A stretch of 64,000 nt of DNA from an uncultured Roseateles sp. (GTDB taxonomy: Bacteria > Pseudomonadota > Gammaproteobacteria > Burkholderiales > Burkholderiaceae_C), in assembly GCF_945956965.1 (NCBI RefSeq), contig NZ_CAMFJS010000025.1, positions 1 through 64,000 of the forward strand. The letters are read 5' to 3'. Positions 1 through 64,000 of this stretch are shown here, one piece after another (the stretch's first letter is position 1; each line of letters starts with the position of its first letter). A program made the position numbers and the translations under genes. The notes beneath the pieces are model-generated. The model did not search any database, was not told the origin of the DNA, and worked only from the letters and a program-made list of their open reading frames with translations.

Positions 1-1
1 C

Positions 2-1012
2 CTAGCCAGTGGCCTGCTGCTGCCTTTGCATCAAGCATTGCGTCTGCGCGGCCTGGATGCCGACGGCCTGCTGAGGCAAGCGCATATCGAGCCCGCGCCG
101 TTTTTGGCAGGGCGGCTTCGCATCAGCCCCGCCAATACGCTCAAGCTTTGGCGCCTGGCCGATCAGGCCACCGGCCACGACCCCAGCTTGGCGGTGGAGG
201 TGGCCGAGCAGTTCAATCTGCGCGCGCTGGGGGTTCTGGGCATGGCCTGGCTGGCCAGCACCAGCTTGCGCGAGGGGATTCGGCGCCTGGTGCGTTATTA
301 CGATCTGGTCAGCTCAGTGGCGGTGCTGAGCTTGCAGCATGAGGGCGAGCTGAGCTGGCTGCAGTACCGCGCCGCGCCCGAACTGCTGCCTCTGACCCAC
401 AATGCCTGGGCGGGCGTGATGCTCAAGCTCTGCCGCAGCGCCTATCCGACCGTGCCAGGCAGCACCCCGTTCACGACCGCTGGCGTGCGCCTGGCTCATG
501 GGGAAAACGCCGCCAGCGAAGCCCTGACGAGCTACCTGGCTTGCCGCCCGCAGATGGGGGCGGCGTCCACCGCCATCGCGTTCACAGCGGCCCAGCTGGA
601 TGCCCCTTTGCCCGGCGGCCATCCCGGCCTGGCATTGAATGCCGAGAAGATCTTGGCGGCTACCCGGGCCACGCTGGGGCATGGCGCCACGCACAGCCAG
701 GTGCGCGCGCATTTGCTGGACTTGCTGCCTTCCGGCGATGTGTCGCGCGCCTTGGTGGCGCAGCGTATGCATCTGAGCGAGCGCACTTTGCAGCGCCGCC
801 TGGAGGCTGAGAACTTCGGCTTCGCCGAGTTGTTGCAGCAAACCCGCTTGGAGTTGGCGCAAAACCTGTTGCGCGACCCCGAGCATGATGTGCAGGACGT
901 GGCCTTCATCCTCGGCTTTGCCGAAATCTCCAGCTTCACCCGCGCCTTCCGGCGCTGGACTGGCCAAGCCCCCAGCACCTGGCGTGAGCGCGAAGTCGAG
1001 GCCCTGCACTGA
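2..1012 (+). CDS. AraC-family transcriptional regulator (5' end cut by window edge)
   Basis: The reading frame is open to the left edge, so the true start probably lies outside; a TTG at 26 is the only start-like codon inside. The first two thirds look like the arabinose-binding-type ligand domain found in OruR/ArgR-like AraC regulators. The last ~100 residues form the two-helix-turn-helix AraC domain, with SERTLQRRLEAENFGFAELL and the closing FAEISSFTRAFRRWTGQAP signature. It should bind DNA upstream of a target operon in response to a small effector. The target is not visible because the left neighbour is missing. The next gene starts about 75 bases after the stop. Confidence 0.88.
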   Translation, partial: LASGLLLPLHQALRLRGLDADGLLRQAHIEPAPFLAGRLRISPANTLKLWRLADQATGHDPSLAVEVAEQFNLRALGVLGMAWLASTSLREGIRRLVRYYDLVSSVAVLSLQHEGELSWLQYRAAPELLPLTHNAWAGVMLKLCRSAYPTVPGSTPFTTAGVRLAHGENAASEALTSYLACRPQMGAASTAIAFTAAQLDAPLPGGHPGLALNAEKILAATRATLGHGATHSQVRAHLLDLLPSGDVSRALVAQRMHLSERTLQRRLEAENFGFAELLQQTRLELAQNLLRDPEHDVQDVAFILGFAEISSFTRAFRRWTGQAPSTWREREVEALH

Positions 1013-1086
1013 GCGCTGTGCCGTTCACCTCGGCGGAGGTGAATTCTTACGCTACGCTACGAGCTTCGCCAAGCTTGTCTCCCACC

Positions 1087-2736
1087 ATGCCCGAAGTCCC
1101 CTGCAGTGACGTTTCCTGCGACCAAATACAGCAATGGCTGCATGAGGCCAATGCGCAGCGCCAAGGCAATGTGGAAGCCGGCTTGGCGCTGGCTCAGCGC
1201 GCTTGGGAGAGTGCGCGGGCCCAAGGTTTTCTGGAGGAGCATCTGAGCGCCGCCGTGCTGCGCGCCTTCTTCCTCTACCGCCATGGCGACACCGAAGCCA
1301 TGCTCGCCGCCAGTGAAGATCTGCTGCCCTTGTTGCGCGAGCAAGGCAGCACCACCCGTTTGTGCGAACTCCTGCGCTGGATGGCCTTCGCCAGTGCCGA
1401 TCTGGGCGAGTTCGAGGCCGCGCTGGCCCATATCAACGAAAGCCTGGCGCGCGCGCGTGAGCTGGGCGACAAGCGCATGGTGGCGGTGGCCCTGAACTCC
1501 GTGGGCGCCTGCCTGGAGCGCATGGGCGACCCCTGGCAGGCCGAGCGCCTGATGAACGAAGCAGCGGCCCTGCTGGGCGATGACGCCAGCGAATTTGAGC
1601 GCATGGTTTCGCACAACAATCTGGCCACCGTGGCGCTGGGCTTGTTCAATCTGCTCAATCACAGCCAGCACCCCGAGCATCAGCGTGAACGCCTGGATGC
1701 TTTGCAGCGCGCGCGCCTGCATGGCCTGGCAGTGCGGCCGCATGCCTTGACGCTGGGCGACAACTATCTGCTGGCCTTGTGCGATACCAATCGGGGTGAG
1801 GTACTGCTGCATCTGCACGAATTGGCCGAGGCCGAGGCCGTTTTGGCGGCCAGCGTGCAATTGGCCGATCGCCAGGGCTACCAGGCTCTGGGCTGGCGCT
1901 TGCGTTGCTCACAGGCCGAGTTGTATCTGGCGCAAGGGCAGGCGCAGGCCGCCAAGCAATTGCTGGAAGGCGTGCTGGCCAGTGCCGCGGGCCGCGTCAA
2001 AGCCCATATTGCCCTGCGTCTGCATCACGCCGCCTACCGCGCGAACAAGGCCTTAGGCCTGGCCGAGCCGGCCCTGCATCATCTGGAATGCCACCAGGCC
2101 ATTGCGCGCGAGCGCAGCGCTTCGCAGCTGCGTGCGCAGGCGCGCTTCTTCGTCAGCCGCATGGAGGCCGAGCGGGCCTTGGCAAGCGCCAGCGCGGCGC
2201 CCGGCATGACTGAGGCGATGGACCCGGCCGTGCGCAGCGAAGCTGAGGATGCGCAGCTGCGCGATCCGCTGACCGGCCTGGGTAACCATCGCTGCATGGC
2301 CGCACGCATGCCCGCCATCATGCAGCGCGCCGAACGCAGCGGGGCGGCTTTGACGGTGGCCCTGGTCGATGTGGACCGTTTCAAGATCATCAACGAGCGC
2401 CATGGCCGGGCCGTGGCCGACCGGGTGCTGCAGGTGCTGGCGCAAATGCTGCGCGACAACACCCGCGCCAGCGATCTGCTGCTGCGCTGGGGTGGCGAAG
2501 AGTTTTTGGTGGTCTTACCCGACACGGTGCCGGACCGCGCTTTCGAGGTCTGCGAGCGCCTGCGCCAAGCCGTGGAGGCCTATGCCTGGGTGCAGCTGGC
2601 GCCAGATCTGGATGTGACCCTCAGCATCGGCCTGGCCAATGCGCCGCCCTATGCCACCGACTTGCTGGTGGTGCGGGCCGAAAGCGCCATGTTGCGGGCC
2701 AAATATCTGGGCCGCAACCGGGTGGCCTTGGCCTGA
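1087..2736 (+). CDS. Cytosolic TPR-repeat diguanylate cyclase (GGDEF)
   Basis: Predicted to make c-di-GMP from two GTP. Residues about 10-370 are helical tetratricopeptide-like repeats with no membrane segment, and residues about 390-545 are a GGDEF domain. The active-site loop reads GGEEF. An RASD motif five residues before it is a textbook RxxD product-inhibition site. The usual ND..GH..GD stretch is altered to NE..GR..AD but keeps the Asn and the last Asp that contact GTP. I chose the ATG at 1087; a GTG at 1018 in frame is possible but gives an unconvincing N-terminus. It converges on another GGDEF gene 57 bases downstream. The TPR part probably receives a protein signal (inference). Confidence 0.85.
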   Translation: MPEVPCSDVSCDQIQQWLHEANAQRQGNVEAGLALAQRAWESARAQGFLEEHLSAAVLRAFFLYRHGDTEAMLAASEDLLPLLREQGSTTRLCELLRWMAFASADLGEFEAALAHINESLARARELGDKRMVAVALNSVGACLERMGDPWQAERLMNEAAALLGDDASEFERMVSHNNLATVALGLFNLLNHSQHPEHQRERLDALQRARLHGLAVRPHALTLGDNYLLALCDTNRGEVLLHLHELAEAEAVLAASVQLADRQGYQALGWRLRCSQAELYLAQGQAQAAKQLLEGVLASAAGRVKAHIALRLHHAAYRANKALGLAEPALHHLECHQAIARERSASQLRAQARFFVSRMEAERALASASAAPGMTEAMDPAVRSEAEDAQLRDPLTGLGNHRCMAARMPAIMQRAERSGAALTVALVDVDRFKIINERHGRAVADRVLQVLAQMLRDNTRASDLLLRWGGEEFLVVLPDTVPDRAFEVCERLRQAVEAYAWVQLAPDLDVTLSIGLANAPPYATDLLVVRAESAMLRAKYLGRNRVALA

Positions 2737-2793
2737 GTTCGTGGCCGCATGCGGCCGGTTTGCGCCCAGCGCGAGCGCGCCGCGCTCAGCCGC

Positions 2794-3954
2794 TCAACTC
2801 TCCCGCGCCAGCACCAGATTGCGCCCCTGCGCCTTGGCCCAGTAGAGGCCTAAGTCGGCGCGTTGCAGCACGGTCTCCGCGCTGACGTCGCTGGGCAGGG
2901 CCTCGGCGATGCCGAAGCTGGCGCTCAGGGGCCAGGACTTGCCCTGCCATTGGAAGTCGCAGTCCTCCACCATGCGGCGCATGCGCTCGGCCACCAGGGC
3001 GGCGCCGGCCAGGCCGGTCAGCGGCAGCAGCACGCAGAACTCTTCACCGCCAATGCGCCCCAGCGCGTCCACATCGCGCATGCATTGCTTGAGGATGGCC
3101 ACCGTCTGCTGCAAGGCCGCATCGCCGGCTGCGTGGCCCAGGCCGTCGTTGAGTTTTTTGAAGTGATCCATGTCCATCATCACCAGGGCATAGGGCTTGC
3201 CGCGCCGCAGGCGCAGATGCTCGGTGTCGATGGCTTCTTGCAGGGCGCGTCGGTTCAGGGTCTGGGTCAGGGGATCGAGCCGGGTGAGTTGCTGGATGCG
3301 CAGAATCAGCGTCATCAGCACCAAGAAGGCCATGGTGGTGTTCAGCAGCAGATTCATCAGCAGGCTTGACCACAGAAAGCTCAGGTTCAAGGCATTGGCG
3401 CTGCGCAGATCGTTGAGCTGCTCCGAGAGGAAAAAGGACTCCACAACCCGCGTTGCCAAAAGCAAAGCGACCAGAAAGAAGGGGCTGGACAAGATCGTGG
3501 ACATGCCGGCCTTGAGTCGCTCACGCAGCTGCCGCCAGGCGTCCAGTGCCGCCAGCAGGGCCAGCAAGGCCAGGGCGCTGAACACCACGCGGCTGTGCCA
3601 GCGCAGATCGCCCTCGTAGGGCATGACACCCAGCGCCATGCCTGCCACCAACCAGACCGCCAGCCCGCTGCGCCAGGCCAAGGCCTTGTTGCTCAGCGCG
3701 GGAATGCTGGCGCGCAGCAAGGCCAGGCCGGCCAGGGAACACAGGTCTGAGCCCCAGTGCGTCAGCAAATCTGGCGCCAGGCCGCGCAAGGCATGGGTGG
3801 CCAATGAAACGGCGATCAGGCCATTGGCCAGGGCCATGCAGCGCGACACTTGCACGGCATCTCGCAGCACCGTGGACAGGGCCGCCCAAGACAGGCTGGC
3901 CAGCACCAGCATCAGCACCAGGGCTGCCATCAGGGTGATGGGATCGGCGTTCAT
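2794..3954 (-). CDS. Membrane diguanylate cyclase (GGDEF), second of a tandem pair
   Basis: 386 residues: an N-terminal half with about six hydrophobic segments followed by a C-terminal GGDEF domain (DMDHFKKLND, GHAAGD, then GGEEF). The RDVD motif five residues before GGEEF is an intact inhibitory site. It is expected to be an inner-membrane c-di-GMP synthase whose membrane part senses an unknown cue. The start ATG overlaps the stop of the upstream paralogue by 4 bases, so the two are translationally coupled. The two proteins share architecture and many motif residues and look like an old tandem duplication. It converges on the TPR-GGDEF gene. Confidence 0.86.
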   Translation of the reverse strand: MNADPITLMAALVLMLVLASLSWAALSTVLRDAVQVSRCMALANGLIAVSLATHALRGLAPDLLTHWGSDLCSLAGLALLRASIPALSNKALAWRSGLAVWLVAGMALGVMPYEGDLRWHSRVVFSALALLALLAALDAWRQLRERLKAGMSTILSSPFFLVALLLATRVVESFFLSEQLNDLRSANALNLSFLWSSLLMNLLLNTTMAFLVLMTLILRIQQLTRLDPLTQTLNRRALQEAIDTEHLRLRRGKPYALVMMDMDHFKKLNDGLGHAAGDAALQQTVAILKQCMRDVDALGRIGGEEFCVLLPLTGLAGAALVAERMRRMVEDCDFQWQGKSWPLSASFGIAEALPSDVSAETVLQRADLGLYWAKAQGRNLVLARES

Positions 3955-5174
3955 GGCGACACCGCCTTGGCGGGCTGTTGGAAGTTGCTGGCGCTGACGG
4001 CGTCCGAGTCATCCTCGGCTTCGGCGCAAACGCGGTCACGGCCGGCGGCCTTGGCCCGGTAGAGCTGGGCATCGGCCCGGGCCATGCTTTGCTCGCCGCC
4101 CGGGTCGCCCGCGATGCAGCGGGCCACGCCGAAGCTGGCGGTCATGGGGATCGACTGCTCGCCCCATTGCAGGGTCTGGCTGCGCACCGCCTGCGCCATG
4201 CGCTCGGCCACCCGGCAGGCATCGGCCAGGGAGGTGTGGGGCAGCAGCAAGCAGAACTCCTCACCGCCCAGGCGGCCCAGCTGATCCACCGCCCGCATAT
4301 TGGCGCGCAGCAGGCTGACCAGGTGCAGCAAGGCCGCATCGCCACCGGCATGGCCGTAATTGGAGTTGATGGACTTGAAGTGATCCACATCGATCATGAC
4401 CAAGCTGTGCACCTGGCCGCGCTCCACCTGGGCTTGCAGCGGCCGCAAGGCACTGGCAATGGCGCGGCGATTCAAGGTGTCGGTCAGCGGGTCACGCAAG
4501 GTCATATGGGTGATGCGCAGCACCAACCGCCCCACCAGCACGCCCACCAGGCCGATGCCTATGCACAGCGAAATGAAGAGCTGGGTCCAGCTGGCGATCA
4601 GGTTGGAGACCTGGCCGCGCACAAACCAATGCGTCGCGTTGGGGAACCAGAGAAAGGCGCTTGCCTGGGCCAGCAGCAACAAGATCAGCAAGCAGTAGGG
4701 CAATAAGAGCCAAAAAGTCACCAGCTTGTGGCGGCCGATGCGGCCGCTCTGCAGCACATCACGGGCACAGAACAGCGCCAGGATACTGGCGCCAAGGGCG
4801 AAAGCGCTGATGGCTTGCGCCGACCGCCCCGCAGCATTCAAGCCCAGCATGCTCAGTGCCGTGACGCCGCCAATCAGCAGCACCGGGCCGTAACGGAACT
4901 GCAAGCGCGTCAGCCTTTGCACACCCAAGGACAGAAAGCACAGGCTCAGCAGCAGCGGCAATTGGTGCATCCAGGGGCCAAGCGCTGCCGGCCACGCCAA
5001 TGCGCAAGAAGGGCAGTACAAGCCGGGCAACGAGCTCAGATTGGCCGCCGCCAGCAAGAGGCTGGCTTTGGGGGCAATGCGGAACAGCCGCGCCAAGACC
5101 AGCCACACCAGCACCATGAAGCCGTTGAATACAGCGATCACCAGCAACAGGGTATTGGCATCGAAGAGTGGCAT
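3951..5174 (-). CDS. Membrane diguanylate cyclase (GGDEF), first of a tandem pair
   Basis: 407 residues: about six hydrophobic segments over residues 5-215, then a GGDEF domain with MIDVDHFKSINSNYGHAGGD and GGEEF. RAVD five residues upstream is an intact RxxD inhibitory site. An inner-membrane c-di-GMP synthase is expected. It leads a two-gene unit with the paralogue downstream (4-base overlap). The gap to the stop of rlpA upstream is 101 bases, so read-through from rlpA is possible but not shown. The membrane half does not match a sensor module I can name with confidence (7TM or MASE-like are possible). Confidence 0.86.
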   Translation of the reverse strand: MPLFDANTLLLVIAVFNGFMVLVWLVLARLFRIAPKASLLLAAANLSSLPGLYCPSCALAWPAALGPWMHQLPLLLSLCFLSLGVQRLTRLQFRYGPVLLIGGVTALSMLGLNAAGRSAQAISAFALGASILALFCARDVLQSGRIGRHKLVTFWLLLPYCLLILLLLAQASAFLWFPNATHWFVRGQVSNLIASWTQLFISLCIGIGLVGVLVGRLVLRITHMTLRDPLTDTLNRRAIASALRPLQAQVERGQVHSLVMIDVDHFKSINSNYGHAGGDAALLHLVSLLRANMRAVDQLGRLGGEEFCLLLPHTSLADACRVAERMAQAVRSQTLQWGEQSIPMTASFGVARCIAGDPGGEQSMARADAQLYRAKAAGRDRVCAEAEDDSDAVSASNFQQPAKAVSP

Positions 5175-5275
5175 GACGCAGGGTGTCGGGAGGCTAGCAG
5201 GATGATCGCTATTTGGCCGCTTCTACACAAGCGCGACACAAGTGCATTTGCAGGCTGGGGGCAACGGGCCGTGGC

Positions 5276-6280
5276 TCAGCGCCGCTCCAGAACAACGCCT
5301 TGCACGGCCAGGGCCAGGCGCACCCGCTCGGCGGCGCGGCCGGCATCTTCCCGGCTGGCGTAGGGGCCGGCTTGCAAGCGGTGCAAATTGTTGTCCTTGA
5401 AGACGGCCAGCAAGGGCGCCATCCAGTCGGCCTCCTGAACCAGTTTTTGCCGGAAGGACTCGGCGCCTGCCAGCTTGCTGAAGGCGCCGAACTGCACCCA
5501 GAAGCCCGGTGCCGCCTTGGCCGGCATGACGCTGGGCGCCGTCACCGGGGCGGGCAGGCTGCCCGCCAAGGCCAAGGTGGCCGTGCTGGGCGCTTGCGGC
5601 GCGCCCACCGCTTCGGTGGCAGCGAACACAGGGGTGTCGGCCGGCTTGCCGTCCTCGCCCTGCCATTTGCCGCTGCGGATGTCTTCGTAAGTGATGCGGC
5701 TCACCTCCACTGTGGACACGCCGTGCAGCACCCCGAGCTTGAGCGCGGCGGTGTAGCTCAGGTCAATGACGCGGCCCTTGTGGAAGGGCCCGCGGTCATT
5801 GATGCGCACAATCACTTCGCGGCCATTGCCTGGGTTGCGCACCCGCGCATAGCTGGGGATGGGCATGGTGGCGTGGGCCGCCGTCATGGCATACATGTTG
5901 TAGACCTCGCCGCTGGCGGTGGGCCGGCCATGGAACTTATTGCCGTACCAGGAGGCCAGGCCGCGCTGCACCAGGGGGACGTCGCCCGTCTCGGGTTCGT
6001 AGCGTTCCCCCAGCACCTCGTAAGGCTTGTTGGGGCCACCTTTGCGAATGCTCTCCAGCTGCGGGCTGGCATTGGGCACCAGGTGCAGATTGGCCGGCGG
6101 CGAGGCGCCGGGGCCGTCTTTCTCGGGCCAGCTGCCGCTGCTGGCGGGCTTGCTGTTGGCGCCGCCGGGGGGCGGGCCATTTCGGCTGGCGCAGCCGCCC
6201 AGGCACAGGCTGATGGCCAGCGGCAACAGGCCGGCATGAAGGCCGGCATGAAGAGGTGTGAACGCACGTGAAATGAACAT
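5276..6280 (-). CDS. rlpA: RlpA-type septal lytic transglycosylase, lipoprotein with SPOR domain
   Basis: Predicted outer-membrane lipoprotein that cleaves peptidoglycan strands lacking stem peptides at the division site. The ATG at 6280 gives a lipoprotein signal ending in LGGC. Residues about 95-190 are the double-psi beta-barrel domain (ASWYGNKFHGRPTASGE, TAAHATMPIPSYARV, NDRGPF, IDLSYTAA). The last ~75 residues are a SPOR domain (FWVQFGAF...NLHRLQAGPYAS) that binds denuded glycan at the septum. The region between them is proline- and alanine-rich. The gene diverges from the FAH-family gene with 146 bases between the starts. An upstream in-frame ATG at 6379 would bury the signal peptide and was not used. 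Confidence 0.9.
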   Translation of the reverse strand: MFISRAFTPLHAGLHAGLLPLAISLCLGGCASRNGPPPGGANSKPASSGSWPEKDGPGASPPANLHLVPNASPQLESIRKGGPNKPYEVLGERYEPETGDVPLVQRGLASWYGNKFHGRPTASGEVYNMYAMTAAHATMPIPSYARVRNPGNGREVIVRINDRGPFHKGRVIDLSYTAALKLGVLHGVSTVEVSRITYEDIRSGKWQGEDGKPADTPVFAATEAVGAPQAPSTATLALAGSLPAPVTAPSVMPAKAAPGFWVQFGAFSKLAGAESFRQKLVQEADWMAPLLAVFKDNNLHRLQAGPYASREDAGRAAERVRLALAVQGVVLERR

Positions 6281-6426
6281 GGCCGCCACCCTAAACCATT
6301 CCAAGCGCGGCGCGAGGCTGCTGCTCACATTTGTGCGCAAAGCATGCCAAATTCGGCCGTTTCCGGCGCCGCTGCCCAAGTATGCTGTGCGTCTTACTCA
6401 TCATGCCTGACCTGCCTTCGACCATC

Positions 6427-7140
6427 ATGAGCGCTAACACTCCCACCGTCTATATTTTCCCGCCTGCCGAGCAGCCCAGCGTGGCCGTACGTGGCAGCAC
6501 GGCGCGTTACGCCGTCAGCCGCATTTTCTGTGTGGGCCGCAATTACGCCGCCCATGCGCGCGAAATGGGCGGTAACCCCGAGCGCGAGGCGCCCTTCTAC
6601 TTCACCAAGCCCGCCAGCGCCCTGGTGCCTTCGGGTGCCACCGTGCCTTACCCACCGGGCACCAAGAACTACCACTACGAGATGGAGCTGGTGATCGCCA
6701 TCGGCGCCCCGGTCTTCAAGCTCACGCCGGACTCCGCCGGCGCCGCCGTCTGGGCTTATGGCGCCGGTCTGGACATGACCCGGCGTGATCTGCAAGCCGA
6801 GTCCAAGGCCGCCGGCCGGCCCTGGGACACGGCCAAGGGCTTTGAGCAAAGCGCGGTCATCACCGAGCTGGTGCGGGCCAGCGAGACCGGCCCGATGACG
6901 CAAGGCAGTATCAGCCTGGCGGTCAATGGCGTGCCCAAGCAAAAAGGCGATCTGTCCGACATGATCTGGAGCGTGCCCGAGATCGTGGCCAATCTGTCCC
7001 AGCTCTATCACCTGCAGCCCGGCGACTTGATCTACACCGGCACGCCCGAGGGCGTGGGCCCGCTGCAGCCGGGCGACATGATTACCGGCGAGATCGCCGG
7101 CCTGCCGCCGCTGACGCTGTGGATCAGCGAGCCGGCCTGA
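6427..7140 (+). CDS. Fumarylacetoacetate hydrolase-family protein (fumarylpyruvate hydrolase-like)
   Basis: 237 residues with the FAH fold throughout: FCVGRNYAAHAREMG, the metal-binding YEMELVIAIG, the GAGLDMTRRDLQ loop, DTAKGFEQSA and the closing LIYTGTPEGVGPL. Such enzymes hydrolyse or decarboxylate 2-oxo acids made in aromatic catabolism (fumarylpyruvate, acylpyruvate, oxaloacetate); the exact substrate cannot be read from sequence. The ATG at 6427 begins MSANTPTVYIF and fits the family length. In-frame upstream codons are unconvincing. The gene stands alone between divergent rlpA and nadC, without other catabolic genes. Confidence 0.88.
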   Translation: MSANTPTVYIFPPAEQPSVAVRGSTARYAVSRIFCVGRNYAAHAREMGGNPEREAPFYFTKPASALVPSGATVPYPPGTKNYHYEMELVIAIGAPVFKLTPDSAGAAVWAYGAGLDMTRRDLQAESKAAGRPWDTAKGFEQSAVITELVRASETGPMTQGSISLAVNGVPKQKGDLSDMIWSVPEIVANLSQLYHLQPGDLIYTGTPEGVGPLQPGDMITGEIAGLPPLTLWISEPA

Positions 7141-7226
7141 CGCGGCTCGGCTGGCTCTGGCCGAGCGCGCCGGAGCCAGCGCTGAAGAAACTAAACTAGC
7201 GGCCCGATTTCAGCTCAGGCGCCGCC

Positions 7227-8093
7227 ATGTTCGACCACAACGAAACCCTCACCGAAGCCCGCGCCCGCAATATCCGCGAAGCGCTGCAGGAAGACATCGG
7301 CGTGTGCGACTGGACCGCGCAGCTGGTGCCGGCCGGGCGCCGCGTCAAAGCGCATGTGCGGGTGCGCGAAGCGGCCGTGCTGTGCGGACGTGACTGGTTC
7401 GAGGGCGTGTTCGCCGCGCTCGACCCCAGCGCCCGCATCGAGTGGTTGTATGCCGAGGGCGCCGAGATGGTGGCCGACACCCTGGTCTGCCGCATCGAGG
7501 CCGATGGCCGCGCGCTGCTTTCGGCCGAACGCCCGGCGCTGAACTTTCTGCAATTGCTCTCGGCCACCGCCTCGCTCACCCATGCGCATGTGAAGGCCAT
7601 CGAGGGCGCCAGCAGCAACCCGCGCGGCTGCGCCGTGCTGGACACCCGCAAAACCATTCCCGGCCTGCGCCTGGCGCAGAAGTACGCGGTGCGGGTGGGC
7701 GGTGGCGCCAATCAGCGGCTGGCGCTGTATGCCGGCATCCTGATTAAAGAAAACCATATCGCCGCAGCCGGCGGCGTGGCCGCGGCCCTGCATGCGGCGC
7801 AGGCCTTGCAGTCTGGCGTCGATATTCAAGTCGAAGTGGAAAGCATTGCCCAGCTGCAAGAGGCCCTGGGCGCCGGTGCGGTGAGCGTGCTGCTGGACAA
7901 CTTCAGCGAGGCCATGATGCGCGAGGCCGTGGCCTTGAATGCCGGCCGCGCCTTGCTGGAGGTCTCGGGCGGCGTGGCGCTGGAGCAGCTGCGCTGGATC
8001 GCCGCCACCGGCGTAGACCGCATCTCCATCGGCCGCCTGACCAAGGATGTGCGTGCGGTGGATTACTCGATGCGGGTGGACGGCCCCGTCTGA
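7227..8093 (+). CDS. nadC: Nicotinate-nucleotide pyrophosphorylase (carboxylating)
   Basis: Converts quinolinate and PRPP to nicotinate mononucleotide, CO2 and PPi in de novo NAD synthesis. 288 residues, the usual length. Diagnostic stretches are EDIGVCDWTA, the substrate-binding DTRKTIPGLRLAQKYAV, GGGANQRLALYAGILIKENH, VEVESIAQL and VLLDNFS, with the C-terminal GVDRISIGRLTKD. It follows the FAH gene by 86 bases on the same strand, with GC-rich inverted repeats in the gap, and converges with the Anbu gene. nadA and nadB are not in the window. Confidence 0.96.
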   Translation: MFDHNETLTEARARNIREALQEDIGVCDWTAQLVPAGRRVKAHVRVREAAVLCGRDWFEGVFAALDPSARIEWLYAEGAEMVADTLVCRIEADGRALLSAERPALNFLQLLSATASLTHAHVKAIEGASSNPRGCAVLDTRKTIPGLRLAQKYAVRVGGGANQRLALYAGILIKENHIAAAGGVAAALHAAQALQSGVDIQVEVESIAQLQEALGAGAVSVLLDNFSEAMMREAVALNAGRALLEVSGGVALEQLRWIAATGVDRISIGRLTKDVRAVDYSMRVDGPV

Positions 8094-8140
8094 GCAGGCG
8101 GGTCGGCGGCCCGGGCTGGCCGCCATTGATTCAAGCTTGA

Positions 8141-8875
8141 TTACTTGCTGAACCAGTCCTCGTCCGGCAGGGCCGCGAAGGCCTTCTTCAGCCCCTCGCC
8201 CCAGCTATTGCGCAGCATATTGAAGTAGGGGTCGCTGGCGGTGATGCGGTGCGGCTCGGCGGGGGCGAAGCTGTCGCTGAGGTAGAGCAGCATATCGATG
8301 GGCAGGCCGACCGAGAGATTGCTGCGAATGGTCGAGTCAAACGAGACCAGCGTGCATTTGGCCGCTTCCTTCAGCGAGGTGCTGGGGTTGATGACGCGGT
8401 CGATGATGGGCTTGCCGTACTTGGATTCGCCGATCTGGAAGTAGGGCGTGTCCTCGGTCGCTTCGATGAAATTGCCCTGCGCGTAGACGTGGAAGATGCG
8501 CGGCTCTTCGCCCTTGATTTGGCCGCCGACGATGAAGTTTCCGCCGAAGTCCACGCCCTGGCCCAGGCTTTGCGCATTGGCATCGCGGGCCACGATTTCC
8601 TTCACCGTCTTGCCCACCAACTCGGCCACGTCGTACATGCTGCGGCGGTTGTTGAGGTGGTCTTTGTGGTCCAGCAGGCGCTGGCGCAGCAGGGTCACCA
8701 CGCTTTGGGTGGTGGCCAAATTGCCGGCGCTCAGCAAGGTGATCAGGCGCTCACCCGGCACCTCGAAGATGCTCATCTTGCGGAAGGTGGCGATCTGGTC
8801 CACCCCGGCATTGGTGCGGGAGTCGGAGGCGAACAGCAGGCCCGCGTTGAGGCGCATGGCGACGCAATAAGTCAT
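8141..8875 (-). CDS. Anbu, proteasome-type (Ntn) peptidase homologue
   Basis: 244 residues matching the bacterial Anbu branch of the proteasome beta-subunit superfamily. The N-terminus MTYCVAMRL puts Thr2 in the place of the catalytic N-terminal threonine after Met removal. The following GLLFASDSRTNAGVDQIATF and LLSAGNLATTQSVV are Anbu signatures. Anbu assembles into ring or lock-washer oligomers; its substrate is unknown. It is the last gene of a leftward operon with transglutaminase, alpha-E and ATP-grasp genes, a known but unexplained association. The gap to the transglutaminase start is 52 bases. Confidence 0.92.
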   Translation of the reverse strand: MTYCVAMRLNAGLLFASDSRTNAGVDQIATFRKMSIFEVPGERLITLLSAGNLATTQSVVTLLRQRLLDHKDHLNNRRSMYDVAELVGKTVKEIVARDANAQSLGQGVDFGGNFIVGGQIKGEEPRIFHVYAQGNFIEATEDTPYFQIGESKYGKPIIDRVINPSTSLKEAAKCTLVSFDSTIRSNLSVGLPIDMLLYLSDSFAPAEPHRITASDPYFNMLRNSWGEGLKKAFAALPDEDWFSK

Positions 8876-8927
8876 GGTGGCGGTGGGCTGGTGAAGGCTA
8901 GATAGAGGGGCAATTATCCCAGGCCGC

Positions 8928-9755
8928 TCAGGCTTGGGTCTGAGCGCTGGCCAGCGTCACTTGCACCGCGGCCTGCATCGCCTCGATGCCGCCGCCTAAG
9001 CGCATGCCGCGCACGGGGCAGGCGTCCAGATAGTCCAGGCCGATGGCCAGGCGCACATAACGCGCATCCGCCAGGCATTGGTTCGACACATCAAAACCCA
9101 GCCAGCCGCCACCTTGCTCGGCCGTGCCGGGCAGTCGGGCCTCGGCCCAGGCGTGGCTGGCCACATGTTCGGCATCGGTGGCCAGATAGCCGCTGACGTA
9201 ACGCGTTGGCACACCGAGCAGGCGCGCGCAGGTGGCGAACACTTGGGCGTGATCCTGGCAAACGCCCAGCCGGCGCTCAAAGGCTTCGGCCGCTGGCGTG
9301 GCGGCGTCGGTGGTGCCGGGCGTGTAGGGCATGTGTTGGGCCAGGGCATGCATCAGGCCCAGCAGGCCTTGCAGGGGCTGAGCCGCCACGGCTTCGGCAT
9401 GGCCGGCAGCAAAGGCGCGCAGTGCGGCATCGGCCTGGGTCAGGGGCGAGTCGCGCAGGAACACGGCTGGGGGGAAGCGCCCGTCCTGCGGGTCCGGGGC
9501 GGGCGGGGCGTCCAGCGTTTCCACCACGCCGCGGGCGAAGAGGTGGATCTCGCTGTGCGGCTGGTCCATGCTCAGCACATGCATCACATTGCCGTAGGCG
9601 TCCAGGCAGCGGCTGGCCTGGGCGGGTAAGTCCAGGGCCCAGCTCAACACCTTTTGGTGGGGGGTGTCCACCGGCGTCAGGCGCAGGTATTGGGTGCTGC
9701 GCTTGACGGGGCTGGCGTAGCGGTAAACCGTTTCGTGGTGGATGGCGAGGTGCAC
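8928..9755 (-). CDS. Transglutaminase-like cysteine peptidase family protein
   Basis: 275 residues: an N-terminal beta domain (Transglut_N type, AIHHETVYRYASPVKRSTQ) and a C-terminal transglutaminase-like core. Catalytic Cys, His and Asp are visible in LGVCQDHAQ, SHAWAEA and GWLGFDVSN. It could act as a peptidase or amide-bond transferase. I placed the start at a GTG at 9755, giving MHLAIHHETVYRY as in homologues; the longer frame would run into the alpha-E gene. It lies 31 bases after the alpha-E stop, inside the ATP-grasp/alpha-E/Anbu operon. Confidence 0.9.
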   Translation of the reverse strand: MHLAIHHETVYRYASPVKRSTQYLRLTPVDTPHQKVLSWALDLPAQASRCLDAYGNVMHVLSMDQPHSEIHLFARGVVETLDAPPAPDPQDGRFPPAVFLRDSPLTQADAALRAFAAGHAEAVAAQPLQGLLGLMHALAQHMPYTPGTTDAATPAAEAFERRLGVCQDHAQVFATCARLLGVPTRYVSGYLATDAEHVASHAWAEARLPGTAEQGGGWLGFDVSNQCLADARYVRLAIGLDYLDACPVRGMRLGGGIEAMQAAVQVTLASAQTQA

Positions 9756-9786
9756 GGCAAGACCCAGGTCGTCGTTCAGAGGCCGC

Positions 9787-10755
9787 TCAATTGGCCTCGA
9801 AATAGGCTTCGCGTACCGCGTCGCCCAGCTGTGCTGACTTGGCCAGGAAGGTCGTGAGCCAATGGTGCACGCCCAGCTCCAGCACTTCGTCCACCGTACC
9901 ATGTTCCAGGCGCAAAGCCATGCGCCCGGCCATTTGCTTGACGATGCGGCCGGCATCCCGCGAGCCGCTGCGGGCCTCGATATGCGGCAGTACATCGCGG
10001 ATTTCGTCGCAGCAAGCGCGCAGCGAGCGCGGCACATCGGGGCGCAAGATCAGCAGCTCGGCCACCCGGCGCGCGTCCAGCCGGTCGCTGTAAACCGCGT
10101 GATAAGCCTCGAAGGCGGAGAGCGAGCGCAGCAGTGCGCTCCAGGTGTAGAAGTCCTGCGCGCTTTCCGCCGCCACCTTCACCGGCGCCAGATTGGCCTG
10201 GGCCGGTTCGATCAGCTGCGACTTCACATCCAGCAAGCGGGCGGTGTTGTCGGCACGTTCGATGAAGGTGCCCAGGCGGATGAAGTAGTAGGCATCGTTG
10301 CGCTGCAAAGTGCCCTGGGTGGCGCCGCGGATCAGGTGCGAGCGCTCCTTCACCCAGTCGAAAAATGTCGACACATTGGGCACGCCGCGCTTGGGCAGTT
10401 CGCGCCCGTCCAGCCAGGTGGCGTTGATGGCCTCCCACATCTCGGCGGTGATCTGGCCGCGCACTGCGTGGGCGTTCTCACGCGCCTGGCGCAGGCAGCT
10501 CAGCACCGAAGCCGGGTTGTTGAGGTCCAGCGCCATGAAGTGAAACAGCTGGTCGGCTTGCAGAGCCTGATTGCTTTTGGTGAAGGCCTCCAGCGTGCCG
10601 GTCACGGCCAGAGGTGCTGCCAACTCGGTCATGGCGCCACGCGACTGCGGCAGCAGTGAGAGGGAATAGGTCACGTCCAGCATGCGCACGAGATTCTCGG
10701 CGCGCTCCACGTAGCGGCTCATCCAGTAAAGCTGGGCGGCGGTTCGACTCAACAT
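9787..10755 (-). CDS. Alpha-E domain-containing protein
   Basis: 322 residues, almost entirely helical, with the alpha-E opening MLSRTAAQLYWMSRYVERAE and later FIERADNTARLLDVK. The biochemical role is unknown. The family is found almost only beside circularly permuted ATP-grasp and transglutaminase genes and is thought to work with them in peptide ligation (published genomic inference). The start ATG at 10755 lies 2 bases after the ATP-grasp stop codon, indicating translational coupling. Confidence 0.92.
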   Translation of the reverse strand: MLSRTAAQLYWMSRYVERAENLVRMLDVTYSLSLLPQSRGAMTELAAPLAVTGTLEAFTKSNQALQADQLFHFMALDLNNPASVLSCLRQARENAHAVRGQITAEMWEAINATWLDGRELPKRGVPNVSTFFDWVKERSHLIRGATQGTLQRNDAYYFIRLGTFIERADNTARLLDVKSQLIEPAQANLAPVKVAAESAQDFYTWSALLRSLSAFEAYHAVYSDRLDARRVAELLILRPDVPRSLRACCDEIRDVLPHIEARSGSRDAGRIVKQMAGRMALRLEHGTVDEVLELGVHHWLTTFLAKSAQLGDAVREAYFEAN

Positions 10756-10757
10756 GA

Positions 10758-12185
10758 TCAGGCCTCCAGAATCCAAGTGTCTTTGGTGCCGCCGCCTTGG
10801 CTGCTGTTCACCACCAGCGAGCCTTGCTTGAGCGCCACCCGTGTCAGGCCGCCGGCCACCATGGTGACCTCCTTGCCGGTCAGCACAAAAGGCCGCAGGT
10901 CAATATGGCGCGGTGCGATGCCGGCCTCCACAAAGGTGGGGCAGCTGGAGAGGCATAGCGTCGGCTGGGCGATGTAGTTGCTCGGGTTGGCGCTGACGCG
11001 GGCGCGGAAGTCTTCGATCTCGGCCTGGGTGGAGGCCGGCCCCACCAACATGCCGTAGCCGCCCGCGCCGTGCACCTCCTTGACAACCAAATCGCCCATA
11101 TTGGCCAGCACATGGTCCAGATCGGCCGGCTTGCGGCATTGCCAGGTCGGCACGTTGTGCAGGATGGGTTCCTCGTTCAGGTAGAAGCGGATCATGTCCG
11201 GCACATAGGGGTAGATGGATTTGTCGTCCGCCACGCCGGTGCCGATGGCATTGGCCAGAATCACATGGCCCTGCTTGTAGACCGAGAGCAGGCCCGGCAC
11301 GCCCAGCATGGAGTCGGCGCGGAAGGCCAGCGGGTCGAGGAAGGCGTCGTCGATGCGGCGGTAGATCACATCCACCCGCTTCGGGCCCACGGTGGTGCGC
11401 ATGTACAAAAACTCGTCTTTGACGAAGAGGTCTTGACCCTCCACCAGCTCCACCCCCATCTGCTGGGCCAGGAAGGCGTGCTCGAAGTAGGCGCTGTTGA
11501 AGGGGCCCGGCGTCAGCACCACGCAGGTCGGGTGCTCGGCCACGCTGGCGTGGCGCAAGGTATTGAGCAGCAGGGTGGGGTAGTGCGCCACTGGCGCCAC
11601 CGAGTAGCGGGCGAACAGCTCGGGGAAGAGCCGCATCATCATCTTGCGGTTTTCCAGCATATAGCTGACACCCGAGGGCACGCGCAGATTGTCTTCCAGC
11701 ACGTAGTAGCCGCCGTCGGAATGGCGAATCAGATCGACCCCGGTGATGTGGGCGTAAATGCCCAGCGGCAGGTCCAGGCCCTGCATGGCCGGCTGGTACT
11801 GCGCATTGGCAAACACCTGCTCGGCGGGGATCAGGCCGGCCTTGATGATTTCATGGTCGTGATAGATGTCCCACAGGAATTTGTTGAGGGCGCTGACGCG
11901 TTGGCGCAGCCCGGCTTCCAGCATCTGCCACTCCGAAGCCGGCACGATGCGCGGCACCGTGTCGAAAGGAATCAGGCGTTCCGCGCCGGCCTCATCGCCG
12001 TAGACCGCGAAGGTGATGCCGACGCGGTGGAAAAGCAAGTCAGCCTCGGCGCGCTTTTGCGCCAGGGCGGCGGGCGTCTGGGCGTGCAGCCAATCGGCAA
12101 AAGCCTGGTAGTGCGGCCTGAGTGCGCCGCTGGCCAACAGCATTTCATCGAAATGACCCGGTGCGGGAAGAGTGAGCGCATGCAT
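10758..12185 (-). CDS. Circularly permuted ATP-grasp type 2 protein
   Basis: 475 residues typical of the DUF404/DUF407 ATP-grasp group: AGAERLIPFDTVPRI, LYHDHEI-type stretch DIYHDHEIIKAG, VDLIRHSDGGYYVLEDNLRVPSGVSYMLENR, IYRRIDDAFLDPL, VHGAGGYGMLVGP and the C-terminal NSSQGGGTKDTW. ATP-grasp enzymes join a carboxylate to an amine through an acyl-phosphate. In this context a peptide-tagging or peptide-synthesis role has been proposed but not shown. It is the first gene of the four-gene leftward operon. I used the ATG at 12185 (MHALTLPAPGHFDEM); an upstream in-frame ATG at 12227 is an alternative. Confidence 0.92.
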   Translation of the reverse strand: MHALTLPAPGHFDEMLLASGALRPHYQAFADWLHAQTPAALAQKRAEADLLFHRVGITFAVYGDEAGAERLIPFDTVPRIVPASEWQMLEAGLRQRVSALNKFLWDIYHDHEIIKAGLIPAEQVFANAQYQPAMQGLDLPLGIYAHITGVDLIRHSDGGYYVLEDNLRVPSGVSYMLENRKMMMRLFPELFARYSVAPVAHYPTLLLNTLRHASVAEHPTCVVLTPGPFNSAYFEHAFLAQQMGVELVEGQDLFVKDEFLYMRTTVGPKRVDVIYRRIDDAFLDPLAFRADSMLGVPGLLSVYKQGHVILANAIGTGVADDKSIYPYVPDMIRFYLNEEPILHNVPTWQCRKPADLDHVLANMGDLVVKEVHGAGGYGMLVGPASTQAEIEDFRARVSANPSNYIAQPTLCLSSCPTFVEAGIAPRHIDLRPFVLTGKEVTMVAGGLTRVALKQGSLVVNSSQGGGTKDTWILEA

Positions 12186-12704
12186 GAGTGAAATGACTCC
12201 CGGTGGGCGTGAACCAGATTGATGCATCCAGCAATGCAAGCCCTGTGCCTGAGCCAGGGCCCATGCCGGTGCGCCTGCAAGGCCTGAGCTTGAGCGATCT
12301 TGGTGCGCTTTATGTACGGACTTGAACCTAGTCCCAGCCTGTGCACTGCGCTGGGGCAGAGTGCGCGCGCGGGGCCAGGGCCGCGTCGGCCGCAAATGTC
12401 ATCGTGATGACATGCCTGCTCAGGAGAATTAGGGATTGACGCCTAGCGCTAGCCCGAATTTCTGACTTGCATCTCGACTCCACAGACCTCGCTCGCCCAG
12501 CCCTGAGGCCATGCCCGGGCCACTGCGCAAGCCCTTGGCGGCACCGCCAAGCCCGAACGAGCGCGGCAGTCGCGCCTCACTTCAACGCCGCCCACCCTGC
12601 CTCGCCAACGTTTCCCGCGCGAGTCTGAGGCGGGCTGCCCCATGCCGATGCATGGCCTCGCCCTTTCCAAGCCCCTTGAATCTACACACGACGAGTCGAC
12701 CCGC
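12186..12704. other. Divergent intergenic region (519 bp) between ATP-grasp operon and chemoreceptor
   Basis: No convincing gene is present; reading frames here have no family features. It must hold the promoters for both the leftward Anbu operon and the rightward chemoreceptor gene. The only clear structures are an 18-bp near-perfect dyad at 12396-12413 and a 10-bp palindrome CTAGCGCTAG at 12443-12452. Confidence 0.6.
12396..12413. promoter_or_regulatory. Inverted repeat, candidate operator (8-bp arms, 2-bp centre)
   Basis: ATGTCATC-GT-GATGACAT: both arms match perfectly. The short spacer and A/T-flanked arms look like a dimeric regulator site (GntR-like or similar) rather than a terminator, since no T-run follows on either strand. 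It lies 211 bases upstream of the ATP-grasp start and 292 upstream of the chemoreceptor start, so it could serve either. The regulator is unknown. Confidence 0.4.
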
Positions 12705-14609
12705 ATGACCCAACACCATCTGAGTCTGAAAACCCGCTTCATCCTGGTCGGGCTGATCGCTCTGCTGCTGAGCGTGGTGCCCAGCGCTTTGCTGATTGGC
12801 AAATACGCCAGCGAATCCGAGCAGGCTGCGCGCGAGGCCCAGGGCTTGCCGCCCAATGAAGCCTGGCAAGCGGCGTTGAAGGCCATGCAAATGCACCGCC
12901 AGCTTGGTGCCGAGGCCTTGTCCACCCGGCCTGCCGCGCGCGAGGAATTGCCGGCCGCGCAACAGGCGGTGCGTGCGGCGCTGGCCACCATCACGGCGCG
13001 GTTGGCCGTCAATGAAGACGCATCCGCCCGCAATCTCGCCGCAGTCAAAGCCGTGAGCACGCAGTTCGACGCGCTCGCCGCCGCCGTGCGCGATGGCCAG
13101 CTGGACCTGGCCAAGCTGCTGGGCGGCCACCAGGCGCTGGCGGCGCAAAGCTTCCGCGCCATGGGCGAGCTCAATCATGATGCGGGCCTGTCGCTGGAGG
13201 TCGACCCGGCTCTGTATCACGCGGTCATCGCCGGCCTGCAGATTTCGCCCCAGGTGGGCGATGCCTTGTCTGAACTTAGCAGCATGGCGCGCGCCGCCGC
13301 GGTGGATGAAATCGCTCAGCTCACGGCAGCCCTGACCCGCTACCGCGAGAGCAATGAGGCCTTGCAGCAAGAGGTGCGCCTGGCGATTCATGCCAGTGGC
13401 AGCGAGAGCCACCTGGCTCCTGCCCTCAGCGCACTGCTGCCCCAGGCGCAGCAGCAACGCAAGCTGGTGGATGAGGCCTTGAAGGCGGTGAGCCTGGATG
13501 TGAACTATCCGCTGGAGCAGTTGGCGGCCAGCTTTTCCAATGCGGCCGCGCTGCAGTCGGAGCTCTCGGCCCAGGTGCTCAAAACCCTGGGCACTGAGTT
13601 GACGCAGCGCCGCGAGCAAAGCGCTTTCAAACGCAATGCCTTGCTGAGCACCTTGGTCCTGCTGCTGTCCGTCATGGGCTGGGTGATGCTGCGCGCCATG
13701 CGTCATTTGCTGGCGCCGGTGGCGCAGATGATTGACGTGGCCGAACGCATTGCGGGCGGCGACCTGAGCCAGCCGGTGCCGCTGGGCCGGCGTGATGAGA
13801 TGGGCCGGGTGCTGGTGGCACTGCAGCATATGCAAGCGCGGCTGCGCCAGCTGGTGGAAGAGATACACGCCGGCGCCGGCAATATTCGCAGCGCGGCGCA
13901 GGAGATCGCCCTGGGCAATCAAGACCTGGCCTCGCGCACCGAGCAGGCGGCGGCGCAGCTGCAGCAAACCTCGGCCAATGTGGACTTCCTGGACCAGGTG
14001 GTGCGCGACAGCACCCGCGCCGTGGGCGAGGCGGCCGGCCTGGCGCAGCGCACCTCCGGCGTGGCGGGCGATGGTGGCCGGGTGGTGGAGCAACTGGCCA
14101 GCACCATGGCGTCCATCCACGAGTCATCGAATCGCATTGCCGACATCACCGGCTTGATCGACGGCCTGGCCTTCCAGACCAATATCCTGGCCCTGAACGC
14201 CGCCGTTGAAGCCGCCCGCGCCGGCGAGCAAGGGCGCGGCTTTGCGGTGGTGGCGGCCGAGGTGCGCTCGCTCGCCGGGCGCAGTGCTGCGGCGGCGCGC
14301 GAGATCAAGGTCTTGATTCAGAGCTCCGTTGAGCGGGTGGAAAGCGGCGCCACCTTGGCCACCGATGCCGGCCAAGCCATGAAAAACATTCTTGCCCAGG
14401 TGAACCAGGTGAGCAGCGTGATCCAGGGCATGGACGGCCAGGCCCGCAGCCAGGCCGAACAGACTCATGACCTGGGTGATGCCGTGCGCGCCATCGATGC
14501 GATGACGCAGCAAAACGCTGCCTTGGTCGAGCAATCGGCCGCCTCAGCAATGGCTTTGCGCGGTCAGGCGGAGAGCATGGACGCGGCGGTGCAGGCCTTC
14601 AGGCTCTGA
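12705..14609 (+). CDS. Methyl-accepting chemotaxis protein
   Basis: 634 residues. A first membrane segment (about residues 10-30), a periplasmic helical region to about 320, a second membrane segment (LLSTLVLLLSVMGWVML), a HAMP domain, and a long signalling domain. The conserved hairpin tip reads FQTNILALNAAVEAARAGEQ followed by GRGFAVVAAEVRSLAGRSA. It transmits a periplasmic signal to CheW/CheA. The C-terminus ends in QAFRL with no CheR-binding pentapeptide. The ligand is unknown. The ATG at 12705 gives a normal short basic N-terminus before the membrane segment. No other che genes are nearby, as is common for scattered receptors. Confidence 0.93.
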   Translation: MTQHHLSLKTRFILVGLIALLLSVVPSALLIGKYASESEQAAREAQGLPPNEAWQAALKAMQMHRQLGAEALSTRPAAREELPAAQQAVRAALATITARLAVNEDASARNLAAVKAVSTQFDALAAAVRDGQLDLAKLLGGHQALAAQSFRAMGELNHDAGLSLEVDPALYHAVIAGLQISPQVGDALSELSSMARAAAVDEIAQLTAALTRYRESNEALQQEVRLAIHASGSESHLAPALSALLPQAQQQRKLVDEALKAVSLDVNYPLEQLAASFSNAAALQSELSAQVLKTLGTELTQRREQSAFKRNALLSTLVLLLSVMGWVMLRAMRHLLAPVAQMIDVAERIAGGDLSQPVPLGRRDEMGRVLVALQHMQARLRQLVEEIHAGAGNIRSAAQEIALGNQDLASRTEQAAAQLQQTSANVDFLDQVVRDSTRAVGEAAGLAQRTSGVAGDGGRVVEQLASTMASIHESSNRIADITGLIDGLAFQTNILALNAAVEAARAGEQGRGFAVVAAEVRSLAGRSAAAAREIKVLIQSSVERVESGATLATDAGQAMKNILAQVNQVSSVIQGMDGQARSQAEQTHDLGDAVRAIDAMTQQNAALVEQSAASAMALRGQAESMDAAVQAFRL

Positions 14610-14799
14610 GCTGGCGAGGGCGGCGGCTGGCGCTGCTTCTTGCGTGCAGCAAGCGAAGCGTCGAGTTCCACTGAGTCCAGTGGATGCCGCTGCGCATGAA
14701 GGTGAATCTCTGTGATGGCCGCCCCCCGGCCAAGGCGATATGCTCACCCGCATCGAACGCTGCGTTCCCAACTCGCCGCCCTCGGGCCCGATCTTCACC

Positions 14800-16545
14800 A
14801 TGCTCGCCACCCTCCGCTTGCGCCTGTCTTTTGCCATCACTCTGTCCTGCCTGATGGCACTGGCTGCGGGCACTTTGCTTGCCACGCCGACGGCCCAGGC
14901 GGCGCCTCACAAGCAGCCGCGTCAGCAGCAAGAACAAGCCGCGCCGGCGCCCACCAGCGTCGCCACCGAGCCAGGCGATGCGCCGGAAGCGGCTGGCGCC
15001 TTGCTCGCCCAGGGCGGCGCCTTGCCGGCCAGCGAGGGCGTGCCGGTGATGGTGTTGAATCGCCAGATCACCGCTTTCCGGGCCACTTTCATGGGCACGC
15101 AGCCGGCGGATCGGGCGCGCCGGGCTCAGCTGGTCATCAACGAGTTGCTGGCGCGGGTGGGCGCGGGCGTGGTGACGGTGCGCAAAGAACTCCAGGGCCG
15201 GGTGCTGATGGTGGATGGCGAGATGGTCTTCTTCCTCACCGCGGACGACGTCAATCTGGATGAGCGCGAAACGCTGGAGCAAGCGGCCAGCCACGCCAAG
15301 CACCAGCTGGAACAAGTCATCAACGAAACCCGTGAGAGCCGCGATGGCTCGCGCCTGTGGCATGGCGCGCTGGCCACGCTGGTGGCCTCGGCCGTTTTTG
15401 TGGGTCTGGTGCTGTTGGTGCTGCGCGGGCGCAATCTGGCTGCGTCCAAGCTGGTGGGCTTGATGCGGACCAAGCATGTGCGCTTGGAAATCGCCGGTAC
15501 CCAGCTGCTGCAGCGCGACAAGGTGCTGACCTTTTTACACCTGGCGCTGCGACTGGCCAGCTGGGGGCTGCTGGCTTTGCTGTCCTACCAATGGCTCAGT
15601 TATGTGCTGAGCCAATTCCCCTACACCCGGCCCTGGGGTGAGCAGCTCAGTGGCTACTTGCTGCATGTGGCGGGACGGATCGCCATGGGCATCTTGCATG
15701 CCTTGCCCGATCTGTTTGTGGCGCTGGTGATCTTTGCCATCGCTCGCACGTCCATCAACATCATGAGCCCGGTGTTTGACCGCATCGAGCGCGGCGAAGT
15801 CAGCTTGGGCTGGCTGGACCGCGACACCGTGCGCGCCACGCGCCGCATCATCAGCTTCGCCGTTTGGATGTTCGCGCTGGTGATGGCCTATCCCTATCTG
15901 CCGGGCTCAGGCTCCGAGGCCTTCAAGGGCGTGTCGGTGCTTTTGGGTTTGATGATTTCGCTGGGCGCTTCCAGCATCGTGGGCCAGGGCGCCAGCGGCA
16001 TGATTCTGATGTTCTCGCGCACCATCCGCGTTGGCGAGTTCGTGCGCATCGCCGACCACGAGGGCACGGTGGTCGAGCTGGGCATGTTTGCCACCCGCAT
16101 CCGCACCGGCCTGGGTGAAGAACTCAGCATGCCCAACTCCCTGGTGCTGGGCACGGTGACCAAGAACTACTCGCGCGCGGTGAAAGGCCCGGGCTTCATC
16201 GTCGATACCACGGTGACGATTGGCTACGACACGCCCTGGCGCCAGGTCGAGGCCATGCTGGAAGAAGCAGCACGGCGCACGCCCGGCGTGCTGGTCAGCC
16301 CGGCGCCACAGGTGTTCCAGACCGCGCTGTCTGACTTCTATCCCGAGTACCGACTGGTCTGCCAGGCCGTGCCCAGCCAGCCGCGTCCGCGCGCTGAGGT
16401 GCTGAGCAATCTGCACGCCAATATCCAGGACGTGTTCAATGAGTACGGCGTGCAAATCATGTCGCCGCACTACCTGGGGGACCCCGAGCAAGCCAAGTTC
16501 GTGCCCAAGAGCGCCTGGTTCACTGCACCAGCCAAGCCGGACTGA
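14800..16545 (+). CDS. MscS-family mechanosensitive ion channel
   Basis: About 581 residues. A signal peptide (ending TAQA), a periplasmic region to about 190, then several membrane segments and the MscS core: the pore-lining helix GASSIVGQGASGMILMFSRT, the beta domain RVGEFVRIADHEGTVVELG, PNSLVLGTVTKNYSR and the C-terminal alpha/beta part. It should open on membrane tension to release osmolytes. I placed the start at 14800 because it gives a clean signal peptide; an in-frame ATG at 14740 would add 20 residues. An imperfect hairpin lies after the stop at 16631-16660. Confidence 0.9.
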   Translation: MLATLRLRLSFAITLSCLMALAAGTLLATPTAQAAPHKQPRQQQEQAAPAPTSVATEPGDAPEAAGALLAQGGALPASEGVPVMVLNRQITAFRATFMGTQPADRARRAQLVINELLARVGAGVVTVRKELQGRVLMVDGEMVFFLTADDVNLDERETLEQAASHAKHQLEQVINETRESRDGSRLWHGALATLVASAVFVGLVLLVLRGRNLAASKLVGLMRTKHVRLEIAGTQLLQRDKVLTFLHLALRLASWGLLALLSYQWLSYVLSQFPYTRPWGEQLSGYLLHVAGRIAMGILHALPDLFVALVIFAIARTSINIMSPVFDRIERGEVSLGWLDRDTVRATRRIISFAVWMFALVMAYPYLPGSGSEAFKGVSVLLGLMISLGASSIVGQGASGMILMFSRTIRVGEFVRIADHEGTVVELGMFATRIRTGLGEELSMPNSLVLGTVTKNYSRAVKGPGFIVDTTVTIGYDTPWRQVEAMLEEAARRTPGVLVSPAPQVFQTALSDFYPEYRLVCQAVPSQPRPRAEVLSNLHANIQDVFNEYGVQIMSPHYLGDPEQAKFVPKSAWFTAPAKPD

Positions 16546-16630
16546 GTCGCTTAGGGTCGGCGCCCGGGCGGCCTTGTCCCCAAGATTGCGCTTGGCCTGC
16601 GGCCCGCTTCGGTCAGATACTCAAGCGCCA

Positions 16631-16660
16631 CCCTCAGCAGCGCCAAAAAGGCGCTGAGGG
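16631..16660. repeat. Imperfect hairpin between mscS-family gene and GH19 gene
   Basis: CCCTC-(AGC bulge)-AGCGCC, an AAAAA loop, then GGCGCT-GAGGG. The stem is 11 bp with a 3-base bulge. There is no T-run after it on the + strand, so it is not a canonical terminator. It could stabilise the 3' end of the channel mRNA or be a small palindromic repeat. Confidence 0.4.
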
Positions 16661-16717
16661 CGTGGCCCGCGGGGTGCCGGCTGCGCCCTCCGATCAGTGG
16701 CTGGGGAGTGTCTGACC

Positions 16718-17521
16718 ATGTGCATTCAAGGACCGGTGGGGCGGGGCTCGCATAACGACATCATCGATGTGATGGTGGTGCAGAACCTCTTGAACATGAA
16801 TCTGGGCCGCTATGCCGGCGTGCAGCCTCCGGCCCAGTTGCAGCCCGATGGGCGCATCGGCCTGAAGACCATCGATGCGATCCAGCAATTTGAGACTCGC
16901 ATCATGGGCTTGCCCGAGTCCGACGGCATCATCGTGCCCGGCGATGCCACGCTGAAGGCGCTGATCGCCGGCCTGCCGCCCGGCTATGTCGAAGAAAAGC
17001 TGGCCATCGTGATGCCGCAGGCCACCGCCAGTCGCATCGATCTGTACTACCAGCCCCTCTTGGCCGGCATGCCCAAATACGGCATCACCAGCGAGCTGCA
17101 AATCGCGCACTTTCTGGCCCAGCTGGCGCATGAGTCGGGTTCTTTCCTGTATCCGGAAGAACTGGCCAGTGGCGAGGCCTACGAGGGCCGCAATGATCTG
17201 GGCAACACCCAGCCGGGTGATGGTCGCCGCTTCAAAGGCCGGGGCCTGATCCAGCTCACCGGCCGCGCCAACTACACCCGCTACAGCCAGGCCAGCGGGC
17301 AGGACTTTGTTTCACACCCCGAGCGCATCGCCAATGAACCGCTTTTGGCCGTGGACGTGGCCTGCTGGTTCTGGGCCGATAAGCGCATCGGCCCCATGGC
17401 CGACCGTGACGATGTGAAGGCCGTCACCAAGGCCATCAACGGCCAAGCGGACGGGCCCAACACCCATCTGAAATCCCGGCTGGAATTCTTGTTCCGCGCC
17501 AAGTCCTTGATTGGCATTTGA
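16718..17521 (+). CDS. Peptidoglycan-binding GH19 chitinase/lysozyme-like protein
   Basis: 267 residues. The first ~85 resemble a peptidoglycan-binding-like helical module of the DGRIGLKTIDAIQQFE type. The rest is a glycoside hydrolase family 19 domain: ELQIAHFLAQLAHESGSF with the presumed catalytic Glu, then YEGRNDLGNTQPGDGRRFKG and GRGLIQLTGRANYTRYS. Such proteins are phage endolysins, secreted lysozymes or type VI effectors. No signal peptide is seen, which favours an endolysin- or effector-like origin (inference). The ATG at 16718 has GGGGAG 9 bases upstream. It lies next to tRNA-Arg, but no other phage genes are visible. Confidence 0.82.
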   Translation: MCIQGPVGRGSHNDIIDVMVVQNLLNMNLGRYAGVQPPAQLQPDGRIGLKTIDAIQQFETRIMGLPESDGIIVPGDATLKALIAGLPPGYVEEKLAIVMPQATASRIDLYYQPLLAGMPKYGITSELQIAHFLAQLAHESGSFLYPEELASGEAYEGRNDLGNTQPGDGRRFKGRGLIQLTGRANYTRYSQASGQDFVSHPERIANEPLLAVDVACWFWADKRIGPMADRDDVKAVTKAINGQADGPNTHLKSRLEFLFRAKSLIGI

Positions 17522-17630
17522 TGGCCAAGGGCGCGTTCGATGCAGGAAGACGAGGGGGCGATTGGCTGCTGGAGTCGACCCGTGGTGGGTGGCAGCGGTG
17601 GCTGTTGCAGGGAACAGCGCGGAGGGGGGA

Positions 17631-17705
17631 TGGTGCGACCGGCAAGAATCGAACTTGCGCCTAAGCCTTCGGAGGGCCCAATGATATCCACTTCACCACG
17701 GTCGC
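17631..17705 (-). tRNA. tRNA-Arg(CCG)
   Basis: The minus strand from 17705 to 17631 folds as a full cloverleaf of 75 bases. The acceptor stem GCGACCG pairs with CGGTCGC, then discriminator A and an encoded CCA. The D arm is GTGA/TCAT. The anticodon arm GGGCC/GGCTT encloses the loop CTCCGAA with anticodon CCG. The T arm GCAAG/CTTGC encloses TTCGATT. It reads CGG arginine codons. It converges with the GH19 gene. A TAGAAT box at 17721-17726 (minus strand) is a plausible -10 just upstream. Confidence 0.93.
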
Positions 17706-17720
17706 AGCGATTGGAGCCGG

Positions 17721-17726
17721 ATTCTA
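17721..17726 (-). promoter_or_regulatory. Candidate -10 box for tRNA-Arg
   Basis: On the minus strand this reads TAGAAT (5 of 6 consensus), placing a start site about 8 bases before the tRNA 5' end. No good -35 is found at the standard distance. Confidence 0.35.
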
Positions 17727-17916
17727 ACCCGGCACGGCGGGCCCTCCACAAAGTGCCGGCGTGATGCTTGGCTGGCTCGCTGGTTTGTCCGGGCCAGTGC
17801 GCGCAAGCCCTGACCCCATCGGAGCCCTTGGGCGGCAAGGGCTGGTGGCGCCGGCGCAGTCGCGCTAGCGCCACGCTGCCGGCGCCAGGGCTGGCTTGGG
17901 CGTGCGCATGGCGACT

Positions 17917-17922
17917 TATAAT
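17917..17922 (+). promoter_or_regulatory. Candidate -10 box for the cytochrome c gene
   Basis: A perfect TATAAT 69 bases upstream of the cytochrome start codon. The -35 region (GCTTGG, 17 bases upstream) is weak. The rest of the 240-base spacer between tRNA-Arg and the cytochrome gene shows nothing else. Confidence 0.5.
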
Positions 17923-17990
17923 CTCGCGGTTTTGCGCCCTGCGCTTTGTGGGGCGTAACCAGCCCACCTGATTGAGCCAACGAGGATTTC

Positions 17991-18542
17991 ATGAGCGGAA
18001 CCCCAGACCACGCGAACGACCATCACGACGAAGATGCGCACACCGGGCCGATCAAGACGCCCAAGCAATTGGCTTGGGCCGTGTTCTTTGCGTTCTTGAT
18101 TCCCATCATCGTGATCATCCTGCTGGCCAATTACGTGACCACGTCGAGCAAGCCCTCGGCCGGTACCGAAGCGCTGCAGGCCATGGCGGTGGCCGCTCGC
18201 ATCCAGCCCATCGGTGGCATTGAAATCAAAGACGCCAGCAGCGCCGGCGTGATGAAGACGGGTGAACAAGTCTTCCAAGCCCAGTGCTCGGCTTGCCATG
18301 CCACCGGCGCGGCCGGTGCGCCCAAGTTGGCCGATGCTGCCGCTTGGGGCCCGCGCGTGGGCCAGGGCTATGACCTGTTGCTGGAACATGCCCTCAAGGG
18401 CAAGGGCGCCATGGGCGCACAAGGCGGTGGCGATTTCAGCGACTATGAAATCGGCCGCGCCGTGGTCTATATGGCCAACCAAGGTGGCGCCAAGTTTGAA
18501 GAGCCCAAGGCGCCGGCGGCTGCCGCTTCCGCCGCGAACTGA
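17991..18542 (+). CDS. Membrane-anchored class I cytochrome c (c5-type)
   Basis: 183 residues. A histidine/aspartate-rich cytosolic N-terminus, one membrane anchor (about residues 27-46), and a periplasmic cytochrome domain with one heme site CSACH and a distal Met candidate in GAMGAQGGGDFSDYEI. The order QCSACHATGAAGAPKLAD is typical of betaproteobacterial cytochrome c5 electron carriers. It should carry electrons to a terminal oxidase or reductase. It is monocistronic, with its own -10 box at 17917 and an intrinsic terminator at 18586. Confidence 0.9.
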   Translation: MSGTPDHANDHHDEDAHTGPIKTPKQLAWAVFFAFLIPIIVIILLANYVTTSSKPSAGTEALQAMAVAARIQPIGGIEIKDASSAGVMKTGEQVFQAQCSACHATGAAGAPKLADAAAWGPRVGQGYDLLLEHALKGKGAMGAQGGGDFSDYEIGRAVVYMANQGGAKFEEPKAPAAAASAAN

Positions 18543-18585
18543 TGCCTTGATGGCCTGAGCCCAGACGGCAGGCCGTGGCAAGAGA

Positions 18586-18612
18586 AAAGCCGACCCGAGG
18601 GTCGGTTTTTTT
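18586..18612 (+). terminator. Rho-independent terminator after the cytochrome c gene
   Basis: CCGACC-CGAG-GGTCGG stem-loop (18590-18605), preceded by AAAA and followed by seven T. It lies 44 bases after the cytochrome stop codon. It could also work leftward for nothing obvious, since the gene on the right converges. Confidence 0.9.
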
Positions 18613-18651
18613 ACGTCTGTATGGTGGTCTGTATGGCGATGTGACTTGCGC

Positions 18652-19179
18652 TTATGCCGCATTCGCCGGTGCGGGGCAAAGCTCAACCCGATATTCCCGC
18701 AACAGCTCTGCAAACTGGCGCGGCTGTGGGTCCCAGCGGCCGGCCTGCACGGCATCGGCGGCGGCCAGCATGTCCATGCTGTGGACCAGGCCCAGGCCCA
18801 GCGGTGTGGCCAGGAAGAGCCGGTCATGCTCGTCCAAATAACTGGCCAGCACCTCGGTGCTCAAGCCGGTGTGGCTGCTGACGCCGCCGGCCGCGTCAAT
18901 GCGCCAGACCCAGGGGGCGGCTTCCAGTTGCAGATACACCCGCTGCGGGCCGTTCTGAAAAAACCAGCAGCCGTGCTCGTCCACCGCGTAATTGCGCTCG
19001 ATGAAGTGGCGCAGCTTTTCGTGTGAGACCCGGCTGCCTTTGACTTGCGGGAAGGGGCCGGCGGCCTGGATGCGTTCGTCGCGCATATACCAATCGCCGC
19101 GCGCATCCAGCGCCAGCCAGCCGTAGCAATGCGGCACGTTCGGCCATTTCTTCAGGGCGGCTTCGACTATCGGGTCCAC
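18652..19179 (-). CDS. Conserved hypothetical protein downstream of YheT-like hydrolase
   Basis: 175 residues, soluble, with no signal peptide. Notable aromatic-rich stretches are HCYGWLALDARGDWYMRDE, RNYAVDEHGCWFFQNGPQRV and APWVWRIDAAGG. I do not recognise the function. I placed the start at a GTG at 19179 (MDPIVEAALKKWPNVPHCYG); the frame continues upstream but would overlap the hydrolase gene with low-quality sequence. It lies 13 bases after the hydrolase stop and is the last gene of the leftward ilvE run. Confidence 0.75.
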   Translation of the reverse strand: MDPIVEAALKKWPNVPHCYGWLALDARGDWYMRDERIQAAGPFPQVKGSRVSHEKLRHFIERNYAVDEHGCWFFQNGPQRVYLQLEAAPWVWRIDAAGGVSSHTGLSTEVLASYLDEHDRLFLATPLGLGLVHSMDMLAAADAVQAGRWDPQPRQFAELLREYRVELCPAPANAA

Positions 19180-19192
19180 GGGCGGGGGCTTT

Positions 19193-20206
19193 CTATCTGG
19201 CGTTTGCGGGCAAGGACTGCGCCAGCCATTGGCAGACCTGCTCGGGCATCGCGAACAAATGGCCGGGCGGGCGCCCTTGCGGGAAGCCGACATGGCCGCC
19301 TTGCGCGGGTTGCCAGAGTGTCACATGCGGGCCGGCATCGGCGGCGGTGGGCAGGCTGTGGGCGGGCACAAAAGGGTCGTTGGCGGCATTCAGCACCAGG
19401 GCCGGGATGCGGATGTCGCGCAGATGCGGTTTGGCCGAGGCGCGCTGCCAATAGTCCTCGGTGCTGCGGAAGCCGTGCAGGGGCGCGGTGAACAGATTGT
19501 CGAATTCGTACAGGTTCTTGGCCGCGCGCAGGCGCTCGCCATCGAACAAGCCGGGGTGCTGGGCCAGCTTGTGCAAGGCCTTGGGCACCATGGAGCGCAG
19601 GAACATGCGGGTGTAGACCAGGCGATTGAAGCCCTGGCCAATGGCGTGGCCCGCTGCGGCCAGATCCACCGGCGAGCAAATGGCGCAAACTGCTTGCACG
19701 GTGGCGGCGGCGGACGCGCCGCTTTCTTCCGCCCAGCGCAGCAAGGCATTGCCGCCCAGCGAGACGCCGGCGGCGATCATCGGGCCGCCGTAGCTGGCTT
19801 GGCAGCGCGCCAGGATCCAGCCGATCTCTTCAAAATCGCCCGAGTGATAGGCCCGCGGCGCTAGGTTCAACTCGCCCGAGCAACCGCGGAAATGCGGCAG
19901 CGCCAAAGCCCAGCCACGCGCGCGCGCCACCGAGGCAAAGGCCTGCGAGGAATGGCTTTGCGAGCTGCCTTCCAGGCCATGGAACAGCACCAGCAAAGGC
20001 GGCTTCTGGCTTGATGGCGCAGCGGATGCCGGGCTCGCGGGCGGCTCAGGGTCCAGCCAGTCCACATCGATGAAGTCGGCATCCGGCGTCAGCCAGCGTT
20101 CACGCCGAAAGCGCAGCGCCGGCGCCACGCTGCTGCGGGCGAAGAACGCCGGCCAGATGGTTTGAGCGTGGCCGCCGGGCAGCCAGGCTGGAGCTTGGTA
20201 CTTCAT
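19193..20206 (-). CDS. YheT-family alpha/beta hydrolase
   Basis: 337 residues of the COG0429 hydrolase group: PAWLPGGHAQTIWPA at the N-terminus, LVLFHGLEGSSQSHSS (oxyanion region), PHFRGCSGELN, the nucleophile elbow GVSLGGNAL, an Asp in VLNAANDPFVP and a His in GGHVGFPQG. A serine esterase or hydrolase of unknown substrate. Co-directional with the neighbours at 52 and 13 bases. Confidence 0.9.
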   Translation of the reverse strand: MKYQAPAWLPGGHAQTIWPAFFARSSVAPALRFRRERWLTPDADFIDVDWLDPEPPASPASAAPSSQKPPLLVLFHGLEGSSQSHSSQAFASVARARGWALALPHFRGCSGELNLAPRAYHSGDFEEIGWILARCQASYGGPMIAAGVSLGGNALLRWAEESGASAAATVQAVCAICSPVDLAAAGHAIGQGFNRLVYTRMFLRSMVPKALHKLAQHPGLFDGERLRAAKNLYEFDNLFTAPLHGFRSTEDYWQRASAKPHLRDIRIPALVLNAANDPFVPAHSLPTAADAGPHVTLWQPAQGGHVGFPQGRPPGHLFAMPEQVCQWLAQSLPANAR

Positions 20207-20258
20207 CTTGAGCAGTTGCCAGGAAGGCCGTGGCTCGAAGCGGAACGCGGGCGAGCTT

Positions 20259-20708
20259 TCAATGCAGGGTCGCCGGTTCTTCGATCACTTCTTGAATGTC
20301 ATGCGCCGTTCCGGGGCTGGCATGGTGCACCACCATGCGCCAGCCGAAAGCGGTTTTCAGATAGACATTGGTGGCGATCACCCAGGCGCTTTGCTGGCCT
20401 TCGGGCGTTGCCATCGTGATGCGTTCCAGCACCTGGTGAATGGCGGTGTCGCCGGTGTGAATGCGGCGCACCCGCTCGGGCGTCACGCCGATCGCGCCTT
20501 GCTGAAAAATCGTCTCGAAGGCCGCACGGATGGCGCCGCAGCCCACCAGGCGCGGTCCGCCAGGGTGGACGCAGGAAACATCGTCCTCATCGGACCAGAC
20601 GTTCATCAAGCGGTCCAGGTCGGCCGACTGCAGGGCTTCGTAGAACTGCTGCTCGGTGTCCTCGGGCGAGGCGAGCAGGGCGGCGGTCTGGGCCTTGGGG
20701 CGCTGCAT
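20259..20708 (-). CDS. SnoaL/NTF2-like family protein
   Basis: 149 residues with an NTF2-like cone: EQQFYEALQSADLDRLMNVW, SCVHPGGPRLVGCGAIRAAF, ERITMATPEGQQSAWVIATN and FGWRMVVHHAS. The family includes ketosteroid isomerase-like proteins and stress proteins; no catalytic role is assigned. The ATG at 20708 is 13 bases after the stop of the zinc-finger gene upstream. Confidence 0.82.
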   Translation of the reverse strand: MQRPKAQTAALLASPEDTEQQFYEALQSADLDRLMNVWSDEDDVSCVHPGGPRLVGCGAIRAAFETIFQQGAIGVTPERVRRIHTGDTAIHQVLERITMATPEGQQSAWVIATNVYLKTAFGWRMVVHHASPGTAHDIQEVIEEPATLH

Positions 20709-20721
20709 GGGGGGCGTTCGA

Positions 20722-20928
20722 TCAGTGGTGGCTGTGCAGCACTTCACCGGCCTTGAGCTGGTAGACGGTGCCGCAGTAGGGGCACTTGCCGTGGCCGTCG
20801 TGGCTGATGTCGATGAACACCTTGGGGTGGCTGCTCCACAGCGCCATCTTGGGGTTAGGGCAGGCCACCACGCCGGGGCCTTGGACGTCGGCGGCGGTGA
20901 CTTCGACGATGGACTTTGCTTCGCTCAT
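20722..20928 (-). CDS. Small zinc-finger protein (CHCC type)
   Basis: 68 residues. The C-terminal half carries a zinc-ribbon-like pattern: VVACPNPKM, HPKVFIDISH, GKCPYCGTVYQL. This resembles the CHCC zinc finger of the mitochondrial complex I subunit NDUFS6 and its bacterial relatives. The role in bacteria is not established. It sits between ilvE and the NTF2-like gene, a conserved arrangement in betaproteobacteria as far as I recall. Confidence 0.85.
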   Translation of the reverse strand: MSEAKSIVEVTAADVQGPGVVACPNPKMALWSSHPKVFIDISHDGHGKCPYCGTVYQLKAGEVLHSHH

Positions 20929-20987
20929 GGGCTTCTTTCGGGGGGTCAATGGGGCTGGATCAATTGCGCCGGCTCAGGTGGCTGGTC

Positions 20988-21923
20988 TCAGACCAGGCTC
21001 AGCCAGTCAGCGTACTTCGGATTGCGGCCGCCCACGATGTCAAAAAAGGCGGCCTGGATTTTTTCGGTGATGGGGCCGCGTGTGCCGACGTAATCGTCAC
21101 GGCCCAGCTCGACGCGGTCCAGCTCGCGGATCGGCGTCACTTCAGCAGCGGTGCCGGTGAAGAAGGCTTCGTCGCAGATATAGACCTCATCACGGGTGAT
21201 GCGCTTTTCCACCAGCTGCAGGCCCAGGTCCTGGCAGATGTGGAAGATGGTGTTGCGGGTGATGCCGTTGAGGGCGCCGGCCGACAGATCGGGTGTGTAG
21301 ACCACGCCGTTCTTGATCACAAACAGGTTCTCGCCCGCGCCTTCGGACACAAAACCCGAGGCGTCCAGCAGCAGGGCTTCGTCGTAACCATCCTCGGTGG
21401 CTTCCATATTGGCCAGGATGGAGTTGGTGTAGTTGCTGACCGCCTTGGCCTGCGTCATGGTGATGTTGACGTGGTGGCGGGTGTAGCTGCTGGTCTTGAC
21501 GCGGATGCCGCGCTTCATGCCTTCTTCGCCCAGATAGGCGCCCCAGGCCCAGGCCGCCACCATCAGGTGGATCTTGTTGCCCTTGGGGCTGACGCCCAGC
21601 TTCTCGGAGCCGATCCAGGTCAGCGGGCGCAAATAGCAACTCTCCAACTGGTTCTCACGCACCACCTGCTTTTGCGCCTCGGCCACTTGCTCGAAGCTGA
21701 AGGGAATCTTCATGCGCAGGATCTTGGCGCTGTTGAAGAGCCGCTCGGTGTGCTCCTTCAGGCGGAAGATGGCGGTGCCCTTGTCGGTCTTGTAGGCTCG
21801 CACGCCCTCGAAAGCGCCGCAGCCGTAATGCAGGGTGTGGCTCAGCACATGGATCTTGGCGTCGCGCCAGTCGACCAACTGGCCGTCCATCCAAATTTTG
21901 CCGTCGCGGTCGTCCAGAGACAT
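20988..21923 (-). CDS. ilvE: Branched-chain amino acid aminotransferase
   Basis: 311 residues, class IV PLP aminotransferase. It carries out the last step of Ile, Val and Leu synthesis and the first step of their breakdown, using glutamate/2-oxoglutarate. Signatures are GKIWMDGQLVDWRDAKIHVL, THTLHYG-like SHTLHYGCGAFEGVRAY, SCYLRPLTWIGSEKLGV, the PLP lysine in MTQAKAVSNY, and EALLLDASGFVSEGAGENLF. It heads a run of five close leftward genes. Confidence 0.96.
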   Translation of the reverse strand: MSLDDRDGKIWMDGQLVDWRDAKIHVLSHTLHYGCGAFEGVRAYKTDKGTAIFRLKEHTERLFNSAKILRMKIPFSFEQVAEAQKQVVRENQLESCYLRPLTWIGSEKLGVSPKGNKIHLMVAAWAWGAYLGEEGMKRGIRVKTSSYTRHHVNITMTQAKAVSNYTNSILANMEATEDGYDEALLLDASGFVSEGAGENLFVIKNGVVYTPDLSAGALNGITRNTIFHICQDLGLQLVEKRITRDEVYICDEAFFTGTAAEVTPIRELDRVELGRDDYVGTRGPITEKIQAAFFDIVGGRNPKYADWLSLV

Positions 21924-22068
21924 GAGAGATCCTTGCTGTGGGGTGGCGGCATTTTATGCGCTGCAGCCTGGCTGCCGGGGCGCGACTTGTGGCCCCGACC
22001 ACGCTGATGCTTTGGGGCTCAACAGCGCCTTTCCAGGCGCTGTTGGCGAGGCAGCTGCGCCGACTTGG

Positions 22069-22503
22069 TCAGGGGGCGTCTGCGCCAAGCGGCGTTTGAC
22101 TTGACTGATCGGGTGGGCTTGGCTGGCCTTCCGGGCTTCTCAGCAATTCCCAGCTCTGCACCTTGCCCTTTTGCAAGACCACCGCCACTTGGTCGCCGCC
22201 GGCGTCGATCCAGCCGAAGGTCTCCGGCGTGTCGCTGAGCTTGCGGCCCAGGCTGCGGGTGAGGGTGATGATTTGCGCCACCGTCATGCCTGCGCGCAGC
22301 TGGCTATTGAACATCACCGCGCTGTGGACCTGACCCACCGGGCTTTCGGAGGCCGCGCGCATCGCCCGCATCAGGCGGGAGAACTGCAGCAGCAGCCAGA
22401 ACACGGTGCCGGTCAGGGCCAGGATCACGCCCTTCCAGCCCCAGAGGCCTCCGCCCAAAAACATGGCCGCAACGGCCAGGGCGCCACCGATCCAGGCGTT
22501 CAT
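22069..22503 (-). CDS. Hypothetical membrane protein
   Basis: 144 residues: two hydrophobic segments in the first 42 residues (AWIGGALAVAAMFLGGGLWG and VILALTGTVFWLLL), then a soluble domain of about 90 residues that ends in a Pro/Ser-rich tail. Not assigned to a family I know. The start ATG overlaps the stop of the monooxygenase-like gene by 4 bases, so the two are co-translated. 145 bases separate it from ilvE. Confidence 0.75.
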   Translation of the reverse strand: MNAWIGGALAVAAMFLGGGLWGWKGVILALTGTVFWLLLQFSRLMRAMRAASESPVGQVHSAVMFNSQLRAGMTVAQIITLTRSLGRKLSDTPETFGWIDAGGDQVAVVLQKGKVQSWELLRSPEGQPSPPDQSSQTPLGADAP

Positions 22504-22913
22504 GGCTGCACCTCGCGGCTCTGGGATGGGGCTGCCGGGTCGGCCGTCCCATCGGCCGCACACCAGCCGTAGGCGCGTTCGACCTTGGCGATGCGCAGGG
22601 CGTAGTGGCTGTACCAGTCTTGGCGGCCACGGTCGCGCGCGAGCTGGTGTTCGGCATGGCGGCGCCAGGCGGCGATATCCGCCTCGCTGCGCCAGTAGGA
22701 CAGGGTGATGCCCAAGCCTCCCGCATCGCGCACGCTCTCGGCGCCCAGGTAGCCGGGCTGATCGGCGGCCAGCGCCACCATCTGATCGGCCATGGCGCCG
22801 TAGCCCGCGTCGCCGGCGGTTCTTTGGCTGGTGAACATCACCGCGAAATAGGGCGGTTCAAAAAGTGGCGCCAGGCCGGCCGGGGCGGGGGAAATAAGGC
22901 TTTTGTTCGTCAT
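22500..22913 (-). CDS. Antibiotic biosynthesis monooxygenase (ABM) domain protein
   Basis: 137 residues of the ferredoxin-like dimeric alpha/beta barrel family: YFAVMFTSQRT, QPGYLGAESVRDAGGLGITLSYWRSEADIAAWRRHAEH and QDWYSHYALRIAKVERAYGW. ABM-fold proteins include quinone monooxygenases and heme-degrading enzymes; this subgroup is mostly uncharacterised. It is upstream of and overlaps the small membrane protein gene. Confidence 0.85.
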   Translation of the reverse strand: MTNKSLISPAPAGLAPLFEPPYFAVMFTSQRTAGDAGYGAMADQMVALAADQPGYLGAESVRDAGGLGITLSYWRSEADIAAWRRHAEHQLARDRGRQDWYSHYALRIAKVERAYGWCAADGTADPAAPSQSREVQP

Positions 22914-23126
22914 GGGCTTGGCGTATTCTGGGTGTTCTTGGGGAGTGATCCTGCCCGCATTGTGCGGGTTTGCCGTGCTCTCCTGTCATGCAGGGCGCGG
23001 CTTTATGCCATCACACCTGCTCAGCCTCAAGGGGCCATGGGACATGGAAGGTGTGTTGTCGGCAAGGTGGGTGCTTCTCGGGTCGCTCCAGTGGCCGCGA
23101 GCATGGCAACCCCGCGGTGGGTGGCG

Positions 23127-25091
23127 ATGAAGCTGAGCGCATTCCCTGCGCAGATGCCTGAGGCCTTGGCTTGGCCAAGGGCCTTGCGCTCGCTGCGCCT
23201 GCTTTGGCCCTTAATGGCGCTGCTGCTGGCGCTGGCCTTGACGGCCGCGTTCTGGCGCTTCGAGTCGCAGCGCGAGCAGACCCAGGTCCATCAAGCCTTT
23301 GATCGCAATTTGCAGGACTTGAGCCAGCGCTTTGAGCAGCAGCTGAACGCGCAGCGCCAGATCTTGCAGGGCTTGCAAGGGTTTTTGGCGGCCTATCCGC
23401 AGGCCGATAAGGCCGCTTTGCGCCTTTACGCTCAGACCCTGCCGCCGCACGGGGGGCCGGCGGATATGCATGCACTCCTCGTGGCTTGGGCGCAGCCTGG
23501 GGTGGAGGAACCAGCGCGCTTGCTGCGCTTGCATCCCGGGCCCGGCGCCCCTGTCCGATCAGGCTCAGACCTGGCCAAGGTGTCGCCCAGTCTGTTGACC
23601 AAGCTGCCGCAGCTGCCGCTCTTGCTGACGCTGGTTCGTGACGAGGGGCGTTTGGGCTTGTCCGGGCGCTTGGACCTGAGGGAGTTGCAAGTGGGCGTGG
23701 TCGAAGGCTATTTGCAAGCGCTGCCGGTGTTCAGGGGGGCTGTGCGACCCTCCAGCGAAGCCTTGCGGCGCGAGCATTTATTGGCCTGGGTGCTGGCCCC
23801 CATCGACCCAACAGCCATGTTCGCCGGCCTCTACCCGCACTTGCCCGAGGGGCTGTCACTGGCGCTCTATACCGAGCAGCATTTGCAGGCGCGCAGCGCC
23901 TTTTTTCGCAGCGCGGCGTTGAATGGCGATGGCGAATTCGTTGAAGCGAGCGAGGGCTTGCAGGTCGCCCGCACGCTGCGCATTCCGGAAGGGGAGAACT
24001 GGACCTTGGTCTTGCAAGCGGGGCCGGGCTTCGCGCCCGCCAACGGCGCAGGCTTTGCCAGCCAGGTGCCTTGGCTGGGCGGCGTCTTGAGCCTGATGTT
24101 GAGCTTGCTGGTCTGGTCGATGTTGACCTCGCGTGAGCGTGCTCAGCATCTGGCCGAACGCATGACCGAAGTGCTGCGCGAAACCGAGCAGCGCTGGGCC
24201 TTCGCGCTGGAAGGCTCGGGCGATGGTGTGTGGGAATGGCAGGTCGGCAGCGGGCAGCTGACATGCTCGCTGCGCTGGAAGGCCATCATGGGCATCAGCG
24301 CCGACCAAGCTGAGCCCAGCATGAGCCAGCTGCGCGAACTGATTCATCCGCAGGACGTGGAGCGGGTGCGGGGCGATGTTCAGCGTTGCCTGGATGGCGT
24401 GTCGACCGCTTTGGCCAGCGAGTACCGCGTGGCCGGGCCGGGCGGCCAATGGCTGTGGGTGCTGTCCCGCGGCATGGTCGTGCGCCGTGATGAGCAGGGG
24501 CAGGCGCTGACCATGGTGGGTACTTTGTCCGACATTCACCAGCGCCGCCAAACCGAAGAGCAGATGCGCTACCTCGCCCTGCACGACCCGCTGACCGATT
24601 TGGCCAATCGCGCCCATTTCGCCGAGCGCTTCCGCTTCGCCCTTGCTAATGCGCGCCGTTATCAGGAGCGCATCGGGCTGATTCTGTTGGACCTGGACCG
24701 CTTCAAGCCCATCAACGACCAATACGGCCACGCCGTGGGCGACCAGCTGCTGCAAACCGTGGCGCGCCGCATCAAGGCCGCAGTGCGTGAAACGGACACG
24801 GTGGGTCGCATCGGCGGCGATGAGTTCGTGGTGCTGCTGACCGGCCCGATGAGCAATGACACGGCCCAACTGGTGGTCGAGAAAATCTTCAACCAGGTGT
24901 CATTGCCGATAGAGTTGAACGGCCTGCGCCTGGAACTCACCTGCTCACTGGGCCTGGCGATTTACCCACAGGACGGGCAAGACGAGCTGAGCCTGGCCAA
25001 AAGCGCTGACGACGCCATGTACCGCAACAAGCGCGAAGGCCGCAAGCTGATGGGCGAGGTGCAGCGCTCTTGGCCGTTTACAGGCCTCTGA
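23127..25091 (+). CDS. CHASE-PAS-GGDEF diguanylate cyclase
   Basis: 654 residues. A membrane segment (about 28-50), a periplasmic CHASE-like sensor region to about 320, a second membrane segment (WLGGVLSLMLSLLVWSML), a PAS fold (ALEGSGDGVWEWQVGSGQLT...), and a GGDEF domain. GTP-binding and catalytic motifs are LDLDRFKPINDQYGHAVGD and GGDEF at about residue 563. RETD five residues before it is an intact inhibitory site. No EAL domain. I used the ATG at 23127 (better upstream G-rich stretch); the ATG at 23103 would add 8 residues. Its 3' end overlaps the end of radA by 14 bases, tail to tail. Confidence 0.87.
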   Translation: MKLSAFPAQMPEALAWPRALRSLRLLWPLMALLLALALTAAFWRFESQREQTQVHQAFDRNLQDLSQRFEQQLNAQRQILQGLQGFLAAYPQADKAALRLYAQTLPPHGGPADMHALLVAWAQPGVEEPARLLRLHPGPGAPVRSGSDLAKVSPSLLTKLPQLPLLLTLVRDEGRLGLSGRLDLRELQVGVVEGYLQALPVFRGAVRPSSEALRREHLLAWVLAPIDPTAMFAGLYPHLPEGLSLALYTEQHLQARSAFFRSAALNGDGEFVEASEGLQVARTLRIPEGENWTLVLQAGPGFAPANGAGFASQVPWLGGVLSLMLSLLVWSMLTSRERAQHLAERMTEVLRETEQRWAFALEGSGDGVWEWQVGSGQLTCSLRWKAIMGISADQAEPSMSQLRELIHPQDVERVRGDVQRCLDGVSTALASEYRVAGPGGQWLWVLSRGMVVRRDEQGQALTMVGTLSDIHQRRQTEEQMRYLALHDPLTDLANRAHFAERFRFALANARRYQERIGLILLDLDRFKPINDQYGHAVGDQLLQTVARRIKAAVRETDTVGRIGGDEFVVLLTGPMSNDTAQLVVEKIFNQVSLPIELNGLRLELTCSLGLAIYPQDGQDELSLAKSADDAMYRNKREGRKLMGEVQRSWPFTGL

Positions 25092-26442
25092 CCAGGTCCA
25101 TCGCGTCCTCGATGCGTTCCACCGCATGCACGGTCAAGCCCTCGATGGCTTTCTTGGGCGCATTCGCCTTGGGTACCACCGCCACGGTGAAGCCCAGCTT
25201 GGCGGCCTCCTTCAAGCGCTCTTGCCCGCGCGGCGCGGGCCGCACTTCGCCGGCCAGGCCCACTTCACCGAAGGCAATGAAGCCGCGCGGCAGCGGCTTG
25301 CCGCGCAGCGAGCTTTGAATCGCCAGCAGCACCGCCAAGTCCGCCGCCGGCTCGCTGATGCGCACGCCGCCCACCGCGTTGATGAAAACGTCTTGATCCA
25401 TGGTTGCCACGCCGGCGTGGCGGTGCAGCACCGCCAGCAGCATGGCCAGACGGTCCTTCTCCAGGCCCACTGACAAGCGGCGTGGATTCGGCCCGCCCGC
25501 ATCCACCAAGGCTTGCAATTCGACCAGCAAGGGCCGCGTGCCTTCCAGCGTCACCAGCACGCAGGAGCCCGGCACCGGCTCGCCGTGGGTGGACAGAAAA
25601 ATAGCGCTGGGGTTGGTCACGCCTTTGAGGCCTTTTTCGGTCATGGCGAAGACGCCAATCTCGTTGACCGCGCCAAAACGGTTCTTGATCGCCCGCACCA
25701 GGCGGAAGCTGCTGTGCGTGTCGCCCTCGAAGTAAAGCACCGTGTCAACGATGTGCTCCAGCACGCGCGGCCCGGCCAGCGCGCCTTCCTTGGTGACATG
25801 GCCCACCAGCACCATGGCGCAACCCGAGGCCTTGGCCTTGCGGGTCAGGTGGGCCGCGCATTCGCGCACCTGCGCCACCGAGCCCGGCGCGGAGGACAGA
25901 TGCTCGGAGTACAGGGTCTGAATCGAATCGATGACGCAAAAGGCCGGCTGCTCGGCATCCAGGGTGGCGAGGATCTTCTCCAGGCTGATCTCGGCCAGCA
26001 CCCGCACCTGCGTGCCGGCCAGGCCAAGGCGGCGCGAGCGCATGGCAATCTGCGCGCCCGACTCCTCGCCGGTGACATACAGCACGCGCATCTTGGTCGA
26101 CAAATCGTCAATCGCCTGCAGCAGCAAGGTGGACTTGCCGATGCCGGGGTCGCCGCCAATCAGCACCACGCCGCCTTCCACGATGCCGCCGCCCAGCACG
26201 CGGTCCAACTCATCCTGCCCGGTGGGGGTGCGCTCGAAATCGCTGGCTTCGATGTCGGCCAGGGTGGCCACGGGCTGGCTCTTGGCCAGGGCTTGGTAGC
26301 GGTTCTTGCCGCCGCTTGCCGCTTCAGCCGCGCCTTCGACCAAGGTGTTCCAGGCCCCGCAGCTGGGGCATTTGCCCAGCCATTTGGCGCTGATGCCGCC
26401 GCAGTCGGAGCAGGTGTAGATGGATTTTTCTTTGCTTGCCAT
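25078..26442 (-). CDS. radA: DNA repair protein RadA
   Basis: 454 residues. An N-terminal C4 zinc finger (TCSDCG...KCPSCGAW), a RecA-like ATPase with Walker A GDPGIGKSTLL, the family KNRFG motif (AIKNRFGAVNEIG) and a C-terminal Lon protease-like domain without a Ser-Lys dyad role. It drives branch migration in recombination. The ATG at 26442 (MASKEKSIYTCSDCGG) is the usual start. The gene diverges from the LysE-type gene (101 bases) and overlaps the GGDEF gene 3' end. Confidence 0.96.
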   Translation of the reverse strand: MASKEKSIYTCSDCGGISAKWLGKCPSCGAWNTLVEGAAEAASGGKNRYQALAKSQPVATLADIEASDFERTPTGQDELDRVLGGGIVEGGVVLIGGDPGIGKSTLLLQAIDDLSTKMRVLYVTGEESGAQIAMRSRRLGLAGTQVRVLAEISLEKILATLDAEQPAFCVIDSIQTLYSEHLSSAPGSVAQVRECAAHLTRKAKASGCAMVLVGHVTKEGALAGPRVLEHIVDTVLYFEGDTHSSFRLVRAIKNRFGAVNEIGVFAMTEKGLKGVTNPSAIFLSTHGEPVPGSCVLVTLEGTRPLLVELQALVDAGGPNPRRLSVGLEKDRLAMLLAVLHRHAGVATMDQDVFINAVGGVRISEPAADLAVLLAIQSSLRGKPLPRGFIAFGEVGLAGEVRPAPRGQERLKEAAKLGFTVAVVPKANAPKKAIEGLTVHAVERIEDAMDLVRGL

Positions 26443-26543
26443 GGCGCTGATTGTCCCCGGCTTGCCGGGGCCTGTCCGGCGAGTGACTGACATGGCCGGC
26501 CCGGCATGTTAAAAACCGCGCTTCTTTCTCGGAGTGCTGTTTC

Positions 26544-27176
26544 ATGGATTTCACTGTCTGGCTGGGCTTTTTCGCGGCCTCCTGGGCCATCAGCCTGTCG
26601 CCGGGCGCGGGCGCCATCGCCGCCATGAGCTCGGGCCTCAACCATGGGTTTCGGCGCGGCTACTTCACCACCTTTGGCCTGATCCTGGGCATCCTGACCC
26701 AGATCCTGCTGGTGGGCGTGGGCCTGGGCGCCTTGATCGCAGCCTCCAATCTGGGTTTTGCCATCGTCAAGTGGGCGGGTGTGGCCTATCTGGTGTGGAT
26801 GGGCGTGCAGCAATGGCGCGCCCCGGCCAAGCCGCTGGTGGCCGAGGCCGAGGAGGGTGGGCCACAGGTCAGCCTGCGCCAACTGGTGCTGCGCGGCTGG
26901 ATGCTCAATGCCGTCAACCCCAAGGGCACGGTGTTTTTGCTGGCGGTGATGCCGCAGTTCCTCAACCTCAAGCAAGACCTGCTGCCGCAGTATGTGGTGA
27001 TCGCCGCCACGCTGATGTTCACCGATTTGGTGGTGATGGCGGGCTACACCATCCTGGCTTCGCGGGTCTTGAAGGCCTTGCGCACCGAGCGTCAGGTCAA
27101 GCTGTTGAACCGTGTGTTCGGCAGCCTGTTCATCGCCGCGGGCCTGCTGCTCTCGGCCTTCAAGCGCAGCGCCTGA
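26544..27176 (+). CDS. LysE/RhtB-family amino-acid exporter
   Basis: 210 residues, six hydrophobic segments. The N-terminus WLGFFAASWAISLSPGAGAIAAMSSG and GFRRGYFTTFGLILG are the LysE superfamily signature; NPKGTVFLLAVMPQF is also typical. It exports an amino acid or a related small compound; the substrate cannot be read. GGAG sits 10 bases before the ATG. An EamA transporter gene follows 76 bases downstream. Confidence 0.92.
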   Translation: MDFTVWLGFFAASWAISLSPGAGAIAAMSSGLNHGFRRGYFTTFGLILGILTQILLVGVGLGALIAASNLGFAIVKWAGVAYLVWMGVQQWRAPAKPLVAEAEEGGPQVSLRQLVLRGWMLNAVNPKGTVFLLAVMPQFLNLKQDLLPQYVVIAATLMFTDLVVMAGYTILASRVLKALRTERQVKLLNRVFGSLFIAAGLLLSAFKRSA

Positions 27177-27252
27177 GCGCGGCCACGATTTTCCAATTCC
27201 GGCGCCTGGCCTGCTGGCCAGGCGCCGTTCCTTTTCTTGCCTGCCCTTTTCG

Positions 27253-28134
27253 ATGAAACCGCAACTCTCTGACCGCTGGCTGTTCTGGGGCCCGACGCTG
27301 ATCTGGGCCAGCACCTGGCATGTGATCCTTTACCAGCTCGACTCGAGCGTGCCGGTGCTGAACTCGGTGGCCTGGCGCTTCGCCTTGGCCGCCGTTTTGC
27401 TGCTGGCGCTGGCGCTTTGGCGCGGTGAGAGCCTGCGCCTGCCCCTGGGCGCCCACGCGCTGATGCTGGCCACCGGCATCGTGCAGTACAGCGGCAATTA
27501 CTGGTCGGTTTACGAGGCCGAGCGGCATATCCCCAGCGGCCTGGTGGCGGTTTTGTTTTCGCTGATGGTGTTCGGCAATGCCTTGTCCGGGCGGCTGTTC
27601 TTTGGCCAGCGTGTGACCTCGCGCTTTTTGCTGGCCGCCAGTGGCGGCGTGCTGGGCGTGGTGATGATTTTCTGGCCCGAGATTGCCGCCACCGGCGCCC
27701 GCCCCCAGGCCGCGCTCGGGCTCGGTTTGGGCTTGCTGGCCGTGCTGGCCGCCTGCATCGGCAATGTCTTGACGCTCACGCTCACCCGGCGCGGCTTGCC
27801 CCTGGTGCCCATCCTGGCCTGGAGCATGGGCTATGGCGCCGTCTTCTTGATGCTGCTGGCGCTGGGCACCGGCGTGGGCCTGCGCTTTGACAGCTCGCTG
27901 TCTTACTTGTTCTCGCTGCTCTACCTGGCCGTTTTCGGTTCGGTGACGGCTTTTGTGCTGTATTTCAAGCTGGCTCAGCGCCAGGGGCCGGCCCGGGCGG
28001 CCTTGACCGGCGTGGTGATCCCGGTGATCGCGCTGGCCATCTCCGCCCTCTTGGAAGGCTGGCAGCCGAGCTTGCTGGCCTTGGCCGGCATGGGCTTGTG
28101 CTTGGCCAGTCTTTACGCCGCCACGCGTAAGTGA
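27253..28134 (+). CDS. EamA/DMT-family transporter
   Basis: 293 residues with about ten hydrophobic segments in two EamA halves (LIWASTWHVILYQL, GIVQYSGNYWSVYEAERHI; LGLLAVLAACIGNVLTLTL). An exporter of metabolites, substrate unknown. The ATG at 27253 gives a normal start (MKPQLSDRWLFWGP); frame upstream overlaps the LysE gene. Likely co-transcribed with it. Converges on the PspC-domain gene. Confidence 0.9.
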   Translation: MKPQLSDRWLFWGPTLIWASTWHVILYQLDSSVPVLNSVAWRFALAAVLLLALALWRGESLRLPLGAHALMLATGIVQYSGNYWSVYEAERHIPSGLVAVLFSLMVFGNALSGRLFFGQRVTSRFLLAASGGVLGVVMIFWPEIAATGARPQAALGLGLGLLAVLAACIGNVLTLTLTRRGLPLVPILAWSMGYGAVFLMLLALGTGVGLRFDSSLSYLFSLLYLAVFGSVTAFVLYFKLAQRQGPARAALTGVVIPVIALAISALLEGWQPSLLALAGMGLCLASLYAATRK

Positions 28135-28165
28135 GTGGCGGGGGCGGGGCGAGCCCGCGCCCCGC

Positions 28166-28576
28166 TCATTGCGCCCTGGGGTCTTGCCAGCCCAGTTGCA
28201 GCAGCGGCGGTTTTTCCACCGGCACCAGCAACCACAGCAGCAGATAAGCCAGCACGCCAAAGCCGTGGCAGCTCACGAGGCCCACAAAAATCAGGCGCCA
28301 GAGCCAGGATGCCAGCCCGCTGACCTGCGCCAGCCCGCCGCACACGCCGCCCAGCCAGCGGTCGTCGCGGCTGCGCTGCAAGGCATTCAGGGCGCCGCCC
28401 ATGCCTTGGGCGCTGGCGCGTGGATGTTGCTCTGGTTGCTGTGGGCGGGGCCGTGCCGCAGCTTGCGGGTCTTGGTCCTGCAGCAAGCGGCCCTTGGCGC
28501 GCTGGAATTCTTCGTCGCTCAAGGCGCCCCGTTGATGCAGTTCCGACAGGCGTTCAAGTTCGGTGGCAAGTGACAT
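28166..28576 (-). CDS. SHOCT and PspC domain protein
   Basis: 136 residues. An N-terminal SHOCT motif (LERLSELHQRGALSDEEFQRAKGRLL), a Pro/Gln-rich linker, then a PspC domain (RDDRWLGGVCGGLAQVSGL) followed by a membrane hairpin (LWRLIFVGLVS and GVLAYLLLWLLVPV). PspC-type proteins sense or stabilise a stressed inner membrane; no other psp genes are near. It lies 132 bases after the arfB stop on the same strand. Confidence 0.86.
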   Translation of the reverse strand: MSLATELERLSELHQRGALSDEEFQRAKGRLLQDQDPQAAARPRPQQPEQHPRASAQGMGGALNALQRSRDDRWLGGVCGGLAQVSGLASWLWRLIFVGLVSCHGFGVLAYLLLWLLVPVEKPPLLQLGWQDPRAQ

Positions 28577-28708
28577 GGTGTTGAGCTCCTTGGCTAGTGG
28601 CGCCGGCTGGTCCGGCCCATGGCAGTCAATGTGCCGCAGCCACTTTGGCTTTGCACCCCGCTTGCGACGAACTGCAGCGCTGGCCGCCTCAGCGGATTGG
28701 CGGCTGCT

Positions 28709-29119
28709 TCAGTGGTCGGAGCCGACCTTGCCGCGCCCGGCTTTGATGCTGCTGCGCTGCGCCTTGCCTTCGAGGCGGCGCATCTTGGAGCCGTAGGTCG
28801 GCTTGGTGGCGCGCCTGGCTTTGGGCGTGTGGGCCACGCTTTGCACCAGCTCAATCAGGCGGGCCACCGCGTCGGCGCGGTTTTGCTCCTGGCTGCGGCT
28901 GTCTTGCGCCTTGATGACCACCACGCCGTCTTGCGTGATGCGCTGGTCCGACAGGGCGGCCAAGCGGGTTTTGATCAGGGCGGGCAGGCTGGAGCGCTGA
29001 ATGTCAAAGCGCAGATGCACGGCGCTGGAGACCTTGTTGACGTTTTGTCCGCCCGGGCCGCTGGCGCGGATGAAGCTGAAGTCCAGCTCCCAATCGGCCG
29101 GCGTCCAGTCAAGGTGCAT
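28709..29119 (-). CDS. arfB: Alternative ribosome-rescue peptidyl-tRNA hydrolase ArfB
   Basis: 136 residues. The GGQ catalytic loop is in RASGPGGQNVNKVSSAVHLR. The C-terminal tail is basic (PKARRATKPTYGSKMRRLEG...KGRGK-like) and would enter the empty mRNA channel of stalled ribosomes. It frees peptide from ribosomes stuck at the end of non-stop mRNAs. I used the ATG at 29119 (MHLDWTPADWELDF); the longer frame adds an unlikely 24 residues. Confidence 0.93.
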   Translation of the reverse strand: MHLDWTPADWELDFSFIRASGPGGQNVNKVSSAVHLRFDIQRSSLPALIKTRLAALSDQRITQDGVVVIKAQDSRSQEQNRADAVARLIELVQSVAHTPKARRATKPTYGSKMRRLEGKAQRSSIKAGRGKVGSDH

Positions 29120-29159
29120 GAAATGCCCGCTCCGTGGGGGCCTGGCCGAGGCGCAAGGT

Positions 29160-30272
29160 CTAGCCCGCCAGGCCAGCAGCGCCGTGGTCAAGCGTCACCG
29201 GCACCCGCAGGGCCAGGGCGCACATCAGCTCATAGCCGATGGTCTTGGCGGCCTGGGCCACTTCGTCGATTGGCAAGACCTGACCCTTGCTGCTGCGGCC
29301 CCACAGCGTGACCTCGCTGCCGGCGCCAGCCTTGGGCAGCGCCGTCAGGTCGACCGCCAGCATGTCCATGGACACCCGGCCGACCGTGCTGCAGCGCTGG
29401 CCGTCCACCAGCACGGGCGTGCCGGTGGGGCAGTGGCGCGGGTAGCCGTCGGCATAGCCGCAGGCCACCACGCCGATGCGCATGGGCGCCGTGGCGGTGA
29501 AGCTGGAGCCGTAGCCCACCGTGTCGCCGGGCTGCAGATGCTGGACGGCGATGATCTTGGAGCGCAAGCTCATGGCCGGCTGCAAGTCCCAGAAGCCCTG
29601 GTCGTGCACCGGATAGTCGGGCACGCCGCCGTAAGTCATGATGCCGGCGCGCACCCAGTCGCTGCGCAGGCGTTCGCTGTGGCGCAGGACGGCGGCGCTA
29701 TTGCTCAAGGAGCGCTCGCCCGGCAGATCGGCGCAAACGCGCTCGAAGGCGTCCAGCTGGGCGTCGATGCCGATCTCACCGTCAGCGTCGGAGAAGTGCG
29801 TCATCAGCGAAATCTCATCCACCTGGGGCAGCACATTCAGGCGCGTCCAGGCGGCGCGGAAGGCTTGCGGGGTGAAGCCCAGGCGGTTCATGCCGCTGTT
29901 GAGCTTGAGGAAGACGCGGTGCGGCTCGTGCGTCTTGTGCATGGCCAGCCAGTCGATCTGCTGCTCGCAATGCACTGTGTGCCACAGCTTCAGGCGCGAG
30001 CACAGCTCCAGGTCGCGCGCCTCGAAGCAGCCTTCCAGCAGCAAGATGGGGCCGCGCCAGCCCAGCTCGCGCAGCAATTTGGCCTCGGCAAAGTCCAGCA
30101 GGGCAAAGCCGTCGGCGCTGCGCATCGCTTCATAAGTATGCGCAATGCCGTGCCCGTAAGCATTGGCCTTGACGACGGCCCAGAGCTTGGCATCGGGCGC
30201 ACGGGCGCGGGCGCGGGCCAGGTTGTGGGCGATGGCGGGGAGGTGGATATGGGCTTCAATAGGACGCGGCAT
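29160..30272 (-). CDS. alr: Alanine racemase
   Basis: 370 residues, fold III PLP enzyme making D-alanine for peptidoglycan. The PLP lysine is Lys35 in [10 protein letters not shown]; the second catalytic base Tyr is in [10 protein letters not shown]. Other marks are [22 protein letters not shown] and [14 protein letters not shown]. The ATG at 30272 ([17 protein letters not shown]) is the family start. It diverges from lplT across 192 bases. arfB follows 40 bases downstream. Confidence 0.96.
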
Positions 30273-30350
30273 GGTCTGAATTGTGGCACTGCCCGGCAAG
30301 CCGGTGCCGACGCAGGCCGCACCTTGGTGACGGCACTGCCATGACCTGCG

Positions 30351-30359
30351 TGCTATAAA
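30351..30359 (+). promoter_or_regulatory. Candidate extended -10 promoter of lplT
   Basis: TGC-TATAAA, an extended -10 box 105 bases upstream of the lplT start. No matching -35. The 12-mer TGCTATAAACCC recurs upstream of the EamA gene at 35608. Confidence 0.4.
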
Positions 30360-30464
30360 CCCGCCGCAGCATCCACTTTGCCGACCGATCACACTTCAGG
30401 ATGCCGGGCCGCGCTTGCACGCGTCGGACCGGTAGGCCTTTTTCCCGCAGTATTGAATGGGCTC

Positions 30465-31745
30465 ATGAAAAAAGGCTTTTCCATCATCATGTCAGCGCAG
30501 TTTTTCAGCTCGCTGGCTGATCAGGCGTTGTTGGTCGGTGCGATCGAGTTGTTGAAGACCAATGGCTCGCCGGCCTGGCAGATTCCGGCCCTGGGCCCGA
30601 TGTTTGCGCTGTTTTACGTGCTGCTGGCGCCTTTTGTCGGCGCTTTCGCCGACGCCGTGCCCAAAGGCAAGGTCATGTTCTATTCGAACCTGATCAAGAT
30701 ATTCGGCTGTTTGATGATGTTGTTCGGCGCCCATCCGCTGCTGGCCTATGCCATTGTGGGTCTGGGTGCTGCCGCTTATTCGCCGGCCAAGTACGGCATC
30801 CTGACCGAGTTGCTGCCGCCTTCGCAGCTGGTCAAGGCCAATGGCTGGATCGAGGGGCTGACCATCGCCTCCATCATTCTGGGCATTTTGCTGGGCGGTC
30901 AACTGGTGGGGCCGCATCTGGCGCCGGTGCTGTTGAGCATTGACGTCCCCTTCATCAACACCGGCATCGACACCGCGCCTGAGGCGGCCATCAGCAGCTT
31001 GGTGGTGCTGTATCTGATCGCCGCGGCGTTCAACCTCTACATTCCGCGCACGCAAACCGCCTTGCAGCCGCTGGCGCACAGCCCGCTGACCCTGCTGCGC
31101 GACTTTGCGTCCTGCAATTCGCGCCTGTGGCAAGACAAGCTGGGGCAGATCTCCCTGGCCACCACCACCTTGTTCTGGGGCGTGTCGGGCAATCTGCGCA
31201 TCATCGTGTTCGCTTGGGCGGCCATGGCGCTGGGCTACACCACCACGCAAGCCTCCACCCTGGGCGGCGTGGTCGCCATTGGCACGGCCATCGGCGCCGT
31301 GGTGGCCTCGGTCTATATGCGTTTGGACCGCGCCACGCGCGTGATTCCCCTGGGCATCTTGATGGGTGTGCTGATCATTGGCCTGAACATGATCACCAAC
31401 GTCTGGGCGGCGATTCCCTTCCTGATCGTGCTGGGCATGATTGGCGGCTATCTGGTCGTGCCCATGAACGCTTTGCTGCAGCACCGTGGCCATAACCTGA
31501 TGGGTGCGGGCCGCTCCATCGCCGTACAGAACTTCAATGAGCAGGCCTGCATCCTGGCGCTGGGCGCGCTCTATACCGGCATGACGCGCATCGGCCTGTC
31601 GGCCTTCATCGCCATCTCCATTTTTGGCTTGCTGGTCGCCTGCACCATGTGGATCGTGCGGCGCTGGCATCAGCGCAACTGCGTCAATCACCGCGATGAG
31701 GTGGAGCGCCTGCTGGCCCTGGCGCGTTGCGACGAGGTGCACTGA
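30465..31745 (+). CDS. lplT: Lysophospholipid transporter LplT
   Basis: 426 residues, about 12 hydrophobic segments, MFS fold. The N-terminus KKGFSIIMSAQFFSSLADQALLVGAIELL and YSPAKYGILTELLPPSQLVKANGWIEG are specific to LplT. It moves lysophosphatidylethanolamine across the inner membrane for re-acylation by Aas. Aas is not in this window, and the gene is not fused to it. The start is the ATG at 30465. It diverges from alr. Confidence 0.94.
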   Translation: MKKGFSIIMSAQFFSSLADQALLVGAIELLKTNGSPAWQIPALGPMFALFYVLLAPFVGAFADAVPKGKVMFYSNLIKIFGCLMMLFGAHPLLAYAIVGLGAAAYSPAKYGILTELLPPSQLVKANGWIEGLTIASIILGILLGGQLVGPHLAPVLLSIDVPFINTGIDTAPEAAISSLVVLYLIAAAFNLYIPRTQTALQPLAHSPLTLLRDFASCNSRLWQDKLGQISLATTTLFWGVSGNLRIIVFAWAAMALGYTTTQASTLGGVVAIGTAIGAVVASVYMRLDRATRVIPLGILMGVLIIGLNMITNVWAAIPFLIVLGMIGGYLVVPMNALLQHRGHNLMGAGRSIAVQNFNEQACILALGALYTGMTRIGLSAFIAISIFGLLVACTMWIVRRWHQRNCVNHRDEVERLLALARCDEVH

Positions 31746-31817
31746 GCCGCGCGCCTCTCATGCCGCGCAGGCAAGCACAAGGCGGGTGATGCCCGAGGAC
31801 AAGCTTGAGGGTGGGGC

Positions 31818-32822
31818 ATGGACGATATTCGCTTGATCTTGTATCGCTGGGTCAGCCGACATGGCCTTGACGCGAAGCAGCATGTGCAATTGCTGCGCGA
31901 GGCGGGGCAGGGCCAGGAGCCCGCAGGGCTGCAGCAGCGCCTGATCCAAGGCCTGGCCGTGCTGGCCGCAGCGCTGGCCGCCTTTGGTCTGCTGATGTGG
32001 CTGGCCGCCAACTGGGATGATTTGGGGCGCTTCGGCCGCTTCGCCCTGCTGCAAGGCTTGGTCTTGCTGCTGGCCCTGGCCGCCTGGCGGCGGCCCAGTC
32101 AGCGGGCCGCGCTGGGCCTGGCGCTGTTCCTGGTGTTGGGTGGTTTGTTCGCCTATTTCGGCCAGACTTATCAGACCGGCGCCGATCCCTGGCAGCTGTT
32201 CGCGCTTTGGGCTGCTCTGGGCCTGCCCCTGGGTTTGGCCCTGCGCAGCGATGTGTTCTGGGCGCCCTGGGTGCTGGTGCTGATGGCAGCGATCGGCCTG
32301 TGGTGGCAGGCCGAGGCGCCGCCGATCAGCCTCTTTAACAATCACTTGCCGGCGCAGGTGCGTGGCCTGCAATTGCTGCACTGGGCGCTGTTGGCGGCCG
32401 CCCTGGCATTTCTGGGCCGAGCCTTTCGGCCTTGGACCGGTGCTGGCACCTGGTCCTGGCGCCTGGCCTTGCTGCTGGCCGTGGGGCAGCTGAGCTTTGG
32501 CGCCTTGCTTTTATTGTTCGGTGGTGATGAGCCGGTGCTGTTCAGCTTGGCGCTCCTTCTGCTGGCGGGCGCAACACTGGGTTTGGCGCGGCCCGCGCAT
32601 CTCGACATTTTTGGCCTCAGCGTCTTGGCCCTGGCTCTCAATGTCTTGCTGCTGGCCGGACTGGGCCGCTGGCTGCTGGAAGGCCACCGGGTCGAGCCGA
32701 TTGCCAGCTTTGCCCTGCTGACCTTGGTGGGGGCGGGCTTGCTGAGCCTCTCGGTCAAAGGCTTGCTGGCGGCAGTGTGCCGGCAGCGTGAGTCGGAACA
32801 AAAAAAGGGGTCGGCCGCATGA
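31818..32822 (+). CDS. DUF2157 membrane protein
   Basis: 334 residues. A short cytosolic N-terminal region of DUF2157 type (RHGLDAKQHVQLLREAG...) is followed by about nine hydrophobic helices, starting GLAVLAAALAAFGLLMWLAANWDDLG. Function unknown; not a clear transporter. Its stop overlaps the start of the next gene by 4 bases (ATGA), so the two products are made together and probably form one complex. Confidence 0.86.
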   Translation: MDDIRLILYRWVSRHGLDAKQHVQLLREAGQGQEPAGLQQRLIQGLAVLAAALAAFGLLMWLAANWDDLGRFGRFALLQGLVLLLALAAWRRPSQRAALGLALFLVLGGLFAYFGQTYQTGADPWQLFALWAALGLPLGLALRSDVFWAPWVLVLMAAIGLWWQAEAPPISLFNNHLPAQVRGLQLLHWALLAAALAFLGRAFRPWTGAGTWSWRLALLLAVGQLSFGALLLLFGGDEPVLFSLALLLLAGATLGLARPAHLDIFGLSVLALALNVLLLAGLGRWLLEGHRVEPIASFALLTLVGAGLLSLSVKGLLAAVCRQRESEQKKGSAA

Positions 32823-34570
32823 GCCGGCTCGATGTGCAAGCGCTGTGGTCCCGCGCTCAAGCGCAAGGCTTGCTGCCGCCGCAGGCGCAAGCACCCGCTG
32901 AAGCGCCCACGCGGCCCTGGCCCGTGGTGGTGCTGACGGCCCTAGGCGCCTGGCTTGTGGCCTGCCTGCTGCTGGTTTTTCTGGCCCTGATCCTGAAGAG
33001 TGCGCTGGAAGGCCTGGGCAGCTTGCCGGTGGCGGCGCTGTTGCTGGGTGCCGCGGTGCTGGTCTTGCGTCAGGCTGAAGGTGGTGTTGACAGTGACGCC
33101 GGCGGCGAGGTCGAGGCTGCCAAGGCCGGTGGCGGTTTGTTCCTGCAGCAACTCGCCCTCGCGGCCATGGCGGCGGGCATGGGTTTGCTGGCTTACGGTT
33201 TGTCGCAGGGCGTGCACCTGCCGCTTTTCACACTGCTGCTGGTATTGGCGCTGTTCAGCGCCGGCTTGGCCTGGGTGTTGCCGCAAGCCTGGCTGCGTGC
33301 AGTGCTGGGCGCACTGGCAGCAGGCTTGGTGCTGGCGGCGCTGTGGCAGGGCTGGTTTGAGTTTTCCATGCTGGGGCGCGAATTTCGCCGTGAAGCCTGG
33401 GCCTTGGGCCTGAACCTGGGCCTCTACCTCTTGCTGGCCCTGTGGTTTGCCGCGCAGCGGCTGCTGAATCGGGTCTGGCTGGGGGCCGGCCGGGCGCGGT
33501 CGGCGGCCACCTTGGAAAGCTTCGCCAGCGGCTGGGGCCTGGGCCTTCTGCTGGGCTTGGCCCTGGTGTCGGGCAGCACCTTTTTGCTGCCTGCTAATCC
33601 GGGCCTGGCCTGGGCCCATGAGCTGCGCGGCCTTGGCGGCGGGGCGCGCAGCTTGCACCCGGTCTTGGCCTGGATGGCGCCCTTGCTGTCGGCGCTTAGC
33701 AGCTTGGCGGCTGCCGCTTGCTTGGCGCGCGCCTGGCCTGCGCTGCGCCGCCAGGCCTGGTTGCTGGGTGTGGCGCTGGCCTTGGCCCTGCTGGCCTGGT
33801 TCAACCCTTTGCTGGGGGCGGGCTTGCTGATGCTGGCGCTGTGCGCCACGGCCGGGCGCTGGCGCATGGCGGCCGCGGCCGGCGTGAGTTGCGCCTGGAT
33901 GCTGGGCGCTTTTTACTATCAGCTGAGCTGGAGCTTGAGCAGCAAGGCCCTGGTTTTGATCATCGTGGCGGCCTTGCTGGCCGCCATGGCTTTTTGGGCT
34001 CAGCGCCGCCAGCGGCTTGAAGCGGCGCCGGTTGCCGGTGCGGCCGCCACGCCCTCACGCTGGAGCCGCCCCGCTGCGGCCCTGCTGGGCTTGACGGTTT
34101 TGCTGGCCTTGCTGTTGGCCAATCTTGGCATTTGGCAAAAGGAGCAACTGATCCGCCACGGCCGGCCGATCTTTTTGCCGCTGGCGCCGCTGGATCCGCG
34201 CTCGCTGATGCAGGGCGACTATATGGCGCTGAACTTCCGCGTCATGGCTGCTGCCGCCGCGCCGGGGTCAGGTCTTGCCGGTACCGCGAGCGAGCTTCCC
34301 CGTGACGCGGCGCAGCTGGTGCTCAAGCTGGACGCGCGCGGTTTGGCGATCGCGCAGCGCCCCGCCGATGGCCAAGCGCTGGCGCCGGACGAGGTTCTGA
34401 TCCCGCTGGTGCAGAAGAACGGCCGCCGCGTGCTGGTGACCGATGCCTTTTTCTTTAAAGAAGGCGAGGCCCAGCGCTACGCCAAGGCGCGCTTCGGCGA
34501 GTTCCGTGTCGACGGCGCCGGCCGCGCCTTGCTGGTGGGCCTGCGCGGGGAGAACCTGGCGCCGCTGTGA
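32819..34570 (+). CDS. DUF4401 / GDYXXLXY fusion membrane protein
   Basis: 583 residues. An N-terminal DUF4401-like region with about 11-12 membrane helices (residues 35-410). After a last helix (LLGLTVLLALLLANLGIW), the C-terminal ~155 residues form the periplasmic GDYXXLXY domain: LDPRSLMQGDYMALNF. In many bacteria these two domains are separate genes beside DUF2157; here they are fused. Function unknown. The 15-bp word GGGGTCAGGTCTTGC lies inside the gene at 34264-34278. Confidence 0.87.
   Translation: MSRLDVQALWSRAQAQGLLPPQAQAPAEAPTRPWPVVVLTALGAWLVACLLLVFLALILKSALEGLGSLPVAALLLGAAVLVLRQAEGGVDSDAGGEVEAAKAGGGLFLQQLALAAMAAGMGLLAYGLSQGVHLPLFTLLLVLALFSAGLAWVLPQAWLRAVLGALAAGLVLAALWQGWFEFSMLGREFRREAWALGLNLGLYLLLALWFAAQRLLNRVWLGAGRARSAATLESFASGWGLGLLLGLALVSGSTFLLPANPGLAWAHELRGLGGGARSLHPVLAWMAPLLSALSSLAAAACLARAWPALRRQAWLLGVALALALLAWFNPLLGAGLLMLALCATAGRWRMAAAAGVSCAWMLGAFYYQLSWSLSSKALVLIIVAALLAAMAFWAQRRQRLEAAPVAGAAATPSRWSRPAAALLGLTVLLALLLANLGIWQKEQLIRHGRPIFLPLAPLDPRSLMQGDYMALNFRVMAAAAAPGSGLAGTASELPRDAAQLVLKLDARGLAIAQRPADGQALAPDEVLIPLVQKNGRRVLVTDAFFFKEGEAQRYAKARFGEFRVDGAGRALLVGLRGENLAPL
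34264..34278 (-). repeat. 15-bp repeated word, copy 1 (inside the DUF4401/GDYXXLXY gene)
   Basis: GGGGTCAGGTCTTGC on the + strand, i.e. GCAAGACCTGACCCC on the minus strand. Exact copies are at 45545-45559 and 59649-59663. Here it encodes part of a Gly/Ser/Ala-rich linker before the C-terminal domain core. Confidence 0.6.
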
Positions 34571-34593
34571 CGGGGGCTGCGGCGCCGCCAGGT

Positions 34594-35529
34594 TCAGCTG
34601 CGGCGCTTGCTGGGCTCCACCGCCTTGACGCCGCTCAGCACGTTTTCCACATGCTCCGACCAGGCGCGGGCGATCTTGAAGCAGCCGCTGTGGTTGAGGT
34701 GGATCTCGTTATGCCAGTCGCCGCTGCTGCCGCTGCTGCCGGGTGTGGCCGGGGCCAGGGGCACGGTGGTGGAGTCGAAGACATGCAGGCCGGGGAATTG
34801 CTCTTTGTCGGCCGCCATGCTTTTCAGCAGCAAGGCCAGGTGGAAGACCATCAGCCGGCTCACCGCCGCCCAATCGGCCGCAGGCAGGGCGTAAGCCTTC
34901 AGCGCGGGGTAGAGCCAGGGGCCGGATTGCCCCAGGCCCACATCCTCGGCGCCGGCCGGGCGTGGCGTTGGCACGGCGTAGCAATGCATGAACATGGGCT
35001 TGCCGGCCGAGGGGCCCTGGTCGCGCAGGGTCAGCAGGTGGCGGACATTGGTGCGCAAATACTCGCTGTATGTGGCCCAGCCGGGTTCGGAGAAATAACG
35101 CGCCACGCCACTGGCTGGCGTGCCCCATTCGGTTTGGTGACGCAAGAGGCGCAGATGCAGGGGCACGCGCGAGCCGTCGGCGGCGTTGGCCGGCGTTTGC
35201 GCGGCGGCGATCATGTCGTTGCCACCCATGGACAGCAGCACACCGTCCCAAACCGGTGAATCCGGGCTGCTGAGCAGGCGCACAAAGTCGGGCGCCGATT
35301 CCAGGTCCACCAGATGGCTCAGCGCGCCGCCCTTGCCGGCGCAGTTCACCGCGCAGGTGGGTTCTTTGTAGACCATCTCTTGCAGCAGATTGGCGTGCGC
35401 ATTGAGCTTGTCATCGGCGGTGGAAAACCAGGAGTCGCCTTGCGCGAGCAAGCGCCAACGGAAGCTCGTCAGATCAGGCGCGGGGTCAGCAGTGAAGTCC
35501 CCCGGGGTGAAGCAGGCCAGATGATTCAA
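34594..35529 (-). CDS. SGNH/GDSL-family hydrolase
   Basis: 311 residues. Block I is LAQGDSWFSTADDKL with the nucleophile Ser. The oxyanion Asn is in LLSMGGNDMIAA. The block V Asp-His pair is in GDWHNEIHLNHSG. An esterase or lipase of unknown substrate, without a visible signal peptide. The start is most likely the TTG at 35529: the complementary strand has AAGGGAGAG six bases before it, a strong ribosome-binding site, and no ATG exists near. It converges with the DUF4401 gene, 23 bases apart. Confidence 0.84.
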   Translation of the reverse strand: MNHLACFTPGDFTADPAPDLTSFRWRLLAQGDSWFSTADDKLNAHANLLQEMVYKEPTCAVNCAGKGGALSHLVDLESAPDFVRLLSSPDSPVWDGVLLSMGGNDMIAAAQTPANAADGSRVPLHLRLLRHQTEWGTPASGVARYFSEPGWATYSEYLRTNVRHLLTLRDQGPSAGKPMFMHCYAVPTPRPAGAEDVGLGQSGPWLYPALKAYALPAADWAAVSRLMVFHLALLLKSMAADKEQFPGLHVFDSTTVPLAPATPGSSGSSGDWHNEIHLNHSGCFKIARAWSEHVENVLSGVKAVEPSKRRS

Positions 35530-35773
35530 AAGAGTCTCTCCCTTGCAAAACTGTGAATGACAGCAGTCCCAGCGTTTGCGGGGGCGCCATGCCCGCGCAA
35601 AACACCATGCTATAAACCCCGGCCATTGTTGACTGACAAAGTGACCGGGCACCCGCGCTTTCGCACGAATCTGTTGTTGCCGGCCAACCGCCGCCCAGCA
35701 CGATCAACCGCGCTGTCTTGTATCGCCACCGGCGATCTTTTTCAAGCCCATATTCATCTCTGAGCCCATTTTT
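35530..35773 (+). promoter_or_regulatory. Leader region of the EamA gene with promoter and possible attenuator
   Basis: An extended -10 box TGC-TATAAA is at 35608-35616. An inverted repeat TTTGCG/CGCAAA (35575-35601) brackets the -35 area. A start near 35623 would give a leader of about 150 bases. At 35722-35742 the leader holds ATCGCC-ACC-GGCGAT followed by CTTTTT, a terminator-like hairpin before the start codon. No known riboswitch pattern is recognised. Confidence 0.4.
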
Positions 35774-36640
35774 TTGAAGCCACAACTCGCGCTGATGTTT
35801 AACGCCCTGATTTGGGGGCTTTCCTGGTGGCCGTTTCGGCAGTTTCAAGCGCTCGGCCTGCACCCGCTGTGGACCACGGTGGCGCTGTATGTGTTGTCAC
35901 TGCTGGTGCTCAGCCTCAGTCAGCCGCAGGCCTGGCGGGAGCTGGCGCGCACGCCCGCCCTGTGGCTGGTGACGCTGGCCGCCGGCCTGACCAATACCGC
36001 CTTTAACTGGGGTGTGGCCACCGGGGACGTGGTGCGTGTGGTGCTGCTGTTCTATTTGATGCCGCTGTGGGCGGTGCTGCTGGCGCGATTGATTCTGGGC
36101 GAGCGCCTGACCGCCCTGGCGTGTTTGCGCATGGCCTTGGCCCTGGGCGGTGCGGCCATTGTCTTGGCGCCGGCGGAAGGGGGCTTCCCGCTGCCGGCGA
36201 GCCTGTCGGACTGGCTGGGCCTGGCGGGCGGCTTCACCTTTGCGCTCAACAATGTGATGTTGCGGCGCCAGTCCGCCAGCAATGGCCCGGCCGCTTGCGC
36301 GCTGGCCATGTTTGCCGGCGGCGTTGGCGTGGCGGGTGTGGCGGCGGCCTTGCTGGCTGGCGCGGCGGTGATCAGCTGGCCGGGGCTGCCGGGTGCCATC
36401 TGGCTGTTGCCCTTGGCGGGCATGGCGCTGCTGTTCTTCTTGTCCAACCTCAGCCTGCAGTACGGCGCCGGGCGCCTGCCGGCCAATGTGACGGCCATCA
36501 TCATGCTGACCGAGGTGCCGGTGGCCGCACTCTCAGCCCTGTGGCTGGGCGGCGGCCAGCTGGATCTGAAGACGGCGCTGGGCGGGCTTTGCATTCTGGC
36601 GGCGGCCCTGCTGGCGGCGCTGGAACCTAAGGACCGCTAA
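35774..36640 (+). CDS. EamA/DMT-family transporter
   Basis: 288 residues, ten hydrophobic segments in two EamA halves (MFNALIWGLSWWPF, FYLMPLWAVLLARLILGERL; FFLSNLSLQYGAGRLPANVTAIIMLTEVPVAALSA). A metabolite exporter of unknown substrate. The start could be the TTG at 35774 (MKPQLALMFN, resembling the N-terminus of the EamA protein at 27253) or the ATG at 35795; neither has a strong ribosome-binding site. It is preceded by a leader with a terminator-like hairpin. Confidence 0.87.
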   Translation: MKPQLALMFNALIWGLSWWPFRQFQALGLHPLWTTVALYVLSLLVLSLSQPQAWRELARTPALWLVTLAAGLTNTAFNWGVATGDVVRVVLLFYLMPLWAVLLARLILGERLTALACLRMALALGGAAIVLAPAEGGFPLPASLSDWLGLAGGFTFALNNVMLRRQSASNGPAACALAMFAGGVGVAGVAAALLAGAAVISWPGLPGAIWLLPLAGMALLFFLSNLSLQYGAGRLPANVTAIIMLTEVPVAALSALWLGGGQLDLKTALGGLCILAAALLAALEPKDR

Positions 36641-36673
36641 TATCCGGGCAACTCAGCAGATCGGAGCACTCTC

Positions 36674-37174
36674 ATGGCGTCCAGCGTTTACGACTTTCAG
36701 GCCTTGTCCATCGATGGCAAGCCGGCCGATTTGGCCAGCCAGCGCGGCAAGGTTTTGTTGATCGTCAACACGGCCAGCCAATGTGGCTTCACCCCGCAGT
36801 TCAAAGGCCTGGAGTCGCTGTGGCAGGAGTATGGCGAGCAAGGTCTGGTGATCGTGGGCTTCCCCAGCAATGAATTCGGTGGCCAGGATCCTGGCAGCAA
36901 TGAAGACATCGCCTCGTTTTGTGAGCTGAACTTTGGCGTCAGCTTCCCGATGATGGAGAAGATCAAGGTCAACGGCGCTGACGCCCACCCGCTGTGGCAA
37001 TGGCTGAAGAGCCAGAAGCCCGGCTTTCTGGGCACCGAGCTGATCAAGTGGAACTTCACCAAATTCCTGGTCGGCCGCGATGGCCAGGTGATCAAGCGTT
37101 ATGCGCCGAACGACGCGCCGGCCAGCCTGCGCGCCGACATCGAGGCGGCTTTGAAGGTGAAAGCGAAGGCCTGA
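36674..37174 (+). CDS. Glutathione peroxidase family protein
   Basis: 166 residues. The peroxidatic Cys37 is in NTASQCGFTPQF (Cys in place of selenocysteine). The catalytic Gln and Trp/Asn are in GFPSNEFGGQDPGSNEDI and KWNFTKFLVGRDG. It reduces hydrogen peroxide or lipid peroxides with thioredoxin or glutathione. Cytoplasmic: no signal peptide. It follows the EamA gene by 33 bases and may be co-transcribed. Converges with the Crp/Fnr gene. Confidence 0.94.
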   Translation: MASSVYDFQALSIDGKPADLASQRGKVLLIVNTASQCGFTPQFKGLESLWQEYGEQGLVIVGFPSNEFGGQDPGSNEDIASFCELNFGVSFPMMEKIKVNGADAHPLWQWLKSQKPGFLGTELIKWNFTKFLVGRDGQVIKRYAPNDAPASLRADIEAALKVKAKA

Positions 37175-37181
37175 GCGTCGT

Positions 37182-37913
37182 TCAAGCCTGGGGCGCCGCC
37201 CGCAGCCACAGCTGCCCGTAAGCGCGCCGCAACTGACCTTGTGCCGCCGCTTCGCCCAGCAACTGATTGACCGTCTGGCGCGAGAGATTGGCCAGCGCGG
37301 CCAGTTCGGCCTGGGTGGTTTTGATGGGCAACCAGCCCGGCTCTTGGGCCTTGCCGCTTTGGCGCGCGGCGTTGGCAGACTGCTCCCGGCTCAGCTGCGT
37401 CAGGGCCAGTTGCAGGCGCTCCGCCGCGCTGCGGTGGCGTGACGCTTCAAGCATGCGCAAGGTGCCGTCGAAGCGCTGGGCAAATTCGCGCAGCAGGGCG
37501 CGGGCAAAACCTGGCACCTCATCCATCAGCAGGCAATAGGCCGGCTCTGAAAACACCCAAACCTGGCTGGCTTGAATCGCTACCGCCTCGTAGCTGGAAG
37601 GCTGGCCGGCGGCGAAGGCGGCCAAGCCGAACAAGCGCGGCGCCTGCATCTGCTCCAGCACCGAGACCGTGCCGTCTGCGCCGGTGAAGCGGGCTTCCAT
37701 CTGGCCTTGGCCCACCGCGTAGAAAGCCTGGGTCGGTGCGGCCTGGCGAAACAGGCTGCTGCCGCGCGCCAGGCGCCGGCTTGGGATCAGGCGCTGCAGG
37801 CGTGGCAGCAGGGCGGCATCGGCCTGCCAGTCCAGCGTCGGGAAGTTGCTTTGCAGCACGGCCAGAAGTGTTTGGAGTGAAGGCTGGGCGGCAGGCTGAG
37901 CCGGGTCAGACAT
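37182..37913 (-). CDS. Crp/Fnr-family transcriptional regulator
   Basis: 243 residues. A cNMP-binding-like beta-roll (residues about 40-150: RRLARGSSLFRQAAPTQAFYAVGQGQM, LFGLAAFAAGQPSSYEAVA) and a C-terminal winged helix (TTQAELAALANLSRQTVNQLLGEAAAQGQLRR). No N-terminal cysteine cluster of the FNR type, so it is not an iron-sulfur oxygen sensor; the effector is unknown. The gene diverges from the DUF2332 gene across 63 bases that contain a perfect inverted repeat (37928-37943), a likely autoregulatory site. Confidence 0.9.
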   Translation of the reverse strand: MSDPAQPAAQPSLQTLLAVLQSNFPTLDWQADAALLPRLQRLIPSRRLARGSSLFRQAAPTQAFYAVGQGQMEARFTGADGTVSVLEQMQAPRLFGLAAFAAGQPSSYEAVAIQASQVWVFSEPAYCLLMDEVPGFARALLREFAQRFDGTLRMLEASRHRSAAERLQLALTQLSREQSANAARQSGKAQEPGWLPIKTTQAELAALANLSRQTVNQLLGEAAAQGQLRRAYGQLWLRAAPQA

Positions 37914-37927
37914 TCTCTTGTCCTATT

Positions 37928-37943
37928 TGTCGGGTAGCCGACA
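37928..37943. promoter_or_regulatory. Inverted repeat, candidate Crp/Fnr-type operator
   Basis: TGTCGG-GTAG-CCGACA, 6-bp perfect arms with a 4-bp spacer, in the 63-bp gap between the divergent Crp/Fnr-like and DUF2332 genes. Geometry (4-6 bp spacer) suits a Crp/Fnr dimer, though the half-site differs from E. coli CRP (TGTGA) and FNR (TTGAT). Confidence 0.45.
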
Positions 37944-37976
37944 TTTTGATCCAAACCCGGCCACTAAGCTGGCTGC

Positions 37977-39095
37977 ATGAATCTCGAATCAAGCCAAGCC
38001 TGGGCCCAGCAGTTTCGTCAGTTTGCCGCGCTGGAATGCCTGCAAGACCCGCTCTATGTGGCGATATGCCAAGCGGTGGCGGATACGCCTGAGCTGCGCG
38101 CCCTGATGGCCCATGCGCCGCCCACCCAAGCCATCCCCAATCTGTTGCTCGCGGCCCTGCATGAGCGGGTGCTGGCCGGCGTGGCCCATCCCTTGGCGGA
38201 CTATTACCCCAGCGTGGGCGGGCAGCGCCTGCCCGACGCGCAGCTGCCCGCTCTGCTGCTGGACTTCGCGCGCCAGCAGCAAGCCAGCCTGATCGCATCC
38301 CTGCGCGAGCGCCGCACCCAAACGAATGAGATCGGCCGCTGCGCCGTGCTTTGGCCGGCCTTGCAACACATCGCGGGCTTGAGCGGCAGCAGCAACAGCC
38401 CTGTGCTCAGCTTGATTGACTTCGGTTGCAGCGCCGGCCTGAACCTGGGTGTGGACCGTTATCGCTATCGTTACCAAACCGAGTCGGGCACGTGCTTTGT
38501 GCGCGGTGCACCGGCGGGTCCCGAGCGTCCCGAGATCCGCTCTGACTGGCTGGGCGCCGCCGCTGCGCCCCCGGCCGAGCAGGCTTGGCAGCTGCAGCAG
38601 CGTGTGGGCCTGGACCTGGCCCCTTTGGATGTGCAGGACCCGGCGGCCCTGCGCTGGCTGCATGCCTGCTTGTGGCCGCATGAGCGTGAGCGGGCGCGCC
38701 GGCTTGATCAGGCCGTGGCCCTGGTGGATCAGCACCGCGTGCTGGCAAGCGACGACGGGCTGGGTGTGCTGGAGGCGCAGCTGGCTGCGGGTGACTTTGC
38801 CGGCAGCCAGCCGGTGCTGTTCAACAGCTGGGTGCTGTATTACTTCACCCCAGCCGCCTTGCGGGACTATCAGGCGCACGTGCGGCGCCTGGTGCTGCAG
38901 CATGGCTTGATCTGGCTCAGCGCCGAGGGCGCCGACTTGCGTCCGCCGGGTCTGGCCTTGCCGCCTCTGCCGGCAGAGCGCTCCGGCGCCAGCGCCACCT
39001 TGTGGACCCTGCAATGGGCCGCCAAGGGGCAGCTTCAGCAGCAGGCGCTGGCCTGGTCACACCCGCATGGGCGCTGGCTGGCTTGGTGCGCTTGA
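37977..39095 (+). CDS. DUF2332 protein with SAM-binding-like motif
   Basis: 372 residues of the DUF2332 family. The N-terminal part is helical (QAWAQQFRQFAALECLQDPLY). The centre has LIDFGCSAGLNLGVDRYRY, which looks like the glycine-rich motif I of Rossmann methyltransferases. A later VLFNSWVLYYFTP matches the family. Function unknown; a methyltransferase is a reasonable guess only. It shares a short divergent promoter with the Crp/Fnr-like regulator and converges on the sensor GGDEF gene, 11 bases apart. Confidence 0.84.
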   Translation: MNLESSQAWAQQFRQFAALECLQDPLYVAICQAVADTPELRALMAHAPPTQAIPNLLLAALHERVLAGVAHPLADYYPSVGGQRLPDAQLPALLLDFARQQQASLIASLRERRTQTNEIGRCAVLWPALQHIAGLSGSSNSPVLSLIDFGCSAGLNLGVDRYRYRYQTESGTCFVRGAPAGPERPEIRSDWLGAAAAPPAEQAWQLQQRVGLDLAPLDVQDPAALRWLHACLWPHERERARRLDQAVALVDQHRVLASDDGLGVLEAQLAAGDFAGSQPVLFNSWVLYYFTPAALRDYQAHVRRLVLQHGLIWLSAEGADLRPPGLALPPLPAERSGASATLWTLQWAAKGQLQQQALAWSHPHGRWLAWCA

Positions 39096-39106
39096 GCGGG
39101 GCCTGA

Positions 39107-41029
39107 TCAGGCGGGCGTGCTCCCCGGCGCGGTGAACACCTTGAAGCCGTCACCGCCGGCGTGCTTGGCTTCGTACAAGGCCAGATCGGCTTGTTTGAAC
39201 AGTTCGCCGGTGGCGCAGTCGTGGCCCACAAACAGGCTGATGCCTATGCTGCAGCGGCAGGGCCAGTCGGGGGCGCCCGCCCCCAGGGCGACCGGGGTGT
39301 TCAAGGCTTCGAGGATTTTGGTGGCGATCAGGCCGGCGTTGGCGGCGGCGCTGGCGCGGTCTTCACCCAGGCCGCTCAGCAGCACCACGAACTCATCGCC
39401 CCCCATGCGGGCCACGGTGTCCTGGCCGCGCATCAGGTTCTTCATGCGGCGGGCCACCTCGATCAAGAGCTGGTCACCGGCATCGTGGCCCCATTGGTCG
39501 TTGAGGCGTTTGAACTTGTCCAGGTCCAACATCATCAGGGCGCAGAACTGCCGGCTGCGCTGGCTGGCGGCGATGGCCAGCTCAAGCCGGTCGCTGAGCA
39601 GGCGGCGGTTGGGCAGCTGCGTCAGCTGGTCGAGGTAGGCCATCTCCCGGATCTGGTCTTGAATCGCCTTGCGCTCGCTGATGTCGCGCACCGAGATGTA
39701 GTAGCAGGGCTCACCGGCGATCTCAAACGCGCTGGCGTTGAGCTCCACATCGCGCATCTCGCCCGCGGGTCCTTTGCGGATCAGGGTCTCCAAGCTCAGC
39801 AACTCATTGCCCTTGCGCAGCGTGACAAAGGCATTGGCGCGTGCACGTTTGTCCGGCCACAGTTGCAGCAATTCAAGCCGGCTCATGGCCACCAGCTGTT
39901 CGCGGCTCAGGCCCAGCAACTCACACAGTCTGTCGTTGACGATGTTCAGGCGACCATGGCCGTCCAGCACCATGATGCCGTCGCTGGCCCGCTTCAGGTA
40001 CAGGCGGTTGCGCAAGCTGGCTTGCAAAGTGGCTTGGGTGGCCCGGCGCAGGGTCAGGCCCAGCAGCACCGAGGTGATGGCGAAGCAGAAGACCAAGGCC
40101 GCGGCCGCGGCGATCTCGCCATACCAGCCACGCAGATAGTCTTGGCTGGCCAGGCCCACGGCCAGCAAAAAGGGTGCAGCGTGCAAGCGCCGCATGCTCA
40201 CCACCCGGTCGATGCCGCCGGCGCCGTCGGCGTTATGGAAGTTGCCGGTTTCCACGCCCGCATCAATCAGTTTCTGGAATTCCTTGGACACGATGCGGTT
40301 GCCGATCTCACCGGCCGGGCTGCCGTGCAGCGGCGGGTTGCGGGCGATCAGGCGTTGATCGGCGTCGCGCAAGGCGACGGTGCCGGCGCTGCCCAGGTCC
40401 AGCCCGTAAATCAGCTGGCTGAAATACTCCACGCCGATGGGGGCGATCACCACGCCCGCGAAGCGCCCCTGGGCGTCGACAAAGCGGCGTGCCGAGACAA
40501 TGATGAAGCTTTGATCCACGCGCGAGCGGAGCAGGGGCGACAAGATGCGCTCCGGCTCGGTCTGCGCCTTGGCGCGCTGAAAATAGTCCCGGTCGGCGAT
40601 GTTGACGACATCGGCGGCGGGCTCCACGCCCTCGCTGACCAGGCCGTTGCCTTCGGCGTCGTAGACGCGCAAGGCCGGCAGCTCGGGCATGTTTTGCAGG
40701 CGGCGCGCCAGAAAGTGCAAGGCTTGGTCGGTTTGAATGCCGCCGGCGCGGATTTCGCGCTCCAGCTCATCAGCCACGCTGGCCAGCACCAGATCAATCT
40801 TCTCAATGCTGCTGGAGATATTGCCGTCCAGCGTGCTGGCGATATTGGCCGTCTGCGCATAAGCACGCTCGTCAAAGAGCTGCTTGCTGCTGCTCAGCGA
40901 CCACCAGAAGAAGATCGCCACAGTGGCGTTGGCGAGCAAGAGAATGGCCACGATGGAGGGCCAGAGCCACGACTCCCTGCGGGTGCTGAGTTTGGGCATG
41001 AAGGGGCGGAAAGGGTAGGCGCGGTTCAT
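39107..41029 (-). CDS. Cache-PAS-GGDEF diguanylate cyclase
   Basis: About 640 residues. A membrane segment (about 18-42), a periplasmic dCache-like sensor (RDYFQRAKAQTEPERILSPL and IVSARRFVDAQGRFAGVV are typical), a second membrane segment (AAAAALVFCFAITSVLLGL), a PAS domain (ASDGIMVLDGHGRLNIVNDR) and a GGDEF domain (LDLDKFKRLNDQWGHDAGD, GGDEF). RGQD five residues before GGDEF is an intact inhibitory site. No EAL domain. Start: ATG at 41029; ATG at 40999 is also possible. It lies 105 bases after the digH-like stop, same strand. Confidence 0.86.
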   Translation of the reverse strand: MNRAYPFRPFMPKLSTRRESWLWPSIVAILLLANATVAIFFWWSLSSSKQLFDERAYAQTANIASTLDGNISSSIEKIDLVLASVADELEREIRAGGIQTDQALHFLARRLQNMPELPALRVYDAEGNGLVSEGVEPAADVVNIADRDYFQRAKAQTEPERILSPLLRSRVDQSFIIVSARRFVDAQGRFAGVVIAPIGVEYFSQLIYGLDLGSAGTVALRDADQRLIARNPPLHGSPAGEIGNRIVSKEFQKLIDAGVETGNFHNADGAGGIDRVVSMRRLHAAPFLLAVGLASQDYLRGWYGEIAAAAALVFCFAITSVLLGLTLRRATQATLQASLRNRLYLKRASDGIMVLDGHGRLNIVNDRLCELLGLSREQLVAMSRLELLQLWPDKRARANAFVTLRKGNELLSLETLIRKGPAGEMRDVELNASAFEIAGEPCYYISVRDISERKAIQDQIREMAYLDQLTQLPNRRLLSDRLELAIAASQRSRQFCALMMLDLDKFKRLNDQWGHDAGDQLLIEVARRMKNLMRGQDTVARMGGDEFVVLLSGLGEDRASAAANAGLIATKILEALNTPVALGAGAPDWPCRCSIGISLFVGHDCATGELFKQADLALYEAKHAGGDGFKVFTAPGSTPA

Positions 41030-41134
41030 ATCCGCGCGGCAAATCAACAACTGAAGCTCAATTGGACCTCATCCGGCACGCTGCCGACGGGGCCAACAGG
41101 CTCTCATTCGTGGCTTTATTCCGCCCCGCTTGGC

Positions 41135-42718
41135 TCAGCCGAGCCGGAAGGCGCTTCTCGGCCCCTCGACGCCGACGCGGCTCAGGCGCGAAATCACCAG
41201 GGCATTGAGATCCTGAGCCGCAATGACAAATTCGCTGCCGAGCTGCCAGCGCCATTGCTCGCCATGGCGTGTCCAGAGCAGGTAGCGCCCGCCTTCCGCC
41301 GGCTTGCCGGGCGGCATGCGCAGCTGCCAGGCTGGCGCGGCATCGGGCCGCTCCCCTGGGGGGAGTGCCAGCAGCAGCGGGCTGGGGGCAGGCTCCGGCA
41401 GCGTGGCGTCCAGCCAGGGCGTGGCTGGCGGCAAGGCGGCTTGGGCGTAGACGCCTTGCTTGAGCGCAAGGGCCAGGCCGCGCCGGTTCTGCAGCAAGGC
41501 CACCATGCTGAAGTGCGCATGGCCGGTGGCGGGCGCACGGGCGCGCTGCAATTCGATCTGGGCGCTGATTTCGCTGATCGGCCAGCTGTCGGCCTTGTCG
41601 GTCACCTTGCTGGTGAACAGGCCGGGCCAGATATGGCGCTGCAGCGGATTTTGCGCGCGCCAATAGTCCAGCAAAACCTCAAAGGCCTGCGGCGCTTGCT
41701 TGATGGGCCAGTAGAGCTGGGGCGCCAGATAGTCCAGCCAGCCATTGGCCAGCCACAGCTCCACATCGGCATAGAGCTTGTCGTACTGGCTGAAGCCGAC
41801 GATGCCCGGCGGCCGCAGCGCGGGCTTGGGCAGGCCGAAGGGGCTGATGCCAAAACGCACCCAGGGCTTGCTGCTGAGCCGGATCGTTTGCTGCATGCGC
41901 TGCACCAGCTGATCGACATTGCGGCGCCGCCAGTCGGCGCGGCTCAGCGTGCCGCCGCTTTGCACAAAGCGCTGCCAGCTTGGCTCATCCGGGAAGTCAA
42001 GCTCTTGCTTGCTGGCCGGGTCGTTGACCGGATAGGGGTAGAAATAGTCGTCGATGTGGATGCCGTCCACCTCGTAGCGCGCCAGCACATCGGCGATGAC
42101 GGTCAGGCAGTGGTTGGCGGCGGCTTCTTCGCCGGGGTCGATCCAGAGCTGGTCGCCGTAGCGCTTGACCCATTGCGGCTGGGTCTGGCTCAGATGGCTG
42201 GCGGCGGGTACCGACTGGGCCTGGCTTTGGCGCGCACGAAAAGGGTTGAACCAGGCGTGCAACTCCAGCCCGCGCGCATGGGCCTCGCTGATCCAGAAGG
42301 CCAGCGGGTCGTAGAAGGGCTCCGGGGCCAGGCCTTGCGTGCCGCTCAGGTACTCGCTCCAGGGTTCCAGCGCGCTGGGGTAGAGCGCGTCGGCGCTGGT
42401 GCGCACCTGCAAGATGATGGCGTTGAGCTTGAGCGCCACGGCGCTGTCCAGCAGCGTTCGCACCTCGGCCTGCTGCTCGGCCGTGCTGAGGCCTTTGCGG
42501 CTGGGCCAGTCGATATTGGCCACCGTGGCCACCCAGGCGGCGCGGAACTCGCGCGGCACTGCGGGCGCTTGCTCGGCCAACTCGGGCGCGGGCAGCAAGC
42601 GCGGCGGATTGGCCAGGGCTGGCTTGAGTGGCGACTGTGCGCAAGCCATCAGCGCGGCGGCGCTGCCGCCGATCAGGCTGCGGCGTGACAGGGCTTTGGA
42701 CTTGGGCTCAGCACTCAT
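41135..42718 (-). CDS. DigH/YddW-like glycosyl hydrolase (GHL10), probable peptidoglycan glycosidase
   Basis: 527 residues. A twin-arginine-like, possibly lipoprotein signal (LSRRSLIGGSAAALMACAQS) followed by the GHL10 (DUF187) barrel: EFRAAWVATVANIDWPS, AIILQVRTSADALYPS, PLAFWISEAHARGLELHAWF, VDGIHIDDYFYPYP and YLAPQLYWPI. The E. coli member DigH cuts peptidoglycan glycan strands stripped of peptides. Its overlap (4 bases) with an AmpG-like permease and murQ upstream supports a role in wall recycling (inference). The ATG at 42718 fits the signal. A non-catalytic C-terminal region of about 100 residues completes it. Confidence 0.88.
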   Translation of the reverse strand: MSAEPKSKALSRRSLIGGSAAALMACAQSPLKPALANPPRLLPAPELAEQAPAVPREFRAAWVATVANIDWPSRKGLSTAEQQAEVRTLLDSAVALKLNAIILQVRTSADALYPSALEPWSEYLSGTQGLAPEPFYDPLAFWISEAHARGLELHAWFNPFRARQSQAQSVPAASHLSQTQPQWVKRYGDQLWIDPGEEAAANHCLTVIADVLARYEVDGIHIDDYFYPYPVNDPASKQELDFPDEPSWQRFVQSGGTLSRADWRRRNVDQLVQRMQQTIRLSSKPWVRFGISPFGLPKPALRPPGIVGFSQYDKLYADVELWLANGWLDYLAPQLYWPIKQAPQAFEVLLDYWRAQNPLQRHIWPGLFTSKVTDKADSWPISEISAQIELQRARAPATGHAHFSMVALLQNRRGLALALKQGVYAQAALPPATPWLDATLPEPAPSPLLLALPPGERPDAAPAWQLRMPPGKPAEGGRYLLWTRHGEQWRWQLGSEFVIAAQDLNALVISRLSRVGVEGPRSAFRLG

Positions 42719-44082
42719 GCGGGTTCCTCGTCCTGCTTCTTGCCGAAGTCGGCCGGGATCTTGATCAGCGCCGCCATCGCAAACGATGGAATCGTGGCCA
42801 CCAGCACCCAGATGAAGAAGTGCAGATAGCCCAACTGATCCTGCAGCCAGCCGCTCCACATGCCGGGAATCATCATGCCCAGCGCCATGAAGCCGGTGCA
42901 GATGGCGTAATGCGCCGTGGCGTATGAGCCCCCAGGCCGCCTCGCGTCGGCCACCCCCCGGGGGGGCTCAGGTGTCTTGGGGCGGCCCGGCGACACCTGG
43001 TGGGAGCCCTCCGCAACCAAAATCATGTACATCAGATAGGCCGTGAAGCCCAGGCCATAACCGAATTGTTCGACGGCCAGCGCCGCGCTGATCAGCACCA
43101 GGCTGCCGGGGTGCGCCAGGGCCAGGGCCACAAAAGCGATATTGGGCACATGCATCATCAGCACCAGTGGCCACAGCGCCTTTTTGAGGCCCACGCGCGA
43201 GATGATCCAGCCGCCCAGCAAGCCGCCCAGGGTCAGGGCGGTGAGGCCCACCGTGCCGTAGGCGATGCCGACTTGCTTGTTCGTCAGGCCCAGGCCGCCG
43301 GCGGCTGGGCTGTCGAGCAAAAAAGGCGTGGCCAGCTTGAGCAGCTGCGCTTCCGGGAAGCGGTAGAGCAGCAAAAAGCCCAGGATCACCCCGATGCCGG
43401 GCTTGCGGAAGAACTCGGCAAACACCTGCAGAAAGTCGCGCAGCAAACCGGCCGAACCCAGGCGACCCGGCCCTTTGGCATCGGCCGCCGGGCGCGGCAG
43501 CACAAAGAAGTGATAGGCCGCCATCAGCCCAAACAACCCGGCCAGCAGCGCGAAGACAATGCTCCAGGCGGTCGTCATGCTGCCGGTGCGCTCTTGCAGC
43601 TCACCGGCCAGGTAGACCAGGCCGCCCTGGCCGCCGATATTGGCCAAGCGGTAGAAGGTGGAGCGCACGCCGACAAAAGCGGCTTGGCTGTGCTGCGGCA
43701 GGGCCAGCATATAAAAGCCGTCTGCGGCGATGTCGTGCGAGGCCGAGGCGAAGGCCATCAGCCAGAACACCGCCAAGGTCATCTGAAAAGCCTGCGGGCC
43801 GGGAATGGTCAGGGCCACCATGGCCAGGGCCACGCCAATCAGGAATTGCAGTGCGATGATCCAGCTGCGCTTGGTGTGGAAGAGCTCAATCAGCGGCGAC
43901 CACAGCGGCTTGATGACCCAGGGCAGATAGAGCCAGCTGGTGTAGAGCGCGATGTCGGTGTTCGAAAAGCCTAGGTTCTTGTACATGATGACCGACAGCG
44001 TCATCACCACCACATAGGGAATGCCTTGGCCGAAATAGAGCGAGGGGATCCAGCGCCAGGGATTGACCTTTTTGTCGCTCAT
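42715..44082 (-). CDS. ampG: AmpG-family muropeptide permease with in-frame palindromic insertion
   Basis: 455 residues, 12 or more membrane helices. AmpG marks: IPSLYFGQGIPYVVVMTLSVIMYKN-type start, YTSWLYLPWVIKPLWSPLIE, ASHDIAADGFYMLAL and TAHYAICTGFMALGMMIPGM. It imports anhydromuropeptides (or related wall sugars) from the periplasm. Between AEGSHQ and TAHYAICTG, where relatives have no gap, residues 363-388 (Pro/Arg/Gly-rich) are encoded by a 78-bp palindromic element at 42919-42996. Start and stop overlap murQ and the digH-like gene by 4 bases each. Whether the loop insertion is tolerated is not known; the frame is intact. Confidence 0.87.
   Translation of the reverse strand: MSDKKVNPWRWIPSLYFGQGIPYVVVMTLSVIMYKNLGFSNTDIALYTSWLYLPWVIKPLWSPLIELFHTKRSWIIALQFLIGVALAMVALTIPGPQAFQMTLAVFWLMAFASASHDIAADGFYMLALPQHSQAAFVGVRSTFYRLANIGGQGGLVYLAGELQERTGSMTTAWSIVFALLAGLFGLMAAYHFFVLPRPAADAKGPGRLGSAGLLRDFLQVFAEFFRKPGIGVILGFLLLYRFPEAQLLKLATPFLLDSPAAGGLGLTNKQVGIAYGTVGLTALTLGGLLGGWIISRVGLKKALWPLVLMMHVPNIAFVALALAHPGSLVLISAALAVEQFGYGLGFTAYLMYMILVAEGSHQVSPGRPKTPEPPRGVADARRPGGSYATAHYAICTGFMALGMMIPGMWSGWLQDQLGYLHFFIWVLVATIPSFAMAALIKIPADFGKKQDEEPA
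42919..42996 (-). repeat. 78-bp palindromic element inserted in frame in the ampG-like gene
   Basis: Two nested inverted repeats: TGAGCCCCC (42925-42933) with GGGGGCTCA (42962-42970), and CAGGTGTC (42969-42976) with GACACCTG (42992-42999). It includes the run CCCCCCGGGGGGG. The GC-rich double hairpin resembles small dispersed palindromic repeats that I associate with intergenic regions of Burkholderiales. It adds 26 codons, without a stop, to a loop of the permease. Confidence 0.6.
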
Positions 44083-44963
44083 GGTGAGAGCAAGGCCTGG
44101 CGCAGATTGCCATCGGCGGCGTCCAGGGCGGCGCGCGCCTCGCCTACGCTCAGCTGCTTGTTCAGGGCCAGCACCGCCAGCTTGACGTGGTGGCCGCACT
44201 GCGCCAGCACGGCTTGCGCGCGCGCTTCATCCGCGCCGCTGATGCGCACGGTCAACGCCAGGGCGCGTTGCAGCAGCTTGGCATTGGTGGGTTTGAGGTC
44301 CACCATCAGATTGCCGTAGACCTTGTTGAGTTTGACCATCAGTGCGCTCGAGAATGTGTTGAGCGCTATTTTCTGCGAGCTACCGGCCTTCAGCCGCGTG
44401 CTGCCTGCAATCAATTCAGCTCCGGTGTCCAGAAAGATGCCGATATCGGCCTGAGCCGTCAGCGCCGCCCCAGGGTTGTTGGCAAAACCCAGGGTTAATG
44501 CGCCCCCTGCGCGTGCCGCCCGCAGAGCGCCCATCACATAAGGCGTGGCGCCGGAAGCGGCCAGCAGCAAGACCACATCGTTAGGCGTGGGCGCCAGAGC
44601 CAGCATCTCGGCCGCGCCTTGCGGGCCGTCGTCCTCGGCCCCTTCAATGGCCACAAACATGGCCCGCTCGCCACCGGCCAGCAGGGCCAGGGCGCGCTCG
44701 CGCGGCCAGGAGAAGGTGGGGTAGAGCTCCACGCTGTCCAGCACTCCGAGCCGGCCCGAGGTGCCGGCACCCACATAAATCAGGCGGCCGCCGGCCTGGA
44801 TGCGCGGCAAGGCCGCCTCTACCGCAGCAGCAATCTGCGCGCCCGCCGCCTGCACCGCGCGCACCGCGTCGAGCTGGTCCTGCACCAAGGTATCCACCAG
44901 GGTGGGCAGGGCGTAGAGGTCCAGATCGGCGTGTTGGGTGCTGGCGGCTTCGGTGTTCAACAT
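44079..44963 (-). CDS. murQ: N-acetylmuramic acid 6-phosphate etherase
   Basis: 294 residues, SIS fold. It splits MurNAc-6-P into GlcNAc-6-P and D-lactate in cell-wall sugar recycling. Signatures: GRLIYVGAGTSGRLGVLDSVE, FVAIEGAEDDGPQGA, LAASGATPYVMGAL, ELIAGSTRLKAGSSQKIALN and the C-terminal helix HVKLAVLALNKQLSVGEARAAL. The start is the ATG at 44963. It is the first gene of a murQ-ampG-digH-like operon with 4-base overlaps. No murP or anmK is nearby, so the phosphorylating step must be coded elsewhere. Confidence 0.95.
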   Translation of the reverse strand: MLNTEAASTQHADLDLYALPTLVDTLVQDQLDAVRAVQAAGAQIAAAVEAALPRIQAGGRLIYVGAGTSGRLGVLDSVELYPTFSWPRERALALLAGGERAMFVAIEGAEDDGPQGAAEMLALAPTPNDVVLLLAASGATPYVMGALRAARAGGALTLGFANNPGAALTAQADIGIFLDTGAELIAGSTRLKAGSSQKIALNTFSSALMVKLNKVYGNLMVDLKPTNAKLLQRALALTVRISGADEARAQAVLAQCGHHVKLAVLALNKQLSVGEARAALDAADGNLRQALLSP

Positions 44964-45107
44964 GGCGGGTGAGGGCTGCAGCTGGGCAGCCAGGCATGAC
45001 AAGGTGCTGCCGACTCTAGTGAGTTCGCTGCGCTCGCGCCAATATGCAGCGTCTTTGCTCCCATAACCCCAGCTCATTCAGTAATGTCGAAAAAATTTTC
45101 GGTGGGT

Positions 45108-45134
45108 TGTAAGAAGGGCGGGGTGCCGGGCGAC
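45108..45134 (+). promoter_or_regulatory. Candidate ECF-sigma-type promoter of the bufferin operon
   Basis: TGTAAG (45108-45113), a 17-bp spacer, then CGAC (45131-45134), 87 bases before the bufA start. This resembles the AAC/TGTAA plus CGNC layout of ECF-dependent promoters that drive such operons elsewhere. The rest of the 257-bp spacer between murQ and bufA shows no sigma-70 box I trust. Confidence 0.25.
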
Positions 45135-45220
45135 ACAAGCAGCGTGGGCGTACCAAGCGCCTGCATCAAGTGTCAAACCTTTTCTCCATTCCCGACATCT
45201 CACCCCAACCGGAGCAAATC

Positions 45221-45511
45221 ATGCAAGCAAGCACTTCCACCACCAAGACCCTGTCCGCCACCGGCCTGAGCATCGCTGCCGCCGCCGCCACCTTGTTCGC
45301 CGCTGCAGCCGGCTTCACCAGCGTGGCCCAGGCCGCGGACGGCGATATGGGCATGGTCAAGTGCTCGGGCATCAATAGCTGCAAGGGCAGCTCCGAGTGC
45401 AAGACCGCCAAGAGCGAATGCAAGGGCCACAACAGCTGCAAGGGCCAGGGCTGGGTCAGCAAGAAGACGGCTGAGGAGTGCACCAAAGAAGGCGGCAAGG
45501 TGCTGAAGTAA
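45221..45511 (+). CDS. bufA: BufA-type bufferin precursor (cysteine-rich secreted peptide)
   Basis: 96 residues. A Sec signal peptide (cleavage after VAQA, near residue 38) and a mature part with six cysteines at 48, 54, 60, 67, 73 and 87. Pattern: KCSGINSCKGSSECK and a second ECKGHNSCKGQGW. This is the KCxGxNxCK family of ribosomal metallophore precursors, in which a DUF692 enzyme turns cysteines into thiooxazole-type groups that bind metal, copper in the studied case. The next two genes encode exactly those partners. CCGGAG lies 7 bases before the ATG. A 14-bp hairpin separates it from bufB. Confidence 0.88.
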   Translation: MQASTSTTKTLSATGLSIAAAAATLFAAAAGFTSVAQAADGDMGMVKCSGINSCKGSSECKTAKSECKGHNSCKGQGWVSKKTAEECTKEGGKVLK

Positions 45512-45530
45512 GCCAATCAAGCAGCCTTGT

Positions 45531-45568
45531 GCTTGGGGCGGGGTGCAAGACCTGACCCCGCCCCAAGC
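45531..45568 (+). promoter_or_regulatory. Perfect 14-bp hairpin between bufA and bufB
   Basis: GCTTGGGGCGGGGT (45531-45544), loop GCAAGACCTG (45545-45554), ACCCCGCCCCAAGC (45555-45568). A T7 run is 12 bases later (45581-45587), too far for a standard terminator. It could protect the bufA mRNA 3' end or lower bufBC expression. The loop and right arm hold the 15-bp word repeated elsewhere. Confidence 0.75.
45545..45559 (+). repeat. 15-bp repeated word, copy 2 (in the bufA-bufB hairpin)
   Basis: GCAAGACCTGACCCC, identical to 59649-59663 and to the complement of 34264-34278. Confidence 0.6.
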
Positions 45569-45627
45569 CATATGCCTCAGTTTTTTTGACCGCGCAGGCC
45601 GCGCTGCGTTTGACAGGACCGATCACC

Positions 45628-46581
45628 ATGCCCGTCCCCTCATCCCCACCCCTGCAAGGTTTCGGCCTTGGCCTGCGCAGCGAGCATTACGCTGCTTTTG
45701 CCGATGCCGCCCGGCCGCTGCCCGCAGGGCTCAAGCCGGATTGGCTGGAGATCATCAGCGAGAACTATCTGGTGCCCGGAGGCCGCCCGCTGTGGCACTT
45801 GGAGCGCATACGACGGGACTTCCCCATGGTCATGCATGGCGTGTCCATGTCCATCGGCAGCAGCGACGCGCTGAACCTGGACTATCTGCGCGCGCTCAAA
45901 ACCCTGGCCGATCGGGTGCAGCCGGCCTGGGTGTCCGACCATTTGTGCTGGACCGGCGTGGACCACCGCAATCTGCATGATCTGCTGCCCATGCCCTATA
46001 CCGAGGCCGCGCTGGCGCATCTGCTGCCGCGCATCGCACAGGTGCAAGACCTGCTGCAGCGGCCCCTGGTGCTGGAGAACGTGTCCAGCTATATCCGCTT
46101 CGCCGAAGACGAGATGCGCGAGGCCGAGTTTGTGGCCCAGCTGCTGCGCCGCAGTGGCTGCCGCCTGCTGCTCGATGTCAACAATGTCTATGTCTCCGCC
46201 CGCAATCACGGCTTTGACGCCCGTGACTACATCGACCACATGCCGCCCGAGCAAGTGGTGCAAATCCACCTGGCCGGCCATGAAGATCAGGGTGACCTGA
46301 TCATCGACACCCACGACGCGCCGGTGTGCGACGCGGTCTGGCAGCTCTACGTCTACACCGTGCTGCGCCTGGGAGCTAAGCCCACCATGATTGAACGGGA
46401 TGACAAGATCCCGCCGCTGCTCGACTTGCTGCTGGAGTTGGATCAGGCGCGTCAGCTGGTGCGCCAGACCTGCATCACTACGAGTCATCAGCCAAGGCAA
46501 GAGCCAATGCGCCAGCGGGACTGGCCCTTGCCGCCCAGGCAAGACCTGGCCCCAGCCGCAAGTCACGGGCGCGCAGCATGA
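45628..46581 (+). CDS. bufB: BufB, DUF692-family multinuclear iron oxidase (MNIO)
   Basis: 317 residues, TIM barrel. Iron-ligand stretches: GFGLGLRSEHYAAF, DWLEIISENYLVPGG, MVMHGVSMSIGSS, WVSDHLCWTG, PLVLENVSSYIRF, LLLDVNNVYVSARNHG and VQIHLAGHEDQGDLIIDTHD. MNIO enzymes use two or three irons to oxidise cysteines of a precursor peptide, here the BufA product. The ATG at 45628 matches family starts. The ~35-residue C-terminal tail after LDQARQLVRQ is longer than expected, Pro/Arg-rich, and contains a near copy of the 15-bp word at 46539-46553. The stop overlaps bufC. Confidence 0.92.
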   Translation: MPVPSSPPLQGFGLGLRSEHYAAFADAARPLPAGLKPDWLEIISENYLVPGGRPLWHLERIRRDFPMVMHGVSMSIGSSDALNLDYLRALKTLADRVQPAWVSDHLCWTGVDHRNLHDLLPMPYTEAALAHLLPRIAQVQDLLQRPLVLENVSSYIRFAEDEMREAEFVAQLLRRSGCRLLLDVNNVYVSARNHGFDARDYIDHMPPEQVVQIHLAGHEDQGDLIIDTHDAPVCDAVWQLYVYTVLRLGAKPTMIERDDKIPPLLDLLLELDQARQLVRQTCITTSHQPRQEPMRQRDWPLPPRQDLAPAASHGRAA

Positions 46582-47396
46582 TCAGCGCAATTACAAGCTG
46601 CAATGCCGCCGCCCTGCACCGGCAACAGCAGCGGCTGCAGGTTCAGATCTTTGGCGGTGATCCGTCAGATGATCCAGAGGGGGCGGCCACGGCGAGCCCC
46701 GGCCTGCTTGCCTACCGCCATGCCTACCGCGCCCGCCTGCAAGCCGCTTTGCGGGACAACTATCTGGTGCTGCAGCGCGCGCTGGGCGACGCGGCCTTTG
46801 ACGCGCTGGCCTTGCGCTATCTGGACGCCCACCCCTCTCGCCAGCCCTCCATCCGCTGGTTTGGCGACCGCCTGGCCGAGTTCATGGCGGCGGAGGCGCA
46901 GCTGCATCCCTCCCTGATCGACTTGGCCCGCATGGATTGGGCCTTGCGCACCGCCTTCGATGCGCCCGAGGCGGCCGCCCTGTTGGGCGTGGAGGACCTG
47001 GCGGCACTGGCGCCCGAGGACTGGGGCCGCCAATGCTTTCGCCTGCAGCCCAGCGTGCAGCTGCTACCCCTGCAATGGGCGATCGAGCCGGCCTGGCGGC
47101 AGCTGCGGGCGTACGAGGCGGAGCGGGGCGATGCCGAGCCTGAGCTGGCCGAGCCCCAGGCGCATGCGCATTGGCTGCTGATCTGGCGTGATGCGGCGAT
47201 GGAGACGCGCTGGCGCTCGCTTGAGCCGCTGGAGGCGCAACAGCTGCTGGCCTTGCAGGGCTGCGCCAGCTTTGCGGCGCTCTGCGAGATGGTGGCAAAC
47301 GCCGCCGCCGACCCCAATCAGACCCAGCAGGCGGCCGCCTTGGTGGCGCAGGGCCTGGGCCGCTGGTTGGGCGAGGGGCTGCTCGCGCGTGACTGA
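46578..47396 (+). CDS. bufC: BufC, DUF2063-family partner of the MNIO enzyme
   Basis: 272 residues. The N-terminal DUF2063 domain has LLAYRHAYRARLQAALRDNY, GDAAFDALALRYLDAHPS and IRWFGDRLAEFM; the C-terminal half is a second helical/beta domain. In related systems the DUF2063 protein binds the precursor peptide and delivers it to the MNIO enzyme. The ATG lies within the stop of bufB (ATGA). It ends the operon; no DoxX-type gene follows. It converges on cti. Confidence 0.9.
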   Translation: MISAITSCNAAALHRQQQRLQVQIFGGDPSDDPEGAATASPGLLAYRHAYRARLQAALRDNYLVLQRALGDAAFDALALRYLDAHPSRQPSIRWFGDRLAEFMAAEAQLHPSLIDLARMDWALRTAFDAPEAAALLGVEDLAALAPEDWGRQCFRLQPSVQLLPLQWAIEPAWRQLRAYEAERGDAEPELAEPQAHAHWLLIWRDAAMETRWRSLEPLEAQQLLALQGCASFAALCEMVANAAADPNQTQQAAALVAQGLGRWLGEGLLARD

Positions 47397-47431
47397 AGTT
47401 GGCCGGCTCTGGGGTTCAGCGGCTCAGCGCC

Positions 47432-49813
47432 TTAGCGATTCTCCAGTCGGTTGTAGTCAAACAAGCCGCCGTCCGGCCCGGCCAGGCGGGGCCGCGCGCG
47501 GTGCAGGGCATCGCTGGCGGCCCAGAACTCGGGGTTGCTGCGGCGCACGGCCCAGCGGTCGGCCAGGCGGCGGTAGTCGGCCTCGCTGCCCAGGGCGGCC
47601 ACAGCGGCGCTGAACTCGGGCAGCTCGCTGGCCTTCACCCGCAGCAAGACATTGGGGTAGGCGCCAATCAGGCCATTGGCCACCGTCAGCGCGTTCTCGG
47701 CTGGCAGCAACTCGCCTTCTTCGCGCAGCAAGCGGGTCATATTCAGGTGACCGAGCTCGCGCAGCAGGCTGAAGTAACGCGGCGGCCCGGCGACCTCAGT
47801 GACTTCCATGAACAGCGTTGCCGGCAGCCAGCCTAGGCTGGGGCCGCGCAGGGTGGCCAGCTGGGCCAGATCGCGGCGCAGGCCGGCATTGGGCTCTTGC
47901 TGCAGGGCCCAGCGTTGCTGCAGGGCGGGGCCGATGCGCTTGGCCAGCAGGCCCAGCAACTCGGCCTTGGGGTCGGCGGTCTTGAAGGGGATGGCGCTTT
48001 CATGCGTGCCGGTCAGCGCCAGGGTTTGCATTTGCTCCAGCGCGGCAGGCCGGGCCTGGCGGTACCAATGCGCCACCACGCCGGGCCGGGCTGCGCGCGG
48101 CAGCAGATTGATGAAGTTGGCCTCGCCCTCCATGCGCAGAAAGTCCATGAACAGCCGGCTGTGCAGCTGGTGGCCAACATCGCCGTAAACGTCAAAGCCC
48201 GCAGCCAGCAGATAGAAGATGCGCTCAAACAGCGGGTAGCCGATCACCCAGGCCGTTTTGGGTGTGTCGCCCACCAGGCCTTGCACGACGCTGGCGCTTT
48301 CAAACTGGCGGAACACGGTCAGTGCGGCATTCGGGTTATGGCGGTCACCATCCCACACCATGTCCAAGGTGGGGCCGCCGTGGGCGGTGAAGGCAGCACT
48401 CAGGCTTTGCGCCTTCTCGTGCTGGAAGCGCTTTTCCTGTTTGGCGTAAACAGTCCAGAAGTCGATCACCGAGGCATCGCTGCCCTGGGCGGCCGGCAGC
48501 CCGGCGGCGGCGCCGGCGCGCAGCACCAGCTCGCTGGCGTCATGGCCCAGGCTGCTGTCGGGGTCGGTGAAGAAGACCCAGAAGCGATCCTCGATCACGT
48601 TCAGCGCCACCTGGCCCCGGCACACCGGGCCTTTGATGAAGTTCATGATGAAGAACTGCGCGTCGTCCAGCAAGAAGCGGTAGCGCGCATCGCTGGGCAT
48701 GGCCTGGAAGCTGGCCAGGCCGTTGGAGGCCATGCTGGGTTCGTAGCCGGGCAGCTGCGCCACCTCGTAGCGAGGTTTCAGGAACAGGGCGCGGTAGCGC
48801 TCGCGCCGTGCCGCGTCGAAGCGGTAAGGCATATGCGTCTTGGCCACGATGGGTTCCAAGTCACGCTGCAAGCGGTAGTAAAAAGGCGCGCTGCCGGGGT
48901 CGTCAAACGGCCGCCGGGTGGCGATGGGCGCAATCGCCTGGCCGGGCGGCGTGCTGCTGCGCACCAGCTTGTAGGCCTGGCGCGCCGCCTCGTCGCTGAG
49001 GTAGAGGTGGCCCAGGAATAAATGCTCGTAGAGGTAGCGGCTCATCAGCCGCTCTTTATTGCTGTTCCCGTTGTTGAGGAACTTCTCCCAAGCGATGACT
49101 TCGCGCTGCTCGGTGGCGGTGGGGGCCGGGGCGCCGTCATCGGGCGCGCCGGCTTCCAGCCAGCGTGCCACCAGATTCAATTCCTCGGCGCTGATGCCGG
49201 GCAGACCGTAAGGCATGCCGGCCAGGGGCTGGGCCTTGGCATGGGCCTCGAAGTGTTCGATCCGCGGGCAGCTTTGCGCCCGGTCCATCGAGAAGTCAAA
49301 AGACTTGGCCGGCAGCACATCTACCGCCGGCAGCGGATGATCTTGCTTGAGCAAGAGGCTGCGGTAGAGCAAGCTGGCCGAGCGCATGGCCTGCGGCGTG
49401 TTCTCAAATTCATTGAGCACCGGCTGGAAGCCGCGCTCGCGCCACTCCGACGCGACTTGCGCATCGGTGAACAGCCGCGTCGGCTCGGCCGGACGCAGGC
49501 GGGTACCGTCGTAGACCTTGGCGCTGCTCAGGCCGCGTGCGATGCCCTCCCAGCTGCCCAGCTTGAGCTGGCAGGGCGCGTCGTAACAGGCGTGGCAGAC
49601 CACGCAGCGGCTTTGCAGCAAGGGCTTGATCTGCTGCTGATAGCTCACGCCGCCGGGCGGCATCGCCTGGGCCTGGTCATAACGCTGCGGATCAGGGGCA
49701 CCGTGCTCGCGCTGGTAGGCCTGCTGAGTCAGCGCCGCGCAGGCGGACAAGAGCAGGGCGGGCAGGGCGATAGCGCAGCGGCTGGCAAGGCGGTGAGTCA
49801 GGTGGGCAGGCAT
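47432..49813 (-). CDS. cti: Cis-trans fatty acid isomerase, periplasmic c-type heme protein
   Basis: 793 residues. A signal peptide with a lipobox-like LLSACA, a heme-binding site CVVCHACYDAPCQLKLGSWE, and family regions RYLYEHLFLGHLYL, MPYRFDAARRERYRALFLK, DAQFFIMNFIKGPVCRGQVALNVIEDRFW and DPDSSLGHDASE. Cti converts cis-unsaturated acyl chains of membrane lipids to trans forms, which stiffens the membrane under solvent, heat or metal stress. The ATG at 49813 gives the signal peptide. Single gene, between bufC (convergent) and the LLM oxidoreductase. Confidence 0.93.
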   Translation of the reverse strand: MPAHLTHRLASRCAIALPALLLSACAALTQQAYQREHGAPDPQRYDQAQAMPPGGVSYQQQIKPLLQSRCVVCHACYDAPCQLKLGSWEGIARGLSSAKVYDGTRLRPAEPTRLFTDAQVASEWRERGFQPVLNEFENTPQAMRSASLLYRSLLLKQDHPLPAVDVLPAKSFDFSMDRAQSCPRIEHFEAHAKAQPLAGMPYGLPGISAEELNLVARWLEAGAPDDGAPAPTATEQREVIAWEKFLNNGNSNKERLMSRYLYEHLFLGHLYLSDEAARQAYKLVRSSTPPGQAIAPIATRRPFDDPGSAPFYYRLQRDLEPIVAKTHMPYRFDAARRERYRALFLKPRYEVAQLPGYEPSMASNGLASFQAMPSDARYRFLLDDAQFFIMNFIKGPVCRGQVALNVIEDRFWVFFTDPDSSLGHDASELVLRAGAAAGLPAAQGSDASVIDFWTVYAKQEKRFQHEKAQSLSAAFTAHGGPTLDMVWDGDRHNPNAALTVFRQFESASVVQGLVGDTPKTAWVIGYPLFERIFYLLAAGFDVYGDVGHQLHSRLFMDFLRMEGEANFINLLPRAARPGVVAHWYRQARPAALEQMQTLALTGTHESAIPFKTADPKAELLGLLAKRIGPALQQRWALQQEPNAGLRRDLAQLATLRGPSLGWLPATLFMEVTEVAGPPRYFSLLRELGHLNMTRLLREEGELLPAENALTVANGLIGAYPNVLLRVKASELPEFSAAVAALGSEADYRRLADRWAVRRSNPEFWAASDALHRARPRLAGPDGGLFDYNRLENR

Positions 49814-49883
49814 GGCGAACAAAAGCAGTGGCGCAGCCCCGCAAGAATAGCGCCCGGGCGTGACGATCCGCCGCGTGGGCTCC

Positions 49884-50873
49884 TCAGAGCGCCGCGAGCA
49901 AGGCGTAGGAGTGCCGCCGGGCGGCATCGTCATGCACGGCGCAGGCGACGATGAATTCATCGGCCCCTGTGCGAGCCTGGGTGGCTCGCAGGCCGGCGGC
50001 CACGGTGGCGGGCGAACCCACCAGGGACTCCGCCAACATGCGCCCCACGCCGGCTTCTTCCTGCGGCGTCCAGCGCCCGGCCATGCTGTCCACCGGGCGC
50101 GGCAGCGGGCCGCGTTGGCCACGCTGCATGCCCAGAAAGCGCTGCTGCAGCGAGGTGAAAAGGTAGGCGGCCTGCGCATCATCGTCGGCCACCACCACGT
50201 TCAGGCCCACCATGGAATAGGGCTTGGGATGCTTCTCGCTGGGGCGGTAGTGGGTGCGGTAGAGGTCCAGCGCTTGTTGCAGCAAATCGGGCGCGAAGTG
50301 GGAAGCAAAGGCAAAGGGCAGGCCCAGATAGGCCGCCAGCTGGGCGCTGTAGAGGCTAGACCCCAGCAGCCAAATCGGCACCTCGCTGCCCTGGCCGGGA
50401 ATGGCGCGCACGACCTGACCCTCGCGGGCCGGGGCCAGATAGCTTTGTAGCTCAATCACATCGTCGGGGAAGCGGTCTTCGCTGGCGCTGCTGAGGTGGC
50501 GACGCAGGGCGCGCATGGTGGCTTGGTCGGTGCCTGGGGCGCGGCCCAGGCCCAGGTCGATGCGATCCGGGAATAAGCAGGCCAGGGTGCCGAACTGCTC
50601 GGCCACCATCAGCGGCGCATGATTGGGCAGCATGATGCCGCCGGAGCCGACCCGCAAGGTCTTCGTGGCTGCCGCGAGCTGGCCAATCAGTACGGCGGTG
50701 GCCGAGCTGGCCACGCCGTCCATATTGTGGTGTTCCGCCACCCAGAAGCGGCGATAGCCCAGGGCTTCGGCATGCTGGGCCAGGGCGATGCTGCGGCGCA
50801 AAGCCTCGCCGGCATTGCTGCCTTCGACGATGGGTGCGAGGTCGAGAACGGAGAGGGGGCAGGGATGAGGCAT
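49884..50873 (-). CDS. Luciferase-like (LLM) flavin-dependent monooxygenase
   Basis: 329 residues, single-component LLM family (YhbW/MsnO8-like). Marks: [78 protein letters not shown] and [20 protein letters not shown]. It uses FMNH2 and oxygen (or F420 in some groups) on an unknown substrate. It lies 70 bases upstream of cti on the same strand and diverges from the HDOD gene. Confidence 0.92.
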
Positions 50874-51014
50874 GGGGCCAGTCTAGTCCGCGCGCTGCTT
50901 TTCTGCCGGGTCAAGGTCTTGGGACCGAAGTGGTTCAACGAAAGCCGAATTGGCCCGAATTGCCCCTGCTTCACCCGCGAGCGCGCGGGTCGAAAAGCTG
51001 CGAGGCTAGCGGGA

Positions 51015-52376
51015 ATGAGTTTTTTGTCCCACATCCTGTCTTGCTTGCCTGGGCGCAAGCAAGCTGCGCCCCTGCCTGAACCCGGTCGGGTGCAGACGCG
51101 CCCGCCTGCGTCAGCGCAGGCCAAGCCGCTCACGCCACCGCCCGCCGCTGACCCGGTCTTGACCGTGGTTGGCGCACGCCGGCCCTTGGTGTCGGCGCAA
51201 GGGCATTTGGCCGGCTTTGAATTTCAACTCGGCGCGGCCCAGCAAGAACGCCTATTGGCGCGCGCTGACGCCAGCACCGGCGCCGCGCACGCCAATGCCT
51301 TGCTGGCGGCCATGCGCTTGTGTGTGGCCCAGGGTCTGCGGGCCTTGACCGAATTGCCCTTGGCCTGGTTGGCGCGCAGTGTGGATGCGAATGAGCAAGC
51401 CGACGCGGTCTTGGCCGGCATGGTTCTGTTGATTCGCCCTGGTGCACCTCTGGCCAGCAGCGAGCAAGCCCTGACCCTGCTGGCCCGCCTGCGTGCTGCC
51501 GGCGCCCTGGTGGGCTGGCGTCAACAATATGGCCAGGCTTTGGCCGAGCTGGGCCGGCCCGACTTCATCGTGCCCGAGTTGACGCAAGCCAGCAGTGACG
51601 CCGCACGCCGTCAGGCCATCAGCCGCTGCCTGCTGCAAAGCGGCGCCTTGCCGCAGCTGCTGCTGGACTTGCCCGATGTGGATGCGCTGGAGGCCTTGCT
51701 GAATCAGCCCTCGGTGATGCTGGCCAGTTGCCGCCTGGATGCGGCGGCACATGCCGGTGCGGCCGCTGATTTGAGCCATGCCCTGCCGCCGCAAGCCACG
51801 GCCCTGATGCAGCTGCTGGGCCGCTTGGTGCGCGACGACGATGTGGCCCTGCTGGCCGCCGACATCAAGGCCGACGCGGCGCTGAGCGTGCGCCTGCTGC
51901 AGCACCTCAATAGCGCGGGCGCCAGCCCGGGCCGGGTGCTGGATTCGATCGAACATGCGGTGATGGTGCTGGGCCGTGACGCGCTTTACCGCTGGACTTC
52001 CCGCCTGCTGGTGCGCCTGGCCCCGCCGCGCCCGGCCGGCCAGGCCTTGCAGGCCCACGCCCTCGCACGGGCCCGCTTGCTTGAAGCCCTGGCACGCGCC
52101 AGCGGCGAGGCCGAGTCGGGTGCTTTGTATCTGCTCGGCCTGGCCAGCAGCCTGCCGCGCCTTCTGGGTTGTCAGGCCGCCGCTGCGGTGGCGATGTTGC
52201 AGCTGCCGCCATTCGCCAAGCAAGCGATGTTGGAGGGCAGCGGGCCCTGGGCGGCTTATCTGAGCTTGGCGCAAGCTCTGGATGCGGGCCAGCCTGGCGA
52301 GCAGTTCGACGCCCTGGCTGCGCCCTTCGGCGGCGCCGAGGCGGTGCAGCTGCTGGCCGCGCAGGCCTGGGAATAG
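51015..52376 (+). CDS. HDOD-domain protein with degenerate EAL-like N-terminal part
   Basis: 453 residues. After a Pro/Ala-rich linker (20-50), residues about 55-250 resemble an EAL barrel of the YuxH type (VVGARRPLVSAQGHLAGFEF, FIVPELTQ) but lack the catalytic EAL/ELL motif and metal ligands. Residues about 260-440 are an HDOD domain (LMQLLGRLVRDDDVALLAADIKAD, LRLLQ-like VRLLQHLNSA, HAVMVLGRDALYRWTSRLLV). Such proteins work as signalling adaptors rather than enzymes. ATG at 51015. Converges with the lipoprotein gene (11 bases). Confidence 0.84.
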   Translation: MSFLSHILSCLPGRKQAAPLPEPGRVQTRPPASAQAKPLTPPPAADPVLTVVGARRPLVSAQGHLAGFEFQLGAAQQERLLARADASTGAAHANALLAAMRLCVAQGLRALTELPLAWLARSVDANEQADAVLAGMVLLIRPGAPLASSEQALTLLARLRAAGALVGWRQQYGQALAELGRPDFIVPELTQASSDAARRQAISRCLLQSGALPQLLLDLPDVDALEALLNQPSVMLASCRLDAAAHAGAAADLSHALPPQATALMQLLGRLVRDDDVALLAADIKADAALSVRLLQHLNSAGASPGRVLDSIEHAVMVLGRDALYRWTSRLLVRLAPPRPAGQALQAHALARARLLEALARASGEAESGALYLLGLASSLPRLLGCQAAAAVAMLQLPPFAKQAMLEGSGPWAAYLSLAQALDAGQPGEQFDALAAPFGGAEAVQLLAAQAWE

Positions 52377-52387
52377 TCAGGCCGGGC

Positions 52388-53281
52388 TCAAAGCCTGGCG
52401 TCGTAGCTGATGTGCTGGCCGGCGCTGCGCTCGGCGCGGATGCTGCTGTACTTGGACAAAGTGGCCGCTGTTTTGCCGGGTTTGCTGAGCAGCCAGTTGA
52501 AGTCCAGCTCGCAGCTTTGCACCGGTGATTTATTGGGTGTGCTGCCGCCCAGGCCTAGGCCCACATTGTTCAGCGCCAGGTCAAGGTCAAGGGTGCTGAC
52601 CCGCCAGGCCGGACCGCCGTTGGCATTGGCGTCATAACTGCTTGGCACGGCGGTATCGCCCTTGAAGCTGCTGCCGTCTGCGCGCACGCAGCTCAGCGCG
52701 GTCTGCAGGCTCAGCGGCGCATCGCCGGCCAAATCCATGCGCACCCACAGAAAGCCGCTTTGCCGCCCCAGGTTGATGGGGCCGGTCGGGCTCAGGATGC
52801 GAAAGGGTGCCGGCATGGTGACGCTGCTGGCATGCGCTTCACCGGCACGCACGAAGTTGACGACAACGCTGGGTTGCGCCGAGCCGTCGGCAAAGTCCAC
52901 CGCGTAGTCCATGCGGTATTTGTCGATATTGCGCAGCTCGCTTTGTTGGCCGCCCAGGCTGGCCGTCAAGGTGTCGCCTTTGGTGGGGCGCACAACGGTG
53001 AGCAAGTTGGCTGTCTTGCCCAGGCGCGCCGCCACATGCACCTGGCCACCCGACGATTGCGTCACCACGTATTTGGGGCTGATGTCACCGACCACGACGG
53101 TGTCGGACTCGGTGCAGTTGTAGAGCACGCACAGCGAGGCCTCGGTCGTGTCCTTGACGAAATGGTCGATCTCAGCACTGCCGCCCCCGCAGGCACTCAG
53201 TGTCAGCAGCAAGCCCAGGGCGGTGAGCCCGCGCCGAGCTAGGGGGACCATGGCGTGACGATGACTCATATCGCTGTTCAT
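52388..53281 (-). CDS. Hypothetical lipoprotein
   Basis: 297 residues. The N-terminus has a lipoprotein signal (GLTALGLLLTLSACGGG). The mature part is predicted mostly beta, with few cysteines (SLCVLYNCTESD, LSCVRADG, SCELDFNW). I do not recognise a family. The ATG at 53281 adds a short MNSDMSHRHA stretch before the signal; the ATGs at 53269 and 53251 are alternatives. It diverges from the peroxiredoxin operon across 281 bases that show no clear feature beyond a short TCAATCAATCAGTCAATC run. Confidence 0.75.
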   Translation of the reverse strand: MNSDMSHRHAMVPLARRGLTALGLLLTLSACGGGSAEIDHFVKDTTEASLCVLYNCTESDTVVVGDISPKYVVTQSSGGQVHVAARLGKTANLLTVVRPTKGDTLTASLGGQQSELRNIDKYRMDYAVDFADGSAQPSVVVNFVRAGEAHASSVTMPAPFRILSPTGPINLGRQSGFLWVRMDLAGDAPLSLQTALSCVRADGSSFKGDTAVPSSYDANANGGPAWRVSTLDLDLALNNVGLGLGGSTPNKSPVQSCELDFNWLLSKPGKTAATLSKYSSIRAERSAGQHISYDARL

Positions 53282-53562
53282 TTGAGTGGCTGATGGGACG
53301 GCGATTGTGGGTTGCCGCCTGTGCTGCGGCGGGTGTCAAAAGTCATGATGGCAGCCGAGTTGGCAGCATTCACCTGTCACGGCTGGGTCATGCCGGCGTG
53401 GCGGTGTTGGGCTTGGCCTGGGCTTCATGCCCGCTTGTCCGATGGCCCGGCCCGGTTATCTGTGTTGCGCCTGAGCAAGCGCGGGTTGAAACAGGCATCA
53501 TCGGGCTGTCAATCAATCAGTCAATCCAACTTCTTCCTCTAGTTAAACAGGCGGTCCAGCTC

Positions 53563-54111
53563 ATGCAATTCAAACAACTCTCCAGCCTGGCTCTTTGCGG
53601 CCTCATGTTGATCAGCCCCTGGGCCCAGGCCGCGCTGGCCGTGGGTGCGCCGGCGCCTGACTTTGCGGCCGAGGCGGCGGTGGGCGGCAAGCCCTTCCAG
53701 TTCAAGCTGGCAGCGGCCCTGAAGGAAGGGCCGGTGGTGCTGTACTTCTACCCCAAGGCCTTCACCAGCGGCTGCACCATCGAAGCCCACCAGTTCGCCG
53801 AGGCGACCGATCAGTTCAAGAGCCTGGGCGCCACCGTCATCGGCATCTCCAACGATGACATCGAGACGCTGAAGAAGTTCTCCATCGAGGCCTGCCGCAG
53901 CAAGTTCGCCGTGGCCGCCGATGCGGGTGCCAAGGTGATGAAGAGTTATGACGCCGCCCTGACCCTGGTGCCCGGCATGGCCGATCGCATCTCCTACCTG
54001 ATCAGCAGCGATGGCAAGATCGCCGCGGTCTACGCCAGCATGAGCGCCGACGGCCACGTCGAGCAAATGCTCAAGGCCGCCGCCAAACTCAAGGCCGCCA
54101 CCAAGCCATGA
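53563..54111 (+). CDS. Exported peroxiredoxin (AhpC/TSA, BCP-like)
   Basis: 182 residues. A Sec signal (ending PWAQA) followed by a thioredoxin fold. The peroxidatic Cys is in PKAFTSGCTIEAHQF; a second Cys in IEACRSKF could resolve it. It reduces peroxides in the periplasm. The start is the ATG at 53563, giving a clean signal peptide. Its stop overlaps the start of the amidase gene by 4 bases, so they are co-translated. Confidence 0.9.
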   Translation: MQFKQLSSLALCGLMLISPWAQAALAVGAPAPDFAAEAAVGGKPFQFKLAAALKEGPVVLYFYPKAFTSGCTIEAHQFAEATDQFKSLGATVIGISNDDIETLKKFSIEACRSKFAVAADAGAKVMKSYDAALTLVPGMADRISYLISSDGKIAAVYASMSADGHVEQMLKAAAKLKAATKP

Positions 54112-55502
54112 GCGCGGGGCCCTTGCAGGGCTGGAGCGCGACTCAGCTGCTGGCGGCCTACCAGGCCCGGCAGCTCTCGCCGGTGGAGGTGCTGGACGCG
54201 GTGCTGCGGCATATCGAGGCCTGCGAGCCTAAGCTGCAGGCGCTCTACGCGTTTGACCCGGAGTCAGCCCGGCAGCAAGCCCGCGCCTCTGAGGCGCGCT
54301 GGCTCAAGGGTCAGGCCTTGCCTCTGGACGGCCTGCCGCTGACGCTGAAGGAAAACATCGCTACCCGCGGCACACCGCTGCCCCTAGGCACGGCGGCGAC
54401 CGAGCTGATCCCGGCTGCTGAGGACGCGCCGCCCGCCGCCCGCTTGCGCGAAGCCGGCGCAGTGCTGATGGCCAAGACCACCATGCCGGACTACGGCATG
54501 CTCAGCTCGGGCCTGTCCAGCTTTCACCCGCTCAGCCGCAATCCCTGGGATCTGAGCAAGAACCCGGGCGGCAGCAGCGCCGGTGCGGCGGCCGCAGCGG
54601 CAGCCGGCTACGGTCCCTTGCATGTGGGAACCGATATCGGTGGGTCGCTGCGCTTGCCGGCCGGCTGGTGCGGCATCTTCACCCTCAAGCCCAGCGGCGG
54701 GCGCATTCCCATCAAGCCGGCCTACGCCGGTCGGGTGGCCGGGCCCATGACCCGCACGGTGGCTGACGCCGCGCTGATGATGCGCGAGTTGAGCCGCCCC
54801 GACTGGCGCGATGCCAGCAGCCTTCCGCCGCAAGCGCTGGACTGGCAGATCCGCCCCGCTGAGCTGAAGGGCCTGAAGCTCGGCCTCATGCTTGATGCCG
54901 GCTGGGGCATGGCCGTGGAGCCCGAGGTGGCCGCCGCCGTGCAAGACGCGGCGCAACGCTTCGCCGCCGCTGGCGCGAAGGTGGAACTGCTGGCCGGCTT
55001 CAGCACCCGCAGCATGATTGATGGCCTGGACAAGTTCTGGCGCATGCGCTCCTGGCTGGACTTCTGCAAGCTGCCGGCGGAGCGCCAGGCCCTGGTGCTG
55101 CCCTATATCCACGCCTGGATTGAGACGGCGGCGGGCCTCTCAGCGGCCGAGTTGTTCGAAGGCTATAGCCAGATGGCGGCCTTCCGCGAAGCGGCGGTGG
55201 CGGCCTGTGAGCCCTTTGACTATGTGCTCTCGCCGGTCAGCCCGGTGCCGGCCTTCGCGGCCGAATGGGCCAGCCCGCTGAACGACCCGGCGCGGCCGTT
55301 CGAGCACATCGCCTTCACCTTGCCTTTCAATATGAGTGAGCAACCGGCCGCCAGCATCAACTGCGGCTACACGGCGGCAGGCCTGCCGATCGGCCTGCAA
55401 ATCATCGGCAAGCGCTTTGACGATGTGGGCGTGCTGAGCCTGTCAGCCGCCTTCGAGCAGCTGCGCGCGCCGCAGCGAGCCTGGCCGTTTTTGAGCCCCT
55501 GA
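54108..55502 (+). CDS. Amidase-signature family protein
   Basis: 464 residues. The Ser-cisSer-Lys triad is visible: Lys in PLTLKENIATRG, cis-Ser in NPGGSSAGAAAA, and Ser in VGTDIGGSLRLPAGWCG. It hydrolyses an amide (for example indole-acetamide, aryl amides or a carbamoyl group); the substrate is unknown. It is too far from GatA context (no gatB/C nearby) to be the tRNA amidotransferase. Cytoplasmic, although its partner in the operon is exported. Confidence 0.92.
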   Translation: MSAGPLQGWSATQLLAAYQARQLSPVEVLDAVLRHIEACEPKLQALYAFDPESARQQARASEARWLKGQALPLDGLPLTLKENIATRGTPLPLGTAATELIPAAEDAPPAARLREAGAVLMAKTTMPDYGMLSSGLSSFHPLSRNPWDLSKNPGGSSAGAAAAAAAGYGPLHVGTDIGGSLRLPAGWCGIFTLKPSGGRIPIKPAYAGRVAGPMTRTVADAALMMRELSRPDWRDASSLPPQALDWQIRPAELKGLKLGLMLDAGWGMAVEPEVAAAVQDAAQRFAAAGAKVELLAGFSTRSMIDGLDKFWRMRSWLDFCKLPAERQALVLPYIHAWIETAAGLSAAELFEGYSQMAAFREAAVAACEPFDYVLSPVSPVPAFAAEWASPLNDPARPFEHIAFTLPFNMSEQPAASINCGYTAAGLPIGLQIIGKRFDDVGVLSLSAAFEQLRAPQRAWPFLSP

Positions 55503-55520
55503 AGCCCGGGCGGGCAGGCC

Positions 55521-55546
55521 GGCCTTCGGGGCGCCGGCTTTGGGAT
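55521..55546 (+). terminator. Possible weak terminator after the amidase gene
   Basis: GCCGGCC-TTCG-GG(GCG)CCGGC with a 3-base bulge and only TTT after it. The UUCG tetraloop suggests a real hairpin; the short T-run makes termination uncertain. Confidence 0.3.
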
Positions 55547-55692
55547 TTGTCACCTCTATCGGCGACAGGGGCGCCTGCCGGGGCGCGCTGACAATGCGCC
55601 CTGCTTGGGCCACTTCGCTGCCAGGCCGTCGGCGTCCTTGAGGGACGGATCGCCGCGTCAGTCATTCCATTCACACGATTGAGGGGTACAGG

Positions 55693-56385
55693 ATGAATAA
55701 ATACGGTGCAGAGTTTCTGGGCACGTTCTGGCTGGTGCTGGGCGGCTGCGGCAGCGCGGTCTTGGCGGCGGTGTTCCCGGGCGCGCTGGGCATTGGCTTT
55801 CATGGCGTGGCCCTGGCCTTCGGCCTGACGGTGCTGACCATGGCCTTTGCCGTGGGTCATATCTCGGGCGGCCATTTCAACCCGGCCGTGTCGATTGGCC
55901 TGTGGGCCGGCGGCCGTTTCCCGGCGGCGCAGTTGCTGCCCTATATCGCCGCGCAGGTGCTGGGCGGCTTGGCCGCCGGTGGCGTTCTGTATTTGATCGT
56001 CAGCGGCCGTGCCGACTTCAGCAGCATTGGCGACTTCGCCTCCAATGGCTTTGGCGAGCATTCGCCCGGCAAGTACTCGCTGCAAGCGGCCTTGATCACC
56101 GAGGTGGTGATGACCGCCTTCTTCCTGCTGATCATCATGGGCGCCACCGACAAGCGCGCGCCGGCCGGCTTTGCACCCATCGCCATCGGCCTGGCCCTGA
56201 CCCTGATTCACCTGATCAGCATCCCCGTCACCAACACCTCGGTCAACCCGGCGCGCAGCACTGGCGTGGCGATCTATGTGGGCGGCTGGGCTGTGGAGCA
56301 ACTGTGGCTGTTCTGGGTGGCGCCCATCATCGGTGCCGTCATCGGCGCGCTCAGCTACCGCATGGTGGCGGGCGAGCAGCGCTGA
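55693..56385 (+). CDS. aqpZ: Aquaporin Z
   Basis: 230 residues, six membrane helices plus two NPA half-helices: [13 protein letters not shown] and [13 protein letters not shown]. The N-terminal [21 protein letters not shown] is that of AqpZ, and the narrow-filter pattern fits a water channel rather than a glycerol facilitator. Ends with a terminator at 56411. A GAGGGG stretch lies about 9 bases before the ATG. Single gene. Confidence 0.95.
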
Positions 56386-56410
56386 GCCTCGCACCGAGTT
56401 TCAAGCCATT

Positions 56411-56438
56411 GAAAGCCGGCCTCAGGGTCGGCTTTTTT
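56411..56438 (+). terminator. Rho-independent terminator after aqpZ
   Basis: AAGCCGGCC-TCAG-GGTCGGCTT with one G-T pair, then a T run (56433-56438). It starts 26 bases after the aqpZ stop. Confidence 0.88.
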
Positions 56439-56493
56439 GCGTTTAGGCCCGGGATGCGGGTGTTAGATTGAGTGTCCGCCAAGAAAGCCGACC

Positions 56494-57081
56494 ATGTTCT
56501 TTGATCTGTTCGACACCCTCAATCTCTACCTCCTGCCCCTGCTGATCGTGGTGCCCCTGGCCGTGGTGGTCTGGTTCATCAGCGCCCGGCGCGGTGAGGA
56601 GATGCGCGCCTTCAAGGCTACGCAGGCGGCCAATACCACCCAGATGCCTGAGCTGGACGCGGCGCCCGTTGCGCCAAACCCGCCAGCACCGGAGCCTGTG
56701 CCCGCTGCGCCTGCCAAGCTGCTGCTGGTGGATGACTCCGCCGTGGCCCGGGCCAAGCTGGGCAAGTTGTTCCAGGGCGCGGGCTATGAGGTCACGCTGG
56801 CGCGCGACGGCGTCGAAGCGCTGGAGCGCCTGGCCGAGCAGCGCTTTGCCGTGCTGATCACCGATTTGGAAATGCCCAATAAGGACGGCTTCGAGCTGAT
56901 CGCCGCCGTGCAGGGCAGCATGGAGACCGAGGACATGCCGGTCATCGCCATCACCGGCCATGACGAGATGCAGGCCCGGGTGCACCAGGTGCAAGGGCTT
57001 TACGGCATCTTCAAAAAGCCCTGGAACGACCGCGAGTTGCTCAAGCGCGTCGAGACCCTGGCCAGCTTGCGCAAGGCCTGA
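56494..57081 (+). CDS. Membrane-anchored receiver-domain (CheY-like) response regulator
   Basis: 195 residues. One N-terminal membrane segment (LYLLPLLIVVPLAVVVWFI), a Pro/Ala-rich linker (50-72), then a lone REC domain. Acidic pocket LLVDDSAVARAKL, phospho-acceptor Asp in VLITDLEMPNKDG, Thr in VIAITGHDE, Lys in GIFKKPW. No output domain. It would signal at the inner membrane by protein contact. No histidine kinase is adjacent. Single gene between aqpZ and the acylase gene. Confidence 0.88.
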   Translation: MFFDLFDTLNLYLLPLLIVVPLAVVVWFISARRGEEMRAFKATQAANTTQMPELDAAPVAPNPPAPEPVPAAPAKLLLVDDSAVARAKLGKLFQGAGYEVTLARDGVEALERLAEQRFAVLITDLEMPNKDGFELIAAVQGSMETEDMPVIAITGHDEMQARVHQVQGLYGIFKKPWNDRELLKRVETLASLRKA

Positions 57082-57174
57082 CCCTCCTCATCTGCGGCGC
57101 CGGGTAAGCCCATGGCTTGAACCGGCCCAGGCTGTGCTGCAATCGGGCCTGTTCTGATTGCAGCCTGCGCCGCC

Positions 57175-59604
57175 ATGAAATCCTTCTTGCTGAAAAAACT
57201 CCTGCCCGGCCTGCTGGTCCTCTTGCTGCTGGGCGCTGCCGTGCTGGCCTGGCATGTGCGCAGCAAGCAGCCGCAGCGCAGTGGTGAGCTGCCCCTGGCC
57301 GGCCTGAGTGCCGCTGTCACGGTGCGTTATGACGACTTCGGCGTACCGCATATCAGTGCGGGCAATGAGGCCGATATGTACCGGGCCCTGGGCTATGTGC
57401 ACGCGCAAGACCGGCTGTTCCAGATGGAAATGCTGCGCCGCCTTTCGCGCGGCGAGCTGGCAGAAATCCTCGGCCCCAAGCTGCTGGACACCGACCGTCT
57501 GTTCCGCACCCTGGGCATTCGCGCCCATGCGGATGCTTACGCGGCCAAGGAGTTTGCGCAGGTGGACACACCGGCCAAGCAAGCGCTGGTGGCTTATCTG
57601 GACGGCGTCAATCAATACCAGGCCCAGCGCCCCGCGCCCCTGGAGTTTGAAATTCTGGGCATCCCCAAGCGCCCCTTCACCCCGGCCGACACCGTCAGCA
57701 TCGCTGGCTATTTGGCTTACAGCTTTGCGGCCGCCTTCCGAACTGAACCGGTGCTGAGCCAGGTGCGCGATCAGCTGGGGCCGCAGTACCTGGCCCTGTT
57801 CGACCTGGCTTGGCGGCCGGATGGCGTGCTGCGTCAGCAGCTGCGCCCCGGCGATATGCAAGACCTCAACCGCCTGGCTTTGCTGAGCCACAGGGCGCTG
57901 GAGCAATCGGGCCTGCCGGTATTCGAAGGCAGCAATGCCTGGGCCGTGGCCGGTACGCGCAGCGCCAGCGGCAAGCCGCTGCTGGCGGGCGATCCGCACA
58001 TCCAGTTCGCGGTGCCGGCGGTCTGGTGGGAGGCTCATCTGCAAGCGCCTGGCTTTGAGTTGTACGGCCACTTCCAGGCCCTCAACCCTATGGCCTTGCT
58101 GGGGCATAACGAAAAATTCGGATGGAGCATCACCATGTTCCAGAACGACGATCTGGATCTGGTGGCCGAGCGCGTCAATCCGGCCAATGCCAATGAAGTC
58201 TGGCACCAGGGCCGCTGGGTGGCCATGCAAAGCCGGGTCGAAAGCATTGCGGTGAAGGGCCAGCCCGCCGTGGACTTGACTCTGCGGCGCTCGCCGCATG
58301 GCCCTATCGTCAGCGACATCGTTCCTGGCAAGAAGGATGGAGAAGGCGGCACGCCCATCGCCATGTGGTGGGCTTTGCTGGAAACCGAGAACCCTATCCT
58401 GCAGGCGTTCTACGAACTCAACCGTGCCGGCACCCTGGCGGCAGGACGCGCGGCGGCCGAGAAGATCCACGCCCCGGGCCTGAACGTGGTGTGGGCCAAT
58501 GCCGCCGGTGACATTGCTTGGTGGGCCGCGGCCCGCCTGCCCATCCGCCCGGAGGGCGTGAACCCCAGCTTCATCCTCGATGCCGGCAAGGGTGAGGCGG
58601 AGAAGCTGGGCTGGCGCCCCTTCGCCCAGAACCCGCAGGAAGAAAACCCGGCGCGTGGCTATGTGATGTCGGCCAACCACCAGCCCGCGGGCAGTGTGCC
58701 GGTGCCGGGCTATTACAACTTGTGGGACCGCGCCGAGCGCCTGGATTCGCTCTTGCGTGAGCCCAGCATCCGCTGGAACAGCGCCAATACCCGCGCCTTG
58801 CAGCTCGATGCCGAGTCGGGCTATAGCGACCGCGTGCTGCGGCCGGCCTTGCCTTTGCTGCGCGCGGCTGCGCAGGGCGAGGAAGAAAAAGCCTTTGTCG
58901 AAGAGCTGGCGGCCTGGGACGGCAAGTTCAGCCTGCCGCAGCGTGCGCCGGTGATCTTTCAGCAGTTTGTGTGGGAGCTGGCGCGGGCCGCCTTGGCCGA
59001 TGAGCTGGGCGAGGCCGCTTTTGACAATCTGCGCCGCAGCCGCTTGTTGGCGCCCGCGCTGCCGCGCCTGCTGGCCGATCCGCAGTCCCCCTGGTGGGAC
59101 AAGCGCGGCACGCCGGCCGTGGAGACCGAGGCACAAATCGTCAAGGAAGCCTGGGTCGCCACCCTGGCCCATTTGCGCAGCGGCTTAGGCGCGGATGCCA
59201 AGCGCTGGACCTGGGGTGGGGCGCATACGCTGACGCATGAGCACCCCTTGGGCAAGCAAGCGCCGCTGGACAAGATCTTCAAAGTCGGCCCCTGGGCCGT
59301 GCCCGGCGGCTACGAGCTGCCCAACAATATGACCGCGCGTTGGGACGATGCGCCCTGGAAGGTGGTGAGTGGCCCCTCCACCCGCCGCATCATCGACTTT
59401 GCGCAAGCGGGCCAGAGTCAAGGCATCAACCCGGTGGGGCAGAGCGGTGTCTGGGGCGATGCGCATTACGACGATCAAAGCAAGCTGCACGCGGCGGGCC
59501 GCTACCGGCCGCAGCATTTGCTGGAGGATGATGTGCAGACCCATAGCCGCAGCACCCTGGTCTTCAAGCCCAAGCTCGGCGCGCAGTCCCTGCAGCAGCC
59601 CTGA
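57175..59604 (+). CDS. Penicillin acylase-family (Ntn) hydrolase
   Basis: 809 residues. An N-terminal membrane/signal segment (LLPGLLVLLLLGAAVLAW), the alpha chain with VRYDDFGVPHISAGNEADMY and GYVHAQDRLFQMEMLRRLSRG, and the beta chain starting at the nucleophile Ser253 in EGSNAWAVAGTRS. GNEKFGWS-like HNEKFGWSITM and a C-terminal ALNPVGQSG-type INPVGQSGVWGD complete the family. Periplasmic self-cleaving amidase. Substrates in the family include acyl-homoserine lactones and phenylacetyl amides; not assignable here. The cytochrome gene follows 42 bases downstream. Confidence 0.93.
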   Translation: MKSFLLKKLLPGLLVLLLLGAAVLAWHVRSKQPQRSGELPLAGLSAAVTVRYDDFGVPHISAGNEADMYRALGYVHAQDRLFQMEMLRRLSRGELAEILGPKLLDTDRLFRTLGIRAHADAYAAKEFAQVDTPAKQALVAYLDGVNQYQAQRPAPLEFEILGIPKRPFTPADTVSIAGYLAYSFAAAFRTEPVLSQVRDQLGPQYLALFDLAWRPDGVLRQQLRPGDMQDLNRLALLSHRALEQSGLPVFEGSNAWAVAGTRSASGKPLLAGDPHIQFAVPAVWWEAHLQAPGFELYGHFQALNPMALLGHNEKFGWSITMFQNDDLDLVAERVNPANANEVWHQGRWVAMQSRVESIAVKGQPAVDLTLRRSPHGPIVSDIVPGKKDGEGGTPIAMWWALLETENPILQAFYELNRAGTLAAGRAAAEKIHAPGLNVVWANAAGDIAWWAAARLPIRPEGVNPSFILDAGKGEAEKLGWRPFAQNPQEENPARGYVMSANHQPAGSVPVPGYYNLWDRAERLDSLLREPSIRWNSANTRALQLDAESGYSDRVLRPALPLLRAAAQGEEEKAFVEELAAWDGKFSLPQRAPVIFQQFVWELARAALADELGEAAFDNLRRSRLLAPALPRLLADPQSPWWDKRGTPAVETEAQIVKEAWVATLAHLRSGLGADAKRWTWGGAHTLTHEHPLGKQAPLDKIFKVGPWAVPGGYELPNNMTARWDDAPWKVVSGPSTRRIIDFAQAGQSQGINPVGQSGVWGDAHYDDQSKLHAAGRYRPQHLLEDDVQTHSRSTLVFKPKLGAQSLQQP

Positions 59605-59646
59605 GTACCTCTGCTGATTGCCATCCGCATTGCCAGGATCACCCTC

Positions 59647-60450
59647 ATGCAAGACCTGACCCCCACCCTGCTGCTGGCCGCAGCCTTGTTCGCCGCCCAG
59701 CCAGCGGCAGCGCTGGAGCTGCCTGCACCCGCCGTGCTGCAAGCCGGCCTGGCCACCAAGGCGCAAACCATTGAGGTGCTGGAGCCGCATTTGAGCAGCG
59801 GCCAGCGCCAGGTGCGCTATCTTGGCTACCCCGCGCCGCAGCTGCTGGACCATGTGCTGGGCCCGCTGTGGCGCGAGGATGCCGAGCAGGAAATTGAGCT
59901 GCGCGCGCTGGACGGTTTTGTCTCGCGCATTCCGGTGGCGCGCTTTTTGAAGTACTCGGCGTTTCTGGTGGTGGCGCGGGCCGATGGCGCGGCCTTCCAG
60001 GTGGATAACCACTTGCAGAACGAGAAGGCGGTCTGGCTGGCGCCCTACTACCTGGTGTGGGACAACCTGCGCTCGCCCGAGCTGCAGGCCGAAGGCGGCG
60101 CGCTCTGGCCTTATCAGGTGGCGCAAATCAGCTTGCGGCCCAGCAGCCGCGCGGCGCTATTGCCCGGCCAGATGGGCAAACGCTGGGCCCAGCAAGCGGC
60201 CTGGGTGCAGAAATACTGCCTCAGCTGCCATCAGGTCAACGGCTATGGCGGCGACAAGATGCCGCTCAACCTGGCGCAACGGGCGCGCCAGATTGAGGCG
60301 GCCGAGTGGCAACGCCTGCTGCTCTCGCCCACCAGCGTCAGGCCGGGCAGCACCATGCCGGCCTTGCCGGACAGCTTCAGCCCGGCCACACGCGCCAGCG
60401 TGGCCGCGCAATTGCATGACTATCTGAAGGCCTTGCCGCTGGCGCCCTGA
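59647..60450 (+). CDS. Periplasmic c-type cytochrome with N-terminal molybdopterin-like domain
   Basis: 267 residues. A signal peptide (ending PAAAL), about 150 residues resembling the small oxidoreductase-like domain of exported molybdopterin-type proteins (FVSRIPVARFLKYSAFLVVAR), then a single-heme cytochrome part with CLSCHQVNGYGGDKMPLNL and a later STMPALPDS. An exported electron carrier is likely; the partner is unknown. The start codon's last base begins a copy of the 15-bp repeated word. Converges with cadR (27 bases). Confidence 0.75.
   Translation: MQDLTPTLLLAAALFAAQPAAALELPAPAVLQAGLATKAQTIEVLEPHLSSGQRQVRYLGYPAPQLLDHVLGPLWREDAEQEIELRALDGFVSRIPVARFLKYSAFLVVARADGAAFQVDNHLQNEKAVWLAPYYLVWDNLRSPELQAEGGALWPYQVAQISLRPSSRAALLPGQMGKRWAQQAAWVQKYCLSCHQVNGYGGDKMPLNLAQRARQIEAAEWQRLLLSPTSVRPGSTMPALPDSFSPATRASVAAQLHDYLKALPLAP
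59649..59663 (+). repeat. 15-bp repeated word, copy 3 (first codons of the cytochrome gene)
   Basis: GCAAGACCTGACCCC, identical to 45545-45559 and to the complement of 34264-34278. It overlaps the last base of the start codon at 59647 and encodes the first residues of the signal peptide. Confidence 0.6.
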
Positions 60451-60477
60451 GCGCTCTCGGCGCCGGTCCCTTTTTGT

Positions 60478-60957
60478 TTACTTGGCTGAGCGTTGCCGGC
60501 CGCCATGCGTCGCGCCCACATGGGCCAGCCCGCTGCGTGCCGCGCTGCTGCTGGTGGCAGGGCCCTCCATCTGCCCCAACTCTTTCAAGATGGCGCAGTC
60601 GGCCCCGGCCGCGGCGGATTTGCAGCGCGCGCGCAGGTCCACCAGTTCCTGCTCCAGCGCCCGCAACTCGACCACGCGTTCGGCCACATGCTGGATATGG
60701 GCGTCCAGCAAGGCGTTGACGTCGCCGCAGTTCGCGCTGGGCGCATCCTTGAAGCTCAGCAGCGCGCGGATCTCGTCCAGCGCCATGTCCAGGGAGCGGC
60801 ATCGGCGGATGAAGGCCAGGCGCTGCACATGCTCGTCCTCATAGCTGCGGTAATTGGCGGCGGTGCGCCGTGGCGCGGGGATCAGGCCCTCGCGCTCGTA
60901 GAAGCGGATCGCCTCCACCGAGGTCGCCGTTGCCAACGCCAACTCACCAATCTTCAT
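60478..60957 (-). CDS. cadR: CadR/PbrR-type MerR-family metal-responsive regulator
   Basis: 159 residues. A MerR winged helix (KIGELALATATSVEAIRFYEREGLI), a long dimer helix, and metal-ligand cysteines at 77 (SANCGD), 112 (RARCK) and 121 (ADCAIL). This is the Cys77/Cys112/Cys119-type set of Cd(II)/Pb(II) sensors, with a 2-residue longer last loop. It twists the cadA promoter open when bound to metal. The ATG at 60957 faces cadA across 68 bases holding the operator. The C-terminal tail is His/Gly/Arg-rich. Confidence 0.93.
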   Translation of the reverse strand: MKIGELALATATSVEAIRFYEREGLIPAPRRTAANYRSYEDEHVQRLAFIRRCRSLDMALDEIRALLSFKDAPSANCGDVNALLDAHIQHVAERVVELRALEQELVDLRARCKSAAAGADCAILKELGQMEGPATSSSAARSGLAHVGATHGGRQRSAK

Positions 60958-60988
60958 GGCCTGCACTCTCTGGATGGATTCTGGGTGC

Positions 60989-61019
60989 TTGACTCTATAC
61001 CCGCTTCAGGGTTTCCAAT
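60989..61019 (+). promoter_or_regulatory. MerR-type cadA promoter with CadR operator
   Basis: TTGACT (-35, 60989-60994), a 19-bp spacer, and TCCAAT (-10, 61014-61019). The over-long 19-bp spacer is the hallmark of MerR-family control. Within it lies the dyad ACTCT...AGGGT (60992-61012), close to known CadR/PbrR operators. Predicted transcription start is near 61025-61027, at or next to the cadA ATG. Confidence 0.8.
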
Positions 61020-61025
61020 GCCTGC

Positions 61026-63302
61026 ATGACGCACAAACACACGCATTCCCCAGCGGCCGCAAGCGGCCATGAACATGCCCACGCGCATGCCCATGCCCAT
61101 GCTTGCGGCAAGTCGGCCTGCGGGGCCGCTTCATCACAGCAAGCACCCACGCCCGCCGAGCCGCTTGTGGCGGACAAGGGCGCTCTGCGCTTTCGCATCC
61201 CCACCATGGACTGCGCGGTGGAAGAGTCGGAAATCCGCCGCGCCCTGGAGCCGATTGCTGGCGTCAGCGGGCTGCGCTTCGACCTCGGCCAGCGCGTGCT
61301 GTCGCTGAAGGCCGAGGCGCCGCCGGTGCTGGAAGCGGCCTTGGCCGCCATCCGCAAAGCGGGCTTTGAGCCCACGCCGCTGGACGCATCTGTGAACTCC
61401 GGCGGCGAAGACAGCGCAGCGCCCATCGCCTCCGGCCTGCCGCGCCTGCTGGCCTCCTTGTTCTTCGCTTTGTTGGCCGAGGCCTTTGCCTTCTTCGCGC
61501 CCGACACCCGGCCCTTCCAGATCGCTGCCATGGCCCTGGCCGCCATCGCCATCGGCCTGGCCGGTTTTGATACCTACAAGAAAGGCTTTTACGCCCTGCG
61601 CGTTGGCCGCCTGAACATCAACGCCTTGATGGCAGTGGCGGTGACCGGCGCCTTTGTGATCGGCCAGTGGCCCGAGGCGGCGATGGTGATGGCGCTTTAC
61701 GCCATTGCCGAGTTGATCGAAGCGCGTGCGGTGGACAAGGCCCGCAATGCCATCAAAACCCTGCTGGCCATGGCGCCGGAGGACGCGGAAGTGCTGCAAG
61801 CCGACGGCCGCTGGCTGCGGCAATTGACCGCCGACGTGGCGGTGGGCGCCACCGTGCGCCTGCGCCCCGGTGAGCGGGTGCCGCTGGACGGCGTGATCAC
61901 CCAAGGCGCCAGCGCTATTGACCAAGCGCCGGTCACCGGTGAAAGCGTGCCGGTGGACAAGGCTGTGGGCGACGAGGTCTACGCCGGCACCATCAACCAG
62001 ACGGTGGCGCTGGAATTCCGCGTTAGCGCCCTGGCCTCGAACAGCACCCTGGCCCGCATCATCCACGCGGTGGAAGAGGCGCAAGGTGCACGCGCGCCCA
62101 CCCAGCGCTTCGTCGACAAGTTCGCCGCCATCTACACCCCGGCCGTCTTTGTGCTGGCCTTGGCCGTGGCGGCCTTCATGCCTTGGTTGATGGGCTGGAC
62201 CTGGCTGGAGGCGGTTTACAAAGCCCTGGTGCTGCTGGTGATTGCCTGCCCTTGCGCCTTGGTGATCTCCACCCCGGTGACCATCGTCAGCGGCCTGGCG
62301 GCTGCGGCCCGGCGCGGCATTCTGATCAAGGGCGGCGTCTATCTGGAACAGGCGCGCATGCTCAAGGCTGTGGCGCTGGACAAGACCGGCACCATCACCG
62401 AGGGCAAGCCGCGCCTGGTGGAGTTTCAGCCCATCGTCACAGATATTGACCGCGCAGCACTCGCCCGCTTGGCCCTGGCCCTGGCCAGCCGCTCGGACCA
62501 TCCGGTGTCCATGGCCATCGCCCAAGGTTTGGTGAGCTCGGCTGAGGCCGCAGCGGTGCAGGACTTCAAGGCCGCCGCCGGGCGGGGTGTTGAAGGGCAC
62601 ATCGACGGTGGCAACTATGTGCTGGGCAACCACCGCTGGATCGAAGAGCGCGGGCAATGCTCGCCGGCCATCGAAGCCGCCTTGCGTGTGCATGAAGAAG
62701 CCGGCCGCACCGTCACCTTGCTGGCGGGTGAGCAGGGCGTGCTGGCCATCTGCGCGGTGGCTGACACCATCAAGCCTTCGTCCCGCCAAGCGGTGGCCGA
62801 GCTGATCGCCTTGGGCGTCACGCCCGTGATGCTCACCGGTGACAACAGCGCCACCGCCCAGGCCATCGCCGCCCAGGCCGGCATTGCCGAGGCCCGCGGT
62901 AACTTGCTGCCGGAAGACAAGCTGGCGGCCATCAAAGAGTTGCAGCAGCGCCATGGCCCGACCGGCATGACGGGCGACGGCATCAACGACGCGCCCGCCC
63001 TGGCGCAGGCCGACATCGGCTTTGCCATGGGCGGCGCGGGCACCCATACCGCGATGGAAGCGGCCGATGTGATCGTGATGAACGACGATCTGCAGCGCCT
63101 GCCGGAAACCATCCGCCTCTCGCGTCGCACCCGCAGCGTGCTGGTGCAGAACATCGCCCTGGCGTTGGGCATCAAGGGCGTCTTCCTGCTCGCGGCCCTG
63201 TTCGGCAATGCCAGCATGTGGATGGCCGTGTTCGCGGACATGGGCGCCAGCTTGTTGGTGGTCTTCAACGGCTTGCGCTTGCTGCGCAGCAAAGTGTCCT
63301 GA
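61026..63302 (+). CDS. cadA: Zn/Cd/Pb-exporting P1B-type ATPase
   Basis: 758 residues. The His-rich N-terminus (HKHTHS, HEHAHAHAHAHACGKSACG) is a metal-binding tail. An HMA-like domain with the variant motif PTMDCAVEES follows, then eight membrane helices. Class marks: ACPCALVISTPVTIVSG, phosphorylation site LDKTGTITEG, SDHPVSMAI, GDGINDAPALAQADIGFAMG, and the Zn-class Lys (LALGIKGVFLL) and Asp (VFADMGASLLV) in the last helices. It pumps Zn, Cd or Pb out of the cytoplasm. Divergent from cadR; the mRNA may be leaderless. Confidence 0.95.
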   Translation: MTHKHTHSPAAASGHEHAHAHAHAHACGKSACGAASSQQAPTPAEPLVADKGALRFRIPTMDCAVEESEIRRALEPIAGVSGLRFDLGQRVLSLKAEAPPVLEAALAAIRKAGFEPTPLDASVNSGGEDSAAPIASGLPRLLASLFFALLAEAFAFFAPDTRPFQIAAMALAAIAIGLAGFDTYKKGFYALRVGRLNINALMAVAVTGAFVIGQWPEAAMVMALYAIAELIEARAVDKARNAIKTLLAMAPEDAEVLQADGRWLRQLTADVAVGATVRLRPGERVPLDGVITQGASAIDQAPVTGESVPVDKAVGDEVYAGTINQTVALEFRVSALASNSTLARIIHAVEEAQGARAPTQRFVDKFAAIYTPAVFVLALAVAAFMPWLMGWTWLEAVYKALVLLVIACPCALVISTPVTIVSGLAAAARRGILIKGGVYLEQARMLKAVALDKTGTITEGKPRLVEFQPIVTDIDRAALARLALALASRSDHPVSMAIAQGLVSSAEAAAVQDFKAAAGRGVEGHIDGGNYVLGNHRWIEERGQCSPAIEAALRVHEEAGRTVTLLAGEQGVLAICAVADTIKPSSRQAVAELIALGVTPVMLTGDNSATAQAIAAQAGIAEARGNLLPEDKLAAIKELQQRHGPTGMTGDGINDAPALAQADIGFAMGGAGTHTAMEAADVIVMNDDLQRLPETIRLSRRTRSVLVQNIALALGIKGVFLLAALFGNASMWMAVFADMGASLLVVFNGLRLLRSKVS

Positions 63303-63493
63303 GTCTGCGGGCTGAACTGCGCTGAACTGTGGACTTGGGCCGGCGCTTATCGGCGCTTTGCAAGCGCGGGTGTGCGGGCAAGATAGCAGCTACCGGGAGC
63401 TCTATGCGTCGAGGCTGTCGGACCTGGCCCCAGCCCTCAGCGCTTTGGGTCTGACCTTGTTGTTGTAGACCTCTCGGCGCGCGGAGACTTCGC

Positions 63494-64000
63494 ATGGCAC
63501 ACCTGTTGATCGTCGAATTGCCGGGCGGCAATGATGTGGACATCATGCGGGCCGCCATCGAGCGCGGCGACACCTTCAGCTTCCTGACCGCCGATCTGGC
63601 GCATTACCAACGCCAGCCGCTGGTCAGCGCCGTGCTGGAGATGGCTCAGCGCATCATCACCCTGCCGGGCTTTGACTACGACGAGGTGCAAGCCGAGGTG
63701 CTGGCCCTGCACAAGCGCTGGCCCATCGAGGCTTTGCTATGCCTGGTCGACAAGCGACTGGTGGACGCTGCGCGCCTGGCGCAAGCGCTTGGTCTGCCGC
63801 ATATCCGCCCCGAGACCGCGCGCCTGCTGCGCGACAGCTCGGCCCTGCGCCAGCACCTGGCCCAGCAAGGCCTGGATCACACCGAAGCCGCGCCGGCCAC
63901 TGCGGCCGCTCTTTTGCCGCCGCAGCGTCAGCGTCAGTTACAGCCGCAGCTGCAGCTGCAGAGGTCTGGGCTGCTGATCGGCTGTGACACGTTCAGCGTG
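63494..64000 (+). CDS. ATP-grasp family protein, N-terminal part (cut by window edge)
   Basis: At least 169 residues, open to the right edge. The N-terminus MAHLLIVELPGG, then FSFLTADLAHYQRQP and EALLCLVDKRLVDAARLAQALGLPHI fit the pre-ATP-grasp and early domain of carboxylate-amine ligases, such as the PvsA-type enzymes of siderophore pathways. The later GLLIGCDTFSV keeps the frame. A Gln-rich stretch lies before it. GCGGAG is 7 bases before the ATG. The identity as a siderophore enzyme is tentative, because the following genes are outside. The 191-base gap after cadA has one T-less hairpin only. Confidence 0.62.
   Translation, partial: MAHLLIVELPGGNDVDIMRAAIERGDTFSFLTADLAHYQRQPLVSAVLEMAQRIITLPGFDYDEVQAEVLALHKRWPIEALLCLVDKRLVDAARLAQALGLPHIRPETARLLRDSSALRQHLAQQGLDHTEAAPATAAALLPPQRQRQLQPQLQLQRSGLLIGCDTFSV

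Follow-up and report, generated by a model that had tools for sequence, protein, structure and literature searches.

In the window (the whole 64,000-nucleotide stretch of DNA analyzed, from an uncultured Roseateles sp.), matches to Pfam and NCBIfam models delineate a three-gene operon, bufA2-bufB-bufC, at positions 45221-47396, with all three genes on the forward strand. The first gene, bufA2 (45221..45511), codes for a Buf2-type bufferin precursor of 96 residues, which matches the NCBIfam model Cu_RiPP_BufA2 (NF050166) with 92.3 bits against a cut-off of 60 and has no match in Pfam. Its six cysteines, at positions 48, 54, 60, 67, 73 and 87, are invariant across the genus, in 11 of 11 BufA2 proteins counting that of the window, and the repeated patterns ascribed to them in a preliminary description of this DNA are present as KCSGINSCKG and ECKGHNSCKGQGW stretches. 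Judged by eye, the N-terminus resembles a signal peptide, with a hydrophobic stretch and an AQA/AD boundary, and cleavage would lie near A38/A39. BufA2 is probably a secreted Cys-rich peptide and a predicted copper binder.

The second gene, bufB (45628..46581), encodes an MNIO (DUF692) maturase of 317 residues, which matches PF05114 (357.8 bits, cut-off 25) and the NCBIfam model MNIO_BufB (NF050167; 368.6 bits, cut-off 310), and is a sequence relative of the solved structures 3bww and 8hci. Among the best 80 of 145 relative loci, 73 have a BufB match, and each of 12 H/D/E/N positions of the protein is conserved in 70 or more of the relatives that cover it (72 or 73). These positions lie in stretches which we take to be iron-binding; the family matches and the conservation uphold the earlier assignment of BufB as a DUF692 enzyme with its iron-ligand stretches intact. 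The third gene, bufC (46578..47396), codes for a DUF2063 partner (PME1) of 272 residues with matches to PF09836 (68.2 bits, cut-off 27.2) and PF22106 (30.1 bits, cut-off 27), and its start overlaps the end of bufB via ATGA, the coupling that had been noted before. Its score against the NCBIfam HvfC model (50.3 bits) lies below the cut-off of 142; hence, it is not HvfC itself.

To the left of bufA2 lies the divergent murQ (44079-45077) and to the right of bufC the convergent gene for a CTI fatty-acid isomerase (from 47432); accordingly, neither a DoxX gene nor a sigma/anti-sigma pair adjoins the operon, as the preliminary description had stated. The order bufA2-bufB-bufC recurs in 11/11 genus loci with a BufA2 above cut-off, the window's included, so that the arrangement is not due to chance. 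On sequence grounds, which settle the families, the locus is a Buf2 (6-Cys) bufferin operon, a further member of an already described family and in itself ordinary.

The gap between bufA2 and bufB contains a 14-bp perfect inverted repeat (45531..45568, forward strand) predicted to form a strong RNA hairpin (folding z -3.6 and -4.0 in two calculations), which is possibly a partial terminator or an RNA-stabilizing element. A scan of 44900-47600 found no standard terminator; it missed the hairpin because the 10-nt loop and the T-run, which begins 12 nt past the stem, fall outside the scan rule. The minimum free energy of the gap is below that of shuffled sequences at p<0.05 in 6 of the 11 genus bufA2-bufB gaps and not in the other 5; we therefore rejected the hairpin as a conserved family element and claim no general role for it. 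As a side observation, the hairpin contains a dispersed word, TGCAAGACCTGACCCC, with 5 exact copies in the genome (none for the reversed control), of which the one at 59648 seems to sit where a coding stretch begins.

A promoter-like site upstream of bufA2

Inspection of the region upstream of bufA2 reveals an apparent ECF-type promoter site on the forward strand, comprising an UP-element-like AT-rich block, AAAAAATTTT (45090..45099), read in the sequence, and, located by pattern and position weight matrix (PWM), a -35 element TGTAAG (45108..45113) and, 17 nt past it, a -10 element CGAC (45131..45134). TGTAAG-N17-CGAC precedes bufA2 in 11/11 genus loci, where the site is the single clearly conserved block and the remaining upstream DNA has diverged. 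Within the genus, an AT run is found at the same place before the majority of the bufA2 and bufA1 genes; outside the genus it is frequently not evident. With a PWM built from 14 bufA1 sites, the bufA2 site ranks first in the window at 23.2 bits (the next at 12.1; best score in 10 random sequences 8.7 bits), and likewise ranks first in 10/10 other loci. Because the bufA1 training sites were found by a pattern taken from the bufA2 sites, the -35 and -10 letters of this matrix are not independent evidence, whereas the AT block is. The neisserial sigma-E promoters combine GTAAG, a spacing of 16-17, CGTC and an AT-rich element, the last of which the AT block of the bufA2 site matches; set against the consensus given for them in the portion of PMC2893595 drawn on here, GTMAGBWTT-(12-13)-CGTCTAAH, the bufA2 site agrees in the -35 and the spacing and is off by one -10 base (CGAC, with A for T in CGTC).

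The divergently oriented murQ has its promoter region in the same gap as the bufA2 site, and it could be supposed that a local copper regulator or a housekeeping promoter controls the operon, with the site as a relic. We consider this very unlikely: a consensus scan of 44900-47600 found no sigma-70-type promoter, the site is kept although its flanks diverge, and it is also retained before four bufA2 genes (L149, L155, L169 and L178) whose available stretch gave no bufB match.

The Buf1 locus of the same genome

A second locus of this genome (contig C21 of genome G000) encodes an ECF sigma factor, a ZAS-type anti-sigma, a Buf1 operon and DoxX. The sigma gene, whose product has above-cut-off matches to TIGR02943 and PRK12520, is divergent from bufA1 at a distance of 134 bp, and bufA1 is preceded by a site of the same make-up as that of bufA2. 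The gene directly downstream of the sigma gene codes for a ZAS protein of 64 residues, a length that depends on the start codon that we picked, with the motif C-X25-H-X3-C-X2-C, which fits the ECF13-type pattern C/H-X23-26-H-X3-C-X2-C. It matches NF052368 (71.1 bits, cut-off 50), scores slightly below the cut-off of Pfam zf-HC2 (20.8 against 22.2 bits) and has no evident TM stretch by eye; thus, the partner of this sigma factor is the small ZAS protein and not the membrane anti-sigma NrsF (DUF1109). One further pattern match, inside the sigma gene itself (C21:39546), was attributed to the conserved coding sequence for region 4 and disregarded.

From the absence of DoxX and of a sigma/anti-sigma pair beside bufA2-bufB-bufC, the preliminary description had gone on to suggest that metal and control may differ here, which our analysis does not bear out. 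Antoine et al., in the parts of PMC12452194 drawn on here, report sigma/NrsF genes in Buf1 and not in Buf2 clusters, so that a Buf2 operon normally lacks them; DoxX, an ECF sigma and a ZAS anti-sigma are all present at the Buf1 locus of this genome. DoxX is rare: a profile from three DoxX proteins, run against all same-strand frames 3' of bufA2, matched in 2 of the best 80 of 145 loci (L163, which has a bufA1-like match between bufA2 and DoxX, and L193), 71 of the 80 having at least 2.7 kb of sequence 3' of bufA2. An earlier, narrow phmmer test, with a same-strand ORF right after bufC in 34 of 68 loci, gave no DoxX match. A common control acting in trans is a simpler interpretation than a different control. 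What is new here is that the common make-up of the two sites suggests a tie between the Buf2 operon and an ECF/ZAS pair encoded at another locus of the genome.

Distribution of the site and the sigma factor

Among the named relative loci (the best 80 of 145), the site precedes bufA2 in 52 and is found on the opposite strand in none, 9 further loci have its CGTC variant, and the remainder of the 80 loci has 1 pattern match in 1.14 Mb with both strands counted. For co-occurrence with the sigma factor, 49 of these 80 loci were taken, the 31 left out including 9 genus members already covered in the sigma search of the genus genomes. At E<=1e-25, a sigma homologue is present in 35 of the 37 genomes with the site and in 3 of the 12 without it (related species not being independent samples); the exceptions are L140 and L174, with a site and no sigma match, and L150, L158 and L202, with a sigma match and no site. 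In L185, the sigma and ZAS genes, the Buf1 operon, DoxX and the Buf2 operon all lie in one row.

Within the genus, where the threshold was E<=1e-20, the sigma factor is matched in 11/11 genomes with BufA2, the 4 genomes without a sigma match also have no BufA2 above cut-off, and 3 genomes (G001, G008, G016) have the sigma without such a BufA2. The site precedes 14 of the 21 genus bufA1 genes, once with CGTC, and is absent before bufA1 in 3 sigma-less genomes and before 4 second bufA1 copies in sigma-bearing genomes. In 18 genus genomes the raw pattern counts are 91 against 104 for the reversed-pattern control (the surroundings of most, not all, of the 91 matches were inspected); hence, the case rests on position, strand and co-occurrence.

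Such unspecific raw counts, the loci L140 and L174, and the more distant best sigma matches in G006 and G011 (only 49% and 59% identical) would also suit a Buf2 operon whose TGTAAG-CGAC site is read by an ECF sigma other than that of C21, a paralogue with overlapping specificity. This is improbable in our view, given that the same genome has the site also beside the C21 sigma gene at bufA1, that it has a single match to this sigma at E<=1e-20, and that presence and absence of the site track the sigma.

Proposed regulation and comparison with known systems

In light of these contextual connections, we consider it quite probable that the ECF/ZAS switch encoded on C21 reads the site of the Buf2 bufferin operon and turns on both operons, that of the window in trans. 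Transcription of bufA2 would begin at the AT-rich block and TGTAAG-N17-CGAC promoter, recognized by the C21 sigma encoded beside the Buf1 operon, and the 64-residue ZAS anti-sigma would hold this sigma until metal or thiol stress strips its zinc, so that one switch would activate both operons. In the cytoplasm, BufB, guided by BufC, would convert BufA2 cysteines by oxidation into thiooxazole-type heterocycles, and the modified peptide, exported via Sec, may act as a periplasmic buffer for copper(I)-like metals.

In gene content, a six-Cys precursor with a signal peptide, an MNIO, a DUF2063 partner and no sigma/NrsF genes, the operon is like the Buf2 (Buf_6/12Cys) clusters of PMC12452194, from which, as far as the account there goes, it has no gene differences; a trans link of a Buf2 cluster to a sigma locus is absent from that account. 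The literature yielded no account of such a link between a Buf2 operon and an ECF/ZAS locus or, outside Caulobacter, of how Buf2 clusters are switched on. In Caulobacter crescentus, according to the sections of PMC3511200 and PMC8224329 drawn on here, one ECF sigma, SigF, encoded beside a DUF2282-MNIO-DUF2063-DoxX operon, also drives, in trans, a second MNIO operon of three genes; its partner NrsF has six TM helices (CC3252, Table 1), unlike the ZAS protein here. The gene CC2907 was labelled DUF2282 in 2012, and our NF050166 search of 14 control genomes, apparently including Caulobacter, gave no match; the second Caulobacter operon is therefore alike in architecture and, as judged by this search, not in precursor family. 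The trans control proposed here would parallel that of Caulobacter, though SigF is a different sigma.

The neisserial precursor is of the EGKCG/oxazolin type and belongs to one such cluster. The same holds for Haemophilus influenzae (PMC13097082, as far as drawn on here), in contrast to the Buf1 and Buf2 operons at two loci here. The neisserial sigma-E/MseR and Haemophilus RpoE2/HrsE systems, called ECF group 13 in the relevant parts of PMC2893595, PMC3240639 and PMC7907618, resemble the C21 pair in their small ZAS partner, which is predicted to be cytoplasmic, and in a target cluster with DoxX, to which the Haemophilus account adds DUF2063 and COG3220 proteins. The thiooxazole captophorins (fontiphorin/oxazolin) are described in PMC13097082, in the part used, as products of the same MNIO-PME1 chemistry, with EGKCG-repeat precursors unlike BufA2. 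In Cupriavidus metallidurans, the portion of PMC10304878 drawn on here places an ECF sigma gene divergent from a Cu/Au-induced operon (gigPABT/rpoQ-rsqA), which we take as a Buf1-type operon; RsqA is predicted to be membrane-bound, unlike the ZAS partner here, and RpoQ is there at most a candidate driver of gig.

With regard to the metal, the same sources report that the Caulobacter SigF regulon is induced by Cr, Cd and Cu (PMC3511200, PMC8224329), connect the switch's neisserial and Haemophilus relatives with MsrAB (those of Haemophilus with oxidants as well), and describe MerC fusions (PMC12452194). These would be compatible with a BufA2 whose metal is not copper or whose main role is in thiol or oxidative stress; as published abstracts give copper as the function of the bufferin family, we hold this to be a minor, if appreciable, possibility.

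More generally, we lean towards the view that in Burkholderiales and their relatives one ECF sigma with its small ZAS partner governs a dispersed bufferin regulon, comprising the adjoining Buf1-DoxX operon, a Buf2 operon controlled in trans and orphan bufA2 genes; in some species, an unlinked ZAS gene and a Sel1 or thioredoxin-like secreted protein would belong to it too. If this is true, sensing would fall to a zinc-thiol switch in the cytoplasm that metal or thiol stress displaces, in contrast to the membrane anti-sigmas of the Caulobacter and Cupriavidus Buf1-type operons, and the promoter -10 (CGAC against CGTC) and the sigma sequence would have drifted together. The conserved site offers a direct and cheap test of these proposals in environmental Burkholderiales isolates, and would bring the work on bufferins and that on the neisserial and Haemophilus sigma-E systems together under one promoter type.

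The bufA2-bufB-bufC operon and its relatives

Examination of the operon at 45221-47396 with family models bears out the three genes proposed in the preliminary description. The product of bufA2 (45221-45511; 96 aa with six cysteines) scores 92.3 bits with the curated BufA2 model (cut-off 60), while that of bufB (45628-46581) reaches 357.8 bits with PF05114 and 368.6 with the BufB equivalog model (cut-off 310), and has the solved structures 3bww and 8hci among its sequence relatives. The third gene, bufC (46578-47396), which overlaps bufB by ATGA, shows matches to DUF2063 and the NGO1945 C-terminal domain. The operon is flanked by a divergent murQ and a convergent cis/trans fatty-acid isomerase gene; it adds a new member to the Buf2 family, and its gene content is ordinary. 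By analogy with this family (PMC12452194, PMC13097082), BufA2 might carry thiooxazoles and buffer copper; the accessible text of the survey states that for Buf2 bufferins the chemical modifications were not identified (PMC12452194). The word TGCAAGACCTGACCCC, with 0-2 mismatches, occurs six times in the window (17802, 29272, 34264, 45544, 46538 and 59648) versus 0.04 expected, one copy falling in the bufA2-bufB hairpin and another inside the 3' end of bufB.

BufA2 is found above cut-off in 11 of 18 genus genomes, the window's own included, and in each it is followed by a BufB match and then a BufC match. A further scan, of named genomes, yielded 145 relatives, from which the best 80 loci were retained, by name largely Burkholderiales and other betaproteobacteria; as 9 of these are genus records the set is only partly new, and the relatives are not independent samples.

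A candidate promoter upstream of bufA2 and bufA1

An alignment of the regions upstream of the 11 genus bufA2 genes revealed a single clearly conserved block, comprising an AT-rich run, TGTAAG (once TGTAAA and once CGTAAG), 16 or 17 bases and CGAC, which in the window lies at 45090-45134 and resembles an ECF-type promoter. The same arrangement precedes bufA1, the DUF2282 gene of the Buf1 operon, in the window's genome. The genus has 21 bufA1 genes spread over 17 of the 18 genomes, and 14 of them carry the site no more than 420 nt before the first conserved cysteine (in genome G016 with CGTC); the seven without it are three in genomes lacking the sigma gene (G013, G015, G017) and four second copies (G001, G003, G011, G014). 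In the three sigma-less genomes a pyroglutamyl peptidase gene lies between bufA1 and its MNIO gene (loci L030, L031 and L032); the L030 copy scores 245.8 bits with PF01470, and those at L031 and L032 were recognised by eye.

Fourteen bufA1 sites served to build a position weight matrix: 13 of the genus ones (that of G016 being left out), together with one from G012 that sits at the end of a contig with no PF10048 match there. Scored with this matrix, the window site comes out on top at 23.2 bits, ahead of a runner-up at 12.1 and a best score of 8.7 across ten equally long random sequences, and in 10 of 10 further loci the bufA2 site is again the top hit. Given that the bufA1 sites were found with a bufA2-derived pattern, this test is independent for the AT block but not for the letters of the -35 and -10. 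The bare pattern has 91 occurrences summed over the 18 genus genomes versus 104 for its reversed control; hence, the pattern alone marks nothing, and it is its position that does.

Among the best 80 of the 145 relatives, 52 carry the CGAC form in the 350 nt that precede the bufA2 match and none carries it there on the opposite strand; the remaining 1.14 Mb, both strands counted, contain it once. The CGTC form adds 9 loci, Accumulibacter and Propionivibrio among them (background 3 in 1.14 Mb), and 19 of the 80 have neither form upstream of bufA2. Four loci (L149, L155, L169, L178) have the site with no bufB match in the available stretch.

Additional TGTAAG-N17-CGAC sites were seen in several genus genomes (loci L087-L094, L103 and L120), lying, at the loci checked (L087-L090, L092-L094 and L120), upstream of what by eye seems to be the same secreted protein, a Sel1 protein in the copy scanned (L087; 93.3 bits). 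Their upstream block is unlike the AT run, and they may thus be another promoter type. At L099 and L100 (genomes G004 and G007) sites precede a secreted protein with a thioredoxin fold (PF00085 in the L099 copy, the one scanned) and a 221-225-aa protein with no Pfam match in the L099 copy.

The ECF sigma gene and its association with the site

The window's genome has two PF05114 matches, the second on another contig (C21) in the order bufA1, MNIO, DUF2063, DoxX (Pfam/NCBIfam: DUF2282 79.6 bits, DoxX 65.7). Divergent from this Buf1 operon, 134 bp off, is an ECF sigma gene with Sigma70 regions 2 and 4, above cut-off with the sigma models TIGR02943 and PRK12520, and it is followed by a gene for a 64-aa protein. 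The 64-aa protein matches the anti-sigma model NF052368 (71.1, cut-off 50), and its pattern, C-X25-H-X3-C-X2-C, fits the ZAS (small zinc-finger-type anti-sigma) motif C/H-X23-26-H-X3-C-X2-C, quoted in the accessible text for neisserial and Streptomyces partners and retained in the Haemophilus one (PMC7907618).

The preliminary description had taken the lack of DoxX and of an adjacent sigma/anti-sigma pair at the window operon as a sign that metal and control may differ. This lack is instead usual for Buf2, and both parts exist at the C21 locus: the published survey, as far as its accessible text goes, places sigma and NrsF genes in Buf1 and not in Buf2 clusters (PMC12452194), and DoxX lies 3' of bufA2 on the same strand in only 2 of the best 80 of 145 loci (at least 2.7 kb of sequence there in 71), which together make absence the rule. 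A Sterolibacteriaceae MAG (L185, 550-5835) brings together in one cluster sigma, ZAS, Buf1 operon, DoxX and a Buf2 operon that has a site of its own, and is an exception to the absence of sigma genes from Buf2 clusters. In four genus genomes (G003, G010, G001, G008; loci L095-L098) a 63-aa ZAS-type gene with its own site is divergent from bufA1, the sigma gene being unlinked to bufA1 and having another ZAS gene downstream.

A sigma match at E<=1e-20 is present in all 11 genus genomes with BufA2 (identity at least 79% in nine, 49% in G006, 59% in G011) and in 3 of the 7 without BufA2 above cut-off, one of the four lacking both being 76% complete (Fisher p 0.011). Among 49 loci hand-chosen from the 80, at E<=1e-25, sigma accompanies the CGAC form in 27 of 29 genomes, the CGTC form in 8 of 8 and neither form in 3 of 12 (any site versus none, Fisher p 5e-6, uncorrected for descent); two of these last three (L150, L158) have what by eye are apparently decayed sites.

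Comparison with known sigma systems

In the accessible text of the reports on neisserial sigma-E, its deduced consensus is GTMAGBWTT, 12-13 nt, CGTCTAAH, preceded by an AT-rich element, its partner the ZAS anti-sigma NMB2145 (MseR), and its target an operon that comprises DoxX and three further genes whose function is unknown (PMC2893595, PMC3240639). Between GTAAG and CGTC there are 16-17 bases in that consensus, the spacing seen here, whereas the -10 differs, the window having CGAC. Haemophilus influenzae RpoE2 with HrsE is similarly described as linked to a DUF2063/COG3220/DoxX cluster (PMC7907618). Caulobacter SigF is reported to govern CC3254-CC3257 (DUF2282, DUF692, DUF2063, DoxX), adjoining sigF, and also, from similar promoters, the separate three-gene CC2907-CC2906-CC2905, a precedent for control of a second operon in trans (PMC3511200); its regulon is described as rising with copper under every condition tried (PMC8224329). 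Its anti-sigma, NrsF, is listed in the published table with six TM helices, in contrast to the 64-aa ZAS-type partner of the window's genome. For Cupriavidus, the text available assumes, but does not show, that RpoQ controls gig (PMC10304878). The proposed promoter link to the ECF/ZAS pair is a worthwhile addition, giving a specific, testable statement in place of the earlier suggestion that control may differ.
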